Positions 1 to 64,000 of a DNA stretch of 64,000 nucleotides are shown here, in pieces (the stretch's first letter is position 1; the number at the start of each line of letters is the position of its first letter). This DNA comes from an uncultured Geobacter sp. (GTDB lineage: Bacteria > Desulfobacterota > Desulfuromonadia > Geobacterales > Geobacteraceae). Made by a program: the position numbers and the translations under genes. The stretch spans positions 1-64,000 of the forward strand of contig CAIYDQ010000147.1 of NCBI GenBank assembly GCA_903925075.1. Reading direction: 5' to 3'. Below the pieces are notes generated by a model. The model made no database searches. It saw only the letters and a program-made list of their open reading frames with translations, and was not told the DNA's origin.

Positions 1-1513
1 ATGCCCGAGTGCTCGCGTCGTCAACGAGTCCAAGCTCGGCCCGGACCAATTGATATAGCCAGTTGTAACCGTCGTTATTCGGGTGCGCTGCATCTCGCCA
101 TAGCCCCAGCGTTGTCATACGCTCTGCGTCCGATGTTTGGTCGTTATCAGCGACAATCATGCGGGGCAGTTCAATCAAACGGCAATACGGCAATTCATGC
201 TGTATCTGCCGATATTTGGCCTTCAGCCAATGCGTTTGCGGCTGGTTCCAGATAAAATCCAGTACCAGCAATGGCCGTTGAGCTGCCAGCATTGCGCTCG
301 CGAGGTGGTCTATTTTAGACAGCACGTCAGCTTGTATGGCCGGGTCCGTCGTGAACTGGTCATTGTATCCGAGCGCCAGAATTACGGGGCCAGTAGCGTT
401 TATAGATCCGCCAGTATTGACCGCAAGCATTTCATCGATTGCCTGGGTCGATGTCCCTTGCCAAGATCGGCCCCCCTTCGCAAAAATGAATGACATTGGC
501 TTAGCGCCATCAGTCACATAATAGATCCCGGTGATAGCCACTGTGCCGGAGATTACTTTGATGGTGAATGGTGTCCCACTAAAATATAAATAAGCATAGT
601 CGGTATACCGGTTAAACGTCGATGTTGCTGTCGCGGAAACGTCCAACAGTAGCGCACCGTTGCCAGAGATAACCTGAAAATGACATGATCCGCTCGGCAG
701 GAAATAGCCCACCCGAATGGCATAAGTTTTGTAATGAGGGGCGACAACCATCGTGTCGTTTGCGGTACCGCTCGCAACGTAGCAATTGGTTATGGAGTTC
801 GGCTCGGCGGTAGCGCTGCTGTCTACCGGTGACCATGTGCCAACCGTTGTTACGTCATGGATAGACGTGCCACCGGTATCCTGGATCGATCTGAACCCGA
901 TGTTTGCTGACTGTAGCTGGTTCAGGAGCGCAAAGTTTATCCGCTCCGACCACGAATATTCCTTAGAAGAGTACGTCCCCGCCGTGATGGAATCGCCGAT
1001 GAATGTAACCCCGCGCATATCGGTCCCAATAAAGGCCTTGGAGAAGAACAACCCGTTGAATGTGCTTTTCAACAGCCCCCTATTCTGCTCAAGCGCTTCC
1101 TGGTAGATCATGCTGCTCGACACAATAAACTGACCGTTGATGTATTTGTTGCGGGGTGGCTTTGCCGAAACGACATATTTAAAATTTCGTAAATCAACCA
1201 CTCCACCGCTGAAGCATTTTTCAAGCGCAGCAAACGCGGCTGTGTCGTCGGTCGCTCCGTCGGCCTTTGCCCCGAACATATTTGGTGTGACAGACGGTAA
1301 CCCCATCAGAGCGCCAACACCGGTAAAGGTGATAAAGCCACCGTTCTCGAACTTGAGCGCTCTATCAGCGGGCCACGTTATTGCCGTAGTTACTACTTGA
1401 GGCGACGTTACCACTACCGTTTTCCCGGCAACATCAGCCGCAGTTGAGGCAATCGAAAGCGTCGACTTGGCCACGTAAGTGCCGTCCGAGGAAAAAACCA
1501 GTACCGTGTTCAT
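1..1513 (-). CDS. Tailspike/receptor-binding protein with SGNH (GDSL) hydrolase domain, partial
   Basis: An uninterrupted frame of 504 codons starts at the ATG at 1513, after an AGGAG site, and runs off the left edge. Residues about 75-95 carry the MFGAKADGATDDTAAF signature that opens many pectate-lyase-fold tailspikes. The SGNH blocks follow: GDSITAG with the nucleophile Ser175, LGYND with Asn384, and DAAHPN with Asp474 and His477. The roughly 200 residues between Ser175 and Asn384 are longer than usual and look like an inserted beta-rich domain. I infer an esterase, probably O-deacetylating a surface polysaccharide during adsorption. The gene is the last of the visible tail-fibre cluster and lies 15 bp from the preceding gene. 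The C-terminus is missing because of the window edge. Confidence 0.8.
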   Translation of the reverse strand, partial: MNTVLVFSSDGTYVAKSTLSIASTAADVAGKTVVVTSPQVVTTAITWPADRALKFENGGFITFTGVGALMGLPSVTPNMFGAKADGATDDTAAFAALEKCFSGGVVDLRNFKYVVSAKPPRNKYINGQFIVSSSMIYQEALEQNRGLLKSTFNGLFFSKAFIGTDMRGVTFIGDSITAGTYSSKEYSWSERINFALLNQLQSANIGFRSIQDTGGTSIHDVTTVGTWSPVDSSATAEPNSITNCYVASGTANDTMVVAPHYKTYAIRVGYFLPSGSCHFQVISGNGALLLDVSATATSTFNRYTDYAYLYFSGTPFTIKVISGTVAITGIYYVTDGAKPMSFIFAKGGRSWQGTSTQAIDEMLAVNTGGSINATGPVILALGYNDQFTTDPAIQADVLSKIDHLASAMLAAQRPLLVLDFIWNQPQTHWLKAKYRQIQHELPYCRLIELPRMIVADNDQTSDAERMTTLGLWRDAAHPNNDGYNWLYQLVRAELGLVDDASTRA

Positions 1514-1528
1514 ATCGGCATAACTCCT

Positions 1529-2254
1529 TTAGTTGGTCCGCGAATAAGCGTAGTAGATCAGAAACGATCCCCCGGTTGTTTGCGTGCATTGAACGTCCAT
1601 CCCACTCACCGTAGTGGCCATAATCGCCCCGTTTGACGCAGTTCTTACCACGGCTGTCGTGCCATCAGAAATGATAGTTGCAGTAGAAGAGAGGTCTATG
1701 AGGCTACCAAAACCTGTGACGTAGCAGTAAGTATCGTACCGACCCGCTCCCGGCACAGAAAATACAGCAATGGGCGTCCCAGACACTGCAGCAACAGACC
1801 CACGCCCTGAAGCAGAACTCGTTGCCGTCAGCGTGTCGATCGATGCATTAACGAAAGATACCGACGGTGAAGATATTCCCTCGCCGGTAACGGTCAGGCC
1901 AGGAGTGAGGGAAGGGTTATATTGGCCGTTTGTGGTGCCGTAAAAATTCAGATTAAAACCATAATCTGCTGAAGTTGAATTGATTTTTTCGAGGCTGACT
2001 CTACCAAATGGCAACACACCGCCGCCTGTAGTGTAGGTTCCCTGGAAAAGGATGCTGCCCCCCACGCCGGCAGCTTCGGACGTGCTATCGGACACGATTA
2101 GAGCGTCCTTTCCGGCTTTGGTCGTGGTTATGGTACCTACGGCGATGTTAGGATTGCCCGCCAATCCACCAGCCAACCCGTTAAATGTTGACGGTGTTCC
2201 TGCGAGCGCTGAAGTGGCAAGACAAAAAAGGCTCGCTGTCAGTAAACGTCTCAC
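1529..2254 (-). CDS. Secreted-type phage tail-region protein (signal peptide)
   Basis: A 241-residue protein starting at a GTG preceded by AAGGAGGAACT. The N-terminus is a classic Sec signal peptide (MRRLLTASLFCLATSALA, with cleavage expected after ALA). The rest is rich in Thr, Ser, Gly and Ala and predicted beta-strand, as in phage fibre or adhesion proteins. I recognise no catalytic motif. It sits between two other tail-fibre-like genes, with 9 bp to the upstream gene, so it is probably a virion or adsorption-related product. A cleavable export signal is odd for a virion protein. Family assignment is not possible from sequence reading alone. Confidence 0.7.
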   Translation of the reverse strand: MRRLLTASLFCLATSALAGTPSTFNGLAGGLAGNPNIAVGTITTTKAGKDALIVSDSTSEAAGVGGSILFQGTYTTGGGVLPFGRVSLEKINSTSADYGFNLNFYGTTNGQYNPSLTPGLTVTGEGISSPSVSFVNASIDTLTATSSASGRGSVAAVSGTPIAVFSVPGAGRYDTYCYVTGFGSLIDLSSTATIISDGTTAVVRTASNGAIMATTVSGMDVQCTQTTGGSFLIYYAYSRTN

Positions 2255-2263
2255 AGTTCCTCC

Positions 2264-3301
2264 TTAGTGCGTGTCGAACGCTATTTCGATGTTGACACTG
2301 CTGCCTGTCGCATTAGTAATAACAACCGGATTTGCCGGGGTAGCCCCGCCAACCTGGACCTTGCTCGCGGCCCCTGAATTGGTGACGACTCCACTACTTC
2401 CCCAGGCCAGATTGACGTTGCCGGAAGCATCTACCGTGAACTCGGCGCGGTCCCCATCGGTTCCGATGGTGATGAACCCGTGACCAGACCAGCCGGTAGT
2501 TACCGTGGGCAAGGTAACAGTTCCGTTGTTTGCGACGGCGCCGGCGTAGCCGCATCGGCTCAGTCCGCCAAAAGATGCGCACGTCATTCCGCCAGCCGTG
2601 GTGTAGGCCGGAGCAGCACCTACCCCCGCAGCCGTGGCTGTGGACCATACCGGAGCATTCGTGCCGCCTTGCGAGGTGTAAAATTGCCCCGACGATCCGT
2701 TGGGGAGCATCGCAGTGGCCCCTGATCCGGTCTGATAGGGGACGCTACCGCCCGCGCCGCCCGCCATGTTTGTCGCCGTGGTCGCCGATGCAGCTAGTGC
2801 CACAGTGCCAGTGCTAACGAGCCCGAGGTTCTGGAGAGCGGTCACTATATCCCCTGATGGCTGCACGATAGGCGTGGAATTATAAAAGCCAAGCTTCTGG
2901 GTCGTGGAAGTGCCAATCTTGGTGCCAGTTGATGTGCCGAGGATGATATTGAACGCGTCAGTCATGGTGATACTGCCGGTGAATGTACCACCAGCCTTCG
3001 GCATGGCATTATCCGCCGTAGTGCCCTGAGCGGCGGTAGCATAGGCGCTCGCAGCCGTAAATGCTGCCGACCCAAGCGTTCCGCCGCCGGTCGGGATGGC
3101 GAGTGTCGCCCCCGCCGCAGGCCCAGTAATCGTAACTGCGCCTCCGTTGACCGTGAGCGCAGTTGTAAACGTTGCATTTGCCACAGCGTCGGCGGTACCG
3201 GCCAGACTCCCGTAGTACCGCTGCGTGGTGGTGCCATAGCTAACTGCTGCGGAAAATAATAACCCGAACATAAGCCCTGAACTAAACTGCTTCTTTTTCA
3301 T
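2264..3301 (-). CDS. Tail-fibre-like repeat protein with signal peptide
   Basis: A 345-residue protein with ATG start and a good AAGGAG site. It begins with a signal-peptide-like segment (MKKKQFSSGLMFGLLFSAA). The body is Ala/Gly/Thr/Ser-rich with recurring short beta-type motifs (for example GGTFTGSITMTDA), which are common in long tail-fibre shafts of the T4 gp36/gp37 type. The C-terminal 120 residues look like a globular tip. It belongs to a run of four closely spaced genes after the tail-tip protein. I infer a fibre subunit. The export signal would send a monomer out of the cytoplasm, so either it is not used or the protein is not a standard virion part. Confidence 0.7.
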   Translation of the reverse strand: MKKKQFSSGLMFGLLFSAAVSYGTTTQRYYGSLAGTADAVANATFTTALTVNGGAVTITGPAAGATLAIPTGGGTLGSAAFTAASAYATAAQGTTADNAMPKAGGTFTGSITMTDAFNIILGTSTGTKIGTSTTQKLGFYNSTPIVQPSGDIVTALQNLGLVSTGTVALAASATTATNMAGGAGGSVPYQTGSGATAMLPNGSSGQFYTSQGGTNAPVWSTATAAGVGAAPAYTTAGGMTCASFGGLSRCGYAGAVANNGTVTLPTVTTGWSGHGFITIGTDGDRAEFTVDASGNVNLAWGSSGVVTNSGAASKVQVGGATPANPVVITNATGSSVNIEIAFDTH

Positions 3302-3319
3302 TTTCGAATCTCCTTAGGT

Positions 3320-3841
3320 TTATTTAAAAAATCCGGTTATCAAGACTAATAGCAGGACAGCCGTGCGATTAAACAGAACGACTGGGTTGGCAGCTACAGA
3401 GGACCCAATACAAAGATGTCCCGAAAGATTACTGTTTGACAGAATCAGCCCACTGTCGTCCGATGCCAGAATCTGCACACGACCATCTGAACTCATGTTG
3501 AAATCCGCGTTATTGTCGTTATTTGCCACGATAATTCGACCCCACAGCGACGAGGTGATAGCGGGGAAAGTATAGGTACCGCCCGCCGGGATTGGCACAA
3601 GAACCGGGGAAATCACGTTCGGAATCGAAGTCGTAAACGGGATATTGACCGTTTTCGTTGCCGGGTCCATTGTCACATTCCCAGCAAACTTCAAGGTATC
3701 GTTAAAGACAGTCGGCTTCGCCTTCCCACCTGGCCCCGAATAGTTGACGAAGGCCTTGCTGGTCGGTGTGATATCACCAGGGGCCGCCCAGGCTGCGCCG
3801 GCCAGCAGTAGTAGCGCAATTGTAAGGATGCAGCACCTCAT
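3320..3841 (-). CDS. Exported protein of the tail-fibre cluster, hydrophobic C-terminus
   Basis: A 173-residue protein whose N-terminus MRCCILTIALLLLAGAAWA is a strong Sec signal peptide with an AWA cleavage site. The middle is beta-rich, and the last dozen residues (AVLLLVLITGFFK) form a second hydrophobic stretch that could anchor or insert in a membrane. The stop codon is 2 bp from the start region of the gene at 3844-4254, indicating one transcript. No family is recognised. It could be a fibre component or a host-surface modifier made late in infection. Confidence 0.65.
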   Translation of the reverse strand: MRCCILTIALLLLAGAAWAAPGDITPTSKAFVNYSGPGGKAKPTVFNDTLKFAGNVTMDPATKTVNIPFTTSIPNVISPVLVPIPAGGTYTFPAITSSLWGRIIVANNDNNADFNMSSDGRVQILASDDSGLILSNSNLSGHLCIGSSVAANPVVLFNRTAVLLLVLITGFFK

Positions 3842-3843
3842 GG

Positions 3844-4254
3844 TTACCCCTGTTTGACCCAGATGTTGAGTGCTGCTAGAGGAACTAACCGAATCGCCTG
3901 ATACTGCACATCCACCTTAAACGTCCCTCCATTCGGGTCGACGATGCTCCAAATAAACCCGGTATCGTCGATTTTTGCAAAAACAGTTGGCTTCGCACTG
4001 GAATCATTCGCAGCACAGAGATTCAAATCCGTGTCACCGCTCAGCACCCCGCTAGTCACAATGGCATCCTGCGGAGTCGCTGAATTGGCATACACCACCA
4101 CCGCCGTCGGCGGCGACACCACCTCCAGACTGCCGTCCGTATTATTGAACGCCAACAACTTGCCGAGGCGATCGGCGAGCGGCGGCAGTGCCGCGCCCGG
4201 CCAGTACCGTGCATCGAATATTTTGAACAAAACTTCAGTGGGAAAAACAGCCAT
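3844..4254 (-). CDS. Phage structural protein of unknown family (tail-tip region)
   Basis: A 136-residue protein with a strong AAGGAGGG site before its ATG. It has no signal peptide, unlike the three genes downstream. The middle (residues about 75-125, with the TVFAKIDDTGFIWS segment) is similar in style to the following gene, which carries KPTVFNDTLKF, so the two may be related beta-sandwich modules. It lies directly after the J-like protein, which suggests a tip or fibre-attachment role. Function is inferred from position only. Confidence 0.65.
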   Translation of the reverse strand: MAVFPTEVLFKIFDARYWPGAALPPLADRLGKLLAFNNTDGSLEVVSPPTAVVVYANSATPQDAIVTSGVLSGDTDLNLCAANDSSAKPTVFAKIDDTGFIWSIVDPNGGTFKVDVQYQAIRLVPLAALNIWVKQG

Positions 4255-4268
4255 AGCCGGCGCCCTCC

Positions 4269-6248
4269 TTAATCATCGAGATAGCACTCATCCGCGTACC
4301 CGATTCCGGTCAGCGTCGCGTGCATGGTGTCGGCAACCCTGCGAATCCCCAGGCACCGGTATTTCATGCGCTCTTCGCTCAGCCGACAAAGCACATATGG
4401 ATATTCGTAATGATCGCTCGCCGGCAACCCCGCCGGAGAGGGTAGGGTGGTAATCCCGACACCATCCAGCCCGTCCAGCTCCCCGATCCAGGTGTAGATC
4501 GTCCCGTCTGTCGCCCATACCGTCAGCTGGTACATCACGCCAGGCTCCGGATCAAACGGCTGGTCAATCTCAACCGTCGCCCCCGGCACCACGCCGAGAA
4601 TCCGGCCCGACAAAGAGAAATCCTTGGCCTGAGAAGCCAGAATAAATACATCCCCGACGGTCACCTCGATTGACTCGACTCCGACATCCACGCTGCCGGC
4701 GCTCTCCACGTACCGATTCAAGTCCAGCATGAACCGCATCAGATCCTGAACCTGCGACTCTCTGACCACTCCCACCTGTATCGGGATATTCTTGACTATC
4801 GGGTACTCGCCCTCTTGCACATCCTCGTAGCTCACCGACACCTGGTCATAATCCGCCGTCTGATCCAAAAATGACGTAGTTAGAATATTGGCGCGATCGG
4901 AGCGGGGGATTGGCTGGAACGACGCGTTGGCGTTGTTGCCTTCCCCAAACACCTGCGTAGGAGTGGTGGCCTTGTCGACCCATACGCTGTACTTGCCCCC
5001 CTTGCGCATCAGGTTGCCTCGCGCCGTAGCGGCCACGCGCATCGCGATGCTCCACAGGTCGGTATGGAAATCCACATCGGCGTCAAACAGATGGCGAGGC
5101 TGCCCGGTCGACGCCTTGATCTCCATATTCCAGCTGTCCCATGCCGCAAAAGCCGGCCAGTCGATGTTTTTGGCCGTGATCCGTCCGTGGCTGCCGATAA
5201 TCAGCATCAACGCCACGGTCCATGCGGTATGCCGGGAAATATACGGATCGGCGGCTTCGCCAAATAGCATCAAGGGGGTTCCAGGAGGGATGCCTTCAGC
5301 GTCCTCAACATAGAGATACGTCTGGCTCCCGACAACTTCCCAGGTGTGCACCCTCAAGTAATGTTTGGTCAAAAGCCGGTCGGGCTGGGCAAAACCCTGC
5401 GAGTCCATCCGTACCAGCCAAAAATAGGAGCCGTCCAGATCCGGGAGCAGCGCGTCGACCAGCACCTTGTGCATGCCGGTGATGATGATGCCGTTCACCA
5501 CCTGGTAGGTAGTAATCATGCCCAGATCGGACACACAGGTCGTGTCGAAACGTACGGCGGGAGCAGGTACCGTCAGCGGCGCGCCGGTAGCTATGGAGGT
5601 AATGGTCGGGCGGCCGCCGTAAAGCCGATCAGTCGCCATAGCGCGTAGCCCGATCAGGGAGTGGCCCGGATAGGCCAGCACCCTGCTGATGATCTCCGCG
5701 TAGCCGCTCAGGTAGATATCGTCCTGCCAGGTGACGCCGGCCTGATCCTCGGTCGTGCGCCAGATGCGAAGGTCATATACGGATTCAGGAAGGCCCCGGA
5801 GCTCGATCTCCTTGGCCACCAAATGCACCGGGTTCTTGCTGCTTCCGGAGATCTTAAATGCCCCGGCGCTGGAGGACGTATCCAACGCCAAGTGGTCTAT
5901 GGATACGTCGTTTACAGAGAATTCGCCGCCCGCCGAGTTTTCAATGACAACGGCGACCTGGTAGCTGTCTGACGCCAAATCGGCGATAGTGACGTTCCGG
6001 GACGCGCTCCCCAGGGGCGGCGCGGGGCTCGCGGTAAAGGAATCGGTGGTGGAGTCGTAAATAGAATTCAAAGGCGTGCCGGCATCCCACACGACCGCCA
6101 AAATCCATTCCGTCGCAGCCGGCGTACGGTACATCACCTTCACCCGCGCCCACGACACGTTTGAACTTTGCAGGGTCAGGTCAAAGTTGACCGCCTGCAC
6201 GGAGACGTTCGTTTCGAAGCCGATTATCGCTGGAATATTGACTAACAT
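4269..6248 (-). CDS. Tail-tip protein, J-like C-terminal part
   Basis: A 659-residue protein resembling the tip-attachment (lambda J-like) family of siphovirus tails. It has fibronectin-like beta domains at both ends and a central hub-type region (DVDFHTDLWSIAMRVAATA, SVWVDKATTPTQVFGEG, VSYEDVQEGEYP). In lambda-like phages one large J protein carries the N-terminal hub domains as well. Here those domains appear on the gene at 6882-8489, and a phosphoribosyltransferase gene separates the two. The ATG at 6248 is 7 bp after that gene's stop, so all three are on one transcript. It probably forms the trimeric tip that binds fibres and receptor. Confidence 0.75.
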   Translation of the reverse strand: MLVNIPAIIGFETNVSVQAVNFDLTLQSSNVSWARVKVMYRTPAATEWILAVVWDAGTPLNSIYDSTTDSFTASPAPPLGSASRNVTIADLASDSYQVAVVIENSAGGEFSVNDVSIDHLALDTSSSAGAFKISGSSKNPVHLVAKEIELRGLPESVYDLRIWRTTEDQAGVTWQDDIYLSGYAEIISRVLAYPGHSLIGLRAMATDRLYGGRPTITSIATGAPLTVPAPAVRFDTTCVSDLGMITTYQVVNGIIITGMHKVLVDALLPDLDGSYFWLVRMDSQGFAQPDRLLTKHYLRVHTWEVVGSQTYLYVEDAEGIPPGTPLMLFGEAADPYISRHTAWTVALMLIIGSHGRITAKNIDWPAFAAWDSWNMEIKASTGQPRHLFDADVDFHTDLWSIAMRVAATARGNLMRKGGKYSVWVDKATTPTQVFGEGNNANASFQPIPRSDRANILTTSFLDQTADYDQVSVSYEDVQEGEYPIVKNIPIQVGVVRESQVQDLMRFMLDLNRYVESAGSVDVGVESIEVTVGDVFILASQAKDFSLSGRILGVVPGATVEIDQPFDPEPGVMYQLTVWATDGTIYTWIGELDGLDGVGITTLPSPAGLPASDHYEYPYVLCRLSEERMKYRCLGIRRVADTMHATLTGIGYADECYLDD

Positions 6249-6255
6249 TCGACCT

Positions 6256-6888
6256 CTAGTGGGACGGGTTAAACAGGTTGAAATCGTCCAAATCGTAAAG
6301 CGACAGCATCTCGATATGATCCGGTAGATACATGTCCGTCACGACTCGCTTGTCGCTATGGACGCCCTTGTTCACCTTGTTGACCAGACAGAAGGCTTGG
6401 CGCGCCACCGGAAGGCCCTCTTGCATGCAGGCATCGTAGCAGCGCCTCATGGACTTCGACGAGTTGCATAAATCGTCCACGATGATCACCGGCACGCCCG
6501 AAAGCGGCCGACCTTCAATCAGATTCAGCAGCCCGTATTTTTTACGTTCCTGCCGCACGGAAAAAACGTTGATGTCCATCCCGTAGAGAATGCTGGCCGC
6601 CTGGCTGATCCCCGTCAGCAGTGGCACCGCGCCGCTCTCCAAGCCCGCCAGCTGAAAAGGGCGCTTACCCCTATCCTTTGCAATGCGATGGATAAACATC
6701 TTGGCGACCCCGGTCGCGAAACTGGCGTCATAGAGCCCCCTGCGCAAATAAAACATCCAGGTGTAGGTGCTCCCCGGCGCCTTGCCAGGCAAAGCGGCCT
6801 CGGCATCACGGCGCTCGATACAGTGGTCGTCGATGAAATCTCGCCCCCATGCATGCAGAGCATCGTACTCCGACTCACTGATCAGCAT
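6256..6888 (-). CDS. Orotate-phosphoribosyltransferase-like protein inside the tail module
   Basis: A 210-residue type I phosphoribosyltransferase. The PRPP-binding loop VIIVDDLCNSSKS is at residues 134-146, a VRQERKKYG segment at 111-119 matches the catalytic-loop region of PyrE-type enzymes, and ESGAVPL at 84-90 fits the pyrophosphate loop. Enzymes of this family transfer ribose 5-phosphate from PRPP to a base. The usual Thr-Thr-Gly of the loop is replaced by Asn-Ser-Ser, so substrate choice may differ. Its start overlaps the stop of the preceding tail gene and it ends 7 bp before the J-like gene. It is therefore cotranscribed with tail genes, an unusual place for a nucleotide-metabolism gene. 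Confidence 0.85.
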   Translation of the reverse strand: MLISESEYDALHAWGRDFIDDHCIERRDAEAALPGKAPGSTYTWMFYLRRGLYDASFATGVAKMFIHRIAKDRGKRPFQLAGLESGAVPLLTGISQAASILYGMDINVFSVRQERKKYGLLNLIEGRPLSGVPVIIVDDLCNSSKSMRRCYDACMQEGLPVARQAFCLVNKVNKGVHSDKRVVTDMYLPDHIEMLSLYDLDDFNLFNPSH

Positions 6889-8489
6889 GACCCACCCCCG
6901 TCTCCGCCGCCGCCGTCTCCTCCTCCATCCCCCCCACCGTCGCCCCCGCCGTCGCCGGCGCCGCCGCCATCTCCGCCCGAGCTGGTGGTGTCAGGGTAAA
7001 AAAGGGCCGGGTCTCCAGTGAATGACGAAACGGTTCCATCGGTAATTTCATACGCGCCATCCGCCGGCCTAACCCCCAGCGCGGCGGTGTGTCCCGAATC
7101 GGTAAATGCCTCGAAGCCGATGGCATCCGCAGTGAGCGCGCCAACCTGGGAACAATAATAAATAGTCCCCCCGACCGCTAACCGGAACTCCGCAGTAGAG
7201 GCGACCTTGCCGGCAAATCCAGCCCCCGGATCGGTTAGCGTATAGGGATTGGCCGACCCGGAGAACACCCCGGAGGTGCGGTAGATAAACGGATGCTGGG
7301 CGGAGTAATCAGGGTCCACGATTGGCAGCGCGCCCCACACCCCGCCGGCTGGGCGAAGCTGCACGCAAAATTGCACGCTATGCGGAATTGGGGTGGACCC
7401 CGGCATCTCGTATATGCCGTTCGGCGCCGTGACGGTGAGTCGAATTCCCGTCAATGGCCCCTTGGTGGTGAACTGGACCGACTGCGCAGGCTCCGTAGGG
7501 CTCGCATCGTAAGGGATTTTCGCGGCGCTCGCATACTGGAGGTAGATCCGGTGGAACATGTCAATCGGGGTCTGCTGATCGTCGCCCGGGCGAAAAACGG
7601 CGGCCGTGTTCTTATAGAGCGAGATGTCGGTACCGTTGATCTTTAATCCGGAAAATCGAGTCACCCGGCCCACGCACGGGCACAGCAGCGTGTCCAGGTA
7701 CTCGTTGGCGTCGCCGTCGAACCAAGTCTTTTCAGTGAGGATCTGGCCGCCGACCTTGATGCGGCCGAAGATCATGGCTTTACTGCCGCCCTGCTGCGCG
7801 TTGTTGACGATGGCGTCCCAGGTGTAGGTGCTCGAATCACCAACCGGCCCGTTGATCTGGGGAGCATCCGGCTTTATGGGCGCGATGGCATTCAGCACCA
7901 TGCTTCCGGCCATACTGACGGCCGCGCCGGCCAACCCGCCGACAGCGCCCGCCCACGCCGCCCCCAGAGTCGGAGCCAGCGCCCCCGCGGTATAAATAGT
8001 GGCGACGACGGCCGCGACCATTATCAGCACAGTCCCAATGATGCGCCCGACATCGCCGTCCGCGACCGGCAGGCGCTCCCCCTCTCCGGGCGCGTAGCGG
8101 TAGAACCCTACGATACGGCTGTCGTCGTATCGATCCATCGGAGACACCACTACACCCTTGCGTGGCAGCGCATGCAGCAGAGTCAACTCAGGGGTCACTA
8201 CCGCCAGGTGAAACCTGCTCACGTTGCCCTCGCTGCGGATCAGCGCGACGGCATATGGCTGAGGCGCATCGAGCACAACCCAATCGTTGCCGGCAGCGGA
8301 CTCGACCAACACCGAGTCAAGCGCCGTCTCCTGACGCTCCGGCAGCTCGATCTGCAGACCCTGATAAACCTTTCGCACCAGGCCGTAGCAGTTCAGACCG
8401 GCACTTGAGCTGCCGCCCAGCGCAAACTGAATCCCGATCAGATCTTGCCAGTCCCCGGAGGACGTTATGACGGGCCGCTGTTCTTTCAC
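6882..8489 (-). CDS. Fused tail-tip assembly protein: NlpC/P60-type peptidase plus I/J-like N-terminal part
   Basis: A 535-residue protein. Residues 15-145 form an NlpC/P60-like domain with Cys34 (GLNCYGL) and His94, as in lambda gpK. Residues about 150-210 are Gly/Ala-rich and hydrophobic, resembling gpI or the start of J. The next 250 residues resemble the N-terminal hub domains of J (DSSTYTWDAI, MIFGRIKVGGQ, FSGLKINGTD). The last 30 residues are a Gly-Asp low-complexity tail of GGDGGG repeats ending in Cys. The K, I and J functions are thus fused and J is cut off early, with its C-terminal part encoded at 4269-6248. The start overlaps the previous gene by 4 bp. Confidence 0.75.
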   Translation of the reverse strand: MKEQRPVITSSGDWQDLIGIQFALGGSSSAGLNCYGLVRKVYQGLQIELPERQETALDSVLVESAAGNDWVVLDAPQPYAVALIRSEGNVSRFHLAVVTPELTLLHALPRKGVVVSPMDRYDDSRIVGFYRYAPGEGERLPVADGDVGRIIGTVLIMVAAVVATIYTAGALAPTLGAAWAGAVGGLAGAAVSMAGSMVLNAIAPIKPDAPQINGPVGDSSTYTWDAIVNNAQQGGSKAMIFGRIKVGGQILTEKTWFDGDANEYLDTLLCPCVGRVTRFSGLKINGTDISLYKNTAAVFRPGDDQQTPIDMFHRIYLQYASAAKIPYDASPTEPAQSVQFTTKGPLTGIRLTVTAPNGIYEMPGSTPIPHSVQFCVQLRPAGGVWGALPIVDPDYSAQHPFIYRTSGVFSGSANPYTLTDPGAGFAGKVASTAEFRLAVGGTIYYCSQVGALTADAIGFEAFTDSGHTAALGVRPADGAYEITDGTVSSFTGDPALFYPDTTSSGGDGGGAGDGGGDGGGDGGGDGGGGDGGGSC

Positions 8490-8686
8490 ATTTCCCTCTT
8501 CACGAATTCGCCGTCGATGATGGTGACCTGGTACAGCGTCCCGCTGCTTTCGTCGGGCATGACGATAGTGGCCTTGCCCGACAGCAAGAAGGCCGCGATC
8601 CGGTCTTCAATATTGTCGCCGATGGCCTTGTCGGCTTTCTGTAACAGCCGCCGATCATTCGTCTCTCGATCGAACGTCGCCTTCAA
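8486..8686 (-). CDS. Small tail-tip-region protein of unknown function
   Basis: A 66-residue protein starting at a TTG that overlaps the stop of the L-like gene (TTGA) and ending 4 bp inside the next gene. The product begins MKATFDRETNDRRLL and is charged at the N-terminus, with a beta-rich C-terminal half (ATIVMPDESSGTLYQV). A longer reading of the same frame upstream would be Arg/Cys-rich and unlike a natural protein, so the short form is preferred. The tight overlaps on both sides support translation. No family is recognised. Confidence 0.6.
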   Translation of the reverse strand: MKATFDRETNDRRLLQKADKAIGDNIEDRIAAFLLSGKATIVMPDESSGTLYQVTIIDGEFVKREM

Positions 8687-9318
8687 ACAAACCCGCCGCC
8701 ACCGGGGATGCCAGGGAAGGAATTGAACCGCAACACGTTCCCATGCCGATCGCAGTCGACGCGTTTTTTGGTGCACGAATCGGGCACTCCCGACAAGAAG
8801 GCCGCAGGGGCAGCATAGGTGCCGTCGGATCTTTTCAGCCAGCAGCCGGCGCCCTTGTATCGGCTCCAACAAAAATCGCGCAGAAATTTTTCACTCAGCA
8901 AGCTCGCTAGAAACGGGTTGAACATGCCCAACTCAAAGGTGATGCTGTTGTCGACGATGTTGGCAACCTTGATAATTTCCAGGGTTTCCTCGTAGACCAC
9001 GGCAGCGCATTCCACGCTCCAAACCTTGAAAACAATGGGCTTTCCGTCGATGGCGGGGTTTTGCTTGATCTTGGTCCCAAGCACGCCGGTGATATTGCTC
9101 ACCGTCATATGCACCGTGGCCACCTCGCCCTTGCCGTCGTCCCGCAATTCGTCGATCATCACCGGATACGGCCGGTAATCGTGACCGTCAGCCGTAATTC
9201 CATCAGGGCAGGGAGTCAGATACTGGACATCGTCCGGGGACAAGGTAATATCGAACAGCGGCACCCAAGTGCTCGGATCATTGAACTTGCGGTGATCGTT
9301 GAAAGGGACTGTAAGCAT
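8683..9318 (-). CDS. Minor tail protein L-like, with candidate iron-sulfur Cys cluster
   Basis: A 211-residue protein of the lambda L / phage BR0599-type minor tail family. The N-terminal two thirds are beta-rich. The C-terminal part has four cysteines in the family pattern, two in DFCWSRYKGAGC and two in DSCTKKRVDC, followed by the typical NVLRFNSFPGIPGGG ending. In lambda gpL the equivalent cysteines hold a [4Fe-4S] cluster in the tail tip. The same is inferred here. Flanking genes overlap by 1-4 bp (M-like upstream, small gene downstream), in the usual M-L-K order. Confidence 0.75.
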   Translation of the reverse strand: MLTVPFNDHRKFNDPSTWVPLFDITLSPDDVQYLTPCPDGITADGHDYRPYPVMIDELRDDGKGEVATVHMTVSNITGVLGTKIKQNPAIDGKPIVFKVWSVECAAVVYEETLEIIKVANIVDNSITFELGMFNPFLASLLSEKFLRDFCWSRYKGAGCWLKRSDGTYAAPAAFLSGVPDSCTKKRVDCDRHGNVLRFNSFPGIPGGGGFV

Positions 9319-9707
9319 CAGACTTCCTCGATCGTGAGCTTGGCCGTAAAGAAGCCGTAGGCGACGGGTTTGATCGCGATCTCGTCGTCGACGATCCGAC
9401 CCAGTCGGATTATTGGAGCCACAGAGCCGTCCGCGCCTCGCGGCCAGAGCGACTCGGGCGGAACGAAATAAAAGGTGCTGGAGCCGATGTATTCAATCCA
9501 GTCCTCAAGCATGTTCGTCTCCGAGACCGTCAGCAGCGCCCACTCCAAGGGATAGCTGTAGCGGGCAGACGGCCAGCGTTCGCGCTGATGGCTGTAGCCG
9601 GCTGTAGCCTGGAACTTGATCTTGGGCGCCTTCCGAGTCGGGACGTAATTACCCCAGCTAGGAGAGGGGAGCAGATCGTAGCTGCGGTTGTCGATGGCGA
9701 TCGTCAC
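9318..9707 (-). CDS. Minor tail protein M-like
   Basis: A 129-residue protein lying between the tape measure and the L-like protein, the position of lambda gpM. The segment ERWPSARYSYPLEWALLT followed by FYFVPPESLWPRG is typical of short minor tail proteins that join the tape-measure complex to the tail tip. Start and stop overlap the neighbours by 1-4 bp. The assignment rests on position and general resemblance. Confidence 0.6.
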   Translation of the reverse strand: MTIAIDNRSYDLLPSPSWGNYVPTRKAPKIKFQATAGYSHQRERWPSARYSYPLEWALLTVSETNMLEDWIEYIGSSTFYFVPPESLWPRGADGSVAPIIRLGRIVDDEIAIKPVAYGFFTAKLTIEEV

Positions 9708-12700
9708 AGGTACCCCTCGGGAGTCAGGCCAGCCCTAAAGCCGGGGTCCGACTTGTACTTGCGGAGCACCACGTCGACAATCATCTGGTCGGCATCGAAG
9801 CGGACATTCTGACTGGCCACCTCGTTCTGCTGGCCAGGAGGGTTGATGACGTTCACCTGGACGTTGTTGCCTCCAGCCGCGGCCCCACCGCCGGTGGCCA
9901 TCTTGCGGATGACGTCGGCGTACTGCGCCGGCAGCACCATTTCCTGCTCGTGCAATTGCGTGACGGGGTTAGTGCCAGCCGGTATATCAAAACCGCCAGC
10001 AGCGCTTGGCATCAGAGAAAATTTCGGCATCACCGCAGGTGCCGAGTATCCGCTCCCGAACGAAGCAGCAGAACCAAAAGAACTTTGGGCGGCAGGAGGC
10101 GTCGTGAACATACTTTGGAGGAATCCGCCGACTCCGGCCGCGATCGGTCCGGTAACGTTCTGCTGGATCGCGATGCGCACCAGGTCGGAAATGATAGAGT
10201 CAGCGAAACTTTTGAAATCCAACTTCCCTTTTGTGATGAAATTGGTCAGGGCATCCTCCATACCCTTGAACATACCGGTGATCGCGCTGTTGACCTGGGC
10301 GCCGATGTTGGTCGCCGCGGTGGCGTAATCATGCAACGCACCAATGGCGCCGCCGATCGCCGTCCGGTCGCTTAAGATTTTCTGTTGAGCGAGCAGCTTC
10401 TCGTTGATACGGTCAATCGCCGCTTGCGCTTGCAGACGCGCCGTAATCGCCGCCGGTTCGTTCCCTTGGATGGAGTCGTAAATCGCTTTCTGCGCCAACA
10501 GTTCCTGCTGCAACAGCACGATGCGCTGCTGCGCCGCGGCGCTGGTTGTGATCTGATAGAATTTTTCGGCGGTGTCGACCAGCGTCAGCTGGTTGTTGAT
10601 CTCCGAGATGGTGATCGAGGCGCGCTCTGCGGCCGTCTTCTTCACGGCATCGTTCGATTTTTGCTGATCAAGAGCTTCTTGAGCCCAATAAGCAGCTTCC
10701 GCCTCCGCGGTGCCCTTCATGGCCTCGGTGATCAGCGCCTGGCGCTGCTTACTGCTTTCATCTAAGTCCTTCCGGATCAGCGCGGCCGAGGCGTACTTGC
10801 CCTGCATGTCAAGCATCTGCGCTTGAATTTCCCGATATCCCCGCAGTTGGTCATCGGTCATCGCGTGGGTTTCATCGGCATCAGTCAGCTTGGCGATGGT
10901 CAGCTTGCTCTGGGCTTCCGTTACAGCCTTGATGGCATCCAGAACCTTGGCATCCGCCTCGTACACATCCTTTTGCGCCGTGACGGTCGGATCTTTTTTC
11001 TTGGCGGCTAAGGCCTCTTCATAGACGCCGCCGGCTGCCGATAGCGCTTTGAGCTTGGAGTCGACATCGGCTTGCAGCGCGTCCTCGTTGAGCTTGTGCT
11101 TTGTGTCCAGGTAGGTCTGGAGATCGGTCAGCCCCCAGGCATAAGACTCCTTGTTAAGCTCTTCAATCTCCGCGTTCGAGGCCTTAACCAGGGCGGCTTG
11201 CTCTTCCCAAAAAGCCTTTACGTAGGAGGCGTAAGCTACATGAGATGCATGCAGCTGCTGCAGATAGGCCGCATTAGATGCATCGTCATTAGCATCCGTC
11301 TCAGGGTCCTTGTCGGGCTTAGCGACAAACGATTTTCCTTTTTTGGGTCGCCCTGCTGAGGCATCGGTTCGATCATCGAACCCCCAGGCAAGCTTCATTG
11401 CAGCAGCATTATGCTGGGCATCCTTGACGATATCTTGGTCAACTTGGTTAAGCTTATTTCTGGCGTCATTCCAACTTTGAACGAGAAAATCTTTAGCCTT
11501 GTCAAATTCGCCAGCCAGCGCGTAAATCGCTGAAACTCCCACTCCAAGTAGAACATCACCGAGAGCTTCCACCATTCCCATGATAGGCTCAATGGTAATC
11601 TCCGCAGCCATTTTGAGGCCATAGAGAAGGGAGGTTATAGATGCCATGGTATAGCGAAAAGCGTTTACAACGTCTGGCCAGCCATCCTTAAAGAAAAGTG
11701 CTAGGTCGGTGAGTGCCGGCATGATGTTGTCGGCGATCGCGCGCGAAAATCCCTCGCTCATCAGCTCCTGCTCGTTACTGAACTGCCGCATCGCGTCCTG
11801 ATATGCCGCGACCGCCGCCTGTGTCTCAGGACCGATTCCCAGGTTGTATTCGTCCAAGCGGTCTTTCGAATTCCTTAGTTCCTGCTGGTTGACCTTCAGG
11901 TAGTTGGTGATCTGTTCATATGATCCAATGCCAAGCGCTACTGCTGCTTGGTTCCGGTCCCACCCCTCGGTATACTGGTCTAGGGTCGCCTTGGCATTCT
12001 GCACGATGGTCGTATTACCCAGAAGAACGCCGCCAGCCCCCTTGTAGGTCACACCTAGCCTATCAAGCTCATCGCTATTGTTTCCAGGTGCGGACTTGAC
12101 CCCACTTTCGACCGCCGAGATATCAGCCTTATTGACGCCCAGCCGCCGCAATGCATCATTGAGGGCACCGGCATCGACCGCCGAAAGATGCAGAAGTTGC
12201 TGGAGCTCCATCACCTCCTTATTCGTTGCGATTAGCGCATCAATGTTGGCGCTCTTATAGCTATCGCCATTCAGCAGACCTATTGCAAAGCTAAGTCCTT
12301 TATATGCAATGGTCAGTTGCGTGATCACTGAAAAAATCAATCCAACTGCAGCTGCTCCCTCTACACCCCATTTATAATAAGCAAATGTGGCAGCAGCAAC
12401 TTTTTCAACGTTACCCTCTATGTAGTGGCCAACAGCCCCGGCAGTAGCCTTGATCCGATCCTCGGTAGATTGGACCTCCTTGCCAACCCCAGCGGAAACC
12501 TCGCGCCCTAGCGCCTGAAACTCCGCGCCCACCTCGCTGACGAGCGCTGAAATTTCCCCCAAGGTCTCCTGAAGGAGACTAAGATGCTCCGACCCCTCCT
12601 CGCCGGCGAGCTTCGCGCTTGCCCGGACGCCATCGATGCCGTCGACAACCTTCTTCGATTCGGCGATCGCAGCCGAACCGCCGCCGGTAAATTCGATATT

Positions 12701-12718
12701 GACGTTGTTGTCTCCCAT
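9704..12718 (-). CDS. Tail tape measure protein
   Basis: A 1004-residue protein, the longest of the phage, lying between the tail chaperone and the minor tail proteins. It is mainly helical with long coiled-coil stretches (for example residues 550-780), a hydrophobic region near residues 105-150, and a Gly/Pro-rich C-terminus containing GGAAAGGNNVQVNV. These traits define tape measure proteins, which set tail length and help eject DNA. The ATG at 12718 is preferred over the TTG one codon upstream. At about 0.15 nm per residue the length would suit a tail of roughly 150 nm; that is an estimate from the family rule. Confidence 0.88.
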   Translation of the reverse strand: MGDNNVNIEFTGGGSAAIAESKKVVDGIDGVRASAKLAGEEGSEHLSLLQETLGEISALVSEVGAEFQALGREVSAGVGKEVQSTEDRIKATAGAVGHYIEGNVEKVAAATFAYYKWGVEGAAAVGLIFSVITQLTIAYKGLSFAIGLLNGDSYKSANIDALIATNKEVMELQQLLHLSAVDAGALNDALRRLGVNKADISAVESGVKSAPGNNSDELDRLGVTYKGAGGVLLGNTTIVQNAKATLDQYTEGWDRNQAAVALGIGSYEQITNYLKVNQQELRNSKDRLDEYNLGIGPETQAAVAAYQDAMRQFSNEQELMSEGFSRAIADNIMPALTDLALFFKDGWPDVVNAFRYTMASITSLLYGLKMAAEITIEPIMGMVEALGDVLLGVGVSAIYALAGEFDKAKDFLVQSWNDARNKLNQVDQDIVKDAQHNAAAMKLAWGFDDRTDASAGRPKKGKSFVAKPDKDPETDANDDASNAAYLQQLHASHVAYASYVKAFWEEQAALVKASNAEIEELNKESYAWGLTDLQTYLDTKHKLNEDALQADVDSKLKALSAAGGVYEEALAAKKKDPTVTAQKDVYEADAKVLDAIKAVTEAQSKLTIAKLTDADETHAMTDDQLRGYREIQAQMLDMQGKYASAALIRKDLDESSKQRQALITEAMKGTAEAEAAYWAQEALDQQKSNDAVKKTAAERASITISEINNQLTLVDTAEKFYQITTSAAAQQRIVLLQQELLAQKAIYDSIQGNEPAAITARLQAQAAIDRINEKLLAQQKILSDRTAIGGAIGALHDYATAATNIGAQVNSAITGMFKGMEDALTNFITKGKLDFKSFADSIISDLVRIAIQQNVTGPIAAGVGGFLQSMFTTPPAAQSSFGSAASFGSGYSAPAVMPKFSLMPSAAGGFDIPAGTNPVTQLHEQEMVLPAQYADVIRKMATGGGAAAGGNNVQVNVINPPGQQNEVASQNVRFDADQMIVDVVLRKYKSDPGFRAGLTPEGYL

Positions 12719-12728
12719 CAATCACCGC

Positions 12729-12956
12729 CTAATTCGGACACGTGCTGCAAGTCCGCGCCAACCCTTCCCCGAAATTCTTCCGGCACTCCTCGACATCCTT
12801 ACCCCGGCAGTACTCGCCGATCGCCTGGTTCGTCGCCGCCGGCTCCTTGCCGCCGGCCCCGGCCCCCATTCCGAAAAATGCCAGCACAGCTTCGCGGAAT
12901 AGCACCTGCCGGACCTGGCTTTTCAGGTATGGGCCGGCGTCTCCCGGTGTGCATTC
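12729..12956 (-). CDS. Candidate frameshift extension of the tail assembly chaperone (G-T type)
   Basis: Between the chaperone and tape-measure genes, the frame one base behind the chaperone frame is open from about 12956 to a TAG at 12729-12731. It encodes about 75 residues that look natural: CTPGDAGPYLKSQV, then LFREAVLAFFGMGAGAGG, then five cysteines up to CSTCPN. No convincing start codon with a ribosome site precedes it. In many siphoviruses a second chaperone product is made by -1 frameshifting just before the tape-measure gene, and the arrangement here fits. I see no perfect slippery heptamer; the TCTGGGAAT region is the nearest candidate. Confidence 0.45.
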   Translation of the reverse strand, partial: ECTPGDAGPYLKSQVRQVLFREAVLAFFGMGAGAGGKEPAATNQAIGEYCRGKDVEECRKNFGEGLARTCSTCPN

Positions 12957-13381
12957 CCAGAGGATTCGCTCTCTTCGGCAGATGTCTCCTCCGGCAAGGA
13001 GGCAGACGGTTTCTGCAATCCCGTCGAAATTTTCTCCCTGATCGTGCCGAGCACCCCCTTTAGCCTCACCAAGAGCGACGCTATCGGGTTGCAGGTAAAA
13101 AAATCTTCAATCACCTGAAAAACCTGTTCCGGCGAAATGGTAAACTCGATCTCGTCGGCCAGCTCTGGCAGGTCCTTGCCCTTTGCCGAGCCCCCCTCCA
13201 GGATGAGCACCACGGCCAGCGCCAGCGGCAACCGATCCCCCAGGGCGGTCAGCAGTTGCGCCTGGTCGAAAGTCGCTTGCAACCTGAGCCCCTGAAGGAT
13301 CTCCTGCAGCTGCCTCACCTGGCCAAAGACCAAAGGCCGCTGCTCGTACTTCTTCTCGCCGATCAAATATTTTTTGACCAC
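12923..13381 (-). CDS. Tail assembly chaperone (gpG-like)
   Basis: A 152-residue protein starting at a GTG with GGAGAGG six bases upstream. Its position between the tail-tube gene and the tape measure, its size and its helical, acidic C-terminus (SLPEETSAEESESS) match tail assembly chaperones. These coat the tape measure during tail assembly and are not kept in the virion. A downstream frame could extend the protein by -1 frameshifting (see 12729-12956). Confidence 0.65.
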   Translation of the reverse strand: MVKKYLIGEKKYEQRPLVFGQVRQLQEILQGLRLQATFDQAQLLTALGDRLPLALAVVLILEGGSAKGKDLPELADEIEFTISPEQVFQVIEDFFTCNPIASLLVRLKGVLGTIREKISTGLQKPSASLPEETSAEESESSGNAHRETPAHT

Positions 13382-13406
13382 CAGTCACCTCTCCGTTGCT
13401 AAAAAT

Positions 13407-13448
13407 GTCCCTTCCGTCCCTTCCGTCTCTTGCGTCCTTTACGTCCCT
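13407..13448. repeat. Intergenic 9-nt-period degenerate repeat
   Basis: On the minus strand this gap between tail tube and chaperone reads as about five 9-mers of the form GGGACGNAA (GGGACGTAA, AGGACGCAA, GAGACGGAA, GGGACGGAA). The same kind of repeat occurs in other prophage gaps. Confidence 0.6.
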
Positions 13449-13461
13449 GCAGCGCCCCGTC

Positions 13462-14409
13462 TCAGGAAAACTCCAAAACGAATTCGTCGTCGCCCGTACT
13501 CATCGCCAACTGAAAATCGACGGCCATCGTATCGGTCCCGTTGCGCGTGGCTTCGTTGACCTTGGTGGTGACCAACTTGGGCGCGGTGATCTTGACCTTG
13601 TTGTATTGGGCCGGGCCGAAGGCGCCGATGGCGAGTGCCCCAGTGATTCCCCCCTTCCACTTGCCGTAGTAGTCGTAAACCGACACTAGCGTCGCCTCCG
13701 GGTCGAACGAGCCGCGGGTGTCGCCGTCGGTCAGCATGAACGACTTGATGCCGCTGGGCGAGTTCATGTCGTCGCGCTGGTTCAGCTTGTTCCCCAGGTC
13801 GACGGTGAAGCTTTTCAAGGTCGGCGAGTAGGCGCCGATGGCGAAGCCGACGTTGAGCAGCTGCGGCGGCGCCAGCGAGCTGTAGGTCGGAGTCAGCATG
13901 GAGCCGTCGGTGGGCGCGATATACGAACCGATGAAATCCATCTCGGCGTAAAGCGCCCCCCCCGTGTCCCCGGTGAATTTCAGCGTCCCGCGCGCCCCGC
14001 TGATCGTCTTGATCACCCCGTCCGTGTACAGCCCGAGGGTCATCGACGGGATGCCCGAAGATGCCCGCTTGTAGGTGACCTTCTCCACCCCGGCCGATAC
14101 ATCCACCGTCTCTGCCAGGCCGCAAGCGCGGAGATACGGCGAGAGCACCGGCAGGTTGATAGCGGAGTAGGCCGTCCCGCGGCCAATCACCTCGCACTTG
14201 AGCGCGATGTGGGCGAGCTGCTGTCCCGCCAGATCCGGGTATTTTGAGAAGGTGGCCAGAATCACCCCGCGCGGCAGCATCTTGATATCGGGCGTGTACT
14301 TTGGGTCGATGGAGATCAGACCCGTTTCCGTGTTGGTAAGAGTCTCCGGAGTCCCCTCAGCGCTCTCGATCTTCCCCGCCACCACCCTGCGTTTAGTTTG
14401 CATGGACAT
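13462..14409 (-). CDS. Major tail tube protein
   Basis: A 315-residue protein upstream of the chaperone and tape measure, where the tail tube subunit of siphoviruses is expected. The beta-rich sequence with a central loop (LNVGFAIGAYSPTLKSFTVD) fits tube proteins. Translation from the ATG at 14409, nine bases after AGGAGG, gives MSMQTKRRVV. It overlaps the preceding small gene by 17 bp. No family-specific catalytic motif is expected. Confidence 0.7.
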   Translation of the reverse strand: MSMQTKRRVVAGKIESAEGTPETLTNTETGLISIDPKYTPDIKMLPRGVILATFSKYPDLAGQQLAHIALKCEVIGRGTAYSAINLPVLSPYLRACGLAETVDVSAGVEKVTYKRASSGIPSMTLGLYTDGVIKTISGARGTLKFTGDTGGALYAEMDFIGSYIAPTDGSMLTPTYSSLAPPQLLNVGFAIGAYSPTLKSFTVDLGNKLNQRDDMNSPSGIKSFMLTDGDTRGSFDPEATLVSVYDYYGKWKGGITGALAIGAFGPAQYNKVKITAPKLVTTKVNEATRNGTDTMAVDFQLAMSTGDDEFVLEFS

Positions 14410-14665
14410 CGGTCTTTACCTCCTCGATAGCAGTCGCCGCCGGCTGAGCCGGTTGTTCCGGCACCAGGGCCGCTTCCGCAACCGGCGCCACAACCGCCGT
14501 GTCAGCCGTCCCACTACTCCCAGAACTCCCATCCTTCCCATCGTTCCCATTGCCCTCTGCTTCGCTCCCGGCCGCCGGCAGCACCTCCACTTCCACCCCG
14601 TCGACCATCCGCACCACCCGCGTTTTCGATGCGTCGTTGATGTTCAGCGAAAAATCCAGACTCAT
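14393..14665 (-). CDS. Small Gly-X-X repeat-containing phage protein
   Basis: A 90-residue protein beginning MSLDFSLNINDASKTRVV. It has an ordered N-terminal third and a low-complexity remainder. Residues about 37-52 are encoded by five consecutive 9-mers (GGGAACGAT, GGGAAGGAT, GGGAGTTCT, GGGAGTAGT, GGGACGGCT) read as Gly-X-X triplets. The same 9-nt repeat family is seen in nearby intergenic gaps and in host cheA and cheR. The gene lies in the head-tail joining block; its role is unknown. Confidence 0.65.
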   Translation of the reverse strand: MSLDFSLNINDASKTRVVRMVDGVEVEVLPAAGSEAEGNGNDGKDGSSGSSGTADTAVVAPVAEAALVPEQPAQPAATAIEEVKTDVHAN

Positions 14666-14678
14666 AAGCCTTCTCCTT

Positions 14679-15152
14679 TTAAGCTACGGTTCGTTCCTTC
14701 ACCGCGATATGGATCTCCACGTAATGGCACAGCACCGAGCCGTACATCCGGTCGCCGATCACCGGCACCTGGACCGGCGAGTGATCCGGGCTGTCGCCGT
14801 CCTGATAGATGAACCCTTGATTAGGGTCGGCGGGCTGCGCCGCCCGGAACTTGGCACGGACGGCGTTGACTAGCGTCTGAAATGCCACGCTCGACTTCAC
14901 GGCATCCTGCAGCCCCATGTAGCCGCGCACCACCATGCGGTTTTGCGCCTCGTACACGCTGGTCAGCCATTTTTCCGTCACCTGCGCCCGGGTAATCTCC
15001 CAACCGCAGATCTTTCCGGCATTATCCTGGAACATGCCGATAAACTTCCCCAGGTCGACCACCTGCCGCTCGTAATCGTAGACCCGGCCGATGCCGGGGA
15101 TCTCCTCCAGCTTGGCCTTGATGTCGGCGGTGATGTCCGTGTAGTCAGCCAT
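14679..15152 (-). CDS. Tail terminator-like protein
   Basis: A 157-residue protein lying between the gp10-like tail completion protein and the tail tube gene, the usual place of the tail terminator (lambda gpU-like) that caps the tail. It begins MADYTDITADIKAKLEEIPG and ends in a beta strand (HYVEIHIAVKERTV), consistent with that fold. The start overlaps the upstream gene by 8 bp. Assignment is positional. Confidence 0.55.
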   Translation of the reverse strand: MADYTDITADIKAKLEEIPGIGRVYDYERQVVDLGKFIGMFQDNAGKICGWEITRAQVTEKWLTSVYEAQNRMVVRGYMGLQDAVKSSVAFQTLVNAVRAKFRAAQPADPNQGFIYQDGDSPDHSPVQVPVIGDRMYGSVLCHYVEIHIAVKERTVA

Positions 15153-15660
15153 TGTTCAATTCCTTCGCCGCGGCGACGCCGTAGCTCTCGAAAATCCCCC
15201 GCAACTGCGGCCAGTAGGTGTTGAGCGCCCCGGAGAACATCTCCGCGCCCTGGTAATCAAAGCGCTTGATGGTCCCTTTGCGCATGATGGCCCGCTTCAC
15301 CACAAAGTTAAGCCGCTGGGCCGTCTTGAGGTCCACCCCGAAGCGGCGCATTATCCAGCCGGAGAGGTCGAGATCCTTGGGCACCGGCTTGCCGGCCGTG
15401 CGGCCCAACTCGGTGGCTAGCCCGTAGATCTGGGAGGTGCCGATGATCCCCTTGAAGACCGGCGTTCCCTTCCCCTCGAAATCCGGCAAGATGGAGCGCA
15501 TCAGGTTGCCGGTGTCCTGCGGCGTCATCGCCTGGATCTTAGGCAAGAGGAACATCACCGCCTCGGTGATCGCCCCCTCGACCTTGCGCTGGATCACCTC
15601 TGGCGCGCCGCCCGAGAAGAGCGGCCCGGAAGCGGCGACGCTGACCCTCAGGTCCGTCAC
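15145..15660 (-). CDS. Tail completion / HK97 gp10-like protein
   Basis: A 171-residue protein containing the segments MTPQDTGNLMRSILPDF and YGLATELGRTAGKPVP, which match the gp10/minor-tail-completion family: a T-G-N-L-x-x-S turn followed by Y-x-x-x-x-E-x-G. These proteins join the head connector to the tail. Overlaps of 4-8 bp with both neighbours indicate translational coupling. Confidence 0.7.
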   Translation of the reverse strand: MTDLRVSVAASGPLFSGGAPEVIQRKVEGAITEAVMFLLPKIQAMTPQDTGNLMRSILPDFEGKGTPVFKGIIGTSQIYGLATELGRTAGKPVPKDLDLSGWIMRRFGVDLKTAQRLNFVVKRAIMRKGTIKRFDYQGAEMFSGALNTYWPQLRGIFESYGVAAAKELNNG

Positions 15661-16334
15661 GCCCGCCGCCCGTGGGTCATGCGCACGCGGCTGTTGAGAT
15701 GGACGAGCCCCACCGGCCCGTTGTCAGGCTCGGAAGCGCTGGCCGTGGCCGCCTGCACCGGCGCGTCCTTGCCGATGCCCAGGTGATCGTTGTACTGCTG
15801 CTCGAAGGCGTCGGCCAGGCGCCGGAACTCGTCCGCCTTGCTCCGGTAGTTGACCGTGTCCGCCTGGATGGTCGGGTCCGAAGTCTGGCCGGAGGCCGCC
15901 GCCAGCCGGCGCAGGCAGTTCGCCGCCGCCAGGTTCGCCACGGCGTCCATGTCGTTGTCCGGGAAGGTCCCCTCGACCTGCGGCGCCGTGAAGATCACCC
16001 GCATGGTTTCAGTCGCGTCCGGAGAGGCGGAAAGGATACGCAGCACCTCGCCGTCCGGCGTGAGGTAGATCTTGTAATCGCGGGTATCGAGGTACAGCTC
16101 CGGGATGCTCCCCAGGGGATACTCGATCTGTTCAACAGACGAGAAGCCGGGCGTCCATTCCTCTGGAAGCGCGTAGTCGTGGCCGCCGTTGCCGATCAGG
16201 TCCGTCATCACCCGCCAGGGGCGCACCCGGCTGTAGCGCTTGAGCGCCTCGCCAACTGCGGAGCTGTAATCGTCCGAGTCCAGCTTGCCCGAGGAGTCCT
16301 TGACCCTGCCTATGACCATGTCGACTAAAGCCAT
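15657..16334 (-). CDS. Head-tail connector (adaptor) protein
   Basis: A 225-residue protein after the capsid genes and before the gp10-like protein. The helical start (SDDYSSAVGEALKRYSRVRP) and the AANCLRRLAAASGQ region followed by a helix rich in Phe and Gln resemble phage head-tail adaptor proteins. The C-terminal 35 residues are low in structure. Family assignment is tentative; the position is well supported. Confidence 0.55.
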   Translation of the reverse strand: MALVDMVIGRVKDSSGKLDSDDYSSAVGEALKRYSRVRPWRVMTDLIGNGGHDYALPEEWTPGFSSVEQIEYPLGSIPELYLDTRDYKIYLTPDGEVLRILSASPDATETMRVIFTAPQVEGTFPDNDMDAVANLAAANCLRRLAAASGQTSDPTIQADTVNYRSKADEFRRLADAFEQQYNDHLGIGKDAPVQAATASASEPDNGPVGLVHLNSRVRMTHGRRA

Positions 16335-16394
16335 CTCGATATCCTTTTCAAAAAGGGGCGGAGCATTCCGCCCCCTAGCTTTGTCGCCGTGCCG

Positions 16395-16847
16395 TCAGAG
16401 CTGCTTCAAGAACATGAAGAGCGTTATGTCGCGCCATTTCGGCGCCGTCCCCCCTATGGCCAGGTTGACGGACACCGCCCCCTCGTCGACCAGCTTCGGC
16501 GACGTGCCCAGCACCGCGTCGGTGATGGACCCGGCGGTGACCGCGACCGGCGCGCTCAAGATCGAAGTGCCGGCGCTCTTCACGTCCACCGTCAAAGTCG
16601 GGTTCGTTCCCGTCACCGCCCTGGCCGTGACCGAGGCATGCATGACCCGGTAGCCGGTCGGAGCCTTCCAGGTGACGGCCGCCGTGGTCGACGAGCTGTA
16701 GGTCCCCTGGAGCGGGATCGCCATCGGCGTATAGCCGGGCGCCCCGGTAGCCGGGTTGTTGGTGGCGGCGAAAGCCGAGAAGCTGAAGAGCCCAAGAGCC
16801 AAGGCAAACAGCAAGATGAATGTCCAAAAATTGCATCCCTTTTTCAC
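16395..16847 (-). CDS. Small protein with Sec signal peptide next to the capsid gene
   Basis: A 150-residue protein starting at a GTG seven bases after AAAGGAG. The first 28 residues are a strong signal peptide (FILLFALALGLFSFSAFA). The mature part is a short Thr/Val/Ala-rich beta-sandwich-like domain. By position, immediately after the capsid gene and before the connector, one expects a capsid decoration protein, but decoration proteins are cytoplasmic in assembly. It is the fourth protein in this prophage's structural region with an export signal. An upstream in-frame start exists, but it would bury the signal peptide and is less likely. Confidence 0.65.
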   Translation of the reverse strand: MKKGCNFWTFILLFALALGLFSFSAFAATNNPATGAPGYTPMAIPLQGTYSSSTTAAVTWKAPTGYRVMHASVTARAVTGTNPTLTVDVKSAGTSILSAPVAVTAGSITDAVLGTSPKLVDEGAVSVNLAIGGTAPKWRDITLFMFLKQL

Positions 16848-16895
16848 GAGGTAACTCCTTTCAAGTTGGGGCAAGGCTCGCACCTTGCCCTGCGG

Positions 16896-16937
16896 TCCCA
16901 TAATTCCCAGAACTCCCATAGCTCCCAGAAAGTCCCA
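16896..16937. repeat. Intergenic 9-nt-period repeat (GGGANNNNT type)
   Basis: On the minus strand, GGGAGCTAT, GGGAGTTCT and GGGAATTAT stand in tandem, flanked by two imperfect units, in the gap between the capsid gene and the signal-peptide gene. Confidence 0.6.
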
Positions 16938-16944
16938 TGAAGCC

Positions 16945-19308
16945 CTACCCGGCGACGATATTCCTCTGCACCCCGCGGAAGTCGGTCAAGGCCGCGTTGT
17001 ACTCGTGCCTGATCTTGTACTGGATGCGGTCCCCGACAAAGAACTGCCCGAAGTTCGGGTTGTCGGCGACGAACATCTCCGGTTCCTGCTGGCCGTTCAA
17101 GAACGCCAGCTCCACGATTTCCGACTCCACCATGTCGCACAGGCCGATGAAGTCGGTCACGTCCGCCATGAAGGGGTTGATGAAGATGTTCTCGTTGTTC
17201 GCGCCGAAGTAGTGGTAGAAGGGGTTCCCCACCTGAGCGGAGCTGACCAGGAAGTTCTGGGTCTGGTTCAGCGACACCGCCGCGCCCCACAGATCCTCCG
17301 GAATGACCAGCGTCTTCAGACGCAGCGCCAGGGTGGCGCCGGAAGTGCCCAGGGGGCCGGTCGGCTCGGTTTGGCGGTACATGCGCGACTTCATGGCGGT
17401 AAGCGCCGTCTGGCCGAAGGCCACCGTGTCCAGGTTGTTGTGGTCCGCGTGGAACAGCGCCTTGTTGTCGCCCATGTAGGTGGTGTTGTTCAGCAACAGA
17501 TTCCAGACCGTCTTGGCCAGGGTCCGGCGGGCGGCGCGGGGCAGGCGCCGGCGGATGGTGTCGACCGCGCGGATATCGTCGTTGATGATCATCTTGCGGG
17601 TGATGGTGATGATGCCGCCCTTCTGCCCCAGGGTGTAGTCGACCTTTTCGTCGGAGAGTGTCCCGAGGTCGGCGTAGTCCATGTCGTTTTCGGGGTCGAC
17701 GCTCGGCAGGTCGTCGTAGTAGGCGACCCTCACGCTTTCCAGCGAGCGGAAGTCGCGGGCGTTGCGGATGTTCTGCCCCACCACCAGCGAGACGCCGAAG
17801 TCGCCAATCTCCTGATAGTCGCCGATCATCCGGCGATAGAGCGTGTTCCCCAGAACGAACTGGAAGGTGGAGGAGTCAAAGCCGGCGGCGCGCAGATGGC
17901 GCAGCTTGCTCTGATCGTCGATGTAGCCGCGGATCTCCGTATCTCCCGTGATCTCCACGTAGGCCGCGCGCAGGGAGCGGAAGGGGGATACGTCCTTCAC
18001 GGTATCCGCCACCTTGAGCCCGAACAGCAGATCGCTTGCCGCCTGCAGCTTCTCGGTCGGCTCCAGCACCACCCGGGCGCCGCCCATGCCCTGGACGTTC
18101 CCCGAGCCGGTCAGCTCGTCGCAGATCTCCTTGGCGGCCTTGATCTGGCCGACCAAGTCCTCATCCTTAAAGACGATTCCCTCGAAGCGGCTGCGAACGC
18201 TCGCCTCCATCTTGAACGGCAGCTTTGCCGCCAGCAGTTGCCGGTCCAGGGCCAGCGAGCAGGCGAGGATCTTGACCTCGTTGCCACTGTCGCCGGCGGC
18301 GAGCATGCCCTTGAGCCCCGCGGTCACAGCGGCCACCAGATTGGCGCCGTCGGCCTTGCCGCCGGCTTCTTGCAGCGTGGCCGCCGCAACCATCTCCATG
18401 ACCTGGTCATCGGTCATCGTTCCCGCCGCCATCCCCGCAGCAATCTGCCCGTGCAGGTCGGGACGCGTCCTTTCCAGCGCTGCCAACAGTTTCTTGATCA
18501 TCTCTTCGTCTCCCTCTTGGTTTTGCTGGGTTCGCCGTGCGGCGGCCAGCTGTTCGAGAAATTCACCCTTGCCGACCGGGTCGTGCACCACGTCGACCTC
18601 AACCCTGCTGATCACCTTCGGCGCAACCATCTGCTTGCCGCCCACCATCCTTTTCACCGTGCTACCGCCGATATCGACCGACAGGCCGTAGACGTAGGGG
18701 ATCTTTCGTTCCTTGCACGCCCTCAGGTCCTTCTGAAGCCAGGCCGCGGAAGGCAGGATCACCAACCTGCCGTAGATGCCGTCCGGCCTGGCCTCCGGGT
18801 TGGAGATGGCGCCCACCAGCTCCGTGGTCGACTTGCCGTAGGTCGGCGCCGACTTGGCGTCATGATGCTGGGATTCCTTCAGGGCGAAAACCTTTGCCCC
18901 CTCAAAGAGCGCGAGCGCCGCAACCAGCGGGGCTTTCTCCCAAAGGATCTTGCCCATCTTGTCCGGGCCGTAGGCGATCACCCGCACCTTCCAGACCGAG
19001 CCGGAATCGTCCCCGTCGTCGGCCCCGACGATCTCCGCCGCCGCCTTGATCGGCACATAGGAAACCTCGCGTTCCACCTCGGTCGGGTCTCCCAGGGTCA
19101 CCTTGCCGTCGACGATCGAATAGGAGCGCCGATACGTCTTCTCGACCTGATCCTGGACCGAGCAGGAGGAGTAGATCATCGAGTCAAGGAACATCTCTCC
19201 CACGTAGCAGCGATACCCGGCCCCCTCCGTCGCACAGATCGCATCGCAGACCATGTCCCGGATGGCACTGAAACTCATGTCCGCAGCCTGAAGTTGCTTT
19301 GTTCCCAT
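16945..19308 (-). CDS. Fused prohead protease, scaffold and major capsid protein
   Basis: A 787-residue protein. Residues 1-250 resemble a phage prohead protease (ESQHHDAKSAPTYG, then YVYGLSVDIGG where the family has its catalytic Ser). Residues 250-430 are helical, like a scaffold (EEMIKKLLAALERT, MTDDQVMEMVAA). From about 430 the sequence is a major capsid protein of the Mu T-like type (YADLGTLSDEKVDY, ITRKMIINDDIRAVDTIRRR, NTTYMGDNKALFHADHNN). In Mu, protease/scaffold and capsid are separate genes, so the fusion implies self-processing during maturation. Catalytic residues need alignment to confirm. Confidence 0.8.
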   Translation of the reverse strand: MGTKQLQAADMSFSAIRDMVCDAICATEGAGYRCYVGEMFLDSMIYSSCSVQDQVEKTYRRSYSIVDGKVTLGDPTEVEREVSYVPIKAAAEIVGADDGDDSGSVWKVRVIAYGPDKMGKILWEKAPLVAALALFEGAKVFALKESQHHDAKSAPTYGKSTTELVGAISNPEARPDGIYGRLVILPSAAWLQKDLRACKERKIPYVYGLSVDIGGSTVKRMVGGKQMVAPKVISRVEVDVVHDPVGKGEFLEQLAAARRTQQNQEGDEEMIKKLLAALERTRPDLHGQIAAGMAAGTMTDDQVMEMVAAATLQEAGGKADGANLVAAVTAGLKGMLAAGDSGNEVKILACSLALDRQLLAAKLPFKMEASVRSRFEGIVFKDEDLVGQIKAAKEICDELTGSGNVQGMGGARVVLEPTEKLQAASDLLFGLKVADTVKDVSPFRSLRAAYVEITGDTEIRGYIDDQSKLRHLRAAGFDSSTFQFVLGNTLYRRMIGDYQEIGDFGVSLVVGQNIRNARDFRSLESVRVAYYDDLPSVDPENDMDYADLGTLSDEKVDYTLGQKGGIITITRKMIINDDIRAVDTIRRRLPRAARRTLAKTVWNLLLNNTTYMGDNKALFHADHNNLDTVAFGQTALTAMKSRMYRQTEPTGPLGTSGATLALRLKTLVIPEDLWGAAVSLNQTQNFLVSSAQVGNPFYHYFGANNENIFINPFMADVTDFIGLCDMVESEIVELAFLNGQQEPEMFVADNPNFGQFFVGDRIQYKIRHEYNAALTDFRGVQRNIVAG

Positions 19309-19325
19309 CGACTACCTCCGCCCGG

Positions 19326-19829
19326 TTATTTTTTCGGTACTCTGACCCGCTGGCCATCGGCGGTAACGATGGAGATCTGATTGCCCAGATCCGCCCAGTC
19401 CAGCACGTCGTCGGGGGTGAGGTCGCGCTCGACCAGCGCATGCACCGTCGAATCGTCGTCGCTGGGGCCGCCCTTGCGCGCCTTCGAGGTGCGGTAGCGA
19501 AGCCCCGCCAGATACTTCGCCGGGATCTTCCCTTTCGCCTTGGGCGCCGGCGGCGGAGGCGCGACTGCGACGCCGGAACTGGCGGCCAATCCCTGCACCA
19601 TAGCGTCGATAAGCGACTGCACCTGATCTCCGGTGACGTGGCCAGCTGTTGCCTGCTCGATCATCGAAAGCACCTGATCTCCGCTGACATGGCCGGCAGT
19701 TGCCTGCTCGATCATCAACCCTACCTGGTCGGCCGTCACTACCGTCTGGGCGTCAGCTGCGGGTGCGGCGCCAGCCGGAGCCGCGGTCGCTCCCGGACCG
19801 CCAGCCTGTACTACATTTTCCTCTGCCAT
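19326..19829 (-). CDS. Phage head-region protein with tandem helical repeats
   Basis: A 167-residue protein with three imperfect copies, at about residues 32-80, of a unit like GDQVLSMIEQATAGHVT, each probably one helix-turn. A Pro/Lys-rich linker leads to a C-terminal domain with LTPDDVLDWADLGN and a basic tail. It sits 17 bp before the protease-capsid gene and 1 bp after the minor head gene, so it may be a head accessory or scaffolding partner. No family is recognised. Confidence 0.65.
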   Translation of the reverse strand: MAEENVVQAGGPGATAAPAGAAPAADAQTVVTADQVGLMIEQATAGHVSGDQVLSMIEQATAGHVTGDQVQSLIDAMVQGLAASSGVAVAPPPPAPKAKGKIPAKYLAGLRYRTSKARKGGPSDDDSTVHALVERDLTPDDVLDWADLGNQISIVTADGQRVRVPKK

Positions 19830-19830
19830 G

Positions 19831-20730
19831 TCATGCCTCCTTGGACTTTTTAGGTTGTTCGTTCACCTTATGTGCGGTTGCGTCAAACGACGCCGCGAAA
19901 TCCTTAGCGCTTCCCCAGGTCTCCTTGTACGGCACAAGCAGGCAGCCGCACCGGATCACCTCCCCGATCGGCGCGTTCGGGTCCCTCGGGTACAGGACCG
20001 GCGTGCCGTCGGTAGCCGTGTAAAACGGGTTGTCGATCCCCCGCACCTGGCCGTGCATCAGCAGATGCACCATGCGGGGCGCCCGTGGGTGGCCGGCATG
20101 CAGCCACATCCGCTGCAGCCCCTCCACCGTATCGGCCGCCGTCTCGATAGATCGCTGGGTCGCCATCGCAAAGGCCCGGCCCATCTCGGTCTGGGTGATC
20201 ACCTCGGAGCGCTCGGCGACGCTCTTGAATATCGACGGTCCCTCCAGGTTTCCGGCGATCTGCGCCGCCACCTCCTGCGGCGATTTCTGGCCCAAGATGC
20301 CGAGCGTCAGCTCCCCCTTGATCTTCGTGTAGGCGTCGTTGGAGACCGCGCTCATCCGGCCAAAGGCAAACTGCTGAAGCGCCTCGATCAACTGGCTGGA
20401 GACGTGCCCCATGCCGAAATAGACCCCGCTCTCGCCACCCGCCTCCATGGCGGCCGGCAAAAGCCCGGCGCCCGCACTGAAAGAAGATGAGATCCCTGCC
20501 GCCAGCTCGCGGTCGGCGGCCGACTCGAAGTTGCCCAGGTACTTTTCGATACTGTTCAGCACCTGCTTCATGTGCAAAGAGCTGTAGCTGCTCGTGCTCG
20601 TGGCCAGCTCGGTCAAGATCTGGCTGCGCACCTCGCTCAAAAGAGCCTGCACGGCCTCGACCCCGAGCGCGGCCCGCTTACCGTTGGCCTTCAAGACTTC
20701 CTTGATTTTCGTGGTCACCTTGACAGCCAT
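19831..20730 (-). CDS. Minor head morphogenesis protein (Mu F / SPP1 gp7-like)
   Basis: A 299-residue protein. The C-terminal part contains the family signature: TQTEMGRAFAMATQRSIE, then WLHAGHPRAPRMVHLLMHGQ, and RCGCLLVPY at the end. This family joins the portal inside the head in Mu (gpF) and SPP1 (gp7). The first 150 residues are helical. It lies just downstream of the portal gene, as expected. Confidence 0.85.
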   Translation of the reverse strand: MAVKVTTKIKEVLKANGKRAALGVEAVQALLSEVRSQILTELATSTSSYSSLHMKQVLNSIEKYLGNFESAADRELAAGISSSFSAGAGLLPAAMEAGGESGVYFGMGHVSSQLIEALQQFAFGRMSAVSNDAYTKIKGELTLGILGQKSPQEVAAQIAGNLEGPSIFKSVAERSEVITQTEMGRAFAMATQRSIETAADTVEGLQRMWLHAGHPRAPRMVHLLMHGQVRGIDNPFYTATDGTPVLYPRDPNAPIGEVIRCGCLLVPYKETWGSAKDFAASFDATAHKVNEQPKKSKEA

Positions 20731-20751
20731 TCAGTGCATGCCCCCTCAGCA

Positions 20752-20797
20752 GTCCCATTCTTCCCAGACGTCCCATTCTTCCCATAAGTCCCATTCG
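20752..20797. repeat. Intergenic 9-nt-period repeat (GGGANNNNT type)
   Basis: Between the portal and minor head genes the minus strand reads GGGACTTAT, GGGAAGAAT, GGGACGTCT, GGGAAGAAT and GGGACTGCT in perfect 9-nt register. The last unit is identical to the unit repeated in host cheR. Confidence 0.7.
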
Positions 20798-20818
20798 CCC
20801 CTCAAAGACACCCGCAGC

Positions 20819-20846
20819 CGGCTCTCAATTCATGAGGAGAGAGCCG
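20819..20846 (-). terminator. Hairpin between portal and minor head genes
   Basis: CGGCTCTC (20819-20826) and GAGAGCCG (20839-20846) form a perfect 8-bp stem with a 12-nt loop, about 50 bp after the portal stop. No T-run follows, so it may adjust expression or protect mRNA rather than end it. Confidence 0.4.
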
Positions 20847-20896
20847 CAGGCGCGTTCATGAACTAGCAAACTTTTTATTCTCATGGGACAGGCGCT

Positions 20897-22414
20897 TTAA
20901 ACATCCCCCGCCTGTTCCTGGGGCGTTTCCGGCGTCTGCGTTTTTTTCGGCCCGGCGGGTCCCTTCGGGGGGTAATCCTTGTAAGCCGGGTCGGATTCCA
21001 TGACCGATTCCTGGTCGATGGCGAAGCCGATCATCTCCATGATGAAGGCGAAGCACTTGACCGCGTTTGGCTGGTCGAGCCACCCCTGTGTAGCTGCCAT
21101 GACCATGGCTGTCACCAGCTGCTGCACCGCGGCCGCAACCTTGGTCACGTCCTTATTGGTCGCCTCGGGCACCTGGATCTCGTAGGAGTAGAGTTCGTCC
21201 TCCGGAACATCCAAGGGGTAACCCGCCTCGATAGCGCACTCGATAGCGTAGTTGATCATCACGACCAGCATCTGTTTCACCATCTGCTGGCGCTTGCCGA
21301 CGAAGGCCATGATCGGGTCGTTGCTTTCGCCGGCGGTGGCACGGTTCACATTCCCACCGCCGCCATACCAATGCTCGGGTATGTTTTTGGCGCCCAGGAT
21401 GTGATTGCGAAACTCCCGGATAGCGGACGCCATCTCGGTTGCTTTCAACTCCGGCGCTACGGCGTCCCAAGTTACTCTTTCATTGTGAACACGAATCGAA
21501 CCATCGGTCTGAGTTGGGTACTTCCTGGCAAACTCCTCACAAGCTTTGTCGTCCGCACCCTCAAGCTTCACGTCCCAGATGTAGGCGTTCTGCTTCTTCG
21601 CCTTGCCCGAGTAGTTGTAAAGAAATTCCTCGTACTCATCCAGCCAGTCCGCAACCACGAAGATGTCGGAGGTCCCGAAAGGGTCGTTACTTACCCGGTT
21701 GATGGCGAACAGGAAGCATTCGCCGTCCTGGTAGCCGTCGCGCATTTGCTGCCCCTGCGCGCTCAGCACCGTCTCGACCTCCTTGCCGATTACCGTCTTC
21801 AGGTAGCGCGGCTCCCCGGTGTGGAAATTCGAGATCTGCACGCCGATCAGCAGCTCGGCGTTCTCCGGGTCCGAGTAGATGTTGCGGATCTGGGCGGGGT
21901 CGACCATGCCCAGCCGCACCCGGCCGGTCTGCTCTCCTTTGAAGATCGTCCAGCACTGCACGCCGAAGATCTGCAACTGGCGAACCTTGTCCTCCAGCTT
22001 TACGTCGAAGTTGTTGATAGGGTCGTTCCAGAACGAGTCGATGAAGACCTTAAGGTTTTCGTTCTTGGAGGTGACCGAGAAGCCGTTGCTGGTGATGAGA
22101 GCGGTCAGCGTCTCAATGATCCAGTTCCCCAGAGGGTTAGTTTTCCAGAGCCAGTAACAGACCTCGACCTGCCGCGCCCAGGCGGCGATCGGCAAGAGCC
22201 GGTTCGAGTTACCGGAAAGCCGGCGCCACTCCAGGTCGGGATCGGTGCCGGCGGAGGCCGCCACCAGTTGCCGATTCGCCTCTTCCTCGACCGCAGGCGC
22301 AGCCGCAACCATTCGCTCCTCGACCGCGGGGGCGCTTGCCGCCATGCGAACGCCGACGGCGCGCTGCACGGTCCCGCCCAAGGGGTGGCGCTCCGAGACC
22401 CAGATCGTTTCCAT
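20897..22414 (-). CDS. Portal protein
   Basis: A 505-residue protein next to the terminase, of portal size. Typical portal segments are present: YWLWKTNPLGNWIIETLTAL near the N-terminus, the central GVQISNFHTGEPRYL region, and IREFRNHILGAKNIPEHWYG. An N-terminal Ala/Glu-rich stretch (residues 24-60) is low in complexity. It forms the dodecameric DNA-entry ring of the head. The ATG directly follows the stop codon of the bacterioferritin-like gene, so the two are translated from one mRNA. Confidence 0.8.
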   Translation of the reverse strand: METIWVSERHPLGGTVQRAVGVRMAASAPAVEERMVAAAPAVEEEANRQLVAASAGTDPDLEWRRLSGNSNRLLPIAAWARQVEVCYWLWKTNPLGNWIIETLTALITSNGFSVTSKNENLKVFIDSFWNDPINNFDVKLEDKVRQLQIFGVQCWTIFKGEQTGRVRLGMVDPAQIRNIYSDPENAELLIGVQISNFHTGEPRYLKTVIGKEVETVLSAQGQQMRDGYQDGECFLFAINRVSNDPFGTSDIFVVADWLDEYEEFLYNYSGKAKKQNAYIWDVKLEGADDKACEEFARKYPTQTDGSIRVHNERVTWDAVAPELKATEMASAIREFRNHILGAKNIPEHWYGGGGNVNRATAGESNDPIMAFVGKRQQMVKQMLVVMINYAIECAIEAGYPLDVPEDELYSYEIQVPEATNKDVTKVAAAVQQLVTAMVMAATQGWLDQPNAVKCFAFIMEMIGFAIDQESVMESDPAYKDYPPKGPAGPKKTQTPETPQEQAGDV

Positions 22415-22891
22415 CTACACACACTCCCGAATGTTGATGGCCAGCCATCCCTGATCGCCCACCATGGACATCTGGTCCTGTCGCGCCTCGATATCGTTCA
22501 GGTGATCGGTCTCGTCGCTTAGGATGCCGCGCAGCAGCCGTGCCGTGTCCTCGTCGCCCACCGAGATCGCCAGCGCGATCGCTTCGTTGTAGGCGGCTAT
22601 GGCGTCGATCTCGGCCACCTGGTCGAAGCGGAAGATCTCCGGCACGTCGACGCCGACGCTTACCTGATTGATCACGCCCGGAGTGATGGTCCCGCGCAAG
22701 AAGAGCACGCGATCCTCAAGCATGTCCTGGTGGCGTTGCTCGTCGGCGATCCGCTCGTCGAAGTAGAAGATCTGGCCGGCAAACTGCCAGTTGACGAACT
22801 TCGCGCGGTGGATGCGGTACTGGTCGATTCCCGTTCTCTCCCTGGCGATCAACGCATTCAGAGTATCGATCAGTTTCTGGTTGCCTATCAT
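22415..22891 (-). CDS. Bacterioferritin-like ferroxidase in the phage packaging module
   Basis: A 158-residue four-helix protein that aligns by eye with bacterioferritin over its whole length without a shift in numbering. All six di-iron ferroxidase ligands of E. coli Bfr are present at the same residue numbers: Glu18, Glu51, His54, Glu94, Glu127 and His130 (motifs ARERTGIDQY, DERIADEQRH, SDETDHLNDIE). The haem ligand Met52 is Gln52 here, so haem binding is unlikely. Such proteins oxidise Fe(II) and store iron in a 24-subunit shell. The start overlaps the large terminase stop (ATGA), and its stop abuts the portal start. It is therefore part of the late phage operon, not a stray host gene. Confidence 0.85.
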   Translation of the reverse strand: MIGNQKLIDTLNALIARERTGIDQYRIHRAKFVNWQFAGQIFYFDERIADEQRHQDMLEDRVLFLRGTITPGVINQVSVGVDVPEIFRFDQVAEIDAIAAYNEAIALAISVGDEDTARLLRGILSDETDHLNDIEARQDQMSMVGDQGWLAINIRECV

Positions 22892-24594
22892 GCCGCGTCC
22901 CTCCTTCGGAAAATTCTGCTCAACCGTCCAAGCCCCAACACACCTTCGCGCCCTTCTTTCCCGGCGCGAGGCTCCTCGTCGCCCCCGCCGGCGCAGGCCG
23001 CTTGAATCAGCCCTCCCACCAACAGGTTCTTCAGCATGTCCAAAGCGTCCGGTCCGTCGTCGTGGCCACCGCGGCCCTTTGGCCGGTAATGGATCAACTG
23101 CTTGATCAGCTCGCCCATCCCAGCCCGCCGAAACTTGATCCAGCCGTTCTTGATCCAGGGCTGCAGGGTCACGATGCGCAGGTCCTTGTCGGCCGTGGGC
23201 TTGATGGACTTGACGTTGATGGTCAGCCCCTTGGCGTGCGCCTCGGCCTGGAACGTTTGCGAGAAGAATTCCTGGAACTGGATCTCCTCCATCGCCAACT
23301 CGTCAAAGGGGTCCCGCGCATGATAGAAGAGAATGTCGGTCATGATCCGGTCCGGGTGGCGCTTCTCGATATCGGCCACCGTCAGGTAGATGACGTTGTC
23401 CTTCATGCGCCCCCCCAGGATCGCCGAGGGGTCCGCGTTCCTCGATTTTTTACCCAAGGACGGGTCGCAGGCCCCGCCGTGCTTGATCCCCTCCAGGTCG
23501 ACCTCATCCTCATCGTAAAACTGGATCCACTTCTCCAGGAAGACCGCGTCCTCCGGGTTGATCGGCTCGTTCTGTTTTTCGCTTTCGAAGTAGGCCGGGC
23601 CGTCCGAGACCCGCATCTTCATCAGGTAGTAGTAGGGCTCCATCTCCGGCCAGAGCACCTCGGTGCCGGCCAGCATTTCCCGCTCGTGCGCGGCGAAGTA
23701 GTTGTCGGCGGCGATCTCCGCCTCCTCCTTCCCCACCGTGATGTCCGCGTACAGCTCCTCCCACTTCTCCCAAAGCTTCACCGCCGGCGACCACTTCATC
23801 ACCGCCTTGAACTTGTGTCCCTTCCAGCCGGGCTTGACCAGGAGGCGAGAGAGCAAGGATTCGAAATGCAGGATGGTGCCGACCACGATGAACACCGTAT
23901 CCGGCTGGCCGATCTTCATCAGCGCCTTAAAGAACCAGCCCTCCAACTTCTTTCGCTGCTCGGGGCTCTCCACCGACTCGTCGTTTTCCAGGTCGTCGAC
24001 TATGACCAGGTCGGGCCGGCAACTGCCGTGCCGCAAGCCCCTCAACTTCTGGCCGGCGCCGGCCGCCTGGATCTTCACGCCGTTGCGGGTGATGATCTGA
24101 TCGGCCCTCCATACCGGCCCCTCGCCGACTAGCTCCGGGAAATCCTGCTGCAGCCGCTCGTTGCTCTCCAGCTCGGTCTTGATGAAGGAGAGGAACGCCT
24201 CCCCCTGGGCGCGGGTCTCGGAGACGATCAGCGCGTACTTGCGCTTGCGGAAAGCCGCAGCCCAAAGCGGCAGGCCGAAGGTGCCCGTGGTGCTCTTGGC
24301 GTTGCCGCGGGGGGCGGCGTTGGCCTCCTTGTCCCCTTGGCCGGTGGCGAGCGCCTTCTCGATCATGGCCGGGTAGCGCTCGGCGAAATAACGGTGCAGA
24401 CGGCTGGAAGGCTTGCTGAAATAATGCGGAAAGTAGGTGCGGTTGAAGAAGTCCAGATCCCGCTCGGCGCGCGACTTGCGCTCCTTCTGGGCCTTCTTGT
24501 CGTCAGGGAAGGGTCGGGCCGACGCCTGGATCACCTGGCGAAGCGCCTCCACCTCCTTGTCGAACAGCCTCTTCTTCGCCGCGCTAAGCTGCAT
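22888..24594 (-). CDS. Terminase large subunit
   Basis: A 568-residue protein of the Mu gp28-like large-terminase type. It has an ATPase Walker A-like loop (APRGNAKST), Walker B with PDLVIVDDLEND, and a nuclease domain with GACDPSLGKKSRNADPSA and the C-terminal HDDGPDALDML. It cuts and pumps phage DNA into the head; for a Mu-like phage this would be headful packaging from integrated copies. The start overlaps the small-subunit gene by 11 bp and the end overlaps the bacterioferritin-like gene by 4 bp. Confidence 0.92.
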   Translation of the reverse strand: MQLSAAKKRLFDKEVEALRQVIQASARPFPDDKKAQKERKSRAERDLDFFNRTYFPHYFSKPSSRLHRYFAERYPAMIEKALATGQGDKEANAAPRGNAKSTTGTFGLPLWAAAFRKRKYALIVSETRAQGEAFLSFIKTELESNERLQQDFPELVGEGPVWRADQIITRNGVKIQAAGAGQKLRGLRHGSCRPDLVIVDDLENDESVESPEQRKKLEGWFFKALMKIGQPDTVFIVVGTILHFESLLSRLLVKPGWKGHKFKAVMKWSPAVKLWEKWEELYADITVGKEEAEIAADNYFAAHEREMLAGTEVLWPEMEPYYYLMKMRVSDGPAYFESEKQNEPINPEDAVFLEKWIQFYDEDEVDLEGIKHGGACDPSLGKKSRNADPSAILGGRMKDNVIYLTVADIEKRHPDRIMTDILFYHARDPFDELAMEEIQFQEFFSQTFQAEAHAKGLTINVKSIKPTADKDLRIVTLQPWIKNGWIKFRRAGMGELIKQLIHYRPKGRGGHDDGPDALDMLKNLLVGGLIQAACAGGGDEEPRAGKEGREGVLGLGRLSRIFRRRDAA

Positions 24595-25075
24595 ACTTCT
24601 CCCGGCCCCACTGGATCAAATCGTCAAAATTGGACTCGACTACCCGAACCATGTCCGAGTCCGACTTGTGGCCGAACTCGACCAGGTCGCGCACGAAGGC
24701 CAAGAACATCTCCCCTTTCTGCTGCGCGATCCGCTCGGCGGCCTCCCGAGCGTTGCGGGTGCGGCGGTCCAGGATCGCCTCCACCTTGGAGAGCGAATCG
24801 AGGTAGGAGCCGGCCTGCAAGGGCGCCATGGTGATCTGCATCATGATCGTGTCCCGCACCTCCAAAAGGCGCGCCTCGTACCCTTCCTTGGCGGCGCGCG
24901 CCTTGTCCCATTCGTCGAACTCCTCGCCGAAGGTTCTGGTGCGAGCCTTCCACTCGGACAGCGTTTGCCGGGACACCCCCAGGGTATCCTCGATATCGGT
25001 GAGCGTGCGGCCCTGCTCCACGAAGAGCATGCGCGCCACCGGCTCCAGCCGGCTCCTGTCGCCCTTGACCGCCAT
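24584..25075 (-). CDS. Terminase small subunit (DUF1804 / Mu gp27-like)
   Basis: A 163-residue protein with an N-terminal HTH (MLFVEQGRTLTDIEDTLGVS then RQTLSEWK) followed by a helical oligomerisation region, typical of DUF1804 terminase small subunits of Mu-like phages. It would recognise phage DNA and hand it to the large subunit. It overlaps its upstream neighbour by 1 bp and the large subunit by 11 bp. Confidence 0.85.
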   Translation of the reverse strand: MAVKGDRSRLEPVARMLFVEQGRTLTDIEDTLGVSRQTLSEWKARTRTFGEEFDEWDKARAAKEGYEARLLEVRDTIMMQITMAPLQAGSYLDSLSKVEAILDRRTRNAREAAERIAQQKGEMFLAFVRDLVEFGHKSDSDMVRVVESNFDDLIQWGREKYAA

Positions 25076-25329
25076 CAGCGCAACTCCCTCTCCAGCCGGG
25101 AGATGTCGCCCTGCACCCCCTGCAGCTCCGCCCAGGTCATGACCAGGTCGTCCATCTGGCCGGCCACCTGCGGGATCTCCTGCTCGGCGAAGGGCGTCAG
25201 TGCGGTGTTGAGCCCTTGACGGATGGCGGTGCAGAGACCTTCGCCGCGCAAAAGCAGCCTTTTCAAGTTCTCCTGAGCCTCGGCCAGCTTTCCCTTCATG
25301 GCGGCGCGTTCCAGGTTTAAGCTGCTCAT
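25075..25329 (-). CDS. Small coiled-coil phage protein
   Basis: An 84-residue mostly helical protein (LAEAQENLKRLLLRGEGLC, then LQGVQGDISRLERELR) whose ATG overlaps the stop of the membrane protein gene upstream (ATGA). Small coiled-coil proteins in this position accompany the lysis genes of Mu-like phages, but the function is not established here. Confidence 0.6.
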   Translation of the reverse strand: MSSLNLERAAMKGKLAEAQENLKRLLLRGEGLCTAIRQGLNTALTPFAEQEIPQVAGQMDDLVMTWAELQGVQGDISRLERELR

Positions 25330-25661
25330 AATGTTTTCTCCACCTTCTGGTCCTTGCGCATAAGCGGGCAGAAAAGGTTGTTATCGGCGCGAGTCTGCAC
25401 TCCGGTCATGACCTGGGTGGAGAGCACAACGATGCTCTGCAGCCCCTCGGCCAGCTTCTCGTAATTGACCACCAGCTTGACGTTTTCCTCGTACATCTTG
25501 ATGGCGGCTTCCAGCCTCTTTTCGTTGCTGCGCGTGCTCAGCCACATCATTACCCAGGGGCCGAACACCACGGCAGCGACGATGGAGCCGATTGGCCAGG
25601 TGCCGACCTTGGAGACGATGGAGGCTATTGCCGTCAGTGCGGCGATTTGATCAGGTGTCAC
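25326..25661 (-). CDS. Membrane-anchored coiled-coil protein (lysis region)
   Basis: A 111-residue protein from a GTG preceded by GGAGG and six bases. One transmembrane helix (residues about 22-40, WPIGSIVAAVVFGPWVMMW) is followed by a coiled coil. The layout is reminiscent of an i-spanin or holin-associated protein, which disrupts the envelope at lysis together with the endolysin two genes upstream. This role is inferred from topology and position. Confidence 0.55.
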   Translation of the reverse strand: MTPDQIAALTAIASIVSKVGTWPIGSIVAAVVFGPWVMMWLSTRSNEKRLEAAIKMYEENVKLVVNYEKLAEGLQSIVVLSTQVMTGVQTRADNNLFCPLMRKDQKVEKTL

Positions 25662-25686
25662 AGGATTCCTCCACGCCGGGCGACGG

Positions 25687-25736
25687 CATTCCCATCATTC
25701 CCATCATTCCCATCATTCCCCATCATTCCCATCCCA
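25687..25736. repeat. Intergenic 9-nt-period repeat (GGGAATGAT)
   Basis: The minus strand carries five near-exact GGGAATGAT units (one with an extra G) between the holin-like and membrane-protein genes, directly before the ribosome site of the latter. Confidence 0.7.
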
Positions 25737-25739
25737 GCA

Positions 25740-26324
25740 TCAGGCCTGATTGACCGAGGCGAGCACAGCCTGAGCGGCGGCAACCTGCTCGGCCGTTGGA
25801 ACTGGCGCAGCCGGAGTCGCCGACACAAGAGCTGGCTGCTCAACCGCAACCGCGGGCGCCGCAATTGCCTCCATAACCACGGGCGCCGCTGCAACCACAC
25901 TCTGCTGAGCCGCCTGCTGCGCGGGTGCAGACCCGAAGGCGGAGAGCGCCGCCGACATATCGGAGAGCGCGCTCAAGGTGGCTTGCGCCTTGCCCGCCTC
26001 CTGCGAGATCGCCTGGTAATGGTCCGAGATGGAAAGGGCGGTCGGCGTTAGCGCCCCGGCCGTCTGCACGGCCTCTTCCAGCTTGGTCGCTGCCGGCGCC
26101 GTCTGTCCGGTGATGTTGTTGGTCCCCAGGGCATGGATGCCGTTCGTGGTAAGGGCGCTAGCCGCGCCGATGGACAACTCGTTTACCGGCACCGCGCCGG
26201 TAGCCATGCCGTAGCAGGTTGCGGCGGCACCGGCCAGCGAGACGACGCCCTTGAGCGAGCTGACCGGGTCGGCGGCGATGTTTTTGAAAAACGACGAGAA
26301 GAACGTTCCGATTTTTCCCCACAT
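25740..26324 (-). CDS. Putative holin-like protein with Ala-rich C-terminus
   Basis: A 194-residue protein. An amphipathic start (MWGKIGTFFSSFFKNI) is followed by two short hydrophobic stretches at residues about 22-60 (LKGVVSLAGAAATCYGMATG, then IGAASALTTNGIHALG). After a helical region the last 80 residues are almost only Ala, Val, Pro and Gln. It follows the endolysin-like gene by 52 bp. A holin or pinholin role is plausible but unproven; the low-complexity tail is unusual. Confidence 0.5.
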   Translation of the reverse strand: MWGKIGTFFSSFFKNIAADPVSSLKGVVSLAGAAATCYGMATGAVPVNELSIGAASALTTNGIHALGTNNITGQTAPAATKLEEAVQTAGALTPTALSISDHYQAISQEAGKAQATLSALSDMSAALSAFGSAPAQQAAQQSVVAAAPVVMEAIAAPAVAVEQPALVSATPAAPVPTAEQVAAAQAVLASVNQA

Positions 26325-26376
26325 AGTCTTTTCCTCCTTTTATTTGGCCCGCACGGTTCTCGGCGGGATCAGGGCC

Positions 26377-26967
26377 TTAGCCCTTAGCGACGATGTCGAT
26401 CAGATTGTTGTAGCGCCGGCGGCAGTCGTCCGGGTGGGCATGGCCGTAGGGAGTGCAATCGAGCTTGAAGTCGAGTACGTCCTTTGCCGTAAAGGCGTGG
26501 GTCAGGCAGAGCAGGTAGTGAACCAGGTAGCCGGGGGAATCGATGTCGGAGAGGTAGTACTGGTTGGCGTAGTCCGCGACGGCCAGGACCGCGGCATCGT
26601 CGGCGGCCTTGATACCGCGCTTGGAAAGGATTGCTTGAGCGCGGCCGATGCAGCCGGCGAACTGCACGTCGTCAAACTTCTCGACCGTCGCCGCATTCGC
26701 CTTCAGCCGGTACTCCAGCGCATGCACATTGATGCTCTGCGCCTTGACGCCGGCTATCTCCTCCGCCGTAAACCCGCAGGCGCGCAGGCAGCTGGCCGCC
26801 ACCGGGTTATTGGCGACGTCGAACTGACAGCGCCCGAAGCTCCACCCCGACTTGCCCGACCGCACGCCGTCCGGGTCGGAAAATCTCAGAATAAAGTCGA
26901 TATTGTTGCTCAGTTCGTTGGCGACGATTATGCGGCTGAAGATCTGGACGAGGGCCGTCTGTTCCAT
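26377..26967 (-). CDS. Endolysin-like peptidoglycan hydrolase
   Basis: A 196-residue protein starting four bases after AGGAGG. The N-terminal motif DPDGVRSGKSGWSFGRCQFD resembles the active-site region of lysozyme-like muramidases found in Mu-like phages of related bacteria. The rest is helical (VLAVADYANQYYLSDIDSPG). It has no signal peptide, so release would depend on a holin. It opens the lysis cassette after a promoter and hairpin (27017-27127). Confidence 0.6.
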   Translation of the reverse strand: MEQTALVQIFSRIIVANELSNNIDFILRFSDPDGVRSGKSGWSFGRCQFDVANNPVAASCLRACGFTAEEIAGVKAQSINVHALEYRLKANAATVEKFDDVQFAGCIGRAQAILSKRGIKAADDAAVLAVADYANQYYLSDIDSPGYLVHYLLCLTHAFTAKDVLDFKLDCTPYGHAHPDDCRRRYNNLIDIVAKG

Positions 26968-27016
26968 GGTGCCTCCTGTTTGGTAGCAAAGCTACAATGC
27001 AGGCTGCACAATAACG

Positions 27017-27044
27017 AAAACCGCCCGATTGCTCGCGCGGTTTT
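27017..27044. terminator. Probable bidirectional terminator after the DGR operon
   Basis: AAAACCGC (27017-27024) pairs with GCGGTTTT (27037-27044) around a 12-nt loop; further pairing inside is possible. It lies 85 bp beyond the stop of the HTH gene on the minus strand. The A-tract and T-tract at the stem ends suit termination in either direction. Confidence 0.6.
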
Positions 27045-27097
27045 GTCATGGTTTGTCAGTCTTTTTAGGGGTATGTGGGGTTTTGCTGCGATTTTTC

Positions 27098-27127
27098 CGT
27101 ATAACACCAAACGGGCATGAATGTCAA
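27098..27127 (-). promoter_or_regulatory. Candidate sigma-70 promoter for the lysis/late operon
   Basis: On the minus strand a perfect -35 box TTGACA (27127-27122) is followed after 18 bp by TATACG (27103-27098). It overlaps the end of the HTH gene and points to the endolysin-like gene. The terminator-like hairpin at 27017-27044 lies downstream of it, so read-through or antitermination would be needed. Confidence 0.45.
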
Positions 27128-27128
27128 A

Positions 27129-27446
27129 TTAGGACGGGAACAGGTCCATCTGAGCGGGGTCCACGGCATGCGAGCGCTCATAGGTGTTGTTGCGATGCAG
27201 GAACGCCACCAGCTCGTCATAGAGGACGCGGCGGTGGCGGGAAAGCGTGATCGAGTCAAGGCAGTCGGGCCGGCGCAGCTCCCCGGCCTCGTCCCGTTCG
27301 TACTGGCTGGTCAGCCGCCAGAAAGTGCGCTCGCAAATACCAAGAATGCGGCAGATCTCACCGGGGTTGTAGGACGCCTTGACCGGCAGCGCCGCCGCTC
27401 CCAGCATTCCCCTCAGCTTCATTTCGGCAAGCTCCTGCTGGGTCAT
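27129..27446 (-). CDS. HTH protein translationally coupled to the DGR reverse transcriptase
   Basis: A 105-residue protein whose ATG overlaps the RT stop (ATGA). A MerR/excisionase-like HTH is visible (YNPGEICRILGICERTFWRL), followed by SRHRRVLYDELVAFLHRN, typical of short DNA-binding phage proteins. It ends just before the candidate lysis promoter. It may regulate late genes, as Mor or C does in Mu, although it lacks clear Mor similarity. It may also be a DGR accessory protein. Both readings are inference from position. Confidence 0.65.
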   Translation of the reverse strand: MTQQELAEMKLRGMLGAAALPVKASYNPGEICRILGICERTFWRLTSQYERDEAGELRRPDCLDSITLSRHRRVLYDELVAFLHRNNTYERSHAVDPAQMDLFPS

Positions 27447-28483
27447 TGTTGCGCCTTGCATAAGTCCAGGCAGAGCAAAGTGGACTCTACCGTCAGCGAT
27501 CCCCGGCAATGCTTCATGTACCCCAAAAAGCTCATAGCGCTGGACCTCAAGCGCCCGGCATCGACCTGGCCTAAGCGGTAAAGCTCCGACAGTTTCCGAA
27601 ATCGTTTCTTCGCCGCCTTTACCGTCCTTTTGCGGGGCTTGGTGCAGTCAGGCCAAATCCGATATCCGCAAAAGTCGATGGAGTGGCAATTGCCGGAACC
27701 GGATTTAAAGATGGCGGTCTTCGGATTTAAAGTCAGGTGCAAGCGATCGGTGATGTAGTGGTTAATATCGACCAGCAACGTCTTCAGATAACCCTTATCC
27801 TGATGCACGACCAGGAAGTCATCCATGTAGCGAGCATACATTTTCACGCCGAGATCGTCCTTGACGTGGTGATCCAGCGCATCCAGATAGACGTTGGCGA
27901 AAAGCTGGCTCGTCAGCGCTCCGATTGGAATACCGCGATGGTCGCCATCACAAGCGATGATCTGCCGCACCAGCCAAAGGACATCGGCATCGGAAATCGT
28001 CCTTTCGATCAGATCCAGGAGGACGCGACGATCTACGCTATGGAAGTAGGCTCGAATGTCACCCTTAAGCACGTAAAATCCGCCCCACTGCTTTTGCGCC
28101 GCCTTGGCAAATGACTCCACCCGGAGCTTTGCGGCATGGGTGCCTTTGCCGGTCCGGCAGGCAAAAGAATCGGCGACGAACTTGAGTTCAAAAAGCGGCT
28201 CGATAACCCGCACCAGGGCGTGATGCACGACCCTATCCTTGAAGGCCGGCGCGCTGATGAGGCGCTTTTTCGGCTCATAGACGCAGAACTCGCGATAAGC
28301 CAAAGGCTGCCATTGCTTCCAGCTTAACAGGTTCAGAGCGTCGATCAGGTTCTCTTCGAGGTGTTGTCGGTACTTGAGCGCCGCGGGTTGATACCTCTTA
28401 TTGCGCGAGGCGGCCCTATACGCATGGACGAAGTTTTCAAAGTTCACGATCTGTGGCCACAGGTTGTTGTGCGTAGTAGGCAT
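27443..28483 (-). CDS. DGR-type reverse transcriptase
   Basis: A 346-residue RT. Motif A is LKGDIRAYFHSV (Asp142), motif C is YARYMDDFLVV (Asp221, Asp222), and motif 4 is IPIGALTSQLFANVYLD. The SQ in that motif, in place of the QG..SP-type sequence of other RTs, is the mark of diversity-generating retroelement enzymes. It lacks the endonuclease or maturase domains of group II introns. The ATG at 28483 follows AAGGA by five bases; a GTG 15 codons upstream is less likely. It copies the template RNA at 28651-28762 with adenine-directed errors, and the cDNA replaces sequence in the two target genes. Avd upstream and an HTH gene downstream complete the operon. Confidence 0.95.
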   Translation of the reverse strand: MPTTHNNLWPQIVNFENFVHAYRAASRNKRYQPAALKYRQHLEENLIDALNLLSWKQWQPLAYREFCVYEPKKRLISAPAFKDRVVHHALVRVIEPLFELKFVADSFACRTGKGTHAAKLRVESFAKAAQKQWGGFYVLKGDIRAYFHSVDRRVLLDLIERTISDADVLWLVRQIIACDGDHRGIPIGALTSQLFANVYLDALDHHVKDDLGVKMYARYMDDFLVVHQDKGYLKTLLVDINHYITDRLHLTLNPKTAIFKSGSGNCHSIDFCGYRIWPDCTKPRKRTVKAAKKRFRKLSELYRLGQVDAGRLRSSAMSFLGYMKHCRGSLTVESTLLCLDLCKAQQ

Positions 28484-28769
28484 GTCGTTCCTTGATGATG
28501 GTAGGCGGTCACCATGTTCCCCTTTCACAGAGTACTTACCGTGACCGCCCGATGGTGCCTGTTTGTATCCTAAGATACGGGAGTAAAGTTCCTTTTGCCT
28601 GCGCGCTGAAAGCAGCCCCTTGAGGCCTTCTTTTTCCGGCTACAGGCGAGAGCGGGGCGAAAGCCGAGATTGATGTTCGAGATGGAGCGCTCGTAGTTCA
28701 AGTTCAGGGCAGCCAGGCCGGCGTTGTCGCCGTTGTTCCAGCTGCCGCCACGGATTGGCAGAAATAACC
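28484..28769 (-). ncRNA. DGR template RNA region
   Basis: The 286 bp between the avd-like gene and the RT start hold the template repeat plus about 170 bp of spacer on its 3' side, without a convincing gene. In the Bordetella BPP-1 DGR the functional RNA spans this avd-to-RT interval. The same is inferred here; the RNA ends are not visible in sequence. Confidence 0.6.
28651..28762 (-). repeat. DGR template repeat (TR)
   Basis: A 112-bp repeat matching the 3' coding ends of both FGE-like genes. Read on the minus strand it would encode LPIRGGSWNNGD and so on, with AAC or AAT codons at the positions that vary. It has 22 adenines; VR1 differs at 11 of them and VR2 at 13, and there are no differences at G, C or T. 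Confidence 0.95.
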
Positions 28770-29114
28770 TTACCCCCTATTCAAAGACTTAATCCAGCCG
28801 CCGAGCATCCGGCCGATTTCGGCCAGATAACCGCTCCACGTCTCGTACCTGCCTAAGGGCATAAATTCCAGATCGGTTGCAAGGCGGACCTGTGTTCGAA
28901 GAACCTCCAGCTCGGTATCGATTGCGTAAAGCGCCTCGCGCTTGTCGCGGGCGCGATTGGCGCGGATAATCATTTCCAGCGCGGAAAACATGGTTTTCTT
29001 GATGTCGGCCGCCAGGCCAAACTTCTCGCTCTTCGGAAACTGGCGGAGCGCGAGATAGCCATATTTGATCATGTCTTCGGCTTTTAGCTTGATTTTCAGA
29101 TTTTCCACAGCCAT
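28770..29114 (-). CDS. avd: DGR accessory variability determinant (Avd-like)
   Basis: A 114-residue all-helical basic protein (AEDMIKYGYLALRQFPKSEK, then FGLAADIKKTMFSALEMIIRA) of the four-helix-bundle Avd/S23-like family. Avd forms a pentameric barrel that binds the RT and template RNA and is required for mutagenic homing. It stands between target gene 1 and the template repeat, the usual place. The start codon lies in the right arm of the small hairpin TGCCC-GAA-GGGCA that follows target gene 1. The ribosome site is weak. Confidence 0.88.
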   Translation of the reverse strand: MAVENLKIKLKAEDMIKYGYLALRQFPKSEKFGLAADIKKTMFSALEMIIRANRARDKREALYAIDTELEVLRTQVRLATDLEFMPLGRYETWSGYLAEIGRMLGGWIKSLNRG

Positions 29115-29197
29115 GCCCTTCGGGCAGCAGGGGCTAAAACCGCCCCTGCAACCCCATTCAGATACCCAGAAAACCAGACGTCAGATCACCCAATAAA
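29112..29197 (-). repeat. Downstream flank of VR1 with two hairpins (copy 1)
   Basis: This 86-bp segment follows VR1 and is nearly identical to 30161-30248 after VR2. On the minus strand it contains AGGGGC-loop-GCCCCT (6-bp stem) and TGCCC-GAA-GGGCA (5-bp stem, 3-nt loop). Inverted repeats close behind the variable repeat are needed for efficient target recognition in other phage DGRs. Confidence 0.75.
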
Positions 29198-30127
29198 AGC
29201 GGGGCGAAAGCCGAGAACGATGTCCGAGACGGAGCGCTCGCAGTCCAAGAGCAGGGCAGCCAGGCCGGCGTTGTCGCCGAAGTGCCAGCTGCCGCCACGG
29301 ATTGGCAGAGCCTCAAAGTTTTTACTGCTGTCGACCCAGCATCGGCCGACAATATCCTGGTTCTTGTCAGGGTAAAGATAGGCCTTCTTAAGAGCTGCGG
29401 GGACGTCATAGCCAGACTTAGCGGACATGTCGGAAAAGTTGACAGAAGCCCAACCCCCCTGAGTGGCAGCATTGGATATCGCAATACCGTTGCGACCGAT
29501 CATCTTTGCACCAACGTCAGGCCAGCTTACCTCAGAAAGCATAAAGTCGTTGTCGGCGGCCATGAAGATCTTACCGCCAACCAGCTTAAGACCGTCGACC
29601 CACTCCCAGACATTACCCACCAGATCGGCGACCCCAAAAGGGGTGCCGTCGTGGCGCCAAGCATCCGGGCCGGAACCGGTAAGAGTTCTGCCATACCTGG
29701 AGACCTGGCCGGCTTTCGAAGGATCAAGAGGAGATTTACCCGAGTTGGTATTGCCGTGGAGTTGGCCATTCCCGTTCTTGATGCAACAGCCAGCAAGGAA
29801 CGCCCATTCCCAATTTGTCACCATATGGTGACCCGGTCCGGCGGCATAACATGCCGCCTTTGCCTGGTCATAGGTAATGCAGTTGACGGGGTCCTGTCCC
29901 GGAAGAGATACTGCCTCACCGTCAACAATGACCGCCTGGTAGGTGCCGATATGGATGGTATCCTTCACGACACCTCCGACCACGAAAGTCGGGTGCCCAT
30001 CCGGGCCAAAATCTTGCCGGTTAAAAACGTTCATGTAGGTCGGTTGGCCTTTGGCCGTCACCAGCACGGTCTGCTTTCCGCCCGATGCGGCCTCCACTTC
30101 TGCTTTGAGTTTTGCGGTTAATGTCAT
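29186..30127 (-). CDS. DGR target protein 1, FGE-sulfatase/C-type-lectin fold
   Basis: A 313-residue protein starting at the ATG four bases after GAGGAG. It has the formylglycine-generating-enzyme-like lectin fold: GHPTFVVGGVVKDTIHIGTY, VTNWEWAFLAG, DLVGNVWEWVDG and the C-terminal GGSW...GFRPAFIG ending. The last 37 residues are encoded by the variable repeat; substitutions at template adenines give His, Phe, Leu, Asp, Cys, Val, Asp and Val where the template would give Asn, Asn, Asn, Asn, Tyr, Ile, Asn and Asn. There is no signal peptide. It is a paralogue of the gene at 30231-31211. Such proteins bind diverse ligands; a receptor-binding role is inferred, but its place next to the RT instead of in the fibre cluster leaves this open. 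Confidence 0.93.
   Translation of the reverse strand: MTLTAKLKAEVEAASGGKQTVLVTAKGQPTYMNVFNRQDFGPDGHPTFVVGGVVKDTIHIGTYQAVIVDGEAVSLPGQDPVNCITYDQAKAACYAAGPGHHMVTNWEWAFLAGCCIKNGNGQLHGNTNSGKSPLDPSKAGQVSRYGRTLTGSGPDAWRHDGTPFGVADLVGNVWEWVDGLKLVGGKIFMAADNDFMLSEVSWPDVGAKMIGRNGIAISNAATQGGWASVNFSDMSAKSGYDVPAALKKAYLYPDKNQDIVGRCWVDSSKNFEALPIRGGSWHFGDNAGLAALLLDCERSVSDIVLGFRPAFIG
29198..29309 (-). repeat. Variable repeat 1 (VR1)
   Basis: 112 bp, aligned without gaps to the template repeat. The 11 differences all lie at template adenines (coding strand): three A-to-C, four A-to-T and four A-to-G by my count. Confidence 0.94.
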
Positions 30128-30160
30128 CTTTCTCCTCACTTTGCTCTATGGGGCGTAAAC

Positions 30161-30248
30161 CATGCCCTTCGGGCAGCAGAGGGCCAAAACCGCCCCTGCA
30201 ACCCCATTCAGATACCCAGAAAACCAGACGTCAGACCACCCCAATAAA
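30161..30248 (-). repeat. Downstream flank of VR2 with hairpins (copy 2)
   Basis: An 88-bp near-copy of 29112-29197, including the identical TGCCC-GAA-GGGCA hairpin. The first hairpin is weakened by an extra base and a substitution. Confidence 0.75.
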
Positions 30249-31211
30249 AGCGGGGCGAAAGCCGAGAATGAGGCCCGAGATGGAGCGCTCGCAGCTCAAG
30301 AACAGGGCAGCCAGGCCGGCGAGGTCGCCGTTGCCCCAGCTGCCGCCACGGATCGGCAGCGCCTCAAAGTCTTCGCTACTGTCGGCCCAGAAGTGGCCGG
30401 CGAGGTCCTGGTCGGCAGACGGGCAAAGAAGCGCCTGCTTCAGGATCAGCGGCGGTTCATAGCCGGGCTTGATCGTTACCTCCGAAAATTCAGCGGAGCC
30501 GTAATCGGGCTCTTCGTTTACGTCCGATATCTCGATGCCGTTCGCAGCGCTGATTCTCACTCCGGTATCGGGCCAACTCGATTCGGGCAGCAAAAAGTCG
30601 TTGTCGGCGGCCATAAGGAGGCGGCCCTCCATCAGCTTGAGTCCGTCATTCCACTCCCAGACGTTGCCCACCAGGTCGGCGATCCCGAAGGGCGTGCCGT
30701 CGTGACGCCAGACATCCGGGCCGGAGCCGGTTAGGGTTCGGCCCGCCTTACAAACCGTCCCGTGTTCCTTGGGAGTCAGATGCGACTTTCCGGAGTCCGT
30801 ATTGCCGCGAAGTTGGCCGAAGCCGTTTTTACTGCACCACAAGGCGACTCCCGCCCACTCCCAGTTAGTCATGAGATGCCAGCCGGTGCCGGCGGCGGCG
30901 CAGACCGCGCGGGCCTGGTCGAAGGTGACACCGACAGCCGGGTCTTGGCCCGGAAGCGAGACCGCCTCGCCGTCCTTGACAATGGCCTGATAAGTGGCAA
31001 TGTAAATCTCGCTCTTCGCGACACCGCCAACGATGAACGCGGGGTGCAAGCCCGTGCCGAAGCCGGGGCCGAGGTCCTCGCAATTGAATGCGGGGATCAC
31101 GGTCATGTGGGTCGCCTGGCCCTTGGCGGTGTACATCACCACCTGCCTGCCGCCCGACGCGGCCCCTACTTCCGCCTTGAGCGATTCCTTCTTTGCCTTC
31201 GAAGCTTTCAT
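30231..31211 (-). CDS. DGR target protein 2, FGE-sulfatase/C-type-lectin fold
   Basis: A 326-residue paralogue of target protein 1 with the same layout: a basic N-terminus, AASGGRQVVMYTAKGQATHM, LHPAFIVGGVAKSEIYIATY, MTNWEWAGVALW, DLVGNVWEWNDG and GGSW...GFRPAFIGVV. The C-terminal variable repeat gives Gly, Leu, Phe, Ser, Cys, Gly, Leu and Ile at positions encoded by adenine-containing codons in the template. It is the first gene of the DGR operon, 188 bp after gemA, with a hairpin in the gap. Two targets served by one template allow independent diversification of two binding proteins. Confidence 0.93.
   Translation of the reverse strand: MKASKAKKESLKAEVGAASGGRQVVMYTAKGQATHMTVIPAFNCEDLGPGFGTGLHPAFIVGGVAKSEIYIATYQAIVKDGEAVSLPGQDPAVGVTFDQARAVCAAAGTGWHLMTNWEWAGVALWCSKNGFGQLRGNTDSGKSHLTPKEHGTVCKAGRTLTGSGPDVWRHDGTPFGIADLVGNVWEWNDGLKLMEGRLLMAADNDFLLPESSWPDTGVRISAANGIEISDVNEEPDYGSAEFSEVTIKPGYEPPLILKQALLCPSADQDLAGHFWADSSEDFEALPIRGGSWGNGDLAGLAALFLSCERSISGLILGFRPAFIGVV
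30249..30359 (-). repeat. Variable repeat 2 (VR2)
   Basis: 111 bp, aligned without gaps to the template. Thirteen differences, all at template adenines, including one silent change in a Pro codon near the 5' end, which argues for mutagenesis rather than selection on protein. Confidence 0.94.
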
Positions 31212-31249
31212 TGTCTTTCCCTCTCTTGTAGTTGCGGTCAGTTATCAAA

Positions 31250-31268
31250 TATGCGGCCCATCCGCATA
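31250..31268. promoter_or_regulatory. Hairpin upstream of the DGR operon
   Basis: TATGCGG and CCGCATA form a perfect 7-bp stem with loop CCCAT, about 40 bp before the start of target gene 2. Its core GCGGCCCATCCGC is identical to that of the hairpin at 35452-35476, suggesting a shared binding site or attenuator. Confidence 0.45.
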
Positions 31269-31399
31269 ATCAAATCGTTGTGTTTCGGGGGAGAGGAAAT
31301 CAAAACCGGGGATTTATCCGTCACAGAGCTATTTCCGCTGGGCATCCACCTTGAGTCGTTCTTCCGCAACCGTTTAGCTTTCCCCTCCCCCAACCGTTA

Positions 31400-31981
31400 T
31401 TACCTCCACTCGGCAGGCTTATGAATCTCGATATACCCGTTGACCGGCTCCGAATAGCTCCCCGTCCACCAGCCGGGCCCGTGCGCCTTCTTCATCCCGT
31501 TCTCGAACATCTTCTTGAGCCCCTCGATCGCGAGATAAGCCTCCTGCGAAGTCCGAATCCGCCCCCCCTTGATCTTCATCCGCTTCTCCAGGAAGAGCTG
31601 CAGCCCGTTCTCCTCGCGCCACACAATCAACTGCGCGACCTGGTCGACCTTCTCCAGCTCCCCGCGAGTGGCGAGCCCAACAATCTTGCTGTCCGTGCGG
31701 CTGATCGGCGGCCGCGCCCCCTTCTTGGGAGCGGTCTTCTCCGGCTTCGGCTTGCCCTTGCCCGGGATGATGGCAAACCCCTTGTCCTCCAGCTCTTTGA
31801 TGTACACCGTAGCCTGGTTGAAAGTCAGCTTGGTGCAGGACCGCACCCCAAACCGCTCCTGCAACCCATCCCGATAGTCGTCGTCGCTGATCCCGAGCTT
31901 GCCGACAGCCATCTTGATAACCGTCCTCTGCTTGCCGTTGATCGGCAGCTCCGCAAATTTCCGATAATTCCGTACAGTCAC
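31400..31981 (-). CDS. gemA: GemA-like regulatory protein (DUF1018)
   Basis: A 193-residue protein from a GTG five bases after AAGGGGG. The N-terminal segment TVIKMAVGKLGISDDDYRDG and the following CTKLTFNQATVYIKELEDKG match the GemA/Mu gp16 family. A basic Lys/Pro linker leads to a C-terminal domain found in longer GemA forms (SRTDSKIVGLATRGELEKVD). In Mu, GemA changes host gene expression and DNA topology early in lytic growth. It ends the early gene string, before the DGR. Confidence 0.8.
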   Translation of the reverse strand: MTVRNYRKFAELPINGKQRTVIKMAVGKLGISDDDYRDGLQERFGVRSCTKLTFNQATVYIKELEDKGFAIIPGKGKPKPEKTAPKKGARPPISRTDSKIVGLATRGELEKVDQVAQLIVWREENGLQLFLEKRMKIKGGRIRTSQEAYLAIEGLKKMFENGMKKAHGPGWWTGSYSEPVNGYIEIHKPAEWR

Positions 31982-32007
31982 CGTTGCCCCCTTGAACCAG
32001 ATTCAAA

Positions 32008-32038
32008 GTCCTTCCCTTCCGTCCTTTTGGTCCCTGAA
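32008..32038. repeat. Intergenic 9-nt-period degenerate repeat
   Basis: Before gemA the minus strand reads AGGGACCAA, AAGGACGGA, AGGGAAGGA, the GGACGNAAG flavour of the repeat seen at 13407 and 33448. Confidence 0.5.
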
Positions 32039-32042
32039 GCCT

Positions 32043-32219
32043 TCAAGAAGCCTGGGCCGTCAAGCCTTGCAGCTCGTCAACCAACACGCGCAACCGGTGC
32101 AGCTCGCCGAGCTGCTGCAGATTCTTAATTTTCAAATCAAGGTTCTCCTCCGACAGCAGCCGGATCTCCCGTTGCTGCCCCGACTCAAAAGCCGTCATAG
32201 ACGAATTATGGCTACCCAT
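32043..32219 (-). CDS. Small early phage protein, helical
   Basis: A 58-residue product whose ATG overlaps the stop of the winged-helix gene upstream (ATGGGTAG). It is one continuous helix with heptad leucines (REIRLLSEENLDLKIKNLQQ), so probably a coiled-coil dimer. The function is unknown. Confidence 0.6.
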   Translation of the reverse strand: MGSHNSSMTAFESGQQREIRLLSEENLDLKIKNLQQLGELHRLRVLVDELQGLTAQAS

Positions 32220-32499
32220 TGACAACCCCCTTTGAGCCCAAGAGCCGGGCGGAGTGCACCCGCGCCGCGTCCGGGTCGGTCAGCTGATAGAGCGCCGGCT
32301 TCGACCTGCTGACGCAGTAGCAAGAGAAGCCGTTGCGGCGTAGCTCGCAGACCGCCGAATTGACCGCACAGACCCCGGCGCCCCGGATGATGTCCAAGGT
32401 AGTGCGGACCTGGCCGTCCAGCAGATAGGCCAGCAGCCGCTGCAGGCGCTCGCTCTTTGCGTACCGAGCGTAATGGATACTGCCGTTTTCCCGTTCCAT
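32212..32499 (-). CDS. Winged-helix early phage protein
   Basis: A 95-residue protein with GGAGGG just before its ATG. The segment RLQRLLAYLLDGQVRTTLDI, then NSAVCELRRNGFSCYCVSRS, has the helix-helix-recognition-wing pattern of small winged-helix domains of Mu-like phages. The role is unknown; a regulator or DNA-binding cofactor of replication is plausible. Confidence 0.65.
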   Translation of the reverse strand: MERENGSIHYARYAKSERLQRLLAYLLDGQVRTTLDIIRGAGVCAVNSAVCELRRNGFSCYCVSRSKPALYQLTDPDAARVHSARLLGSKGVVNG

Positions 32500-32574
32500 A
32501 ATCCCTCCATACCGGTTTGACCATTGAAATAAGGGCCGGAGCCAGGCTCCGGCCAGTGCTTCATGGGTCGAACG

Positions 32575-33426
32575 CTACAGCGCCGCGATGTCCAGCGGAA
32601 TGGCGACGTAAGCCCCGGCCTCGTTCCTCTCGTAGAGCCGGATCTGCTTCTTTTTACTGGTCACGATGATCGCCGCGTCGATGATGTCCATCGCCTCGTT
32701 CCAAAGCGCGTTCTCTATCTTGAAACTGCGCAGGCGCAGCACCTCCGCCACCCTCAGCTTCCCGTCGACCAGCTTGAAGGCCGCCGTTACCAGCGTCTTC
32801 AGGTCCGCCGCGTTCGAGGTGTTCTCGTCGCCGGTGCTGGCGGTGAGTTCCTCCATGGCCTCGATCAACTTCCCCTCCGCCGCCTGCAGCTCCGGCCCGA
32901 AGTCGATCTTCTTCTGAATGGCGATCGCCAGCTTGAACTTGCGGTCGATGGTGAAGAACTGCATGTTGCCGTCCGTGCCCCCCCGCTTGACCCCGTACTT
33001 CTCGTGCAAGAGCGCCAGTACCGCCTGCACGTCCCTGAAGTTGTACCCCTTGAACCGCTCGATCTTGCCGGCGAGGCTCTTCCAGATCACCGCGACGCTC
33101 AGCACCAGGTCGTGGTAGAGGAGGTCCGTCTCGTGGATGTTCTTAACCAGCACCAGGTCGTCGTTGCCGTTCCTCATCCGCCCGTCAACCACCTGAGGAA
33201 ACTCGGCCTCGAAAGCCAGCCGCAGCGAGTTTTTCAGGGCAAATCCGGCGCCGGCAGCCGCCGCGCGTTCCGTCACCTCGCCCCAGGTAATGGAGTTCAA
33301 GATGACCGGGTTATCGATGCCAATGACCGAAAAAGCGTGGATAGCGTCCTCGGCCGTCGCCTTAGCCTCCTTGCCCGTCTCGTGGTACAGCATGCCGTTG
33401 CTCGGTGAGTAGCTGAAAAAATTCAT
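32575..33426 (-). CDS. DUF3164 family phage protein
   Basis: A 283-residue protein starting at MNFFSYSPSNG, seven bases after AAAGGAG; a longer upstream reading is Arg/Gly-rich and rejected. From about residue 85 it matches DUF3164 of Mu-like phages: LLHEKYGVKRGGTDGNMQFF, KIDFGPELQAAEGKLIE, and the ending KKKQIRLYERNEAGAYVAIP. The function of DUF3164 is not established, though it is nearly always found in the early regions of transposable phages. Confidence 0.8.
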   Translation of the reverse strand: MNFFSYSPSNGMLYHETGKEAKATAEDAIHAFSVIGIDNPVILNSITWGEVTERAAAAGAGFALKNSLRLAFEAEFPQVVDGRMRNGNDDLVLVKNIHETDLLYHDLVLSVAVIWKSLAGKIERFKGYNFRDVQAVLALLHEKYGVKRGGTDGNMQFFTIDRKFKLAIAIQKKIDFGPELQAAEGKLIEAMEELTASTGDENTSNAADLKTLVTAAFKLVDGKLRVAEVLRLRSFKIENALWNEAMDIIDAAIIVTSKKKQIRLYERNEAGAYVAIPLDIAAL

Positions 33427-33447
33427 CCTATTTCTCCTTTGTTTGAT

Positions 33448-33480
33448 GTCCTTCAAGTCCCTGTCGTCCCTTACGTCCCC
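33448..33480. repeat. Intergenic 9-nt-period degenerate repeat
   Basis: Before the DUF3164 gene the minus strand reads GGGACGTAA, GGGACGACA, GGGACTTGA, AGGACATCA in 9-nt register. Confidence 0.55.
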
Positions 33481-33716
33481 TACTCCTGCATCTGCTCCCA
33501 GACATCCATGACCGAATCCTGAAGGCACATCAGCGCCCCGTGCAGCCCGTCCGGTAGGTCCGGTTCGTCGGAAAAATTGCCGACGACGCAATCCACCGTC
33601 CCGTCGGCGACCCGCGCCCACTCCTCGGAGATGCTGCGGCCGTCCTTGTCCATGACCTTGAGCGTGATCCGCTGCGCGGTGATCACCACCATGACCGTCT
33701 CGAATTCCACGCTCAT
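33480..33716 (-). CDS. Small acidic early phage protein
   Basis: A 78-residue protein starting MSVEFETVMVVI, with its ATG overlapping the previous stop (ATGA) and GAGGG seven bases upstream. It is acidic, with an N-terminal beta region and a C-terminal helix ending VMDVWEQMQE. No family is recognised; it is part of an overlapping early operon. Confidence 0.6.
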   Translation of the reverse strand: MSVEFETVMVVITAQRITLKVMDKDGRSISEEWARVADGTVDCVVGNFSDEPDLPDGLHGALMCLQDSVMDVWEQMQE

Positions 33717-33889
33717 CTCCATACCCTCGCCAGCGGAGCCCCGGTCAACTTGTCCCCCTGCAGCGACCCGGAGCAGATATGCCTGACCGCCGCCGATTGG
33801 GCGCGAAAGTCGGACAACTTGCGCGATCGCCGATAGTCGCGGTTCTTGTGATACCAGCACAAAAGCCTCTTGAACCCCTGTTTAATCAT
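33713..33889 (-). CDS. Small basic early phage protein
   Basis: A 58-residue, strongly basic protein (MIKQGFKRLLCWYHKNRDYR start) that overlaps the genes on both sides (8 bp and 4 bp). It may bind nucleic acid. No family is recognised. Confidence 0.55.
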   Translation of the reverse strand: MIKQGFKRLLCWYHKNRDYRRSRKLSDFRAQSAAVRHICSGSLQGDKLTGAPLARVWR

Positions 33890-34007
33890 TGTCAATCCCC
33901 CTTCGCAGCTCATCCATGCGGTCGTTGAAGCGCTTCAAGCATTCCGGGCAGTCGTTGTAGTTGTGGTCGGTCCGCCCGAACCGCGAGCAGCCCCAGACCG
34001 GCCTCAA
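33882..34007 (-). CDS. Very small early protein with Cys/His pattern, start uncertain
   Basis: The frame ending at 33882 encodes a natural-looking sequence, WGCSRFGRTDHNYNDCPECL and then KRFNDRMDELRRGIDND. No ATG or GTG opens it; the TTG at 34007, nine bases after GGAGGG, gives 41 residues. The Cys, His, Cys, Cys spacing could bind a metal. The next gene starts 8 bp inside it. Confidence 0.45.
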   Translation of the reverse strand: MRPVWGCSRFGRTDHNYNDCPECLKRFNDRMDELRRGIDND

Positions 34008-34039
34008 CCCCGTCAGCCCTCCATCTTTGTTGGTTACCC

Positions 34040-34531
34040 TCAGCCATGGTGTCCACTTCCCAGCAGCATGTTGCCGGCGGCTGTCTCGATCTCCCCCAGG
34101 GCGTCCATGCTCATCGGCTGATCGCGCAGGGCGGCCAGCAGATAGAGGCAGGTTTTGGACAGGCAGATGACCGTCTCCTCCTCGGCTGTGCCGTAGACGG
34201 CCACCCGGCCGGCGATGGCGATAATGGAGCCGTCCAGGCTGGCGGCCAGCTTTGGAGCCGGCAGCGCAGCGGCCTGTTCGGACCATTCCTGGACATGCCC
34301 AAAGAGCGAAGCAACCGTAAGCCCCTTGCCCCAGAGCCAATCGCTGATGACCGGCGTAGCGGCGACGAATTCGGCCACGTCGGCCAGAAAGCGCTGGCGC
34401 TCGGCCGGGTCCACCGGCAGCTCGCCGAAGTTGAACACCCGGCTGATCAGCCCCTTGCTCCAGCCGGTGGCGTTCACCAGCTCCGACTGGGTCAGCTTGC
34501 ACTCGTTGAAGGCCAGCTTGATTCTCAGCAT
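34040..34531 (-). CDS. XRE-type HTH early regulator
   Basis: A 163-residue protein whose ATG lies 7 bp inside the end of the B-like gene. The N-terminal HTH reads RIKLAFNECKLTQSELVNAT followed by GWSKGLISRVFNFGELPVDP, where a third helix contacts DNA. The C-terminal half (ALPAPKLAASLDGSIIAIAG) has no recognised domain. Probably a phage regulator in the transposition operon. Confidence 0.65.
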   Translation of the reverse strand: MLRIKLAFNECKLTQSELVNATGWSKGLISRVFNFGELPVDPAERQRFLADVAEFVAATPVISDWLWGKGLTVASLFGHVQEWSEQAAALPAPKLAASLDGSIIAIAGRVAVYGTAEEETVICLSKTCLYLLAALRDQPMSMDALGEIETAAGNMLLGSGHHG

Positions 34532-35421
34532 GCCGACACCTCCTTCAGCTCGACTTCGCCGCCCGCGCGGCGCGCCTGCACTTCTTTCAAGGCGTCCTTA
34601 GCGGAGAGCGCGGCCACCGGCTGCTTCTTGGCCAACCCCTTGGGAAGCGCCGTCGCCTTCGGGGCCCCGCCGACCGCCTCCACGTCGCCGACCGTAGCCA
34701 TCTGCCGGCCGTCGGCCCAGGCGTAGTTCAGGACGGCGATGCACAGCTCCTGCAGCTCCAGGTAGTTAGTCGACTGCGGCCGCCCCGCCAACGCCTCGAT
34801 AGCCTCCTCCTCGAAATGCTTGCCCAGGGTCGCCTTCACGTACCCCACGGCCTCCCCGGCGAACAGCCCCTGCATCCGCACCAGATCCGTGCGCAGCCGC
34901 ACCTCGCTGACGCCGGGCCGGTTCATCGGGTCGCTCTGCCCGATCAGCACCACCGTGAAGAGCTCGCGCTCCCCCATCCACTCGATCTCCCGGAGCGTCT
35001 TCAGGCTCTTCAACGTGGCGCCATGCAGGCGCTGCGCCTCCTCGATACAGACCACGATCTTCTCCTTCTGGCTGGCCGCGCCGACGATCCGCCGCAGCTG
35101 CCGGCTCCGGGTCTCGCCCCGACCCAGCGGGGCCTCGTCGGAGAGGTCCAGGATAATCGCCGTCTCGATATCCGCGATCGAGATCTTCTCCTTTTGCGCC
35201 CGGGCCACGTCCACCCGGCGCACCCCCAGCTTATGCAGCGCCGCGTTGATCGCCTCCGACTTGCCGACGCCGCGCTCGCCGACGATGCTCACCATGGCGT
35301 TCGACTCCACCGCCATGGCCAGAATCCGGCGCACACGCAAGCTGTCGCCGGTGTCGAACCGAGCCTTCTTGAACGGGTCGACCTTGTAACCAAGGTTGAC
35401 AAGCAGTTCCAGTTTCGTCAT
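34525..35421 (-). CDS. Transposition target-selection ATPase (MuB-like)
   Basis: A 298-residue AAA+ ATPase starting seven bases after AAGGAGG. Walker A is GERGVGKS (residues 48-55) and Walker B lies in IVVCIEEAQRLHG (122 onwards). Like MuB it would bind host DNA, mark target sites and activate the transposase. It follows the transposase gene as in all Mu-like phages, separated by a strong hairpin (35452-35476) and a short 9-nt repeat. Confidence 0.9.
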   Translation of the reverse strand: MTKLELLVNLGYKVDPFKKARFDTGDSLRVRRILAMAVESNAMVSIVGERGVGKSEAINAALHKLGVRRVDVARAQKEKISIADIETAIILDLSDEAPLGRGETRSRQLRRIVGAASQKEKIVVCIEEAQRLHGATLKSLKTLREIEWMGERELFTVVLIGQSDPMNRPGVSEVRLRTDLVRMQGLFAGEAVGYVKATLGKHFEEEAIEALAGRPQSTNYLELQELCIAVLNYAWADGRQMATVGDVEAVGGAPKATALPKGLAKKQPVAALSAKDALKEVQARRAGGEVELKEVSAC

Positions 35422-35451
35422 AATCAAACCTCCTTGTAGTTTAGTAGGTGG

Positions 35452-35476
35452 GGGAGGGCGGCCCATCCGCCCTCCC
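35452..35476. terminator. Strong hairpin between transposase and ATPase genes
   Basis: GGGAGGGCGG (35452-35461) and CCGCCCTCCC (35467-35476) form a perfect 10-bp stem around CCCAT. No T-run follows on the minus strand, so it may attenuate rather than stop transcription into the ATPase gene, or stabilise mRNA. Confidence 0.5.
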
Positions 35477-35480
35477 TGAA

Positions 35481-35516
35481 GTCCCATCATTCCCAGCAAT
35501 TCCCATAATTCCCAGA
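35481..35516. repeat. Intergenic 9-nt-period repeat (GGGANNNNT type)
   Basis: On the minus strand GGGAATTAT, GGGAATTGCT (one extra base) and GGGAATGAT lie between the transposase stop and the hairpin. Confidence 0.6.
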
Positions 35517-35524
35517 TCCGCTCC

Positions 35525-37120
35525 CTACAACGCCTGCGCCTGCACCGCCTGTAATTCCAAAGCCAAATCCGCCACGAACCGCCGCGACAGCCCGCTCTCC
35601 ACGATCATCCCCTTGACTTCGCTCCTCATTTCCGCGTCCATGAAGGCTCCGCAAAGCCCCTGGAACTCCCTCAAGGCAGTCTCGATATCCGGGTAGCTGT
35701 CGACGCTCAGCGGGTCCTCGATCTGGCGCACCTCCTTGATCCTGGTCGGCATCTGCCGCACGTTGGCCGCCCTGGCGCGATCCTCCGTATAAAGCGTGTT
35801 GGTCAACCCCGTAAGCTCCACGGCGGCCTTACGCACCTGCTGATAAGTGCTCTCCGGGGCCTCCGAATACTCGCCCAGGGCGTTCGGAGTGAAGTCCTCG
35901 ACCTCGTATTTCGCGCCGTCCTTCTGGTCGACCACCACCATCCTGTTCGCGAACATCCCCTGGTAGACCCAGACCCAGGCGTCATGCAGCCCCTTCACCT
36001 CGTAAATCACGTTATCCAGGGAGAAACAGCCGTCCTGGCCGAGCTTGCGGGACCAGCGGCGCACCAGCGTCTTGATCGCATTCTCCGGCAGCGCCACAGC
36101 CCCGCCGATCTGGTTGATCTTCAGCCACGCCTGACGCCGGCTGATCGTGCGCTCGTAGCGGTGCTTCATCTCGTTGTAGTCGCGCTGGTAGCGCAGGAAT
36201 CGCTGGTTAAGCTCCGACAGCGATATCTCGAACTTCTTCCAGTCGCTCTCCGCGAAAAAAGGAAGCTCGAAGCGCTGCCACATGGTCCTCCAGGGGCGCT
36301 CGATCTTGCCGTGCGCGTCCTTATTGAGCACCTCCGAGGGGGCAATCTCGATACCGAGGCGCTCGAACCATTCCGGGATACCGTCCGAACTCATCATCGG
36401 CCCGTGATCCCCCTTGATCTTCTCCGGCAACCCGAACATCTCCTTCTCCGAGTTCTGCGACCAGGCCCAGCAAAGGAAATCGAGGTTGTCCCCGGCGCTC
36501 TCCCCCAGGGCCGCGACGTAGCGACCCACATGGAAGCCGCTGTAGTCGTCGACCACCCCGTAAATCCAGGGGCGCAGCCGGATCGGCACCGGCTTGTTCT
36601 TGTAATCCTTGGTGCCGCCGTAGATCCGGAGCATGTAATCGCCATCCGGCAGCTCACGGTGCACGTAAAAGCAGTTCGAACTGGAGGCGTCGACGTGATG
36701 CATCTTGTTTGGCCCATCCGCCTGGTAGCGCTCGATCCGGCGGCGCTGCTTATTGGCGCCGATCTCCCTGATCACCCGGTCGAAAGTGGCCACATGCGCC
36801 ATCCCCGCGGGAATCAGCCCGTTGGCCACGGCGATCTCCACCGCATCCTTGGTGGTGATCTGGCCGCGGTGCTCGGGCGGCCGGCTCTTGACCTGGGCAA
36901 CCAGCAGGGCGGCCTGTTCGATGTCCTCGATCTGCCGCACACCCGCCCGCTTCTTCCCCACCCGTTTACCGGTGGCCGGGATCGAGCGATACAGCGTCTG
37001 GTAGCTCACGTCCAGGCGCTTCGCCCAGTCCTTCACCACCGTCCCGCGGCCGCCCTTCGGGCAACCCGCCAAATCCGCTTTCAGCATGGCCAGCACGGCC
37101 GGATCGATTGCTTTTGCCAT
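35525..37120 (-). CDS. DDE transposase (MuA-like)
   Basis: A 531-residue transposase. The N-terminal 130 residues contain HTH elements (VVKDWAKRLDVSYQTLYRSI). The RNase H-like core carries the catalytic triad: Asp144 in HHVDAS, Asp238 in KGDHGPM, and Glu274 in HGKIERPWRT. A beta-barrel domain (about 380-470) and an alpha-helical C-terminus that should contact the ATPase follow. It catalyses integration and replicative transposition of the phage. The ATG at 37120 lies one base after the preceding stop, which indicates coupling. Confidence 0.93.
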   Translation of the reverse strand: MAKAIDPAVLAMLKADLAGCPKGGRGTVVKDWAKRLDVSYQTLYRSIPATGKRVGKKRAGVRQIEDIEQAALLVAQVKSRPPEHRGQITTKDAVEIAVANGLIPAGMAHVATFDRVIREIGANKQRRRIERYQADGPNKMHHVDASSSNCFYVHRELPDGDYMLRIYGGTKDYKNKPVPIRLRPWIYGVVDDYSGFHVGRYVAALGESAGDNLDFLCWAWSQNSEKEMFGLPEKIKGDHGPMMSSDGIPEWFERLGIEIAPSEVLNKDAHGKIERPWRTMWQRFELPFFAESDWKKFEISLSELNQRFLRYQRDYNEMKHRYERTISRRQAWLKINQIGGAVALPENAIKTLVRRWSRKLGQDGCFSLDNVIYEVKGLHDAWVWVYQGMFANRMVVVDQKDGAKYEVEDFTPNALGEYSEAPESTYQQVRKAAVELTGLTNTLYTEDRARAANVRQMPTRIKEVRQIEDPLSVDSYPDIETALREFQGLCGAFMDAEMRSEVKGMIVESGLSRRFVADLALELQAVQAQAL

Positions 37121-37121
37121 T

Positions 37122-38237
37122 TCACGCCTCGAAGAGATTAACGGCCCGTTCCCAGCGCTGGCGCAGATCCGAGAGAGCAAGCTCCACCGTCTGCATGTGC
37201 CCCTCAACCTGCCCCATGATGATCGGCTCCTGCTGCACCCGCTCGTCCACGATGAAGCTCGACATCAGAGCGACCACGCAAAGGACGCCGTCCTTGATCC
37301 CCTGCAGCTGCTCGGCCGCGAAAGAGAGGTCCCGCTCCTCCGGGTCGAAAGGCTTCAGGCGGCGGACCTCCTTCACCAGCGCCTTCACCTCCGCCTTCAG
37401 CCCCTTGGTCTCCTCCTTCACCGCGTCATCCAGGCGCCCTTCCAGCTTCTCGACCCGTTCGGTCAGCTTCGACCGGCTTTCGAGCACCCTTTCGATAGCC
37501 GCCTGCAGATCCTCGTGGTGGTCCTCGTCGATCGGGATCACCTCCTCTCCGATGGTGAGGCAGTCGATGCTGACGGCGACAGTCCCATCCAGGGTGAGTT
37601 GGCGCAGCTTACGGAGGTCGCGGTAACCAACCCTTAAACTGGCGACGGTCCCCAAAAAATCCTCCCCAAATGCTTGCAAGTTGAGCAGGTCCTCGTCTAC
37701 CTGCCGACGAGATTTACCTATAGATTCACAGAACTTATCCCAAGTACCTATCCCAGGGACATCCTTGTATATCTTTAACTCCTTAACCTCCTTCAACCAC
37801 ATCAAACTGGCGACGTCGCCAAATTTGACGACCATCTGTACGCCTTGAACTTGCCCAATCACCCTATGACAGCGGGCAATTTGGCTTTCTCTCTCTATCT
37901 GCTCCACAGCCCTTAGGTCCTTTGCGTCCCTTTCGTCCTGCAACGTGGCGATCTCCATCCCAGTAGTCCTCTCCTGCCGATTGGCGGTGTCCAGAACAGC
38001 CTGGTCGGTAATGGTCGGTTCTGCCGTAAACTGGACCAACCTCTGGCGCAAGGCCTTCTCCCTCATCCGGTTCCCGGGCAATCCCTCTACCTGCTCCAAA
38101 GCCTGCCTCACCGTGGCCTCGTCTGTCCGCGCCAGTACGCCCTGGAAATTCACGTCAGTTGCCGGAGTTCCCATCAACCACATGAGGTCGGTCCCGTCCT
38201 TTGTGCCCTTTTTGCTACCCTCCGCACCGTCGCCCAT
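37122..38237 (-). CDS. Early phage protein with coiled coil, function unknown
   Basis: A 371-residue protein translated from the ATG at 38237 after GGAGG. Residues about 120-190 (YKDVPGIGTWDKFCESIGKS then RRQVDEDLLNLQ) look like the HTH-like segment of DUF3102-type phage proteins. Residues 245-290 form a coiled coil. Two short stretches of the coding sequence repeat in 9-nt steps (GGACGAAAG-like). It precedes the transposase, where Mu encodes other replication and regulatory factors. The exact role is unknown. Confidence 0.6.
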   Translation of the reverse strand: MGDGAEGSKKGTKDGTDLMWLMGTPATDVNFQGVLARTDEATVRQALEQVEGLPGNRMREKALRQRLVQFTAEPTITDQAVLDTANRQERTTGMEIATLQDERDAKDLRAVEQIERESQIARCHRVIGQVQGVQMVVKFGDVASLMWLKEVKELKIYKDVPGIGTWDKFCESIGKSRRQVDEDLLNLQAFGEDFLGTVASLRVGYRDLRKLRQLTLDGTVAVSIDCLTIGEEVIPIDEDHHEDLQAAIERVLESRSKLTERVEKLEGRLDDAVKEETKGLKAEVKALVKEVRRLKPFDPEERDLSFAAEQLQGIKDGVLCVVALMSSFIVDERVQQEPIIMGQVEGHMQTVELALSDLRQRWERAVNLFEA

Positions 38238-38238
38238 C

Positions 38239-38535
38239 TCACACCTCCAGTCTTGTAATTTCCCGCTCAATACCGGCCTTCCTATCCTTCAGCCCCTGCA
38301 AATAGATCGCGTACATACCGCTTATCCGGGAGCCCGCCTCGTACATCTCTCCCACCTGACGCACCCATTTGCGCTCCAGCGCCGGCTGCAGGTGGCTCAT
38401 CACCGTCCCATGCGCCATGTCCAGCGCCTTGGAGATCTGCGTACCCGACACCGGACCGGACTGCTGGTGCAGAAACTCCAGGATGTCAATGAACTTGTAG
38501 TTCGACTGCACCGGGTTGTAGGTCTTCTTGTTCAT
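38239..38535 (-). CDS. Winged-helix DNA-binding protein
   Basis: A 98-residue protein with an IclR/MarR-like winged helix (FIDILEFLHQQSGPVSGTQI, then SKALDMAHGTVMSHLQPALE) and a C-terminal helix. It sits between ner and the next early gene. It probably acts as an early regulator; its target is unknown. Confidence 0.7.
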   Translation of the reverse strand: MNKKTYNPVQSNYKFIDILEFLHQQSGPVSGTQISKALDMAHGTVMSHLQPALERKWVRQVGEMYEAGSRISGMYAIYLQGLKDRKAGIEREITRLEV

Positions 38536-38555
38536 TGTATTGCCCTCATGATAGT

Positions 38556-38873
38556 TTATGCGTTGCTAACCGCCTGTTTTTCTGCTACTCTTCCGACCTT
38601 CTTTACCACCTTGGCGGTGCGCTCCTTTAGTGGATGCCCGCGGCGATCATATCGACTAGGCCAGATCACAGCCGGCTTCACTCCTACAATCTTGGCCACA
38701 ATCCTCTCCATGATCGGCCACGCCTTATGCAGCACCATATTAGGGGAGTTCCTGACGTACCCCTTCTCCCGAGCAATCCTGGCAAAGCTGTACCCCTTCT
38801 TAGCCAGGGACGCCTTAATGTCGGCAGGATGCCAATCAATGACGGGAGACGTTTCACAGGCTGATGATTCCAT
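38556..38873 (-). CDS. ner: Ner-like early repressor
   Basis: A 105-residue protein. DWHPADIKASLAKKGYSFAR and the following WPIMERIVAKIVGVKPAVIW match the Ner/Nlp HTH family, including the typical W-P-S-R-Y motif after the last helix. Ner shuts down early and repressor transcription after lytic growth starts. It is divergent from the repressor gene across a 108-bp operator region. The C-terminal basic tail is longer than in Mu Ner. Confidence 0.85.
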   Translation of the reverse strand: MESSACETSPVIDWHPADIKASLAKKGYSFARIAREKGYVRNSPNMVLHKAWPIMERIVAKIVGVKPAVIWPSRYDRRGHPLKERTAKVVKKVGRVAEKQAVSNA

Positions 38874-38887
38874 TGAGGCCTCTTTTT

Positions 38888-38915
38888 TTGACTACATACG
38901 TTTTACAAGTAATAT
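38888..38915 (+). promoter_or_regulatory. Candidate repressor promoter
   Basis: TTGACT (38888-38893) and TAATAT (38910-38915) are separated by 16 bp and point to the repressor gene. The operator-like repeats lie between this promoter and the start codon, allowing autoregulation by roadblock. Confidence 0.45.
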
Positions 38916-38924
38916 CTGCATAGA

Positions 38925-38977
38925 CAAAATACCGCTATCGCGATTTCATGTCAAGCAAAATACCGCTATAGAGATTT
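38925..38977. promoter_or_regulatory. Tandem operator-like repeats of the immunity region
   Basis: Two 22-bp direct repeats, 38925-38946 and 38956-38977, share CAAAATACCGCTAT and end in GATTT, differing at two positions. Their 31-bp spacing is about three helical turns, so bound proteins would lie on one face. They are the likely sites of the repressor or Ner. Confidence 0.65.
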
Positions 38978-38981
38978 TTTT

Positions 38982-39389
38982 ATGATTAGTGATAGACTTA
39001 GGCAGTTAAGAAAACAAAAGTCATTATCGCAGAAGGAGTTAGCTCAACTTCTCGGTACTTCGCAGGGGTATATCAGCGACATCGAAAAAGGCATCAAGAA
39101 GCCAGGAGCGGAATTTCTAATATCGCTAAAGAGGTTTTTCGGGGTAAGCTTAGATTGGTTTTTAACCGGCCAAGGAGAGCCATACCCCCCTGGAATGGGT
39201 TTCCTGCTTGTAGAGTGTGAGAATTTAGATTATAGGAACACACCAACTTTAGGTAAAATCCGAATAATGCTTGAAGGCTTGAATGAGGAGGCGTTGTACA
39301 AGGTGCTACTCTACACTGAAGAACAAAAATTATTGATGCAGCTAAAACACCAGCTCAACAAAAATGATCCCTCGCCAGGCGGCAAATGA
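38982..39389 (+). CDS. XRE-family phage repressor (c-like)
   Basis: A 135-residue protein with a canonical N-terminal HTH (LRQLRKQKSLSQKELAQLLG, then TSQGYISDIEKG) and a small helical C-terminus that may dimerise. There is no LexA-like peptidase domain, so induction would not be by self-cleavage. It reads divergently from ner and the transposition genes, the standard immunity arrangement. The gene and its two downstream partners are clearly lower in GC than the rest of the prophage. Its stop overlaps the next start (ATGA). Confidence 0.85.
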   Translation: MISDRLRQLRKQKSLSQKELAQLLGTSQGYISDIEKGIKKPGAEFLISLKRFFGVSLDWFLTGQGEPYPPGMGFLLVECENLDYRNTPTLGKIRIMLEGLNEEALYKVLLYTEEQKLLMQLKHQLNKNDPSPGGK

Positions 39390-39685
39390 GATACATAGCT
39401 AGCGTTTTACCTATCATCCTACTCATTCTGTCTGTCTCTACGTCAGAAGCCCGGAAAAGGCTTGAAACTTATGTTGACAACCAAGGTGCACGACGGGTAG
39501 TTGGTACCCACAAGATCTATCGTGACTATGCAGCCGTCAAAGCCTTCAAGAAAAAGAATCCTCAGCCTAACGACGGACACGCCTACGACATTCACCATGT
39601 AAAGTCGTTAAAACATGGCGGAGCCGACAAACCTTCGAATATGCAATGGATAAGGACCGTGGACCATAGACGCAAGAGAATGTGA
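39386..39685 (+). CDS. Small exported HNH-type protein (moron)
   Basis: A 99-residue protein. Residues 1-22 form a Sec signal peptide (YIASVLPIILLILSVSTSEA). The C-terminal half has an HNH-like core (YDIHHVKSLKHGGADKPSNM) followed by WIRTVDHRRKRM. HNH proteins are usually nucleases acting in the cytoplasm; an exported one could act on incoming DNA in the periplasm or outside. It is coupled to the repressor by a 4-bp overlap, so it is made in the lysogen. A host-benefit or superinfection-exclusion role is inference. Confidence 0.7.
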   Translation: MRYIASVLPIILLILSVSTSEARKRLETYVDNQGARRVVGTHKIYRDYAAVKAFKKKNPQPNDGHAYDIHHVKSLKHGGADKPSNMQWIRTVDHRRKRM

Positions 39686-39707
39686 GAGCAACGAGGAGGT
39701 GAATACG

Positions 39708-40355
39708 ATGAACAACGATATGAAAAGCATAAAAATTTTGATGACGCTGAGTTGTCTGCTCATTTGTGGTTGCGTTTCAGGTCAATTCCAATATACCCAG
39801 CCACTTAAACCAGTGATCTCCCAACCTAATTTTGTTGTCCTTGAAAAGCCAAAAGATATCGTATGGAAAGAACTAATCCCAGCAGTCGGAAAGGCTTTCT
39901 GGGTTATAAATAACTTAGACAAAGCTTCTGGTCTGATCAATATAAGCTACCAGGGCGATCCCCTTCTATATGTAGATTGTGGCTCCATGAAAAGTTTCGT
40001 AAATCATGCTGGCGTTCCAAGAAAGTATGAATTTTTAGGATCTAGCTCAGACACTTTTTTTGAGACAGTTGAGCATGGCAGCATCTTAACTGTTCGTAGA
40101 AAGTTGAGTTTGGAAGGGAGGGTTAACCTAATTCTGGAAGAGCTGACACCAGGTCAGACTAAAATTACTGCTAGCTCTAAATATATCCTATCCAAAACCT
40201 CCATATTAAACCCTTCCGGTGGCACCCAATACACCGAACACGACACCATTTCCTTTAATTCTAATCAAGGGTCGGTCTTTAGTAAAGGCGGGACGATCTG
40301 TTATGCAAATGGCAAGCTTGAGGCTTCTTTACTTCAAATGGTCCCAAGTAAATAG
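39708..40355 (+). CDS. Prophage lipoprotein (moron)
   Basis: A 215-residue protein starting eight bases after AGGAGG. The N-terminus MNNDMKSIKILMTLSCLLIC ends in a lipobox (LICGC), so it should be lipid-anchored in the envelope. The mature part is beta-rich and of no recognised family. It is low in GC and cotranscribed with the repressor and the HNH gene. Lysogen-expressed phage lipoproteins often block superinfection; that is a hypothesis here. Confidence 0.7.
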   Translation: MNNDMKSIKILMTLSCLLICGCVSGQFQYTQPLKPVISQPNFVVLEKPKDIVWKELIPAVGKAFWVINNLDKASGLINISYQGDPLLYVDCGSMKSFVNHAGVPRKYEFLGSSSDTFFETVEHGSILTVRRKLSLEGRVNLILEELTPGQTKITASSKYILSKTSILNPSGGTQYTEHDTISFNSNQGSVFSKGGTICYANGKLEASLLQMVPSK

Positions 40356-40380
40356 TTTTTACGTTTTCCCTTATAAAAAC

Positions 40381-40420
40381 GCGCATGCCGTCAACGGGAG
40401 ATCCCATCGGCGGCATGCGC
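40381..40420. terminator. 10-bp perfect inverted repeat after the lipoprotein gene
   Basis: GCGCATGCCG (40381-40390) and CGGCATGCGC (40411-40420) enclose a 20-nt loop that itself contains GGGA and TCCC arms. It follows the last repressor-operon gene by 25 bp and probably ends that transcript, although no T-run follows. Confidence 0.55.
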
Positions 40421-40560
40421 GAGAGCAAAATTCTTTCGACCGGCGAACCCCATCAAGAAACTCTTGACCCGCCCTCATCCGTCCTTAGATGTAACCCATC
40501 CGTAAACCATCCCCACCCAACCTTATCCCAATTCCAGCGAGTTCCCTATCCCACCCCCCT
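40421..40560. other. Non-coding phage end region with tandem 11-mers
   Basis: No gene is visible. Two adjacent 11-mers, GTAACCCATCC (40491-40501) and GTAAACCATCC (40502-40512), differ at one base and are candidate transposase-binding sites near the phage end. The phage should end in CA on this strand; CA dinucleotides occur at several places before 40,560, so the exact end is not resolved. Confidence 0.5.
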
Positions 40561-41702
40561 TGTCAGGCGCTGGAGCGCGGCCGCCGCGGGGTCTACGGCC
40601 CATGGTCCTTTCGCAACGCGCCGCCCTGGCTTATGGAGTACTTCGGCAAACAGCAGGACGAAACCTACCAGGTGGCGCAGCGCATCCGCAAGCTGGTGCA
40701 GTTCAGCCAGTTGAACCTGGCCGACGACTGGCGGTCGACGCTGGCCGGCGACCTGGGGGAGTTCGACGTCATCTTCTGCCGCAACGTGATGCTCTATTTC
40801 GACGCGGCTCAGATTGAAAAAACCATGGCCAAGTTTCAGGCCGCGCTGCGCGACGGCGGCTGGCTGTTCGTCGGCCCGACCGAGGTCAACCACAGTAGCT
40901 GCCAGGGACTCTCTTACCGACAGTACGACGGCGCCTTCGTGCTCGCTAAGGAGACTGCTGGGAGTGTGCTGGGACTGCTGGGACTGCTGGGACTGCTGGG
41001 ACTGCTGGGACTGCTGGGACTGCTGGGACTGCTGGGACTGCTGGGACTGCTGGGACTGCTGGGACTGCTGGAGCTCTTGGGACTGCTGGGACTGTTGGGA
41101 CACAAGCTGAACGCGGTGGCCGAGGACCGGGCCAGGGGACTGTTGGGACTGCCGAGGCCGCTGCCGCGCAGGACGAAGAGACGCCGCTGCCGGCGGCTGA
41201 ACGCTATGCGCAGGCGCTGGAACTGTACCGCATGGGTCGCTATCGCGAGGCGGCCGAAGCGGCGCTTGGCTGCCCCGACGACCGCTCCCGGGAACATGCC
41301 TGCGCCCTGGCGCTGGCGGCCCGCGCCTTCGCCAACATCGGCATGCTCGACCCGGCACGCGAATGCTGCGAACAGGCGATCGCCTGCGACCGGCTGAGCG
41401 CCCCGAACCATTATCTGCTCTCGGTGATCCTTGAACAGTTGCAGGACGCGGCCGGCGCGGTGCTTTCCCTGCAGCGCGCGCTCTACCTGGACCACGATTA
41501 CCTGCTCGCTTATTTTTCCCTGGGGAGCCTGCTGAGGCAGGCCGGCGACCGGCGGGGGGCGCAGCGCAACTTCGCCAATGCCCTGCGCCTGCTGGAAAGA
41601 CGGCAGCCGCAGGAGGTGCTGGAAGATTCCGAGGGGATGACTGCGGGTGCATTGGCGCAGATCATCCGCAACTTGGAAATAGGGAGCGAATATGGCAGCT
41701 AG
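40561..41702 (+). pseudogene. cheR: cheR 3' part: interrupted by prophage and frameshifted
   Basis: From 40,561 the frame gives typical CheR methyltransferase sequence: ERGRRGVYGPWSFRNAPPWL, LVQFSQLNLADDW, FDVIFCRNVMLYF. The N-terminal part, with the SAM-binding start, must lie beyond the prophage. At about 40,962-40,968 the frame is lost (apparent 1-nt deletion in AGTGTGCT). After the repeat array, the frame one base earlier resumes with QDEETPLPAAERYAQALELY and about 150 residues of TPR repeats, ending at 41,702. A CheR-TPR fusion with a Gly-Thr-Ala linker was therefore the ancestral product. CheR methylates receptor glutamates; this copy should be inactive. Confidence 0.85.
40971..41069 (+). 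repeat. 11-unit array of GGGACTGCT in cheR
   Basis: 99 bp made of eleven exact 9-mers GGGACTGCT, followed by degenerate copies to about 41,100. In the inferred original frame each unit encodes Gly-Thr-Ala, forming a flexible linker between the methyltransferase and TPR domains. In the frame now open upstream it encodes Gly-Leu-Leu. Confidence 0.95.
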
Positions 41703-42318
41703 GGAGGCCCGCGGTTTGGGAGTGGGCGGCGGCATCGACTGGTCGGCCCTGCTGGAGCGCCAGCAGGCGGCGAACGAGGCGGTCTCGGAGGAGCATTCGC
41801 TGTCTCCGGAAGACGACCGGGCGCTGCTCAAGGCGCGCGCCGCTCTGCTGGCCGGGCGCCCGACCAAGGACGCGGAGTCGGGAACGAGCATCGATTGCCT
41901 GGAGTTCCTGCTTTCCGGGGAGAGATATGCGGTGGAGACGGCTTACATCAGCGAGACGCTGCCGCTGGTCGAGTTCACCCCGCTTTTTTGCACGCCTCCC
42001 TTCGTGCTGGGCATCATCAACTGGCGGGGACGGATTCTCTCGATCATTGACCTGCGGCGCTTTTTCGAACTTCCCGAGATCGGCCTGTGCGATCTGAACC
42101 GGGTGATCGTCGTGGGCGACGGTAACATGGAGTTCGGGGTGCTGGCGGACGCCATCGTCGGCATCAGTTCTGTCCCGGTAAGCGAGCTGCGGCCGGCTCC
42201 GGCGACCTTCACCGGCATCAGGGAGGAGTTTCTGTCCGGGGTGACGGCCGAACGGCTGGCCCTTTTGGACATGGGGAAGATCCTGGCCGACAAGAGGGTC
42301 GTGGTGCACGACGAGTGA
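41692..42318 (+). CDS. cheW: CheW-like coupling protein
   Basis: A 208-residue protein with a CheW domain from about residue 65 (CLEFLLSGERYAVETAYISE, then FVLGIINWRGRILSIIDLRR and MEFGVLADAIVGI). The N-terminal 60 residues are an extra helical segment. It couples the receptor to CheA. The ATG lies 11 bp inside the end of the cheR remnant; the next gene follows after 84 bp. Confidence 0.9.
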   Translation: MAAREARGLGVGGGIDWSALLERQQAANEAVSEEHSLSPEDDRALLKARAALLAGRPTKDAESGTSIDCLEFLLSGERYAVETAYISETLPLVEFTPLFCTPPFVLGIINWRGRILSIIDLRRFFELPEIGLCDLNRVIVVGDGNMEFGVLADAIVGISSVPVSELRPAPATFTGIREEFLSGVTAERLALLDMGKILADKRVVVHDE

Positions 42319-42402
42319 ACGATTGCCGGAGTTGAACCGAAAACTACACCGAAACGCTGCATATGGACATCGAGCGTTGTACCGTTTTTTTCAGGGGGTT
42401 TC

Positions 42403-44259
42403 ATGCTGAACAATCTCAAGATCAGATCCAGGTTGATCGCCGGCTTCGGCATCGTGGTGCTGTTTCTTATCCTCATCGGGGTGCTCTCCCTGAGAAACCT
42501 GTCCGCTCAGGCCGAACTCCTCTCCAATTTCTACGAGCACCCCTTCACGGTGACCAACGCGATCCGCGAGGCGGACGGGCAGATCGTCAGGATGCACCGG
42601 GGCATGAAGGATCTGCTGCTCTACGCCGGCGACAGGCAGGAAGTGGAGCGGGCGCTCAGCGGCATCGAGGCCGCCGAAAAGATCGTCTATCAACAACTGG
42701 CGTTGGCCCAGGAGCGCTATCTGGGGGACAAGTCGCAGATCGACCGGATCAGGGAGTCGATGGATGAATGGAAACCGGTCCGCGCCCAGGCCATCGACAT
42801 GGTGCGCCGCAACAAGGTGCAGGAGGCGGCTCTCTTCCACAGGACCTACGCCAGGCGCACGGTTGAGAAGATCGACGCCCAGGTGAATGAGGTGCTTAAA
42901 TTCTCGGTGAACAAGGCGCAAAGCTTCGAGAGGGAGACCAAGGAAAACCAGCGCTGGACCTTCGCCATCGCCTCGCTGTTGATCCTGCTGGCTGGCTCGC
43001 TCGCCGTCGGCACCGCCTTTGCCATCACTTCTTCCATCGTCAAGCCGCTGAATATCGCGCTGGAGGCGGCGAACCGGCTGGCGCAGGGGGATCTCTCCAT
43101 CGAGATCGGCAGCAAGCAGGCGGACGAGATCGGCGGCCTGCTGCGCGCCATGGAGAAGATGGTGCAGTCGCTGCGCCTGATGGGAGAAAACGCCAATCGC
43201 ATCGCTTTGGGGGATCTCGGGGTGGAGGTGGTGCCCAATTCCGAGCGTGACGTCTTCGGGGTGGCCATGCAGAACATGGTCTCCTCGCTGAGAAGTCTCG
43301 CCGCCAGCGCGGACCGCGTCGCCCTGGGCGACTTGACCCTGGACGTGGTTCCCGCCTCGCCCAAGGACCAGCTCGGCAACTCCTTTTGCGCGATGACCAG
43401 GAACCTGCGCGAGCTGAACCTGGAGATCCGCGAGGTGGTGAACGTCCTGGCCAGTTCCGCCGGCGAGATCATGACCACGGTGAGCGAGCTCGCCTCCAGC
43501 TCGGCGCAGACCGCCACCTCGATCTCGGAGACCAACGCCACCGTCCAGGAGGTGCGCCAGACCACGGATCTCGCCTCGCAGAAGTCGAGGCAGGTCTACG
43601 AAAGCTCGCACAAGTCGGTGCTGGTGGCCAAGAGCGGCCGCGACGCGGTGGAGAGCTCCATCGTCGGCATGCGCGGCATCGACGAGCGCATGGGTTTCAT
43701 CGCCGAGAGGATCGTCAACCTGAGCGAGCAGAGCCAGGCGATCGGCGAGATCATCGCCACGGTCAACGATCTGGCCGAACAGTCCAACTTGTTGGCGGTG
43801 AACGCAGCCATCGAGGCCGCCAAGGCCGGCGAGCACGGCAAGGGGTTCGGCGTGGTGGCGCAGGAGGTGAAGAACCTGGCGACCCAGTCCAAGCAGGCGA
43901 CCGCCCAGGTGCGCGGCATCCTGGGGTTGATCCAGAAGGCGACCACCGCGGCGGTGCTGGCGACCGAACAGGGGAGCAAGGCGGTCGGGGCGGGGGTCAA
44001 GCAATCCAGCGAGGCGGGCGAGTCGATCCGCCAACTGGCGGTGACCATAGAGGAATCCTCCAACGCCACCTTGCAGATCGTCACCTCCACCCAGGAACAG
44101 TCGATCGGCATGGATCAGATCGCCATCGCCATCCAGAGCATCCACCAGGCGAGCGGGCAGAACCTGGAGGGGTCGCGCCAGATCGAGGCCGCGGCGCGCA
44201 ACCTCTACCAGTTGAACCAGAAGCTCCAACAGCTGGTAAGCCGGTATCAGGTGGCATGA
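42403..44259 (+). CDS. Methyl-accepting chemotaxis protein
   Basis: A 618-residue receptor. TM1 is at about 11-30, a four-helix-bundle sensor fills the periplasmic part, and TM2 is at about 185-208 ([20 protein letters not shown]). It has a HAMP domain and further HAMP-like segments to about 345 ([33 protein letters not shown]). The cytoplasmic hairpin tip [20 protein letters not shown] starts near residue 456. No C-terminal CheR-docking pentapeptide is seen. It is the only receptor of this cluster and probably signals to the CheA downstream. Confidence 0.95.
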
Positions 44260-44370
44260 CGGCGATGAGTCTGCATAGCGCCCCAAGGGGCGCCGCAGCC
44301 ATCGACCGCAGGGCAGCCCCGGGCGAGGCCGGCAGGCGCAAGGCCCGCAGCGGCCAAGGCGGCAGACGAC

Positions 44371-46731
44371 ATGGTTGACGGCGACGCCTTTTTCAAAGAG
44401 CTGCTGGAAACCTTCCGGCTGGAGGCGCAGGACCACGTCAGCGCCCTCGCTACGCTGCTGGTCGCTCTGGAAAACGAGAGCGAGACCGGCGAGCGCGGCC
44501 GCATTTTGGAGAGCGTCCTGCGGCGCATGCACACGCTGAAAGGCGCCGCGCACGCGGTGAACCTGTTGGAGGTGGCTAAGCGCTGCCAGGACCTTGAAGA
44601 CTTGCTGGCCGACCTGAAACGCGGCGAGCTGCAGTTGGACCTGGCGGTCTTCGACCGGCTGCACGCCGATATCGGCGCCATGGTCGGACTGATTCTGGTG
44701 CAGCAAGGCGGCACCGAGGACGCCGCAGCGGGCGAGGACTCTGGGGGGGCTGGGACTGCTGGGAGTAATGGGAGTAATGGGAGTAATGGGAGTAATGGGA
44801 GTAATGGGAGTAATGGGAGTAATGGGAGTAATGGGAGTAATGGGAGTAATGGGAGTAATGGCGCTGCTGGGAATGCTGGGGCTGCTGGAACTGGGACGGA
44901 CGCGGCTGAGCTGAGTAAGGACGCCGGTAAAGCGACGCCGACGCCTGGCGAACGGGGACGCTCGCCTCGGACGCCGAACGACGAGACGGTGCGGGTCTCT
45001 ACCCGGCTGCTCGAAGCGCTGCTGCTGCAGGCGGAGGAACTGGTCTTGGCTAAGCTTCAGGCCTCGGCACTCCTGGAACAGGCGGCTGCGGCGACGGCGG
45101 AACTGGCCGCACGCGACTTGCAACGCTCCCGGGCGCTCGACTTGGCCCGGGAGTCGCTCAGAAACCCGCAGCTCGAAGGGGGGGAGGGGGCCAGACTCGC
45201 GGCTCTGGTCCAGCAGGGATGCCTCGACGAACGACAAACGCTGGCCCGACTGCTGCAACTCAGAAAAAGCGCGGACAAGCACCTGCGGGCGCTGCGTGGC
45301 ACGGCGGACCCGCTTTTGGAGGACATGAAAAGGCTCCACCTGCTCCCGTTCTCCTCGCTCACCGACCCCTTCGCCAAGCTGGTGCGCGACCTGGCCCGCG
45401 AACTGGACAAGGAGGCGGATATCGCCTGCTCCGGCACGGAAATCGAGATCGACCGGCGCATCCTGGCGGAACTCAAGGAACCGCTTTTGCACCTGCTGCG
45501 AAACATCCTGGACCACGGCATCGAGAAGGGAGCCGAACGCCGGCTCAAGGGGAAGCCGGGCAAGGGACGGATACGCTTCGATATCCGGCTGCAGGACGCC
45601 AACCGGGCGGAACTGGTGATCGCCGACGACGGCCGCGGCATTGATCTGGCCAAGGTGAAGGCGGCGGCCTTGAGGCTGGAGCTGGCTACCCCGGAGGCGC
45701 TGGAGCGGATCTCGGACGCGGACGCGCTGGCGCTGGTGTTCGAGTCGGGGGTTTCCACCAGCCCGGTAATCACCAGCCTCTCCGGACGCGGCGTGGGACT
45801 CGCCATCGTGCGCGAGTCGCTGGAACGGCTGGGGGGGCACGTGTCGCTCGATTCCCGGCCGGGCGTGGGGACCGAATTCCGCCTGAGCCTGCCGCTCTCC
45901 TTCTCCATGATGCGCGCTCTTTTGGTGGAGGCCGGGGGACGGGCCTGCCTGCTGCCGGCCGCCAACGTGGAACTCACCGCCAGGGTGGCGCCGGGCCAGA
46001 TCCGGAGCGTGGAAAACCGCGACACGGTGCTGATCGGCGCCGAGGTGCTCTCCCTGGTGAGCCTCGCCCGGCTCCTGGAACTTGAGCGGCCGCGCCCGGC
46101 GGAGGAGGGCTTGTTGTCGGTGGTGCTCCTCTCCACCGGCGACAAGCGGATCGCCTTCGCGGTCGACCGGGTGGCGGAGGTGCAGGAGATCCTGGTGAAG
46201 CCCTTGGGCCGCCAGCTGTCCCGGGTCAGGAACGTGGCGGGAGCGACGGTGCTGGGAAACGGCCAGGTGGTGCCGATCCTGAACATAAGCGATCTCTTCA
46301 GGTCCGCTCAACTGGGCGCCGCCTCCGGCCGCGGCGGCGCTCAGCTCTCGTCCCGCCCCAAGCCCAAGCGGCTCTCGGTACTGGTCGCCGAGGACTCCAT
46401 CACCTCGCGCACGCTCTTGAAGAACATCCTGGAGGCCTCGGGATTCCAGGTGCGCACCGCCATCGACGGCCTGGACGCCTTCTCTCAGCTGAAAAACGAG
46501 AGCTGCGACATCGTCATCTCCGACGTGGAGATGCCGCGCATGGACGGCTTTCAACTGACGGCGGCCATCAGGGCGGACGGCCGCTGGGAAGGGCTGCCGG
46601 TGGTGCTGGTGACCGGACTTGAGTCCCGCGCCGACCGGGAACGCGGCATCGACGTGGGCGCCAACGCCTACCTGGTGAAGAGCAGCTTCGACCAGGGCGG
46701 ACTTGTGGAGATCATCCAGAAATTGACCTGA
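44371..46731 (+). CDS. cheA: CheA-type hybrid histidine kinase with C-terminal receiver
   Basis: A 786-residue kinase. The HPt domain has phospho-acceptor His54 (RRMHTLKGAAHAV). Residues 131-163 are eleven Gly-Ser-Asn triplets from an exact 9-bp array. The dimerisation and ATPase domains follow (LRNILDHGIEKGAE, DDGRGIDL, SGRGVGLAIV), then a CheW-like domain (about 510-640) and a receiver (from about 670, DIVISDVEMPRMDG). The layout is that of alternative-function Che systems. No separate cheY is present here, so the attached receiver and the downstream REC kinases may be outputs or phosphate sinks. Confidence 0.95.
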   Translation: MVDGDAFFKELLETFRLEAQDHVSALATLLVALENESETGERGRILESVLRRMHTLKGAAHAVNLLEVAKRCQDLEDLLADLKRGELQLDLAVFDRLHADIGAMVGLILVQQGGTEDAAAGEDSGGAGTAGSNGSNGSNGSNGSNGSNGSNGSNGSNGSNGSNGAAGNAGAAGTGTDAAELSKDAGKATPTPGERGRSPRTPNDETVRVSTRLLEALLLQAEELVLAKLQASALLEQAAAATAELAARDLQRSRALDLARESLRNPQLEGGEGARLAALVQQGCLDERQTLARLLQLRKSADKHLRALRGTADPLLEDMKRLHLLPFSSLTDPFAKLVRDLARELDKEADIACSGTEIEIDRRILAELKEPLLHLLRNILDHGIEKGAERRLKGKPGKGRIRFDIRLQDANRAELVIADDGRGIDLAKVKAAALRLELATPEALERISDADALALVFESGVSTSPVITSLSGRGVGLAIVRESLERLGGHVSLDSRPGVGTEFRLSLPLSFSMMRALLVEAGGRACLLPAANVELTARVAPGQIRSVENRDTVLIGAEVLSLVSLARLLELERPRPAEEGLLSVVLLSTGDKRIAFAVDRVAEVQEILVKPLGRQLSRVRNVAGATVLGNGQVVPILNISDLFRSAQLGAASGRGGAQLSSRPKPKRLSVLVAEDSITSRTLLKNILEASGFQVRTAIDGLDAFSQLKNESCDIVISDVEMPRMDGFQLTAAIRADGRWEGLPVVLVTGLESRADRERGIDVGANAYLVKSSFDQGGLVEIIQKLT
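44761..44859 (+). repeat. 11-unit array of GGGAGTAAT in cheA
   Basis: Eleven exact tandem 9-mers (99 bp) encode Gly-Ser-Asn triplets between the HPt domain and the rest of CheA. The array equals the cheR array in unit length and unit number, although the unit sequence differs at three of nine positions. Confidence 0.95.
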
Positions 46732-46744
46732 AAGGAAACCGTCC

Positions 46745-47818
46745 GTGATCAGACTCGTGGTGGTGGAAGACTCGAAGACCGTGCAGCAGGCCCTGGTGGC
46801 CGCCTTCAACGCGGACCCGCAAATCCGGGTGGTGGGGACGGCCGACAGCGGCGAGGCCGCGCTGGAGGCGGTCCGCAGGTTGAGCCCGGATATCGTCACC
46901 ATGGACATCAACCTCCCCGGCATGGACGGTTTCCAGGCGACCCGCGCCATCATGTCCAGTTGCCCGGTCCCCATCGTCATCGTCACCGGCAGGCTCAACC
47001 CCAAGGAGTCGCAAACCCTGTTCCGGGTCATGGAGGCGGGGGCGCTGATGGTGCTGGCCAAGCCCGACCCGGTGGGGACCCCCGGCTACGAGGCCTCGGT
47101 GGCGAAGCTCGTGCAGCACGTAAAGCTGATGAGCGAGATCAAGGTGGTGCGTCGCGCCCCGCCGGCGACCCCCCGACCGGCGCTGCCCAAGCCGCCGCCG
47201 CTGCCGGTTACGGCGGCGCGGATCAAGGTGGTGGCCATCGGCGCCTCCACCGGGGGACCGCCGCTTTTTCAGCAGATCCTGGCCGGGCTGCCGGCCGATT
47301 TCGGCGCGGCGGTGTTGATCGTGCAACATATGGCCGAGGGTTTCACGGAAAATTTCGTGCATTGGCTCAAGGAGAGTTCCGCTCTGCCGGTGCAGTTGGC
47401 GGCGAGCGGCATGGCGATCCTCCCCGGGCAGGTCTACGTGGCGCCCGACTGCTGCCACCTGGAGGTGGGCGCGGGCGAGCAGATCGTGCTCTCGCTGGCC
47501 CTGCCGGAAAACGGGCTGCGCCCCTCGGTCAGCACGCTGTTTCGCTCGGTGGCGAGGCTCTACGGCCGCCAGGCCGCCGGCGTGATTTTGAGCGGCATGG
47601 GAAGCGACGGCGCCTCCGGCTTGAAGACGCTCAAGGATCTAGGAGGCGTCACCATCGCCCAAAACAAGGAGAGCTGCGTCGTGTTCGGCATGCCCGGGCA
47701 GGCGATCGAACTGGAGGCGGCCCGCTACGTGCTCCCCCCCGACGAGATCATCCAACTGCTGGCGTCGCTGGTGCCATCGCGCAATAAAAGCAAGGAGCAA
47801 CCATGCAACACCCCGTAA
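46745..47818 (+). CDS. cheB: CheB protein-glutamate methylesterase
   Basis: A 357-residue protein from a GTG eight bases after AAAGGA. The receiver domain (DIVTMDINLPGMDG) is joined by a Pro-rich linker to the methylesterase domain, with the catalytic Ser in GASTGGPP (about residue 165), a His in IVQHMAEGF and the Asp in SGMGSDGASGL. It removes receptor methyl groups added by CheR. With cheR broken here, it would act only if another CheR methylates the receptor. Confidence 0.95.
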   Translation: MIRLVVVEDSKTVQQALVAAFNADPQIRVVGTADSGEAALEAVRRLSPDIVTMDINLPGMDGFQATRAIMSSCPVPIVIVTGRLNPKESQTLFRVMEAGALMVLAKPDPVGTPGYEASVAKLVQHVKLMSEIKVVRRAPPATPRPALPKPPPLPVTAARIKVVAIGASTGGPPLFQQILAGLPADFGAAVLIVQHMAEGFTENFVHWLKESSALPVQLAASGMAILPGQVYVAPDCCHLEVGAGEQIVLSLALPENGLRPSVSTLFRSVARLYGRQAAGVILSGMGSDGASGLKTLKDLGGVTIAQNKESCVVFGMPGQAIELEAARYVLPPDEIIQLLASLVPSRNKSKEQPCNTP

Positions 47819-49170
47819 TGACCGCGAAGGGCGCGGCCTCCATCCTGATCGTCGACGACAGCCCCACCCAGGCGAAGCTTCTGGAACAGGTGCTGGCCGG
47901 CTACGGCTACCGCGTGCGCGTGACCAGAAACGGCGCCGAGGCGCTGGCCGAGATCCTGGCCCGGCGCCCGGACCTGGTGATCAGCGACATCCTGATGCCG
48001 GAGATGGACGGCTTCCAGCTCTGCCGCCAGGTGCGGGAGGTGGAGCGGCTCAAGGAGCTCCCCATCATCCTGCTCACCCATCTGAACGACCCGGCGGACG
48101 TGCTGCACAGCCTGGAGGCGGGGGCCAATTACTTCGTCTCCAAGCCCTACAGCAACCGCATGCTCCTCTCGCGCATCGCGGCGGTGCTGCAGGGACACTG
48201 CGCCTGCCTGGCGGGGGAGGCCGACGGCGAACTGGCCATCTCCTACCGCGGCAACAACTATTCTATCCGTTCCACTCCGACCCAGACCATCGAACTGCTG
48301 CTGGCCACCTACGAGCTGGCCGCCGAAAAGAACCAGGAGCTTTTGACCACCCAGCAGTCGCTCTCCAACCTCAATCACGAGCTGGAAGAACGGGTGCTGG
48401 AGCGCACCCGGGCGCTGACCCGGGAGACCGCCGAGCGCCTGCAGGCCATGGAGGAGCTGCGCAAAAAGGACGAGGTGTTGATGCAGCAAAGCCGCCAGGC
48501 CGCCATGGGGGAGATGATCGGCAACATCGCCCACCAGTGGCGCCAGCCCCTGAACGCGGTCGGCCTCCTGGTGCAGGACCTGGCCTTGAGCTACGAGTAC
48601 GGCAACTTCGACAAGGTGTACCTGGACGCCAGCAGCAACAAGATCATGGAGCTGGTGAGGCACATGTCGCAGACCATCGACGACTTCAGGAACTTCTTCA
48701 GCCCCGACAAGGAGATGTCCGAGTTCCACCTGGGACGGGTCGTGGACCGGGCGCTGGCGCTGATCGGCGGGAGCCTGAACGACAAGGGTATCCGGGTCGA
48801 GGTGGACACGGCGGAGGCGCCGGTGGTGACCGGGCATCCCAACGAGTTTTCCCAGGTGCTGTTGAACATCATCAACAACGCCATGGACGCCTTCGCCGGC
48901 AAGCATTGCCCCGACCGCTGCGACCCGTGGATCGGCGTCAAGATCACCAGCGAGGGGGGGAAGGCGGTGCTGCGCATAACGGACAACGCCGGGGGGATCG
49001 ACGAGCGCATCATCGACCGGATCTTCGAGCCCTACTTCACCACCAAGGAGCAGGGGAAAGGGACGGGGATCGGCCTCTACATGGCCAAGAACATCGTGGA
49101 AAAAAACATGAACGGCTCCCTCACCGCCCGAAATCTGGGCGACGGCGCCGAATTCAGAATCGAGGTCTGA
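47803..49170 (+). CDS. REC-histidine kinase
   Basis: A 455-residue protein overlapping cheB by 16 bp. An N-terminal receiver (DLVISDILMPEMDG) is followed by a coiled coil (about 160-235), a HisKA domain with His in GNIAHQWRQPLN (about residue 244), and a HATPase domain (NIINNAMDAF, DNAGGIDE, GKGTGIGLYMAKNI). A cytoplasmic response-regulator kinase of this kind can take phosphate from CheA and pass the signal on. It appears to be part of the che operon. Confidence 0.9.
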   Translation: MQHPVMTAKGAASILIVDDSPTQAKLLEQVLAGYGYRVRVTRNGAEALAEILARRPDLVISDILMPEMDGFQLCRQVREVERLKELPIILLTHLNDPADVLHSLEAGANYFVSKPYSNRMLLSRIAAVLQGHCACLAGEADGELAISYRGNNYSIRSTPTQTIELLLATYELAAEKNQELLTTQQSLSNLNHELEERVLERTRALTRETAERLQAMEELRKKDEVLMQQSRQAAMGEMIGNIAHQWRQPLNAVGLLVQDLALSYEYGNFDKVYLDASSNKIMELVRHMSQTIDDFRNFFSPDKEMSEFHLGRVVDRALALIGGSLNDKGIRVEVDTAEAPVVTGHPNEFSQVLLNIINNAMDAFAGKHCPDRCDPWIGVKITSEGGKAVLRITDNAGGIDERIIDRIFEPYFTTKEQGKGTGIGLYMAKNIVEKNMNGSLTARNLGDGAEFRIEV

Positions 49171-49171
49171 G

Positions 49172-50665
49172 ATGGCTCTTGAGGGGAGCGCATGCGCGGC
49201 GACGCTCTTGTACGTCGAGGACGAAGAGATCACCAGGACCACGGTCTGCACCCTTTTGGCCAGGAAATTCCCGGAACTCTCCATTCGCGCCGCCGCCGAC
49301 GGGGAAGAGGGGCTCAGGCTTTTTTGCGAGATCGCCCCGGATCTGGTGGTGACCGACATCAGGATGCCGGTGATGAACGGCATCGAGATGTCCAAGCGCA
49401 TCATGGCGATCCGGGGAGGGGTGCCGATCATCGTCACCAGCGCCCACTCGGACACCGAGTACCTGATCGAGTGCATCGAGAGCGGCATCACCCATTACGT
49501 GATCAAGCCGATCAACATGGCGAAGCTGTTCGCGGCGGTGGAGAGCGCTTTGGCCTCCCACAGGCTGAAGCGGGAGCTGCAGGAGCAACAGGCCTTCGTG
49601 CGCAAGCTTTCCCGGGCGGTGGAGCAGAGCGCGAACGGGGTGGCGATCACCGATCCTTGCGGCGTGGTCGAATACGTGAACCGCAGCTTCAGCGCGCTTA
49701 CCGGCTATCAGCCGGCGGACGTGCTGGGGCGAAACCTGCGGGAGCTGCAGCGGACCGGGGAGCAGAGCTGGGTTACGGCCGCCGCAGGCTTTGAGTGGCA
49801 CGGCGAGCTGGAGAGCGCGACCAGGGAGGGGGAGCCCTACAGCGAGGCGGTCTCGATCGCGCCGGTGTTGGACGAGCTGGGCGCGGTCGCCAACCTGGTG
49901 GTGACCAAGCAGGACATCACCGAACGCAGAAAGAGCGCCAGGGAAATCGAGTTGTTGAACCAGCGGCTGTCGGCCCACGCCGAAGAGCTGGAGAGCGCCA
50001 ACCGCGACATGGAGGGTTTCAGCTACACGGTTTCCCACGACCTGCGCTCCCCGCTCAGCACCATCAACGGCTATTGCCAGTTGATCCAGGAACTCTACGG
50101 CGCGAGCCTGGACGAGGAGTGCGCCCGGTTCATCCAGGTGATCTACCAGGAGACGGTGACCATGGGAGAACTGATCCGCACGCTGCTCGATTTTTCCCTG
50201 GTGAGCCGCGGCGAGATTTCCCGCAGCCGCGTCGACCTGAGCGAGACGGCGACGACGATCGCGGCGGGCCTGATGCTGCGCGAGCCCGAGCGCCAGGCGA
50301 AGATCGAGATCGCGCCGGGGCTTTCCGCCCACGGTGACCCCGCTCTTTTGCGGGCGGCGCTGGATAACCTCCTTTCCAACGCCTGGAAGTACACGGCCAA
50401 CAAGGAACAGACGCTGATCGAGGTCGGCGCGGAGCCGGACGGCGAAGAGAGCGTCTATTTCGTCAGGGACAACGGCGCCGGCTTCGAGATGGCGCAGGCG
50501 GGGAAGCTGTTCCACGCCTTCCAGCGGCTGCATACGGAACAGGAGTTCAAGGGTTTCGGCATCGGCCTGGCCACCGTGCAGAGGATCGTCCAGCGCCATG
50601 GCGGCCGCATCTGGGCCGAAGGGGAAACGGGCAAGGGGGCGATCTTCCGCTTCACCCTGCCGTGA
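49172..50665 (+). CDS. REC-PAS-histidine kinase
   Basis: A 497-residue protein starting 2 bp after the previous stop. It comprises a receiver (DLVVTDIRMPVMNG), a PAS domain at about 145-260 (GVAITDPCGVVEYVNRSFSA), a HisKA with SHDLRSPLSTING (His about 289), and a HATPase ending GFGIGLATVQRIVQRHGG. No membrane segment is present. Its layout resembles phytochrome-like or Che-associated output kinases. A palindrome with a T-run follows the gene. Confidence 0.9.
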   Translation: MALEGSACAATLLYVEDEEITRTTVCTLLARKFPELSIRAAADGEEGLRLFCEIAPDLVVTDIRMPVMNGIEMSKRIMAIRGGVPIIVTSAHSDTEYLIECIESGITHYVIKPINMAKLFAAVESALASHRLKRELQEQQAFVRKLSRAVEQSANGVAITDPCGVVEYVNRSFSALTGYQPADVLGRNLRELQRTGEQSWVTAAAGFEWHGELESATREGEPYSEAVSIAPVLDELGAVANLVVTKQDITERRKSAREIELLNQRLSAHAEELESANRDMEGFSYTVSHDLRSPLSTINGYCQLIQELYGASLDEECARFIQVIYQETVTMGELIRTLLDFSLVSRGEISRSRVDLSETATTIAAGLMLREPERQAKIEIAPGLSAHGDPALLRAALDNLLSNAWKYTANKEQTLIEVGAEPDGEESVYFVRDNGAGFEMAQAGKLFHAFQRLHTEQEFKGFGIGLATVQRIVQRHGGRIWAEGETGKGAIFRFTLP

Positions 50666-50783
50666 AGCGGAGCGGCTGTTCCTTTGCGGGCGGTTTTGCG
50701 ACACATGAGATAATTTTCGATAACTCTGCAACAAAGTTGAGCAAATTTGGCTTCATGAGACCTGTGATCAGCCAGTTACGGCG

Positions 50784-50814
50784 AAATTCGGCATGCCGAA
50801 TTTTCGGTTTTTTT
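50784..50814 (+). terminator. Perfect 20-bp palindrome followed by T7
   Basis: AAATTCGGCATGCCGAATTT (50784-50803) is self-complementary, and seven Ts follow at 50808-50814. It lies 119 bp after the REC-PAS kinase and should end the che operon transcript. It sits only 38 bp before the next start, so it could also be an attenuator or operator for the sigma-54 regulator. Confidence 0.7.
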
Positions 50815-50851
50815 AATGATGGCGCGGGAGCAGCATTAAGGAGCATTGCCT

Positions 50852-52276
50852 GTGAAGAGCGACAACAAACACCATCAGCGCATACTGCTGGTGGACGACG
50901 AAAAGCAGATTCTGGAGAGCTGCCGCAGCTGCCTTGTCACCAGCGGCTACAAGGACGTGCTGACCGAGGCGGACAGCCGCGAGGTCATGCCGCTTTTGGC
51001 CAGGGAGGAGGTGGCGGCGATCGTGCTCGACATGCGCATGCCGCACCTGACCGGCCTGGAGCTTTTGCCGCAGATCGTCTCGCTGTACCCGCAGATTCCG
51101 GTGATCCTGGCCACCGCCAACAACGACGTGGAAACGGTGGTCAACTGCATCAAGGAGGGGGCCTTCGACTACCTGGTGAAGCCGATCGAGGTGAAGCGCC
51201 TGGTGACCTCGGTCAGAAAGGCGTTGGAGATGCGCAGCCTCTCCAGCGAGCTGTCGGTACTGAAGGAGTACCTGTTCACCGACCGGCTCGACCACCCGGA
51301 GCTCTTCAAGGACATCGTCACCGGCAACAAGAACATGCGGGCGATCTTCCAGTACCTGGAGGTGATCTCCGGCACGCGCCAGCCGGTGACCATCACCGGC
51401 GAGACCGGCACCGGCAAGGAGCGGATAGCGCGGGCCATCCACAACCTGAGCGGCTGCAGCGGCGAATACGTGGCTCTCAACGTGGCGGGGCTGGACGACA
51501 ACATGTTCTCCGACACCCTCTTCGGCCACAAAAAGGGGGCGTTCACCGGGGCCGATCAGACCCGCGACGGCCTGATCACGCGCGCCACCGGGGGGACGCT
51601 GTTTCTGGACGAGATCGGCGACCTGAACGAGATGTCGCAGATCAAGCTGCTGCGTCTGTTGCAGGAACAGGAATACTACCCGGTCGGCTCCGACTTTCTG
51701 AAAAAGAGCGACGCCCGCATCGTGCTCGCCACCAACCGCGACCTGCAGGAGCTGATCAAGCAGGGGAAGTTCCGAAACGACCTCTACTATCGGCTCTGCG
51801 GCCACCGGGTCCATCTCCCGCCCCTGCGCGAGCGGCTGGACGACATCCCGCTGCTGCTCGACCATTTCCTGACGGCCTCGGCGCTGTGTCTCAACAAGAA
51901 AAAACCGACCCCCCCGCCCGAGCTGGCCGTGCTGCTGGCGCTTTACCACTTCCCCGGCAACGTGAGGGAGTTGGAGGCGCTGGTGTTCGACGCGGTGCTC
52001 AGGCACGGCTCGGGGATACTCTCCATGGACACCTTCCGGGCGGTGATCGGGGATCAGCGCGCGAAGGCCAAGGGTGCCGGCGCGGCGCAGGCCTCGGAAG
52101 GCGAAGAACCGCTCTCCGCCATCTTCGGGCACTTCCCCACCATCGACGAGGTCGAGGAGTACATGATCCGCGAGGCGATGAAGATCGCCAAGGGGAACCA
52201 GGGGATGGCCGGCAAGATCCTGGGCATGGGACGACAGACGCTGAATAAGAGGTTGAAGGGGCGGGAGGAGGGCTAA
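50852..52276 (+). CDS. Sigma-54-dependent response regulator
   Basis: A 474-residue NtrC-family regulator starting at a GTG eight bases after AAGGAG; the TTG two codons earlier is badly spaced. The receiver (IVLDMRMPHLTG) is followed by an AAA+ domain with GETGTGKE (about 183), the sigma-54-contacting GAFTGA loop (about 229) and FLDEIGDLNEMSQ. A C-terminal Fis-type HTH (MAGKILGMGRQTLNKRLKG) completes it. It activates genes from -24/-12 promoters; the target is not visible. It is probably paired with the PAS kinase that starts 4 bp downstream. Confidence 0.92.
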   Translation: MKSDNKHHQRILLVDDEKQILESCRSCLVTSGYKDVLTEADSREVMPLLAREEVAAIVLDMRMPHLTGLELLPQIVSLYPQIPVILATANNDVETVVNCIKEGAFDYLVKPIEVKRLVTSVRKALEMRSLSSELSVLKEYLFTDRLDHPELFKDIVTGNKNMRAIFQYLEVISGTRQPVTITGETGTGKERIARAIHNLSGCSGEYVALNVAGLDDNMFSDTLFGHKKGAFTGADQTRDGLITRATGGTLFLDEIGDLNEMSQIKLLRLLQEQEYYPVGSDFLKKSDARIVLATNRDLQELIKQGKFRNDLYYRLCGHRVHLPPLRERLDDIPLLLDHFLTASALCLNKKKPTPPPELAVLLALYHFPGNVRELEALVFDAVLRHGSGILSMDTFRAVIGDQRAKAKGAGAAQASEGEEPLSAIFGHFPTIDEVEEYMIREAMKIAKGNQGMAGKILGMGRQTLNKRLKGREEG

Positions 52277-52279
52277 GAG

Positions 52280-54103
52280 ATGAGGGATGAGCACGCTCCG
52301 GAACATTATGCCGCTCCCCGCTCCTTAGGGCTTAAGATGCCTCTGATGGCCACTCCTCTGCGCCTCTACTCTCTCTTGTTGTGCACGATCTTCCTTTCCG
52401 ACCTGCTGCAATCGTTGTTCCTGCCGCTTAACGGCGCCGGACGGCTGGCCCCGCTGGTCGATGCCGCGATCACCACGCTGTGCGGCGCGCCGCTCCTCTG
52501 GCTGCTGGTGGTGCGGCCGCTGAAAAACGCGGTCAGCGCGGAGAGCCTGCGCATCGAGGCGGTGCGCTCGCAAGTGATCGACGCCCTGATCGAAATTGAC
52601 CTGCAAGGGGTGATCGGATCCTACAACCTTGCCGCCGAAAGGATCTTCGGCTACCCCGCCGCCCAGATGCTGGGACAGTCGGCGGCGCAGCTTTTCGACC
52701 TCGGCGAACAGGGACTGGCCGCCGTAATGGCGGGAGCGTCCGCCTCCGGCCCTGGAGAACCGACGCCGTCGCTTTTGAGGGAGGTTCGCTGCAGACACCG
52801 GGACGGCTGGGAGGTGACGGTCGACCTCTCGGTGATCGAGTTCCCCGCGCCGGGGGACGCGCCCCAATTCCTGCTGATCATGCGCGACATCACCGACCGC
52901 AAAAGGATCGAAGAGGCGCTGCGCGACTCCGAGACGCGCTTTAAGGAGATCTTCCACCAGTCCGAGGAGGCGATCCTCTTTTTCAAGCCCGGCAGCTGCG
53001 TCATCCTCGACGCCAATGAAACCGCGATCAAGCTCTTCGGCTTCACCAAAAATGAGCTGCAAGGCGGCGCCCTGGAGCGGGTGATGGGCGAGGAATTGCC
53101 CGCGCTGGTTGCTGCCGTCAGCGGCATCGGGGCCGGGAGCACCCTGTCGCAGGAATTCCATTGCCGGCGCAAGAATCAGGAGCAGATGGTGGTGGCGGTG
53201 CGCGGCAAGACCATGTTGCTGCAGGAGGTCCCCATAACCTGCTGCACCTTCCGTGATATCACCGAACGCCTCCGCGTCGAGGAGAAGACCCGCGATTTGC
53301 AGGCTCGCCTGATCCAGACCAACAAGATGACCTCGCTGGGACTGCTGGTTTCCGGGGTGGCCCACGAGATCAACAACCCGAACAATTTCATCATGGCCAA
53401 CGCGGAGCTGTTGTCGAGGATCTCGGAGGACAGCCTCAAGGTCTTGAACGAGTACAGCGAGGAGCACCCGGAAAACGGCGAGTTCTACATCGCCGGCATT
53501 CCTTTTCCCGAGCTGGGCAAGCACTCCAGGAAGCTTTTCGACGGCATCGCCGTCGGCTCGCACCGGGTCAACGACATCGTCAACAACCTGAAAGGGTTCG
53601 CGCGCCAGGAACGCAGGCAGGCGATGCGCGAGATCGACGTCAACGAGGTGGCGCGCAGCGCCGTCTCGCTCTTGCATCACGAGCTGATCAGGCACACGGA
53701 CAATTTCCACCTGGATCTGGCTGCAACCGTGCCGCCGGTCACGGGGCACAGCCAGCAACTGGGGCAGGTCATCATCAACCTGTTGATGAACGCCTGCCAG
53801 GCGCTGCCGGAACGGCAAAAGGGGATCTGGCTGTCCACGCGCTACGACGTCGGTCAGCAGATGGTGATGATTTCGGTCCGCGACGAGGGGGTCGGCATGG
53901 CGCGGGAGGACAGCCGCAGGATCATGGAGCCGTTCTTCACCACCAAGCTTGACGACGGCGGCACCGGGCTCGGGCTCTCCATCAGCGACTCCATCGTCAA
54001 GGAGCACGGCGGCTGCCTCGATTATCACACGGAGCCGGGCTTCGGCACCACCTTCGAGGTATGGCTCCCCGCGGCGGAGAAGGAGCAGAAGCCGCAGCCC
54101 TAG
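52280..54103 (+). CDS. Membrane PAS-PAS histidine kinase
   Basis: A 607-residue kinase. Two hydrophobic segments (about 30-50 and 62-78) may anchor it. PAS domains span about 90-215 and 225-340. HisKA carries GVAHEINNPNNF (His about 361), a variant of the H-box common in this group. The HATPase has IINLLMNACQAL and GTGLGLSISDSIVKEHGG. It likely phosphorylates the sigma-54 regulator upstream, with which it forms an operon. Confidence 0.9.
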   Translation: MRDEHAPEHYAAPRSLGLKMPLMATPLRLYSLLLCTIFLSDLLQSLFLPLNGAGRLAPLVDAAITTLCGAPLLWLLVVRPLKNAVSAESLRIEAVRSQVIDALIEIDLQGVIGSYNLAAERIFGYPAAQMLGQSAAQLFDLGEQGLAAVMAGASASGPGEPTPSLLREVRCRHRDGWEVTVDLSVIEFPAPGDAPQFLLIMRDITDRKRIEEALRDSETRFKEIFHQSEEAILFFKPGSCVILDANETAIKLFGFTKNELQGGALERVMGEELPALVAAVSGIGAGSTLSQEFHCRRKNQEQMVVAVRGKTMLLQEVPITCCTFRDITERLRVEEKTRDLQARLIQTNKMTSLGLLVSGVAHEINNPNNFIMANAELLSRISEDSLKVLNEYSEEHPENGEFYIAGIPFPELGKHSRKLFDGIAVGSHRVNDIVNNLKGFARQERRQAMREIDVNEVARSAVSLLHHELIRHTDNFHLDLAATVPPVTGHSQQLGQVIINLLMNACQALPERQKGIWLSTRYDVGQQMVMISVRDEGVGMAREDSRRIMEPFFTTKLDDGGTGLGLSISDSIVKEHGGCLDYHTEPGFGTTFEVWLPAAEKEQKPQP

Positions 54104-54175
54104 CCGCTGTACCGGTCCAGCTCAAACTTTCGTAGTATGGCCCGCAGTTGGCTATCTACGGGTTTACGTGGTTCG

Positions 54176-54244
54176 GTAGGGGCGAATCTTGTATTCGCCC
54201 TTTTCGCTCGCTGGCGCCGGGGCGAACACAAGGTTCGCCCCTAC
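54176..54244. repeat. REP-like palindromic element
   Basis: The 314-bp gap before dusB contains no gene but holds a double palindrome. GGGCGAAT and ATTCGCCC form one hairpin (54180-54200), GGGGCGAAC and GTTCGCCCC the second (54219-54241), and the outer GTAGGGGCGAA and TTCGCCCCTAC pair across the whole 69 bp. This is a known style of dispersed bacterial repeat. Confidence 0.8.
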
Positions 54245-54417
54245 GGCAAGCAACTCACCCGGAGGCGCCGAGGTTTCAACAGCCGCTCGGGCATCGGCCC
54301 TTCGACCGGAAGTTCGCTTCGCCCGCCTCCCCTATCGACGCCAAGTTTTCCCCTTGCCATTTCCAATGCTTGTTGCTAGTATGCTCATTTTTTAGGCAAC
54401 AAAGGAATCGACGTTTT

Positions 54418-55383
54418 ATGCAAAAGACGGTGGCGATCGGCTCGCTCACTTTGAAAAACCGCGTTTTTCTGGCCCCGATGGCGGGGATCACCAATCTGCC
54501 GATGCGCCTGATGGCGCGGGAGCAGGGGGCGGCGCTCACTTTCACGGAGATGGTGAGCGTCAACGGGCTGACCCGCGAGGGGAAAAAGAGCTTCGAACTC
54601 TTGAAGAGCACCCCGGCCGACCGCCCGCTGGGGATGCAGCTTTTCGGCGACGACGCGCAGCTGCTGGCCGAGGCCGCCAGATTGGTGGAGGGGTACGGCG
54701 AGCTGATCGACATCAACATGGGGTGCCCGGTCCGCAAGGTGGTGGGCACCGGCGCCGGCAGCGCGCTGCTCAAGGATCCGCTCAAGGTCGCCGACATCGT
54801 GCGCTGCGTCAGGCGCGCCACCAAGCTCCCTTTCACGGTCAAGATCCGCACCGGCTGGGTCTGCGGCGACGACGCCTTTCTGGAGATCGGCAGGATCGCG
54901 CAGGAGGAAGGGTGCGACGCGGTGACGCTGCATCCCAGGAGCCGCGCCCAGATGTTCGAAGGACGCGCGGATTGGTCGAGGATCGCCGAGTTGAAGCGCG
55001 CCCTGGATATCCCGGTCATCGGCAGCGGCGACCTGTTCAACGCCGACGACGTCGCCGCCATGCTCAAGGAAACCGGTTGCGACGCGGTCATGGTCGCCCG
55101 CGGCGCCATGGGCAATCCCTGGATCTTCCGGGACGCGCTGGCCTTGTTGGCCGGCGGCGAAGCGTCCGCTCCCGGCGCCCGTGAGCGTCTGGCGGTCTGC
55201 CGTCGTCACCTGGCGCTCTTTAGCGAGTTGGAGGGGGAGCGGATCGCCCTGATGGAGATGCGCAAGCATCTCTCCTGGTACGCCAAGGGCCTTCCCGGCG
55301 CCGCCCAGTTTCGCGCGGCGATAAACCGTATCGAGGATTGCGCGGAGCTGGTTCGCGCAATGGAGGAATTTTTTCATGGCTGA
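54418..55383 (+). CDS. dusB: tRNA-dihydrouridine synthase B (NifR3-like)
   Basis: A 321-residue flavoenzyme starting MQKTVAIGSLTLKNRVFLAP. Family motifs are all present: APMAGITNLPMR, IDINMGCPVRKVV with the catalytic Cys near residue 103, VKIRTGW, and VMVARGAMGNPWIF. It reduces uridine to dihydrouridine in the tRNA D-loop using FMN and NADPH. An in-frame extension upstream runs through the REP element and is not plausible. It overlaps the NtrB-like gene by 8 bp, the nifR3-ntrB-ntrC order known from other proteobacteria. Confidence 0.95.
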   Translation: MQKTVAIGSLTLKNRVFLAPMAGITNLPMRLMAREQGAALTFTEMVSVNGLTREGKKSFELLKSTPADRPLGMQLFGDDAQLLAEAARLVEGYGELIDINMGCPVRKVVGTGAGSALLKDPLKVADIVRCVRRATKLPFTVKIRTGWVCGDDAFLEIGRIAQEEGCDAVTLHPRSRAQMFEGRADWSRIAELKRALDIPVIGSGDLFNADDVAAMLKETGCDAVMVARGAMGNPWIFRDALALLAGGEASAPGARERLAVCRRHLALFSELEGERIALMEMRKHLSWYAKGLPGAAQFRAAINRIEDCAELVRAMEEFFHG

Positions 55384-56461
55384 TCCGCTGGAGAGTTACT
55401 ACGCCAACGTGGTCGACAGCGTCGGCGACGGCGTCATCGTGCTGGACAACGCCGGCGTGGTGACGCTGCTCAACCCCGCCGCCGAGGAACTGGCCGGTGT
55501 TTCCCGGCGCCAGGCGAAGGGGGGGCGCTTCGACGACATCTTCAAGGGGGAGGCGGCGCTGATCGACATGGTCGCCAAGACGGTCGCCACCGGGATGTCC
55601 GTGTCGGACCACGAGAACATCGTCCTGAAAAGAGGTGGCCGGCTGACGCCGGTGGGGGCCAGCACCTCGCCGCTCTTGAGCTCGGAGGGGGAGCGGATCG
55701 GCACCATATTGCTTTTGCGCGACCTCACCAACGTGAGAGAGCTGGAGGAGGCTGTCAGGCAGGCGGACCGCCTCTCCTCCCTGGGGGCTCTGGCGGCCGG
55801 GCTTGCCCACGAGATCAAGAACCCGCTGGGCGGCATCAAGGGCGCCGCCCAACTGCTGGAGATGGAGTTTCCCGAGAACGAGGAGCTGCGCGAGTACATA
55901 CGGGTGATGCTGAAGGAGGTGCAGCGGGTAAACCTGATCGTGGAGGAGTTGCTGGCGCTGGCCTCCCCCGGGCGGTTGAAGCTCGGCAAGGTCAACCTGC
56001 ACCGGGTTCTTACCGACATCGTGTTGCTGCAAAGGCGCGCCACCGACGGCATGGAAATCAGCTTCGGCCAGTATTTCGATCTGAGCATCCCGCCGATTTT
56101 GGCCGACGAGTCGCTCTTGACCCAGCTCTTTTTGAACCTGATCAAGAACGCCATGGAGGCGGTCGGGGTAGGAGGTGCGGTGAAGGTGACCAGCCGGGTG
56201 TGGGCGGATTACAGCATGACCCAAAAAGGGGAGAGGCGCGCCCGCATGGTCGCCATCGACATCGCCGACAACGGTCCGGGGATCGCGGCGGACGTGTTGG
56301 ACCATCTGTTCACCCCGTTTTTCACCACCAAGTCGAAGGGGACCGGCCTGGGCCTGGCCATCTGCCAAAAGATCGTCTCCGAGCATCGGGGGATGATCAA
56401 AGTGGATTCCGAGATCGGCCGCGGCACCGTTTTCACGGTGATGCTGCCGTTGATCCAATAA
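55376..56461 (+). CDS. NtrB-like PAS histidine kinase
   Basis: A 361-residue soluble kinase. The PAS domain (GDGVIVLDNAGVVTLLNPAA) is followed by HisKA with AHEIKNPLGGIKGAAQLLE (His about 145), the characteristic NtrB sequence, and a HATPase with FLNLIKNAMEA and GTGLGLAICQKIVSEHRG. It should phosphorylate the NtrC-like regulator at 56575. Whether it senses nitrogen through PII cannot be told from sequence. Confidence 0.92.
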   Translation: MADPLESYYANVVDSVGDGVIVLDNAGVVTLLNPAAEELAGVSRRQAKGGRFDDIFKGEAALIDMVAKTVATGMSVSDHENIVLKRGGRLTPVGASTSPLLSSEGERIGTILLLRDLTNVRELEEAVRQADRLSSLGALAAGLAHEIKNPLGGIKGAAQLLEMEFPENEELREYIRVMLKEVQRVNLIVEELLALASPGRLKLGKVNLHRVLTDIVLLQRRATDGMEISFGQYFDLSIPPILADESLLTQLFLNLIKNAMEAVGVGGAVKVTSRVWADYSMTQKGERRARMVAIDIADNGPGIAADVLDHLFTPFFTTKSKGTGLGLAICQKIVSEHRGMIKVDSEIGRGTVFTVMLPLIQ

Positions 56462-56470
56462 GGCGAAGAA

Positions 56471-56555
56471 GGTTCTACGTTCTACGTTTTATCAGTCGGA
56501 TCGGTCGGATCGGACCGATCGGTCGGATCCAAAGTAGAACGTAGAACGTAGAACC
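56471..56555. repeat. Nested inverted repeat between kinase and regulator genes
   Basis: GGTTCTACGTTCTAC (56471-56485) and GTAGAACGTAGAACC (56541-56555) are perfectly complementary. The right side has a third GTAGAAC copy. The interior holds GGATCGGTC-type tandem and inverted copies. The whole can fold into one long hairpin and lies within the operon, 20 bp before the regulator start. Confidence 0.85.
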
Positions 56556-56574
56556 GATCATATGGGAGCCATAC

Positions 56575-58011
56575 ATGTCGATTAACAACATTCTGGTGGC
56601 GGACGACGAAGAGAGCATGCGCTGGGTCCTGTCGAAGGCCTTGCGAAAGAAGGGCTTCAACGTGGAACTGGCGCGCGACGGCGACGAGGCGCTCAGGATG
56701 ATCAAGGAGAACGCCTACGACCTGGCGATCCTCGACATCAAGATGCCGGGCGTTACCGGGCTCGACCTTTTGGACCGCATCAAGGAGGAGCGCAGCGAGC
56801 TGTTCGTGGTGATCATGACCGCCGAGGCGAGCATGAAAAACGCGGTCGAGGCGATGAAGCGCGGCGCCTACGATTACCTGACCAAGCCCTTCGACCTGGG
56901 GGTGATCGACGCGGTGGTCGAGAAGGTGAGCCGGGCGCGGGAGATGACCTCGCAGGTCTCGCTCCTGAAGGAGGAACTGAAGGACCGCTACCAGTTGGAG
57001 AAGACCATCATCGGCAACTCCGCGGCCATGAGGGAGATCTACAAGACCATCGGCAAGGTGGCGCCGAGCGACGTCACCGTGCTGGTGCAGGGGGAGTCGG
57101 GCACCGGCAAGGAGCTGATCGCCCGCGCCATCCACTACAACTCGAAAAGACTGGGGAAGCCCTTCGTGCCGCTGAACTGCGCGGCCATCCCCAAGGAGCT
57201 TTTGGAGAGCGAGCTGTTCGGCTTCGAAAAAGGCGCCTTCACCGGCGCGACCGAGCGCAAGCTGGGCAAGTTCGAGCAGGCCAACGGCGGCACCATCTTC
57301 CTGGACGAGATCGGCGACATGCCCTTCGACCTGCAGGCCAAGATTCTCAGGGTGCTGCAGGAGCGGGAGATCACCAGGACCGGCGGCAACCAGAGCATTC
57401 AGGTGGACGTCAGGGTGGTGGCCGCCACCAACCAGGATCTGGAGGAGAGCGTCCGCAAGAAGCAGTTCAGGGAGGATCTCTACTATCGGCTGAACGTGAT
57501 CCCGATCCAGCTGGTGCCGCTTCGGGAGCGCAGCGAGGACGTGCCGCTTTTGGTCGACTACTTCAGGACCAAGATCTGCTCGGAGCTGGAGGTGCCGCTC
57601 AAGCGCTGCTCCGCCGACGCCATGAAGCTCCTTACCGGCTACAGTTGGCCCGGCAACATCCGCGAACTGGAAAACACCATCAAGCGGGCGGTGATCCTCT
57701 CTCCCGATCCGCTGCTGGTGGTCGGCGACTTCCCCGGGCTCAGCAGCCGGGAAGGGGAGGGGAAGGGCGAGGATCTCTCCCTGGAGGGGATCGTGGACCT
57801 GAAGCTGCGCGGCAGCTTCACCAATATGGAGCGCATGGAGAGCGGGGACGTCTACGCCATGGTGCTGGAGCAGGTCGAGCGGCCGTTGATCAGGTTCGTG
57901 CTGGAAAAAACCCGCGGCAATCAGGTCCGGGCCGCCGACATCCTCGGCATCAACCGCAATACGCTCAGAAAGAAGATCACGGAACTCGGCATCGAACTTA
58001 GGAAGGAATAA
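56575..58011 (+). CDS. NtrC-like sigma-54-dependent response regulator
   Basis: A 478-residue regulator: receiver ([14 protein letters not shown]), AAA+ domain with [22 protein letters not shown] (GAFTGA at about 221) and [15 protein letters not shown], and a Fis-type HTH at the C-terminus ([18 protein letters not shown]). It activates sigma-54 promoters when phosphorylated by the adjacent kinase. The start follows a long hairpin repeat by 20 bp, with a poor ribosome site. Confidence 0.93.
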
Positions 58012-58024
58012 CACCAAAAGCGAT

Positions 58025-58168
58025 CTAGCCACAAAAAGGCGCAAAAATCACAAAAGGTGAGTCAGATTCAAAATCAATCTGATTCGGGGAACCAAGCTTT
58101 CTAGCCACAAAAAGGCGCAAAAAGCACAAAAGGTGAGTCAGGTTCAAAATCAATCTGATTCGGGGAAC
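58025..58168. repeat. Two 68-bp direct repeats with internal hairpin
   Basis: Units at 58025-58092 and 58101-58168 are the same length and differ at only two positions. Each starts CTAGCCACAAAAAGGCGC and contains a TCAGATT/AATCTGA hairpin (a GT wobble in unit 2). A related ACAAAA-rich segment appears inverted at about 58,260-58,300. The 311-bp gap 58,012-58,322 holds no gene. Confidence 0.85.
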
Positions 58169-58322
58169 TGCAAAACTAAACAACATGGGGACCTGCTTAA
58201 AGATTCCGATTGGTTTTCCCCGGCTTGTCAGGTTTTAAGTCTGGAAGGTTGTGGTTTAGCTTCACTTTTTGTGTATTTTGTGCTTTTTTGTGGCAAGAAA
58301 GCTTTTAAGGGAGGTGGCGCTG

Positions 58323-58877
58323 ATGGAGAAGTTTTTTTTGCATAGGGATAGTGCGCAACTGGTGGTGGTGGACGTGCAGGAGCGGCTTTGCCGCGCCATG
58401 GATGCACGGGTGCTGGAGGGGCTGGTCGGCAACATCTCCATCTTGATGGAGACGGCGGCGGAACTGGGCCTGCCGACCATCGCCACCGAACAGTACGTGA
58501 GGGGGCTCGGCGAGACGGTGCCGCAGCTGAAGGAAAAGCTCACCGCCCCTTGCCTGGAAAAGATGACCTTTAGTTGCTGCGGGGGCGAGGGGTTCATGGA
58601 GACGCTGGAGGCTAGCGGACGCCGACAGGTTATCTTGACGGGGATGGAGTCGCATGTCTGCGTGCTGCAGACGGCGCTGGATCTGCTCGCCAACGGCTAC
58701 GTGGTGCACCTGGTCTGCGACGCGGTGATGAGCCGGCGCAAGGAAAATTGGAAGACGGCCCTGAAAACCATGACGGCGGCGGGCGCGGTGCTGACCTCGA
58801 CGGAATCGGCGGTCTTTCAACTGCTGCGGGTGGCGGGCACCGAAGAATTCAAGAAACTCTCCAAGCTGGTCAAATAA
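58323..58877 (+). CDS. Isochorismatase-family hydrolase
   Basis: A 184-residue protein from the ATG seven bases after GGGAGG. The cysteine-hydrolase triad is visible: Asp17 (LVVVDVQERL), Lys80 and Cys113 (TGMESHVCVLQTALDL). YcaC-like members of this family hydrolyse small amides or ethers of unknown nature. It appears to be a single gene; the convergent REC-PilZ gene ends 10 bp away. Confidence 0.88.
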   Translation: MEKFFLHRDSAQLVVVDVQERLCRAMDARVLEGLVGNISILMETAAELGLPTIATEQYVRGLGETVPQLKEKLTAPCLEKMTFSCCGGEGFMETLEASGRRQVILTGMESHVCVLQTALDLLANGYVVHLVCDAVMSRRKENWKTALKTMTAAGAVLTSTESAVFQLLRVAGTEEFKKLSKLVK

Positions 58878-58887
58878 GCGTCGCCGT

Positions 58888-59595
58888 TCAATGCAACTGG
58901 GGATCGCTTTCGATGAAGTGGCTGAGCGCTTTCGCCGCCTGCTCGGGGAGCGCGATGAATTCCACGCCGAACCCCAAGGGGAGCGACGGCTTGAGCCGCG
59001 CCTCCTTGGTGTTCAGCCAGGCGATGCGCGCCTTGGTCTGGATGATGGAGCCGTCCGGCTCGGGCAGGGCGAAGATCAGGTCGATGACGGCACCTTGCTC
59101 CACGACGAAGTCGCTCCCCAGGTAGAGGCCGTGCTGGCTCAGGTTCGCCACGAATCCGGAAAGGGTGAGCCCGAAGGCCCGGTACTTGACGTTGAAGCGA
59201 CAGCTGATCCTGCGGTCCCGACGATCTATGGTCGGCAGCAGCCTGCGCGCCGCCTCCAGAAAAATGTGGCGATCCAGCGGCTTGGTCAGAAAGTGATCGC
59301 ACCCCGCCTCAAGGCAGGTGCGCCGGTCGGCGTCCTTTCCCTCCGAGGTGATCAGCACCACCGCTGTCCCCTGCAATTGCCGGTGTTTCTTGATGGCTAC
59401 GCACGCCTCCGCGCCGTTCATCACCGGCATGTGCAGGTCCATGAAGACCAGGTCGGGGCGCTCTTCCAGGCAGATGTTCAAGGCTTCCCGGCCGTCGCGC
59501 GCCGTCAGCACCCTGACGGCGGACAACTGCAGGTAGTCCTTCTCAAGCTCGATGAACATGCTGACGTCGTCTACGATCAAAACCTTCTGTGACAT
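58888..59595 (-). CDS. REC-PilZ response regulator
   Basis: A 235-residue protein. The receiver has DLVFMDLHMPVMNG and a Lys in FLTKPLD. The C-terminal PilZ-like domain starts with DRRDRRISCRFNVKYRAFG, contains NLSQHGLYLGSDFVV and ends with a basic patch. PilZ domains bind cyclic di-GMP through RxxxR and D/NxSxxG; here RRDRR and NLSQHG fit with a variation. It may join two-component and c-di-GMP signals. The start at 59595 is chosen over the TTG three codons earlier. Confidence 0.85.
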   Translation of the reverse strand: MSQKVLIVDDVSMFIELEKDYLQLSAVRVLTARDGREALNICLEERPDLVFMDLHMPVMNGAEACVAIKKHRQLQGTAVVLITSEGKDADRRTCLEAGCDHFLTKPLDRHIFLEAARRLLPTIDRRDRRISCRFNVKYRAFGLTLSGFVANLSQHGLYLGSDFVVEQGAVIDLIFALPEPDGSIIQTKARIAWLNTKEARLKPSLPLGFGVEFIALPEQAAKALSHFIESDPQLH

Positions 59596-59614
59596 ACCGT
59601 GCAACTCCCGTGCA

Positions 59615-60901
59615 TCAAGCCTGGTTGGCGAGTCTCTTGGCGATGACGTCGTGGTTCAGCCAGTACAGCGGCGCTTGCGGCTCCCATGAGGAATCGAACA
59701 TCAGCTTCCCTACTCCCTGGAAAACGCCTCTGGAGAGGACGGCGCAGACGATCTCCTTCTGGTCGGCGTTCATGGCGATCAGCTCCGCCGAGCAGTTGAG
59801 CATGAATTCCTGCTGTTTGGGGGAGTTGTGCTGCGGCCAGCTGGCGAGGTCGCGGGTGGCGGTCACGATCGGCGAGCTGAGATAGGCGTTGGCGCGCTCC
59901 AGGAGCGCTTCGATGCTCACCCCTTCCCGCAACAGCCCCTGGCACTCCTCGGCGATCTTCCCTTCTCCTTCCATCCTGAGCGCGCCCAAAAGCGGGTACA
60001 GGGAATTTTCCACCCCCAAAAACAGGGCGCTGGAGTTGGTCTGGATCTCCGGGCAGTTGTAGACGGTCGCCTTGATCCCTTTTTCCCAGGCGGCGAGGGC
60101 TATGTCCTCCAGACGAATCTTGGCCCACCCTTGCAGGTAGGGGGTGTAGGATTGCCAGGTGTAGGCGCCGTCGATCAGCACCTCGCAGCCGTGGTAGCCG
60201 TAGGCTGCGTAGCGCACCGAGAGCCGCTCCCGAAAAGGCGCCGTGGCCTCGATCAGATAGCCGAAGGTGTCGGCGGTCACCTCGTTGAAGCTTTCGTTGC
60301 AGAGCCGTCCCATGTCCGAGTTCCAGAAGGCCTCGGAAGAGAGGAAGCGATCGCCCTGTCCCTTGAAGAGTTTGTTCAGGATCGGCATGAAGACGCGGGC
60401 TCGCGGAATGCCGCCCGCCATGGTGTGCACCACCAGCAGGTTGCCGGTCGCCGGCAGCATCCCCTGCAACTGGGCCACCACGGCGGCCAGGTTGCCGCGG
60501 AACCTTTCGCTGCCGCGCTCCTTGGAGAACCGGATCTGCTCGGGGTCCAGGCGCACCGACGCCCAGTCGTCCGGTTTCACCCCTTTGAAACGGTCAGCCG
60601 GAGCGATGCCGTCTTGGCCCGGTTCCAGGTCGAAGCCGGCCTCCAGCGGGATGTTGATGATCTTGCCACCCAAGGAAGCCTCCGCCGCGGCCAATTCTTC
60701 GTCGGTCAGCGCCCGCAGCCGTCCGTCGGTTTCCCGCCTGCCGACGGTGCTGCCGATCACGGTCATGCCTTTGGCCCTGGCCTCGTCGACTATGCCGTTG
60801 GCATAACCGCGGCCGAACAGCTCGCCGCACAGAAAAAGCACGTCCCCTTCCTTAAATCCGGCCGTGTCTGGCAGCTCGCGCATCGCATTGTAACGGGTCA
60901 T
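59615..60901 (-). CDS. FabMG-like family protein
   Basis: A 428-residue protein. An N-terminal Rossmann-like turn (GELFGRGYANGIVDEARAKG) is followed by conserved stretches that I associate from memory with proteins labelled enoyl-ACP reductase FabMG family: HTMAGGIPRARVFMPILNKL, YAAYGYHGCEVLIDGAYTWQ and VYNCPEIQTNSSALFLGVEN. If correct it would act in fatty-acid synthesis with NAD(P)H, but the assignment is not certain. It lies between dnaB and the REC-PilZ gene, in the same direction as both. Confidence 0.5.
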   Translation of the reverse strand: MTRYNAMRELPDTAGFKEGDVLFLCGELFGRGYANGIVDEARAKGMTVIGSTVGRRETDGRLRALTDEELAAAEASLGGKIINIPLEAGFDLEPGQDGIAPADRFKGVKPDDWASVRLDPEQIRFSKERGSERFRGNLAAVVAQLQGMLPATGNLLVVHTMAGGIPRARVFMPILNKLFKGQGDRFLSSEAFWNSDMGRLCNESFNEVTADTFGYLIEATAPFRERLSVRYAAYGYHGCEVLIDGAYTWQSYTPYLQGWAKIRLEDIALAAWEKGIKATVYNCPEIQTNSSALFLGVENSLYPLLGALRMEGEGKIAEECQGLLREGVSIEALLERANAYLSSPIVTATRDLASWPQHNSPKQQEFMLNCSAELIAMNADQKEIVCAVLSRGVFQGVGKLMFDSSWEPQAPLYWLNHDVIAKRLANQA

Positions 60902-60951
60902 AGAGCGTTCCTCATTCCTGTTTTGATTAGTTAGCTGGCAGATTTCTCTGC

Positions 60952-62301
60952 TCAGTATTCGTCCCGGTGGCTCAAGTTCTCGAAGCGGGTATATTCGCCC
61001 CGGAAGGCGAGATCGACGATGCCGGTCGGTCCGCTCCGGTGCTTGCCGATGATGATCTCCGCCTTTCCCTTCAGGTCCTCGTTTTCCTTGTCGTACACTT
61101 CCTCGCGGTAGACGAACATGATGATGTCGGCGTCCTGTTCGATGGCCCCCGACTCCCTCAGGTCGCTCATCATCGGCCGCTTGTCGGCGCGCTGCTCCAG
61201 GCCGCGGTTAAGCTGGGAAAGCGCTATCACCGGGATGGAAAGCTCCTTGGCCAACGCCTTCAGGGACCTGGAGATCTCCGAGATCTCCTGCTGGCGCGAT
61301 TCCGGGTTGGCGCTGCCGCGCATCAACTGCAAATAGTCGATGACGATGATGCCGATGTCGTGCTCGGCCTTCAGGCGCCTGGCCTTGGAGCGCAGTTCCA
61401 TCACCGAGATCGAGGGGGTGTCGTCGATGAAAATCTTCGCGTCGTGCAACCCGCCCGCCGCCTTGGTCAGCTTGGGCCAATCGTTTTCCTGCAGGTGCCC
61501 GGTGCGCAGCCGGCTCAGGTCGACCCGGGCGAGCGAGCACAAAAGCCTCTCCACCAGCTGTTCCTTGGGCATCTCCAGCGAGAAGATCGCCGCCGGATAG
61601 GACTTGTCCGCGTCGATGGCCGCGTACTGGGCGACGTTCATGGCGAAGGTGGTCTTACCCATGGCGGGGCGCCCGGCGATGATCACCAGGTCGCCGGCGT
61701 GGAAGCCGGCGGTCAGCTTGTCGAGGTCGGTGTAGCCGGAGGGAACGCCGGTGACCAGTTCCTTCTTCTCGTACAAAAGCTCGATGTTCCTGATGGTGTC
61801 CTTGAGGATGTCGCAGACCTGGTAGTAGGCCGGGCGGATCTTGTTCTCGGAGATCTCGAAGATCACCTTCTGGGCGGCGTCGAGCATTTCCTCCACGTCC
61901 ACCCGGTCCTCGAACCCCTGGCTGACGATCTCGGTGGCCGCGGAGATCAGCTTCCTGGTGATCCACTTCTCCTTGACGATCTTGCAGTAGTAGGAGATGT
62001 TGGCGGCCATCGGCACGAAGTCCACCAGAGTGGCGAGATAGGCGCCCCCGCCCACCTCCTCCAGTTCCCCCTTTTTCCTGAGGATGGTGGTCATGGTGAT
62101 CAGGTCGCAAGGCTCGCCGCGCTCGTTCAGCTCGATCATGGCGCGCAGGATCTTTCGGTGGCTCTCGCGGTACAGGTCGTCCGGGGTCAGGATCTCGAGC
62201 GCGCGGTTGATCGCCTCGTTGTCCACCAGGATGCCGCCGAGTATAGACATCTCCGCTTCGATGCTTTGCGGGGGCAATTTTCTCATATCCTGATGGTTCA
62301 T
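60952..62301 (-). CDS. dnaB: Replicative DNA helicase
   Basis: A 449-residue helicase. The N-terminal domain begins LPPQSIEAEMSILGGILVDN. The RecA-like domain has Walker A in IAGRPAMGKTTFAMN, Walker B in IGIIVIDYLQLMRG, and ALSQLNRGLEQRADKRPMMS with the following SDLRESGAIEQDAD motif. It unwinds DNA ahead of the replisome as a hexamer. It has the standard family length and carries no intein. Confidence 0.97.
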   Translation of the reverse strand: MNHQDMRKLPPQSIEAEMSILGGILVDNEAINRALEILTPDDLYRESHRKILRAMIELNERGEPCDLITMTTILRKKGELEEVGGGAYLATLVDFVPMAANISYYCKIVKEKWITRKLISAATEIVSQGFEDRVDVEEMLDAAQKVIFEISENKIRPAYYQVCDILKDTIRNIELLYEKKELVTGVPSGYTDLDKLTAGFHAGDLVIIAGRPAMGKTTFAMNVAQYAAIDADKSYPAAIFSLEMPKEQLVERLLCSLARVDLSRLRTGHLQENDWPKLTKAAGGLHDAKIFIDDTPSISVMELRSKARRLKAEHDIGIIVIDYLQLMRGSANPESRQQEISEISRSLKALAKELSIPVIALSQLNRGLEQRADKRPMMSDLRESGAIEQDADIIMFVYREEVYDKENEDLKGKAEIIIGKHRSGPTGIVDLAFRGEYTRFENLSHRDEY

Positions 62302-62516
62302 GACACCTCTGGGAAACCGTTGCGGAAGAACCGGTGAATACTACCTGTATCCGCGACGCGGGTCAACTACTTTGGCTGGAGCGGCTGGAGCAGGGGACTC
62401 GGCGAGTGGTTCGGTTGCAGGCGGGAGAAGTCAAATTTTTTCGCTGCTTGCGGGAAAGCCGGGGCGGCGCCGCGGTCGCCGTTCAGCACCTGTTCCCGTA
62501 GGTCGCGTTGAGGTAC

Positions 62517-62561
62517 GAAACGCGACGTCGCGACGGCGCCACGGTCGCGATGTCGCGTTTC
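62517..62561. repeat. 18-bp inverted repeat upstream of dnaB
   Basis: The 314-bp gap 62,302-62,615 has no gene. Arms 62517-62534 (GAAACGCGACGTCGCGAC) and 62544-62561 are complementary except for one GT pair, with a 9-nt loop. No T-run follows on either strand. It could act as terminator for the PilZ-like gene or be a dispersed palindrome. Confidence 0.8.
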
Positions 62562-62615
62562 ACGATGAAGCCGTTCAAGGTGTGCGAAGTTGGTGCCGAC
62601 GTAGCTTGCCGGTCC

Positions 62616-62981
62616 TCAGCGGGGATGCGCCGCCGATTGATTGTGGAGCGCCTTATAGATCAGATGCTGTATGTAGTTCTGCTCGTAGGGATTGAGAAAA
62701 TGTATGCCTAAGGAGACGGAGCCATCCTCTTCGGTCGAGGCGTAGACGCACATTCCGGTGAACCACCTCTCGGAGGTCAGCATTCGCACCAGGATGGTGT
62801 CGTCCTTGGCGGGATTATCCGGCGAAACCTGCGCAGCCGGGATGATCACTCTTACTCCGTGAGCGGAGCAATTGGCCATGGCTGTTTCCAGCTGGGCATC
62901 GCCGTCCCAGCGGATCGTCGCCGTGCCCATGCAGTCGGGCAAAAGGCTCGAAGAGTACCTGACTGCTTTTCTCTGCTCCAT
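62616..62981 (-). CDS. PilZ-like domain protein
   Basis: A 121-residue protein beginning MEQRKAVRYSSSLLPDCMGT. The RKAVRY start and the later MANCSAHGVRVIIP resemble a PilZ domain (RxxxR and the NxSxxG-type turn), then LGIHFLNPYEQNYIQHLIYK. The ATG at 62981 follows a GGGGGGAG run closely; the longer TTG form is less likely. It is probably a c-di-GMP effector or a degenerate relative. Confidence 0.65.
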   Translation of the reverse strand: MEQRKAVRYSSSLLPDCMGTATIRWDGDAQLETAMANCSAHGVRVIIPAAQVSPDNPAKDDTILVRMLTSERWFTGMCVYASTEEDGSVSLGIHFLNPYEQNYIQHLIYKALHNQSAAHPR

Positions 62982-63031
62982 ACTCCCCCCAAACCAGCCC
63001 AAAAGAAACGACTATGCAGCGTTGAACGGCT

Positions 63032-63670
63032 TTAACCGCCGCACTCCTTCAAAAAGAGCAGCGACTTGAGTTCCCGGTCGAGGTGGAGGTCGATCGCCTG
63101 GTTCAGGAGCAGGTCCGCTTCCCGCAGCAAGCCGTCCGGAAAGACGATCGAGCCGAACCTGCCGCTTTGCATGGCCCGGGCCAAAAGGCGCGCCGTTTGC
63201 TCCGATACTCCCCGCACCTCCAGCTGGGGTTGATAGCCCAGGATCTTCAAGAGGTTGACCGCGAAAAAGCGCCGGTCGGAAGCGGAGACGGGGGCGAGGT
63301 CGAGCCGTTGCAGGTAGCAGTAGAGCAGGCGGAACAGGCGGGGGCTGGGCTCTTCGTCGGGGCTGAGCCGCTCCACCAGTTCGCAGGCGTAGGCGGCGGA
63401 GCCGATCTTGGTCAGGTTTTGCCGGATGCCCGGGAAAATGTCGAGGATGTCGGCGGAGACCAGGTTGGCGAGCCCGGAGCCCAAGTGCAGTTGCAGTTTC
63501 AGGTGCGCGAACGGCTCCAGCGCGCCGGCGAACCGCTTGCGGCTCCGTTTCGCCCCGCGGGCGATGCCGCTGATCTTCCCGTGTTCCAGGGAGAACAGGG
63601 AGACAATCCGGTCCGCCTCGGCGTAATCGGTGAGGCGCAGCACTATCGCTTCCGTCTCGGCGTTTTTCAT
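63032..63670 (-). CDS. recO: DNA repair protein RecO
   Basis: A 212-residue protein. The N-terminal OB fold ([40 protein letters not shown]) and the helical C-terminal domain match RecO, which loads RecA at gaps together with RecR. The zinc-binding cysteines found in many RecO proteins are absent, as in some other lineages. It is slightly short for the family (usual 230-250). Confidence 0.92.
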
Positions 63671-63726
63671 CGGCTGAAGTTACCATCTCGACCCGGCCGA
63701 AGTCAACAGACGAAGCGTCGCCTGCG

Positions 63727-64000
63727 TCACCTGACTCCGATGCGGTGCAGCATGATGCCGAGGTATTTGTTGAGGAGGTGGTTCCTCGGCAGAGACTTGA
63801 TCGGCGGCGGCACCCTGACGCCGACCCTGGCCAGTTCGGCCAGAAACTCCTGCCCGCCGCCAAACTGCACCCCTTTCCTGAGCGTCGCCAGTCCCATCTC
63901 CTTGTCGCCGAGAAAGATCTCTATCTTCGCCAGATTGAGCAGGCAGTGGGTGTTGGTCGGCTGGCTCGCCAGCGACTCTTCGGCCAGTTGCAGCGCGGCC
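63727..64000 (-). CDS. TPR-repeat protein, C-terminal part (partial)
   Basis: The minus-strand frame is open from the right window edge to a TGA at 63727-63729 and encodes 90 residues. LAEESLASQPTNTHCLLNLA and KEMGLATLRKGVQFGGGQEF form TPR-like helix pairs, followed by a basic tail (PPPIKSLPRNHLLNKYLG). The start is outside the window. It lies 57 bp upstream of recO and may be cotranscribed. Confidence 0.7.
   Translation of the reverse strand, partial: AALQLAEESLASQPTNTHCLLNLAKIEIFLGDKEMGLATLRKGVQFGGGQEFLAELARVGVRVPPPIKSLPRNHLLNKYLGIMLHRIGVR

Follow-up and report, generated by a model that had tools for sequence, protein, structure and literature searches.

A phased CTG array and hairpins behind both target repeats of a diversity-generating retroelement in a Geobacter sp. 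prophage

One template repeat (TR) lies beside two genes with variable repeats (VRs) in a diversity-generating retroelement (DGR) of an uncultured Geobacter sp., which raises the question of how a single template serves both genes and what keeps the transfer directed from template to targets. The window is the whole stretch of 64,000 nucleotides that was analysed, and every part of the cassette lies on its minus strand, where the sequence-only reading had placed it (Table 1). We found a reverse transcriptase (RT) of the DGR clade, adenine differences between TR and VRs, a VR gene with a ligand-binding fold, Avd, a spacer RNA and a GC-rich inverted repeat behind the VR, with the post-TR stretch compared by sequence only.

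Table 1. Positions of the cassette parts and of neighbouring prophage genes in the window.
Feature	Positions	Strand	Description
DGR reverse transcriptase	27443..28483	-	frame open up to GTG 28528
Spacer RNA between TR and RT	28503..28652	-	Rfam RT-14 (RF02921)
Template repeat (TR)	28651..28761	-	contains 22 adenines; not followed by a CTG array
avd	28770..29114	-	114 aa
Hairpins B (two), behind array B	29114..29149	-	DNA fold z -2.4
Array B, phased CTG, behind VR_B	29154..29185	-	spacing 7, 8, 8
Target B	29186..30139	-	317 aa, paralogue of target A; may start at ATG 30127 instead
VR_B	29198..29308	-	within the target B ORF
Hairpins A (two), behind array A	30163..30199	-	DNA fold z -2.1
Array A, phased CTG	30204..30235	-	four CTG, spacing 7, 8, 8
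Target A	30231..31211	-	326 aa, FGE-type C-type-lectin-fold variable protein
VR_A	30249..30359	-	within the C-terminus of the target A ORF
GemA-like protein, upstream of cassette (context)	31400..31981	-	PF06252 46.2 bits, cut-off 27
MuB-like and MuA-like transposition genes (context)	34525..37207	-	phrog_296, phrog_310

The RT carries the motifs IPIGALTSQ and YMDD, of which SQ and YMDD are invariant across 21 aligned RTs, and it matches PF00078, phrog_1423 (1.4e-122) and, as the best PDB match, 8ub7 (4e-53). Its start is probably ATG 28483 and not GTG 28528, because the RT-14 match spans the GTG and the corresponding ATG is the start in the relative L010. Avd is an accessory protein that is common in DGRs, without being universal; here it scores 123 bits against NF033474 (cut-off 80) and also matches PF22296 and phrog_3206. 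Profile matching, which had been proposed as a check, thus bears out both the RT with its SQ and YMDD motifs and the Avd-like gene. The spacer RNA reaches 52.6 bits against a gathering threshold of 48.1 and was also detected in L013, L016, L021 and L047, four of the 13 loci searched with BPP-1 excluded; we read the RT-14 family as tied to DGRs from its position. Target A matches PF03781, phrog_2889 (1.4e-103) and PDB 5vf4 (4e-74, phmmer), and its AlphaFold model aligns with 5vf4 (TaqVP) at E 3e-31 to 1e-30 and TMq 0.82-0.84 in Foldseek, with the VR-encoded tip modelled at pLDDT <50. Target B matches PF03781 and phrog_2889 (7e-91); the two targets share 63% amino acid identity and are sister paralogues in the tree (support 96/97). 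The RT, Avd, targets and spacer RNA therefore all match DGR families, in agreement with the proposal that the DGR is complete and that its single template serves two paralogous targets of the FGE/C-type-lectin fold. We found no third target in the 6.55-Mb draft assembly, since a DNA search with the TR matched only the TR, VR_A and VR_B, and an array-pattern search of the host genome likewise returned the known copies only.

The prophage had been called Mu-like, a description that holds for its transposition genes, with matches to a transposase (phrog_310, 4.8e-36) and a DNA transposition protein (phrog_296, 1e-12) and with the further Mu-like genes GemA (PF06252) and DUF3164, but not for its tail region, which is of siphovirus type, with matches to a J-like central tail fibre and to a tape measure. 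No contractile-tail sheath was found among the 10 proteins scanned in the tail region, and we therefore do not file the prophage as phage Mu proper. Near the cassette, sites resembling promoters or terminators occurred at about chance level (3 found versus 1.4 and 3 found versus 4.8, respectively). A reading of the locus as a defence system was rejected, as PADLOC gave RT-domain matches only and none for Avd or the targets.

Upon comparing the TR (111 nt; 112 when aligned against VR_B) with the two VRs, we found 13 differences in VR_A (hypergeometric p-value 1.7e-11) and 11 in VR_B (hypergeometric p-value 1.5e-9), all at template adenines, and our recount agrees with the 24 differences, one of them silent (CCA to CCG), that had been counted by eye. 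Eighteen of the 22 template adenines differ in one target or the other, seven of them only in A, five only in B and six in both; eight residues are altered per target and no stop codon is created in VR_A or VR_B. There is no difference at any of the 89 non-adenine positions, so ordinary decay is not visible in the TR and VRs. Among relatives, L035 and L036 share one TR, and over 6867 aligned positions we counted 20 differences between them, of which 19 fall in the 118-nt VR, 16 of these at template adenines, and none in the TR. In six more same-TR pairs the TR is unchanged and the VR differs at 12-19 positions, almost always template adenines; the comparison counts every difference over the aligned stretch, and the seven pairs were hand-picked from 23 listed. 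Across all VRs, 2430 of 2512 mismatches are at template adenines, a circular count that we did not use as evidence because the finder demanded at least 85% at adenines, and the same-TR pairs were used in its place; the partly circular VR-VR comparison gives 255 of 273 differences on template adenines in 13 one-TR groups. The adenine-only differences, distinct for each target, and the concentration of relatives' differences in the VR lend strong support, at the level of sequence, to the earlier claim of past activity on both targets, and the Geobacter sp. copy may be active at present.

Behind each VR we observe four CTG triplets 7-8 nt apart, followed by GC-rich hairpins, and neither is present behind the TR; this nearly identical noncoding array with its hairpins, behind both VRs and not behind the TR, is what is new in the cassette. 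The noncoding blocks behind VR_A and VR_B are identical at 58 of 60 positions, and 60-column coding blocks before the two VRs match at 28-49 of 60. Array A overlaps the stop codon of target A and is otherwise noncoding. The hairpins consist of an 8-pair stem, with one bulge in A and perfect in B, carrying a 7-nt loop, plus a 5-bp stem with the loop GAA. The 7-nt loop and the distance of 48 nt from the VR, as measured behind VR_B, differ from the consensus of phage DGR hairpins behind VRs, which have 4-nt GRNA loops 4-34 bp from the VR (PMC3240598). Neither the noncoding element conserved behind VR_A and VR_B nor the spacer RNA figured in the sequence-only reading. The sister targets form a natural internal control: the features common to both and missing from the template are those that the machinery would be expected to read.

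When the array was sought in other DGRs, 44 of the 227 loci, which include some contigs twice, were dropped (43 gave no TR/VR, and in one the flank was too short), and removal of redundant post-VR regions (190 to 131) and of one internal-repeat false find left 130 sites. A chain of at least three YTG units is present in 62 of these 130 post-VR regions (shuffle mean 3.0), behind none of 130 templates and before none of 129 VRs, and it occurs in at least one member of 36 of the 70 RT clusters at 60% identity and of 15 of the 30 at 50%. The position of the stop codon relative to the arrays is ambiguous in 57 of the 62. An Avd-like ORF is present in the locus of all 62, and none of the six sites without such an ORF carries an array (Fisher p-value 0.03). 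In the close family, all four CTG are retained in 11 of 11 distinct arrays, with most spacer columns varying, and in BPP-1, where the target-side IMH and the template-side IMH* differ by five mismatches, two of these change the middle CTG to CAC. Arrays also stand behind the remote targets L240 and L246, with no avd or RT detected in the fetched stretch. Of the 32 stretches at which viral contigs matched the family-specific pattern, 29 follow a target gene, eight of the 32 having been used in building the pattern; outside this training set 21 of 24 lie behind a target gene, some being near-copies of one another. The array is lineage-restricted and, under the three-unit rule, missing at 68 of the 130 sites, including all 26 BPP-1-like ones. 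In a hold-out of eight named phages, with TR/VR pairs from seven, we found an array at two of eight VRs versus about half predicted. A generic 7,7,7 pattern was rejected as a detector of DGR targets, as at least 80 stretches matched it and none of those listed was in a DGR context (reversed control 28, also none); the 12 contexts viewed were tandem or near-tandem heptads.

We hold it to be very likely that this is a DGR in a transposable prophage, in which adenine-mutated cDNA made by RT and Avd diversifies targets A and B, with the array and hairpins as the proposed landing element. The transcript, running from the 3' end of avd through the TR into the RT-14-type spacer RNA, would be bound by the RT-Avd complex, the RT would make a cDNA from the TR and insert bases at random opposite its adenines, and the cDNA would replace the VR of target A or B, altering residues at the tip of the lectin fold. 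The roles of spacer RNA, cDNA priming, hairpin and IMH are taken from the BPP-1 literature. VR_A, VR_B and the TR end in a common GC-rich block, and both targets would be accepted because each VR ends in this block and is followed by the shared landing element that the TR lacks; its absence behind the TR would keep the transfer one-way. We infer in this way a part for the array in target choice and direction, and the targets would be used in receptor binding. We lean towards a wider reading, in which YTG every 7-8 nt, usually four or five times, between the VR and a GC hairpin about one period further on is a common form of the IMH in many DGRs, the IMH/IMH* difference gives direction, and the array marks remote second targets in the lineage of the Geobacter cassette that an RT-centred search misses. 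Should the array be such a recognition element, it would become clearer how several genes can share one template, and hidden targets could be found within the lineage. A component with a ring shape or several subunits may recognise the array; Avd, a pentamer, is one candidate, given that all arrays lie in loci with an Avd-like gene. According to PMC12875486, the entry of the cDNA into the VR is not yet fully understood.

That the cassette is a relic, which once worked and whose prophage or RT is now dead with the VRs frozen, strikes us as distinctly improbable; the host genome is a draft of 368 contigs, which leaves this reading some room, but the RT, Avd and both targets are all open frames, the spacer RNA still scores above its Rfam threshold and the non-adenine positions are unchanged. 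It is harder still to believe that homing reaches one target only and that the second VR owes its state to gene duplication and to exchange with the first by recombination. The sister relationship of A and B and their near-identical 3' noncoding flanks, which recombination could spread, fit such a history, but each VR has its private template-adenine changes, and other phages (L093, and those with remote targets) show separate changes in both targets.

As for the array itself, its position at a stop codon just before another gene, and its absence from many DGRs, would suit a signal that acts in the translation or expression of the following gene, or a functionless inherited sequence. We regard this as unlikely, though with some plausibility, since the array follows VRs whatever the next gene is (target B after array A; the remote L240 and L246), is never found behind templates, and recurs across half of the RT clusters at 50% identity, with CTG units that stay constant as the majority of spacer columns change. 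Pairing of the array with spacer RNA or cDNA, in place of protein binding, is suggested by CAG motifs seen by eye in the spacer regions of the group, but appears very improbable: duplex energies of 50 arrays against their own 150 nt after the TR were close to those of shuffles (mean z -0.40 sense, 0.12 antisense), and no complementarity to the spacer RNA was found. CTG is also recognised by primase; this reason for the array was dropped because BalMu-1 and FP_Lagaffe, phages of Firmicutes hosts, use CTG too.

The DGR of BPP-1 (mtd-avd-TR-brt) has the same order of target with VR, avd, TR and RT, adenine mutagenesis, a spacer RNA between TR and RT (RF03022 Phage_DGR, here RF02921) and a post-VR hairpin, whereas it has a single target, an RT 38% identical, a hairpin loop of 4 nt, and a CTG and a TTG 7 nt apart with another CTG 10 nt further up in place of four CTG. 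Bacillus phage BalMu-1, which we take to be Mu-like, resembles the cassette in its DGR RT and in the phased YTG array that follows its VR, but has one VR found in its stretch and an RT 42% identical. The best fold match comes from the Thermus aquaticus DGR, whose FGE-type C-lectin target TaqVP (5VF4) has 38-41% identity to the Geobacter sp. target (Foldseek); this DGR is described as prophage-borne (PMC6328139), and the prophage genes of that genome as often annotated Mu-like (PMC4605624). Hankyphage combines a putative transposase with an active DGR on its tail fibre, according to PMC12135933.

Paralogous targets that diversify in parallel and independently of each other have already been published. 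PMC3521204 and PMC10743442 describe several targets for one TR, with duplication proposed for paralogous ones, and put paralogous targets on one template at about one DGR in seven (PMC3521204) and DGRs with two targets at about 13% (as cited in PMC10743442); the cassette thus belongs to a known type. Multiple-VR DGRs (the DiGReF set; the two-target phages nd4 and nd12) also have several targets per TR, and the nd4 and nd12 targets differ in topology, whereas those of Geobacter sp. are tandem sister paralogues. L093 (IMGVR_UViG_2721755202_000003) resembles the cassette in its RT (67% identity), in two same-family targets arranged in tandem on one TR and in CTG arrays behind both VRs, but its own targets pair together (96/93) apart from the Geobacter pair (96/97), and this clustering within each locus points to separate duplication or gene conversion.

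The cassette in the window is laid out as follows.

Features of the diversity-generating retroelement (DGR) cassette, in cassette order
Feature	Coordinates	Strand	Position in cassette
Target A	31211-30231	minus	first
Target B	30139-29186	minus	after target A
avd	29114-28770	minus	after target B
Template repeat (TR)	28761-28651	minus	after avd; followed by spacer, then RT
Reverse transcriptase (RT)	28528 or 28483 to 27443	minus	last

The TR aligns without gaps to the variable repeats of both targets (VR_A and VR_B) over 111 nt, with mismatches confined to its 22 adenines. VR_A differs at 13 positions and VR_B at 11, every one a template adenine; 18 of the 22 differ in at least one VR (6 in both, 7 in A only, 5 in B only). 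A single codon change is silent (CCA to CCG), while the remaining changed codons alter eight residues per target and create no stop codon. The sequence-only reading had counted 11 and 13 differences, all 24 at template adenines and one silent, which agrees with this alignment; the observation of a two-target DGR cassette is confirmed and its interpretation supported. The profile searches that it proposed for RT and Avd gave the expected families, with RT matching RVT_1 and the phage RT family phrog_1423 (1.4e-122) and Avd scoring 123 bits against the NCBIfam DGR Avd cut-off of 80. Among solved structures, the top match of RT is the RT of 8ub7 (4e-53), which is that of the Bordetella phage DGR. 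Each target has matches to the FGE domain and phrog_2889, and the sole solved sequence relative of target A at E 0.01 is 5vf4 (4e-74), identified as TaqVP, the variable protein of a Thermus aquaticus prophage DGR; the predicted target A model (mean pLDDT 75, pTM 0.81, residues 285-320 under 50) also matches TaqVP (3e-31 to 1e-30, TMq 0.82-0.84). Between TR and RT we find the Rfam RT-14 RNA (28503-28652; 52.6 bits, threshold 48.1). We searched 13 other loci for it, and in four of them (L013, L016, L021, L047) it begins at the TR end. Since Rfam RF03022 Phage_DGR occupies the same position in the DGR-bearing Bordetella phage BPP-1, RT-14 appears to be this DGR lineage's spacer RNA, a reading from position that the Rfam description does not itself state.

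Upon aligning targets A and B in 60-column blocks, we observe 28-49 of 60 matching columns in the coding DNA before the VR, against 58 of 60 in the noncoding block behind it. This block carries four CTG triplets spaced 7, 8 and 8 nt apart, followed by an 8-pair GC-rich hairpin and then a 5-bp hairpin. No comparable CTG chain was found in the post-TR stretch of the window, and shuffling each stretch 20,000 times gave no four-CTG chain. All 11 distinct arrays of the close family keep the four CTG, with most spacer columns being variable; the pattern derived from these arrays matches in the window solely behind VR_A and VR_B, and a looser pattern matches across the whole assembly behind these two VRs only.

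For comparison, RT relatives were collected among viral contigs (31 loci; the top 80 of 587; 67 with the BPP-1 RT as query), named genomes (4) and further genomes (12 of 196, the window's own excluded), together with 13 of 395 genomes from an Avd-based search (the window's own excluded) and named phages. Of the 227 loci, among which some contigs are counted twice, 183 yielded a usable pair to a TR/VR finder, and the survey set comprised 130 post-VR regions, made non-redundant so that no two were more than 70% alike. Defining an array as at least three chained YTG at steps of 7-8 nt, we found one in 62/130 post-VR regions (shuffle mean 3.0, maximum 6 in 40 rounds), 0/130 post-TR regions and 0/129 pre-VR regions; chains of four or more occurred in 50 post-VR regions versus 0.1 by shuffling. 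When all 64 trinucleotides were compared, CTG ranked top (46/131), ahead of TCT (20) and TGA (18), which flank it, and steps of 7-8 performed best among the step pairs tested. The 62 arrays contain three (12), four (30), five (19) or six (1) units, the first starting a median of 6.5 nt past the VR end. At 35 array sites the best hairpin has a 4-nt loop, and at 30 of them it starts 4-9 nt past the start of the last unit. Array-bearing members occur in 36/70 RT clusters at 60% identity, 15/30 at 50%, 7/18 at 45% and 4/10 at 40%. By source, arrays were found in 51/78 sites of RT relatives, 7/17 named-phage sites, 3/8 Avd-found genome sites, 0/26 BPP-1-like sites and the window's one retained site. 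Among hold-out named phages, 2/8 VRs and 0/8 post-TR regions had an array, where the prediction written beforehand was about half. The array is real, target-specific and lineage-restricted. By eye, the post-VR regions of three phages with two VRs (L084, L085, L090) have a looser T-rich 7-8 nt rhythm, made of CTT/TTG/TTT in place of CTG.

The close-family pattern matched 32 stretches in 2.9 million viral contigs, and 29 of them follow the end of a DGR target-protein match by no more than 32 nt, the remaining 3 sharing one unrelated coding sequence. Eight of the 32 were pattern sources; of the other 24, 21 lie behind target genes, some being near-copies of one another. Two stretches, L240 and L246, each share a contig with a cassette, at a distance of roughly 60 and 50 kb, respectively, and have no RT or Avd match within the fetched stretch. 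Relative to its own TR, the L240 VR has 10 template adenines and 3 other positions changed, and the L246 VR 11 and 1, respectively; we interpret both as remote second targets, detected through the array alone. A generic array pattern is useless as a DGR detector, with 0 in DGR context among the at least 80 matches listed.

Past DGR activity, which the sequence-only reading had claimed, is strongly supported by the adenine-only TR/VR differences here and by VR-concentrated differences between relatives. L035 and L036, contigs of two metagenomes sharing one TR, differ at 20 of 6867 aligned positions, 19 within the 118-nt VR (16 at template adenines) and 0 in the TR, which we regard as the cleanest evidence of activity among the relatives. 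Six other pairs, hand-picked from a larger list and also differing at 43 to 764 positions outside the VR, show 12-19 VR differences each, 91/93 at template adenines, and 0 in the TR. These comparisons indicate that the DGR family of the window cassette diversifies its targets. In L010, whose contig is 99.8% identical to that of L011, the VR near 3628 is short of about 48 bp, either a true deletion or an assembly collapse at a variable site. The 3' part of the L012 TR (about 5716-5827) lacks several adenines retained in related templates, which looks as though mutated VR sequence had been written over it; at those positions the remote VR L240 carries A or other bases.

Targets A and B share 63% identity, and a tree of 13 targets, built with the VR-coded end removed, joins them as sisters (support 96/97). 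L093 (IMGVR_UViG_2721755202_000003; RT 67% identical) has two tandem targets, each followed by an array, which likewise pair together (support 96/93), so tandem duplication seems to have occurred twice, unless gene conversion homogenised the pairs. In a published survey, about one DGR in seven has multiple VRs, and duplication is reported along with independent diversification that is still going on (PMC3521204); PMC10743442 cites a figure of about 13% for DGRs with two targets; the two-target cassette is therefore ordinary in kind, a kind already known. Upstream of it lie a transposase (phrog_310), a MuB-like ATPase (phrog_296) and GemA, with a DUF3164 protein and a CI-repressor-like protein nearby; terminase, portal, head protease, tape measure and J-like tail genes lie downstream, and host-type genes start by 47.8 kb. 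The prophage is thus that of a transposable phage whose tail is of siphovirus type, so the earlier description as Mu-like holds for the transposition genes but not for the tail. VP58.5, ACA2 and FP_Lagaffe carry their DGR near tail or baseplate genes, unlike the window phage, where about 21 kb or more separate the targets from the J-like tail genes. Within the flanks examined of L011-L018 and L093, the DGR genes alone were found among 11 window proteins tried, and the cassette therefore seems to move as a module. Contigs C23, C360 and C367 of the host assembly (L002-L005) carry further RTs, 27-39% identical to the DGR RT.

Most likely, the spacer RNA would recruit RT-Avd, cDNA would be synthesised with errors at template adenines, and this cDNA would enter any VR whose ends match and which has an array and a hairpin as its landing element. 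An Avd-like ORF is present in the loci of all 62 arrays and the array in 0/6 sites without one (Fisher p 0.03), which weakly supports Avd as a possible reader of the array. Pairing of the array with the spacer RNA was not supported.

No report of phased triplets was found in the literature text searched, which was mostly open-access and included passages of PMC3240598, PMC12875486, PMC4372165, PMC8144416, PMC3521204, PMC6642488, PMC7290462 and PMC5006420. The available text of PMC3240598, in which a 4-bp spacer and hairpin were modified, does not mention them or contain the word CTG; it reports five mismatches between the 21-bp IMH, the target-side element of BPP-1, and its TR counterpart (IMH*), and that the IMH determines which way transfer goes. 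In the BPP-1 record, we observe YTG at three places in the VR end and two in the TR end; the middle CTG is CAC in the TR, accounting for two of the five IMH/IMH* mismatches, and two more directly adjoin it. YTG-N4-YTG, a two-unit form that fails the three-unit array rule, occurs in 43/47 BPP-1-like VR ends and 0/47 TR ends (8.4 expected by shuffling). The BPP-1 comparison ties the phased array to a known functional element, the IMH, and within the cassette it is this array that deserves follow-up.
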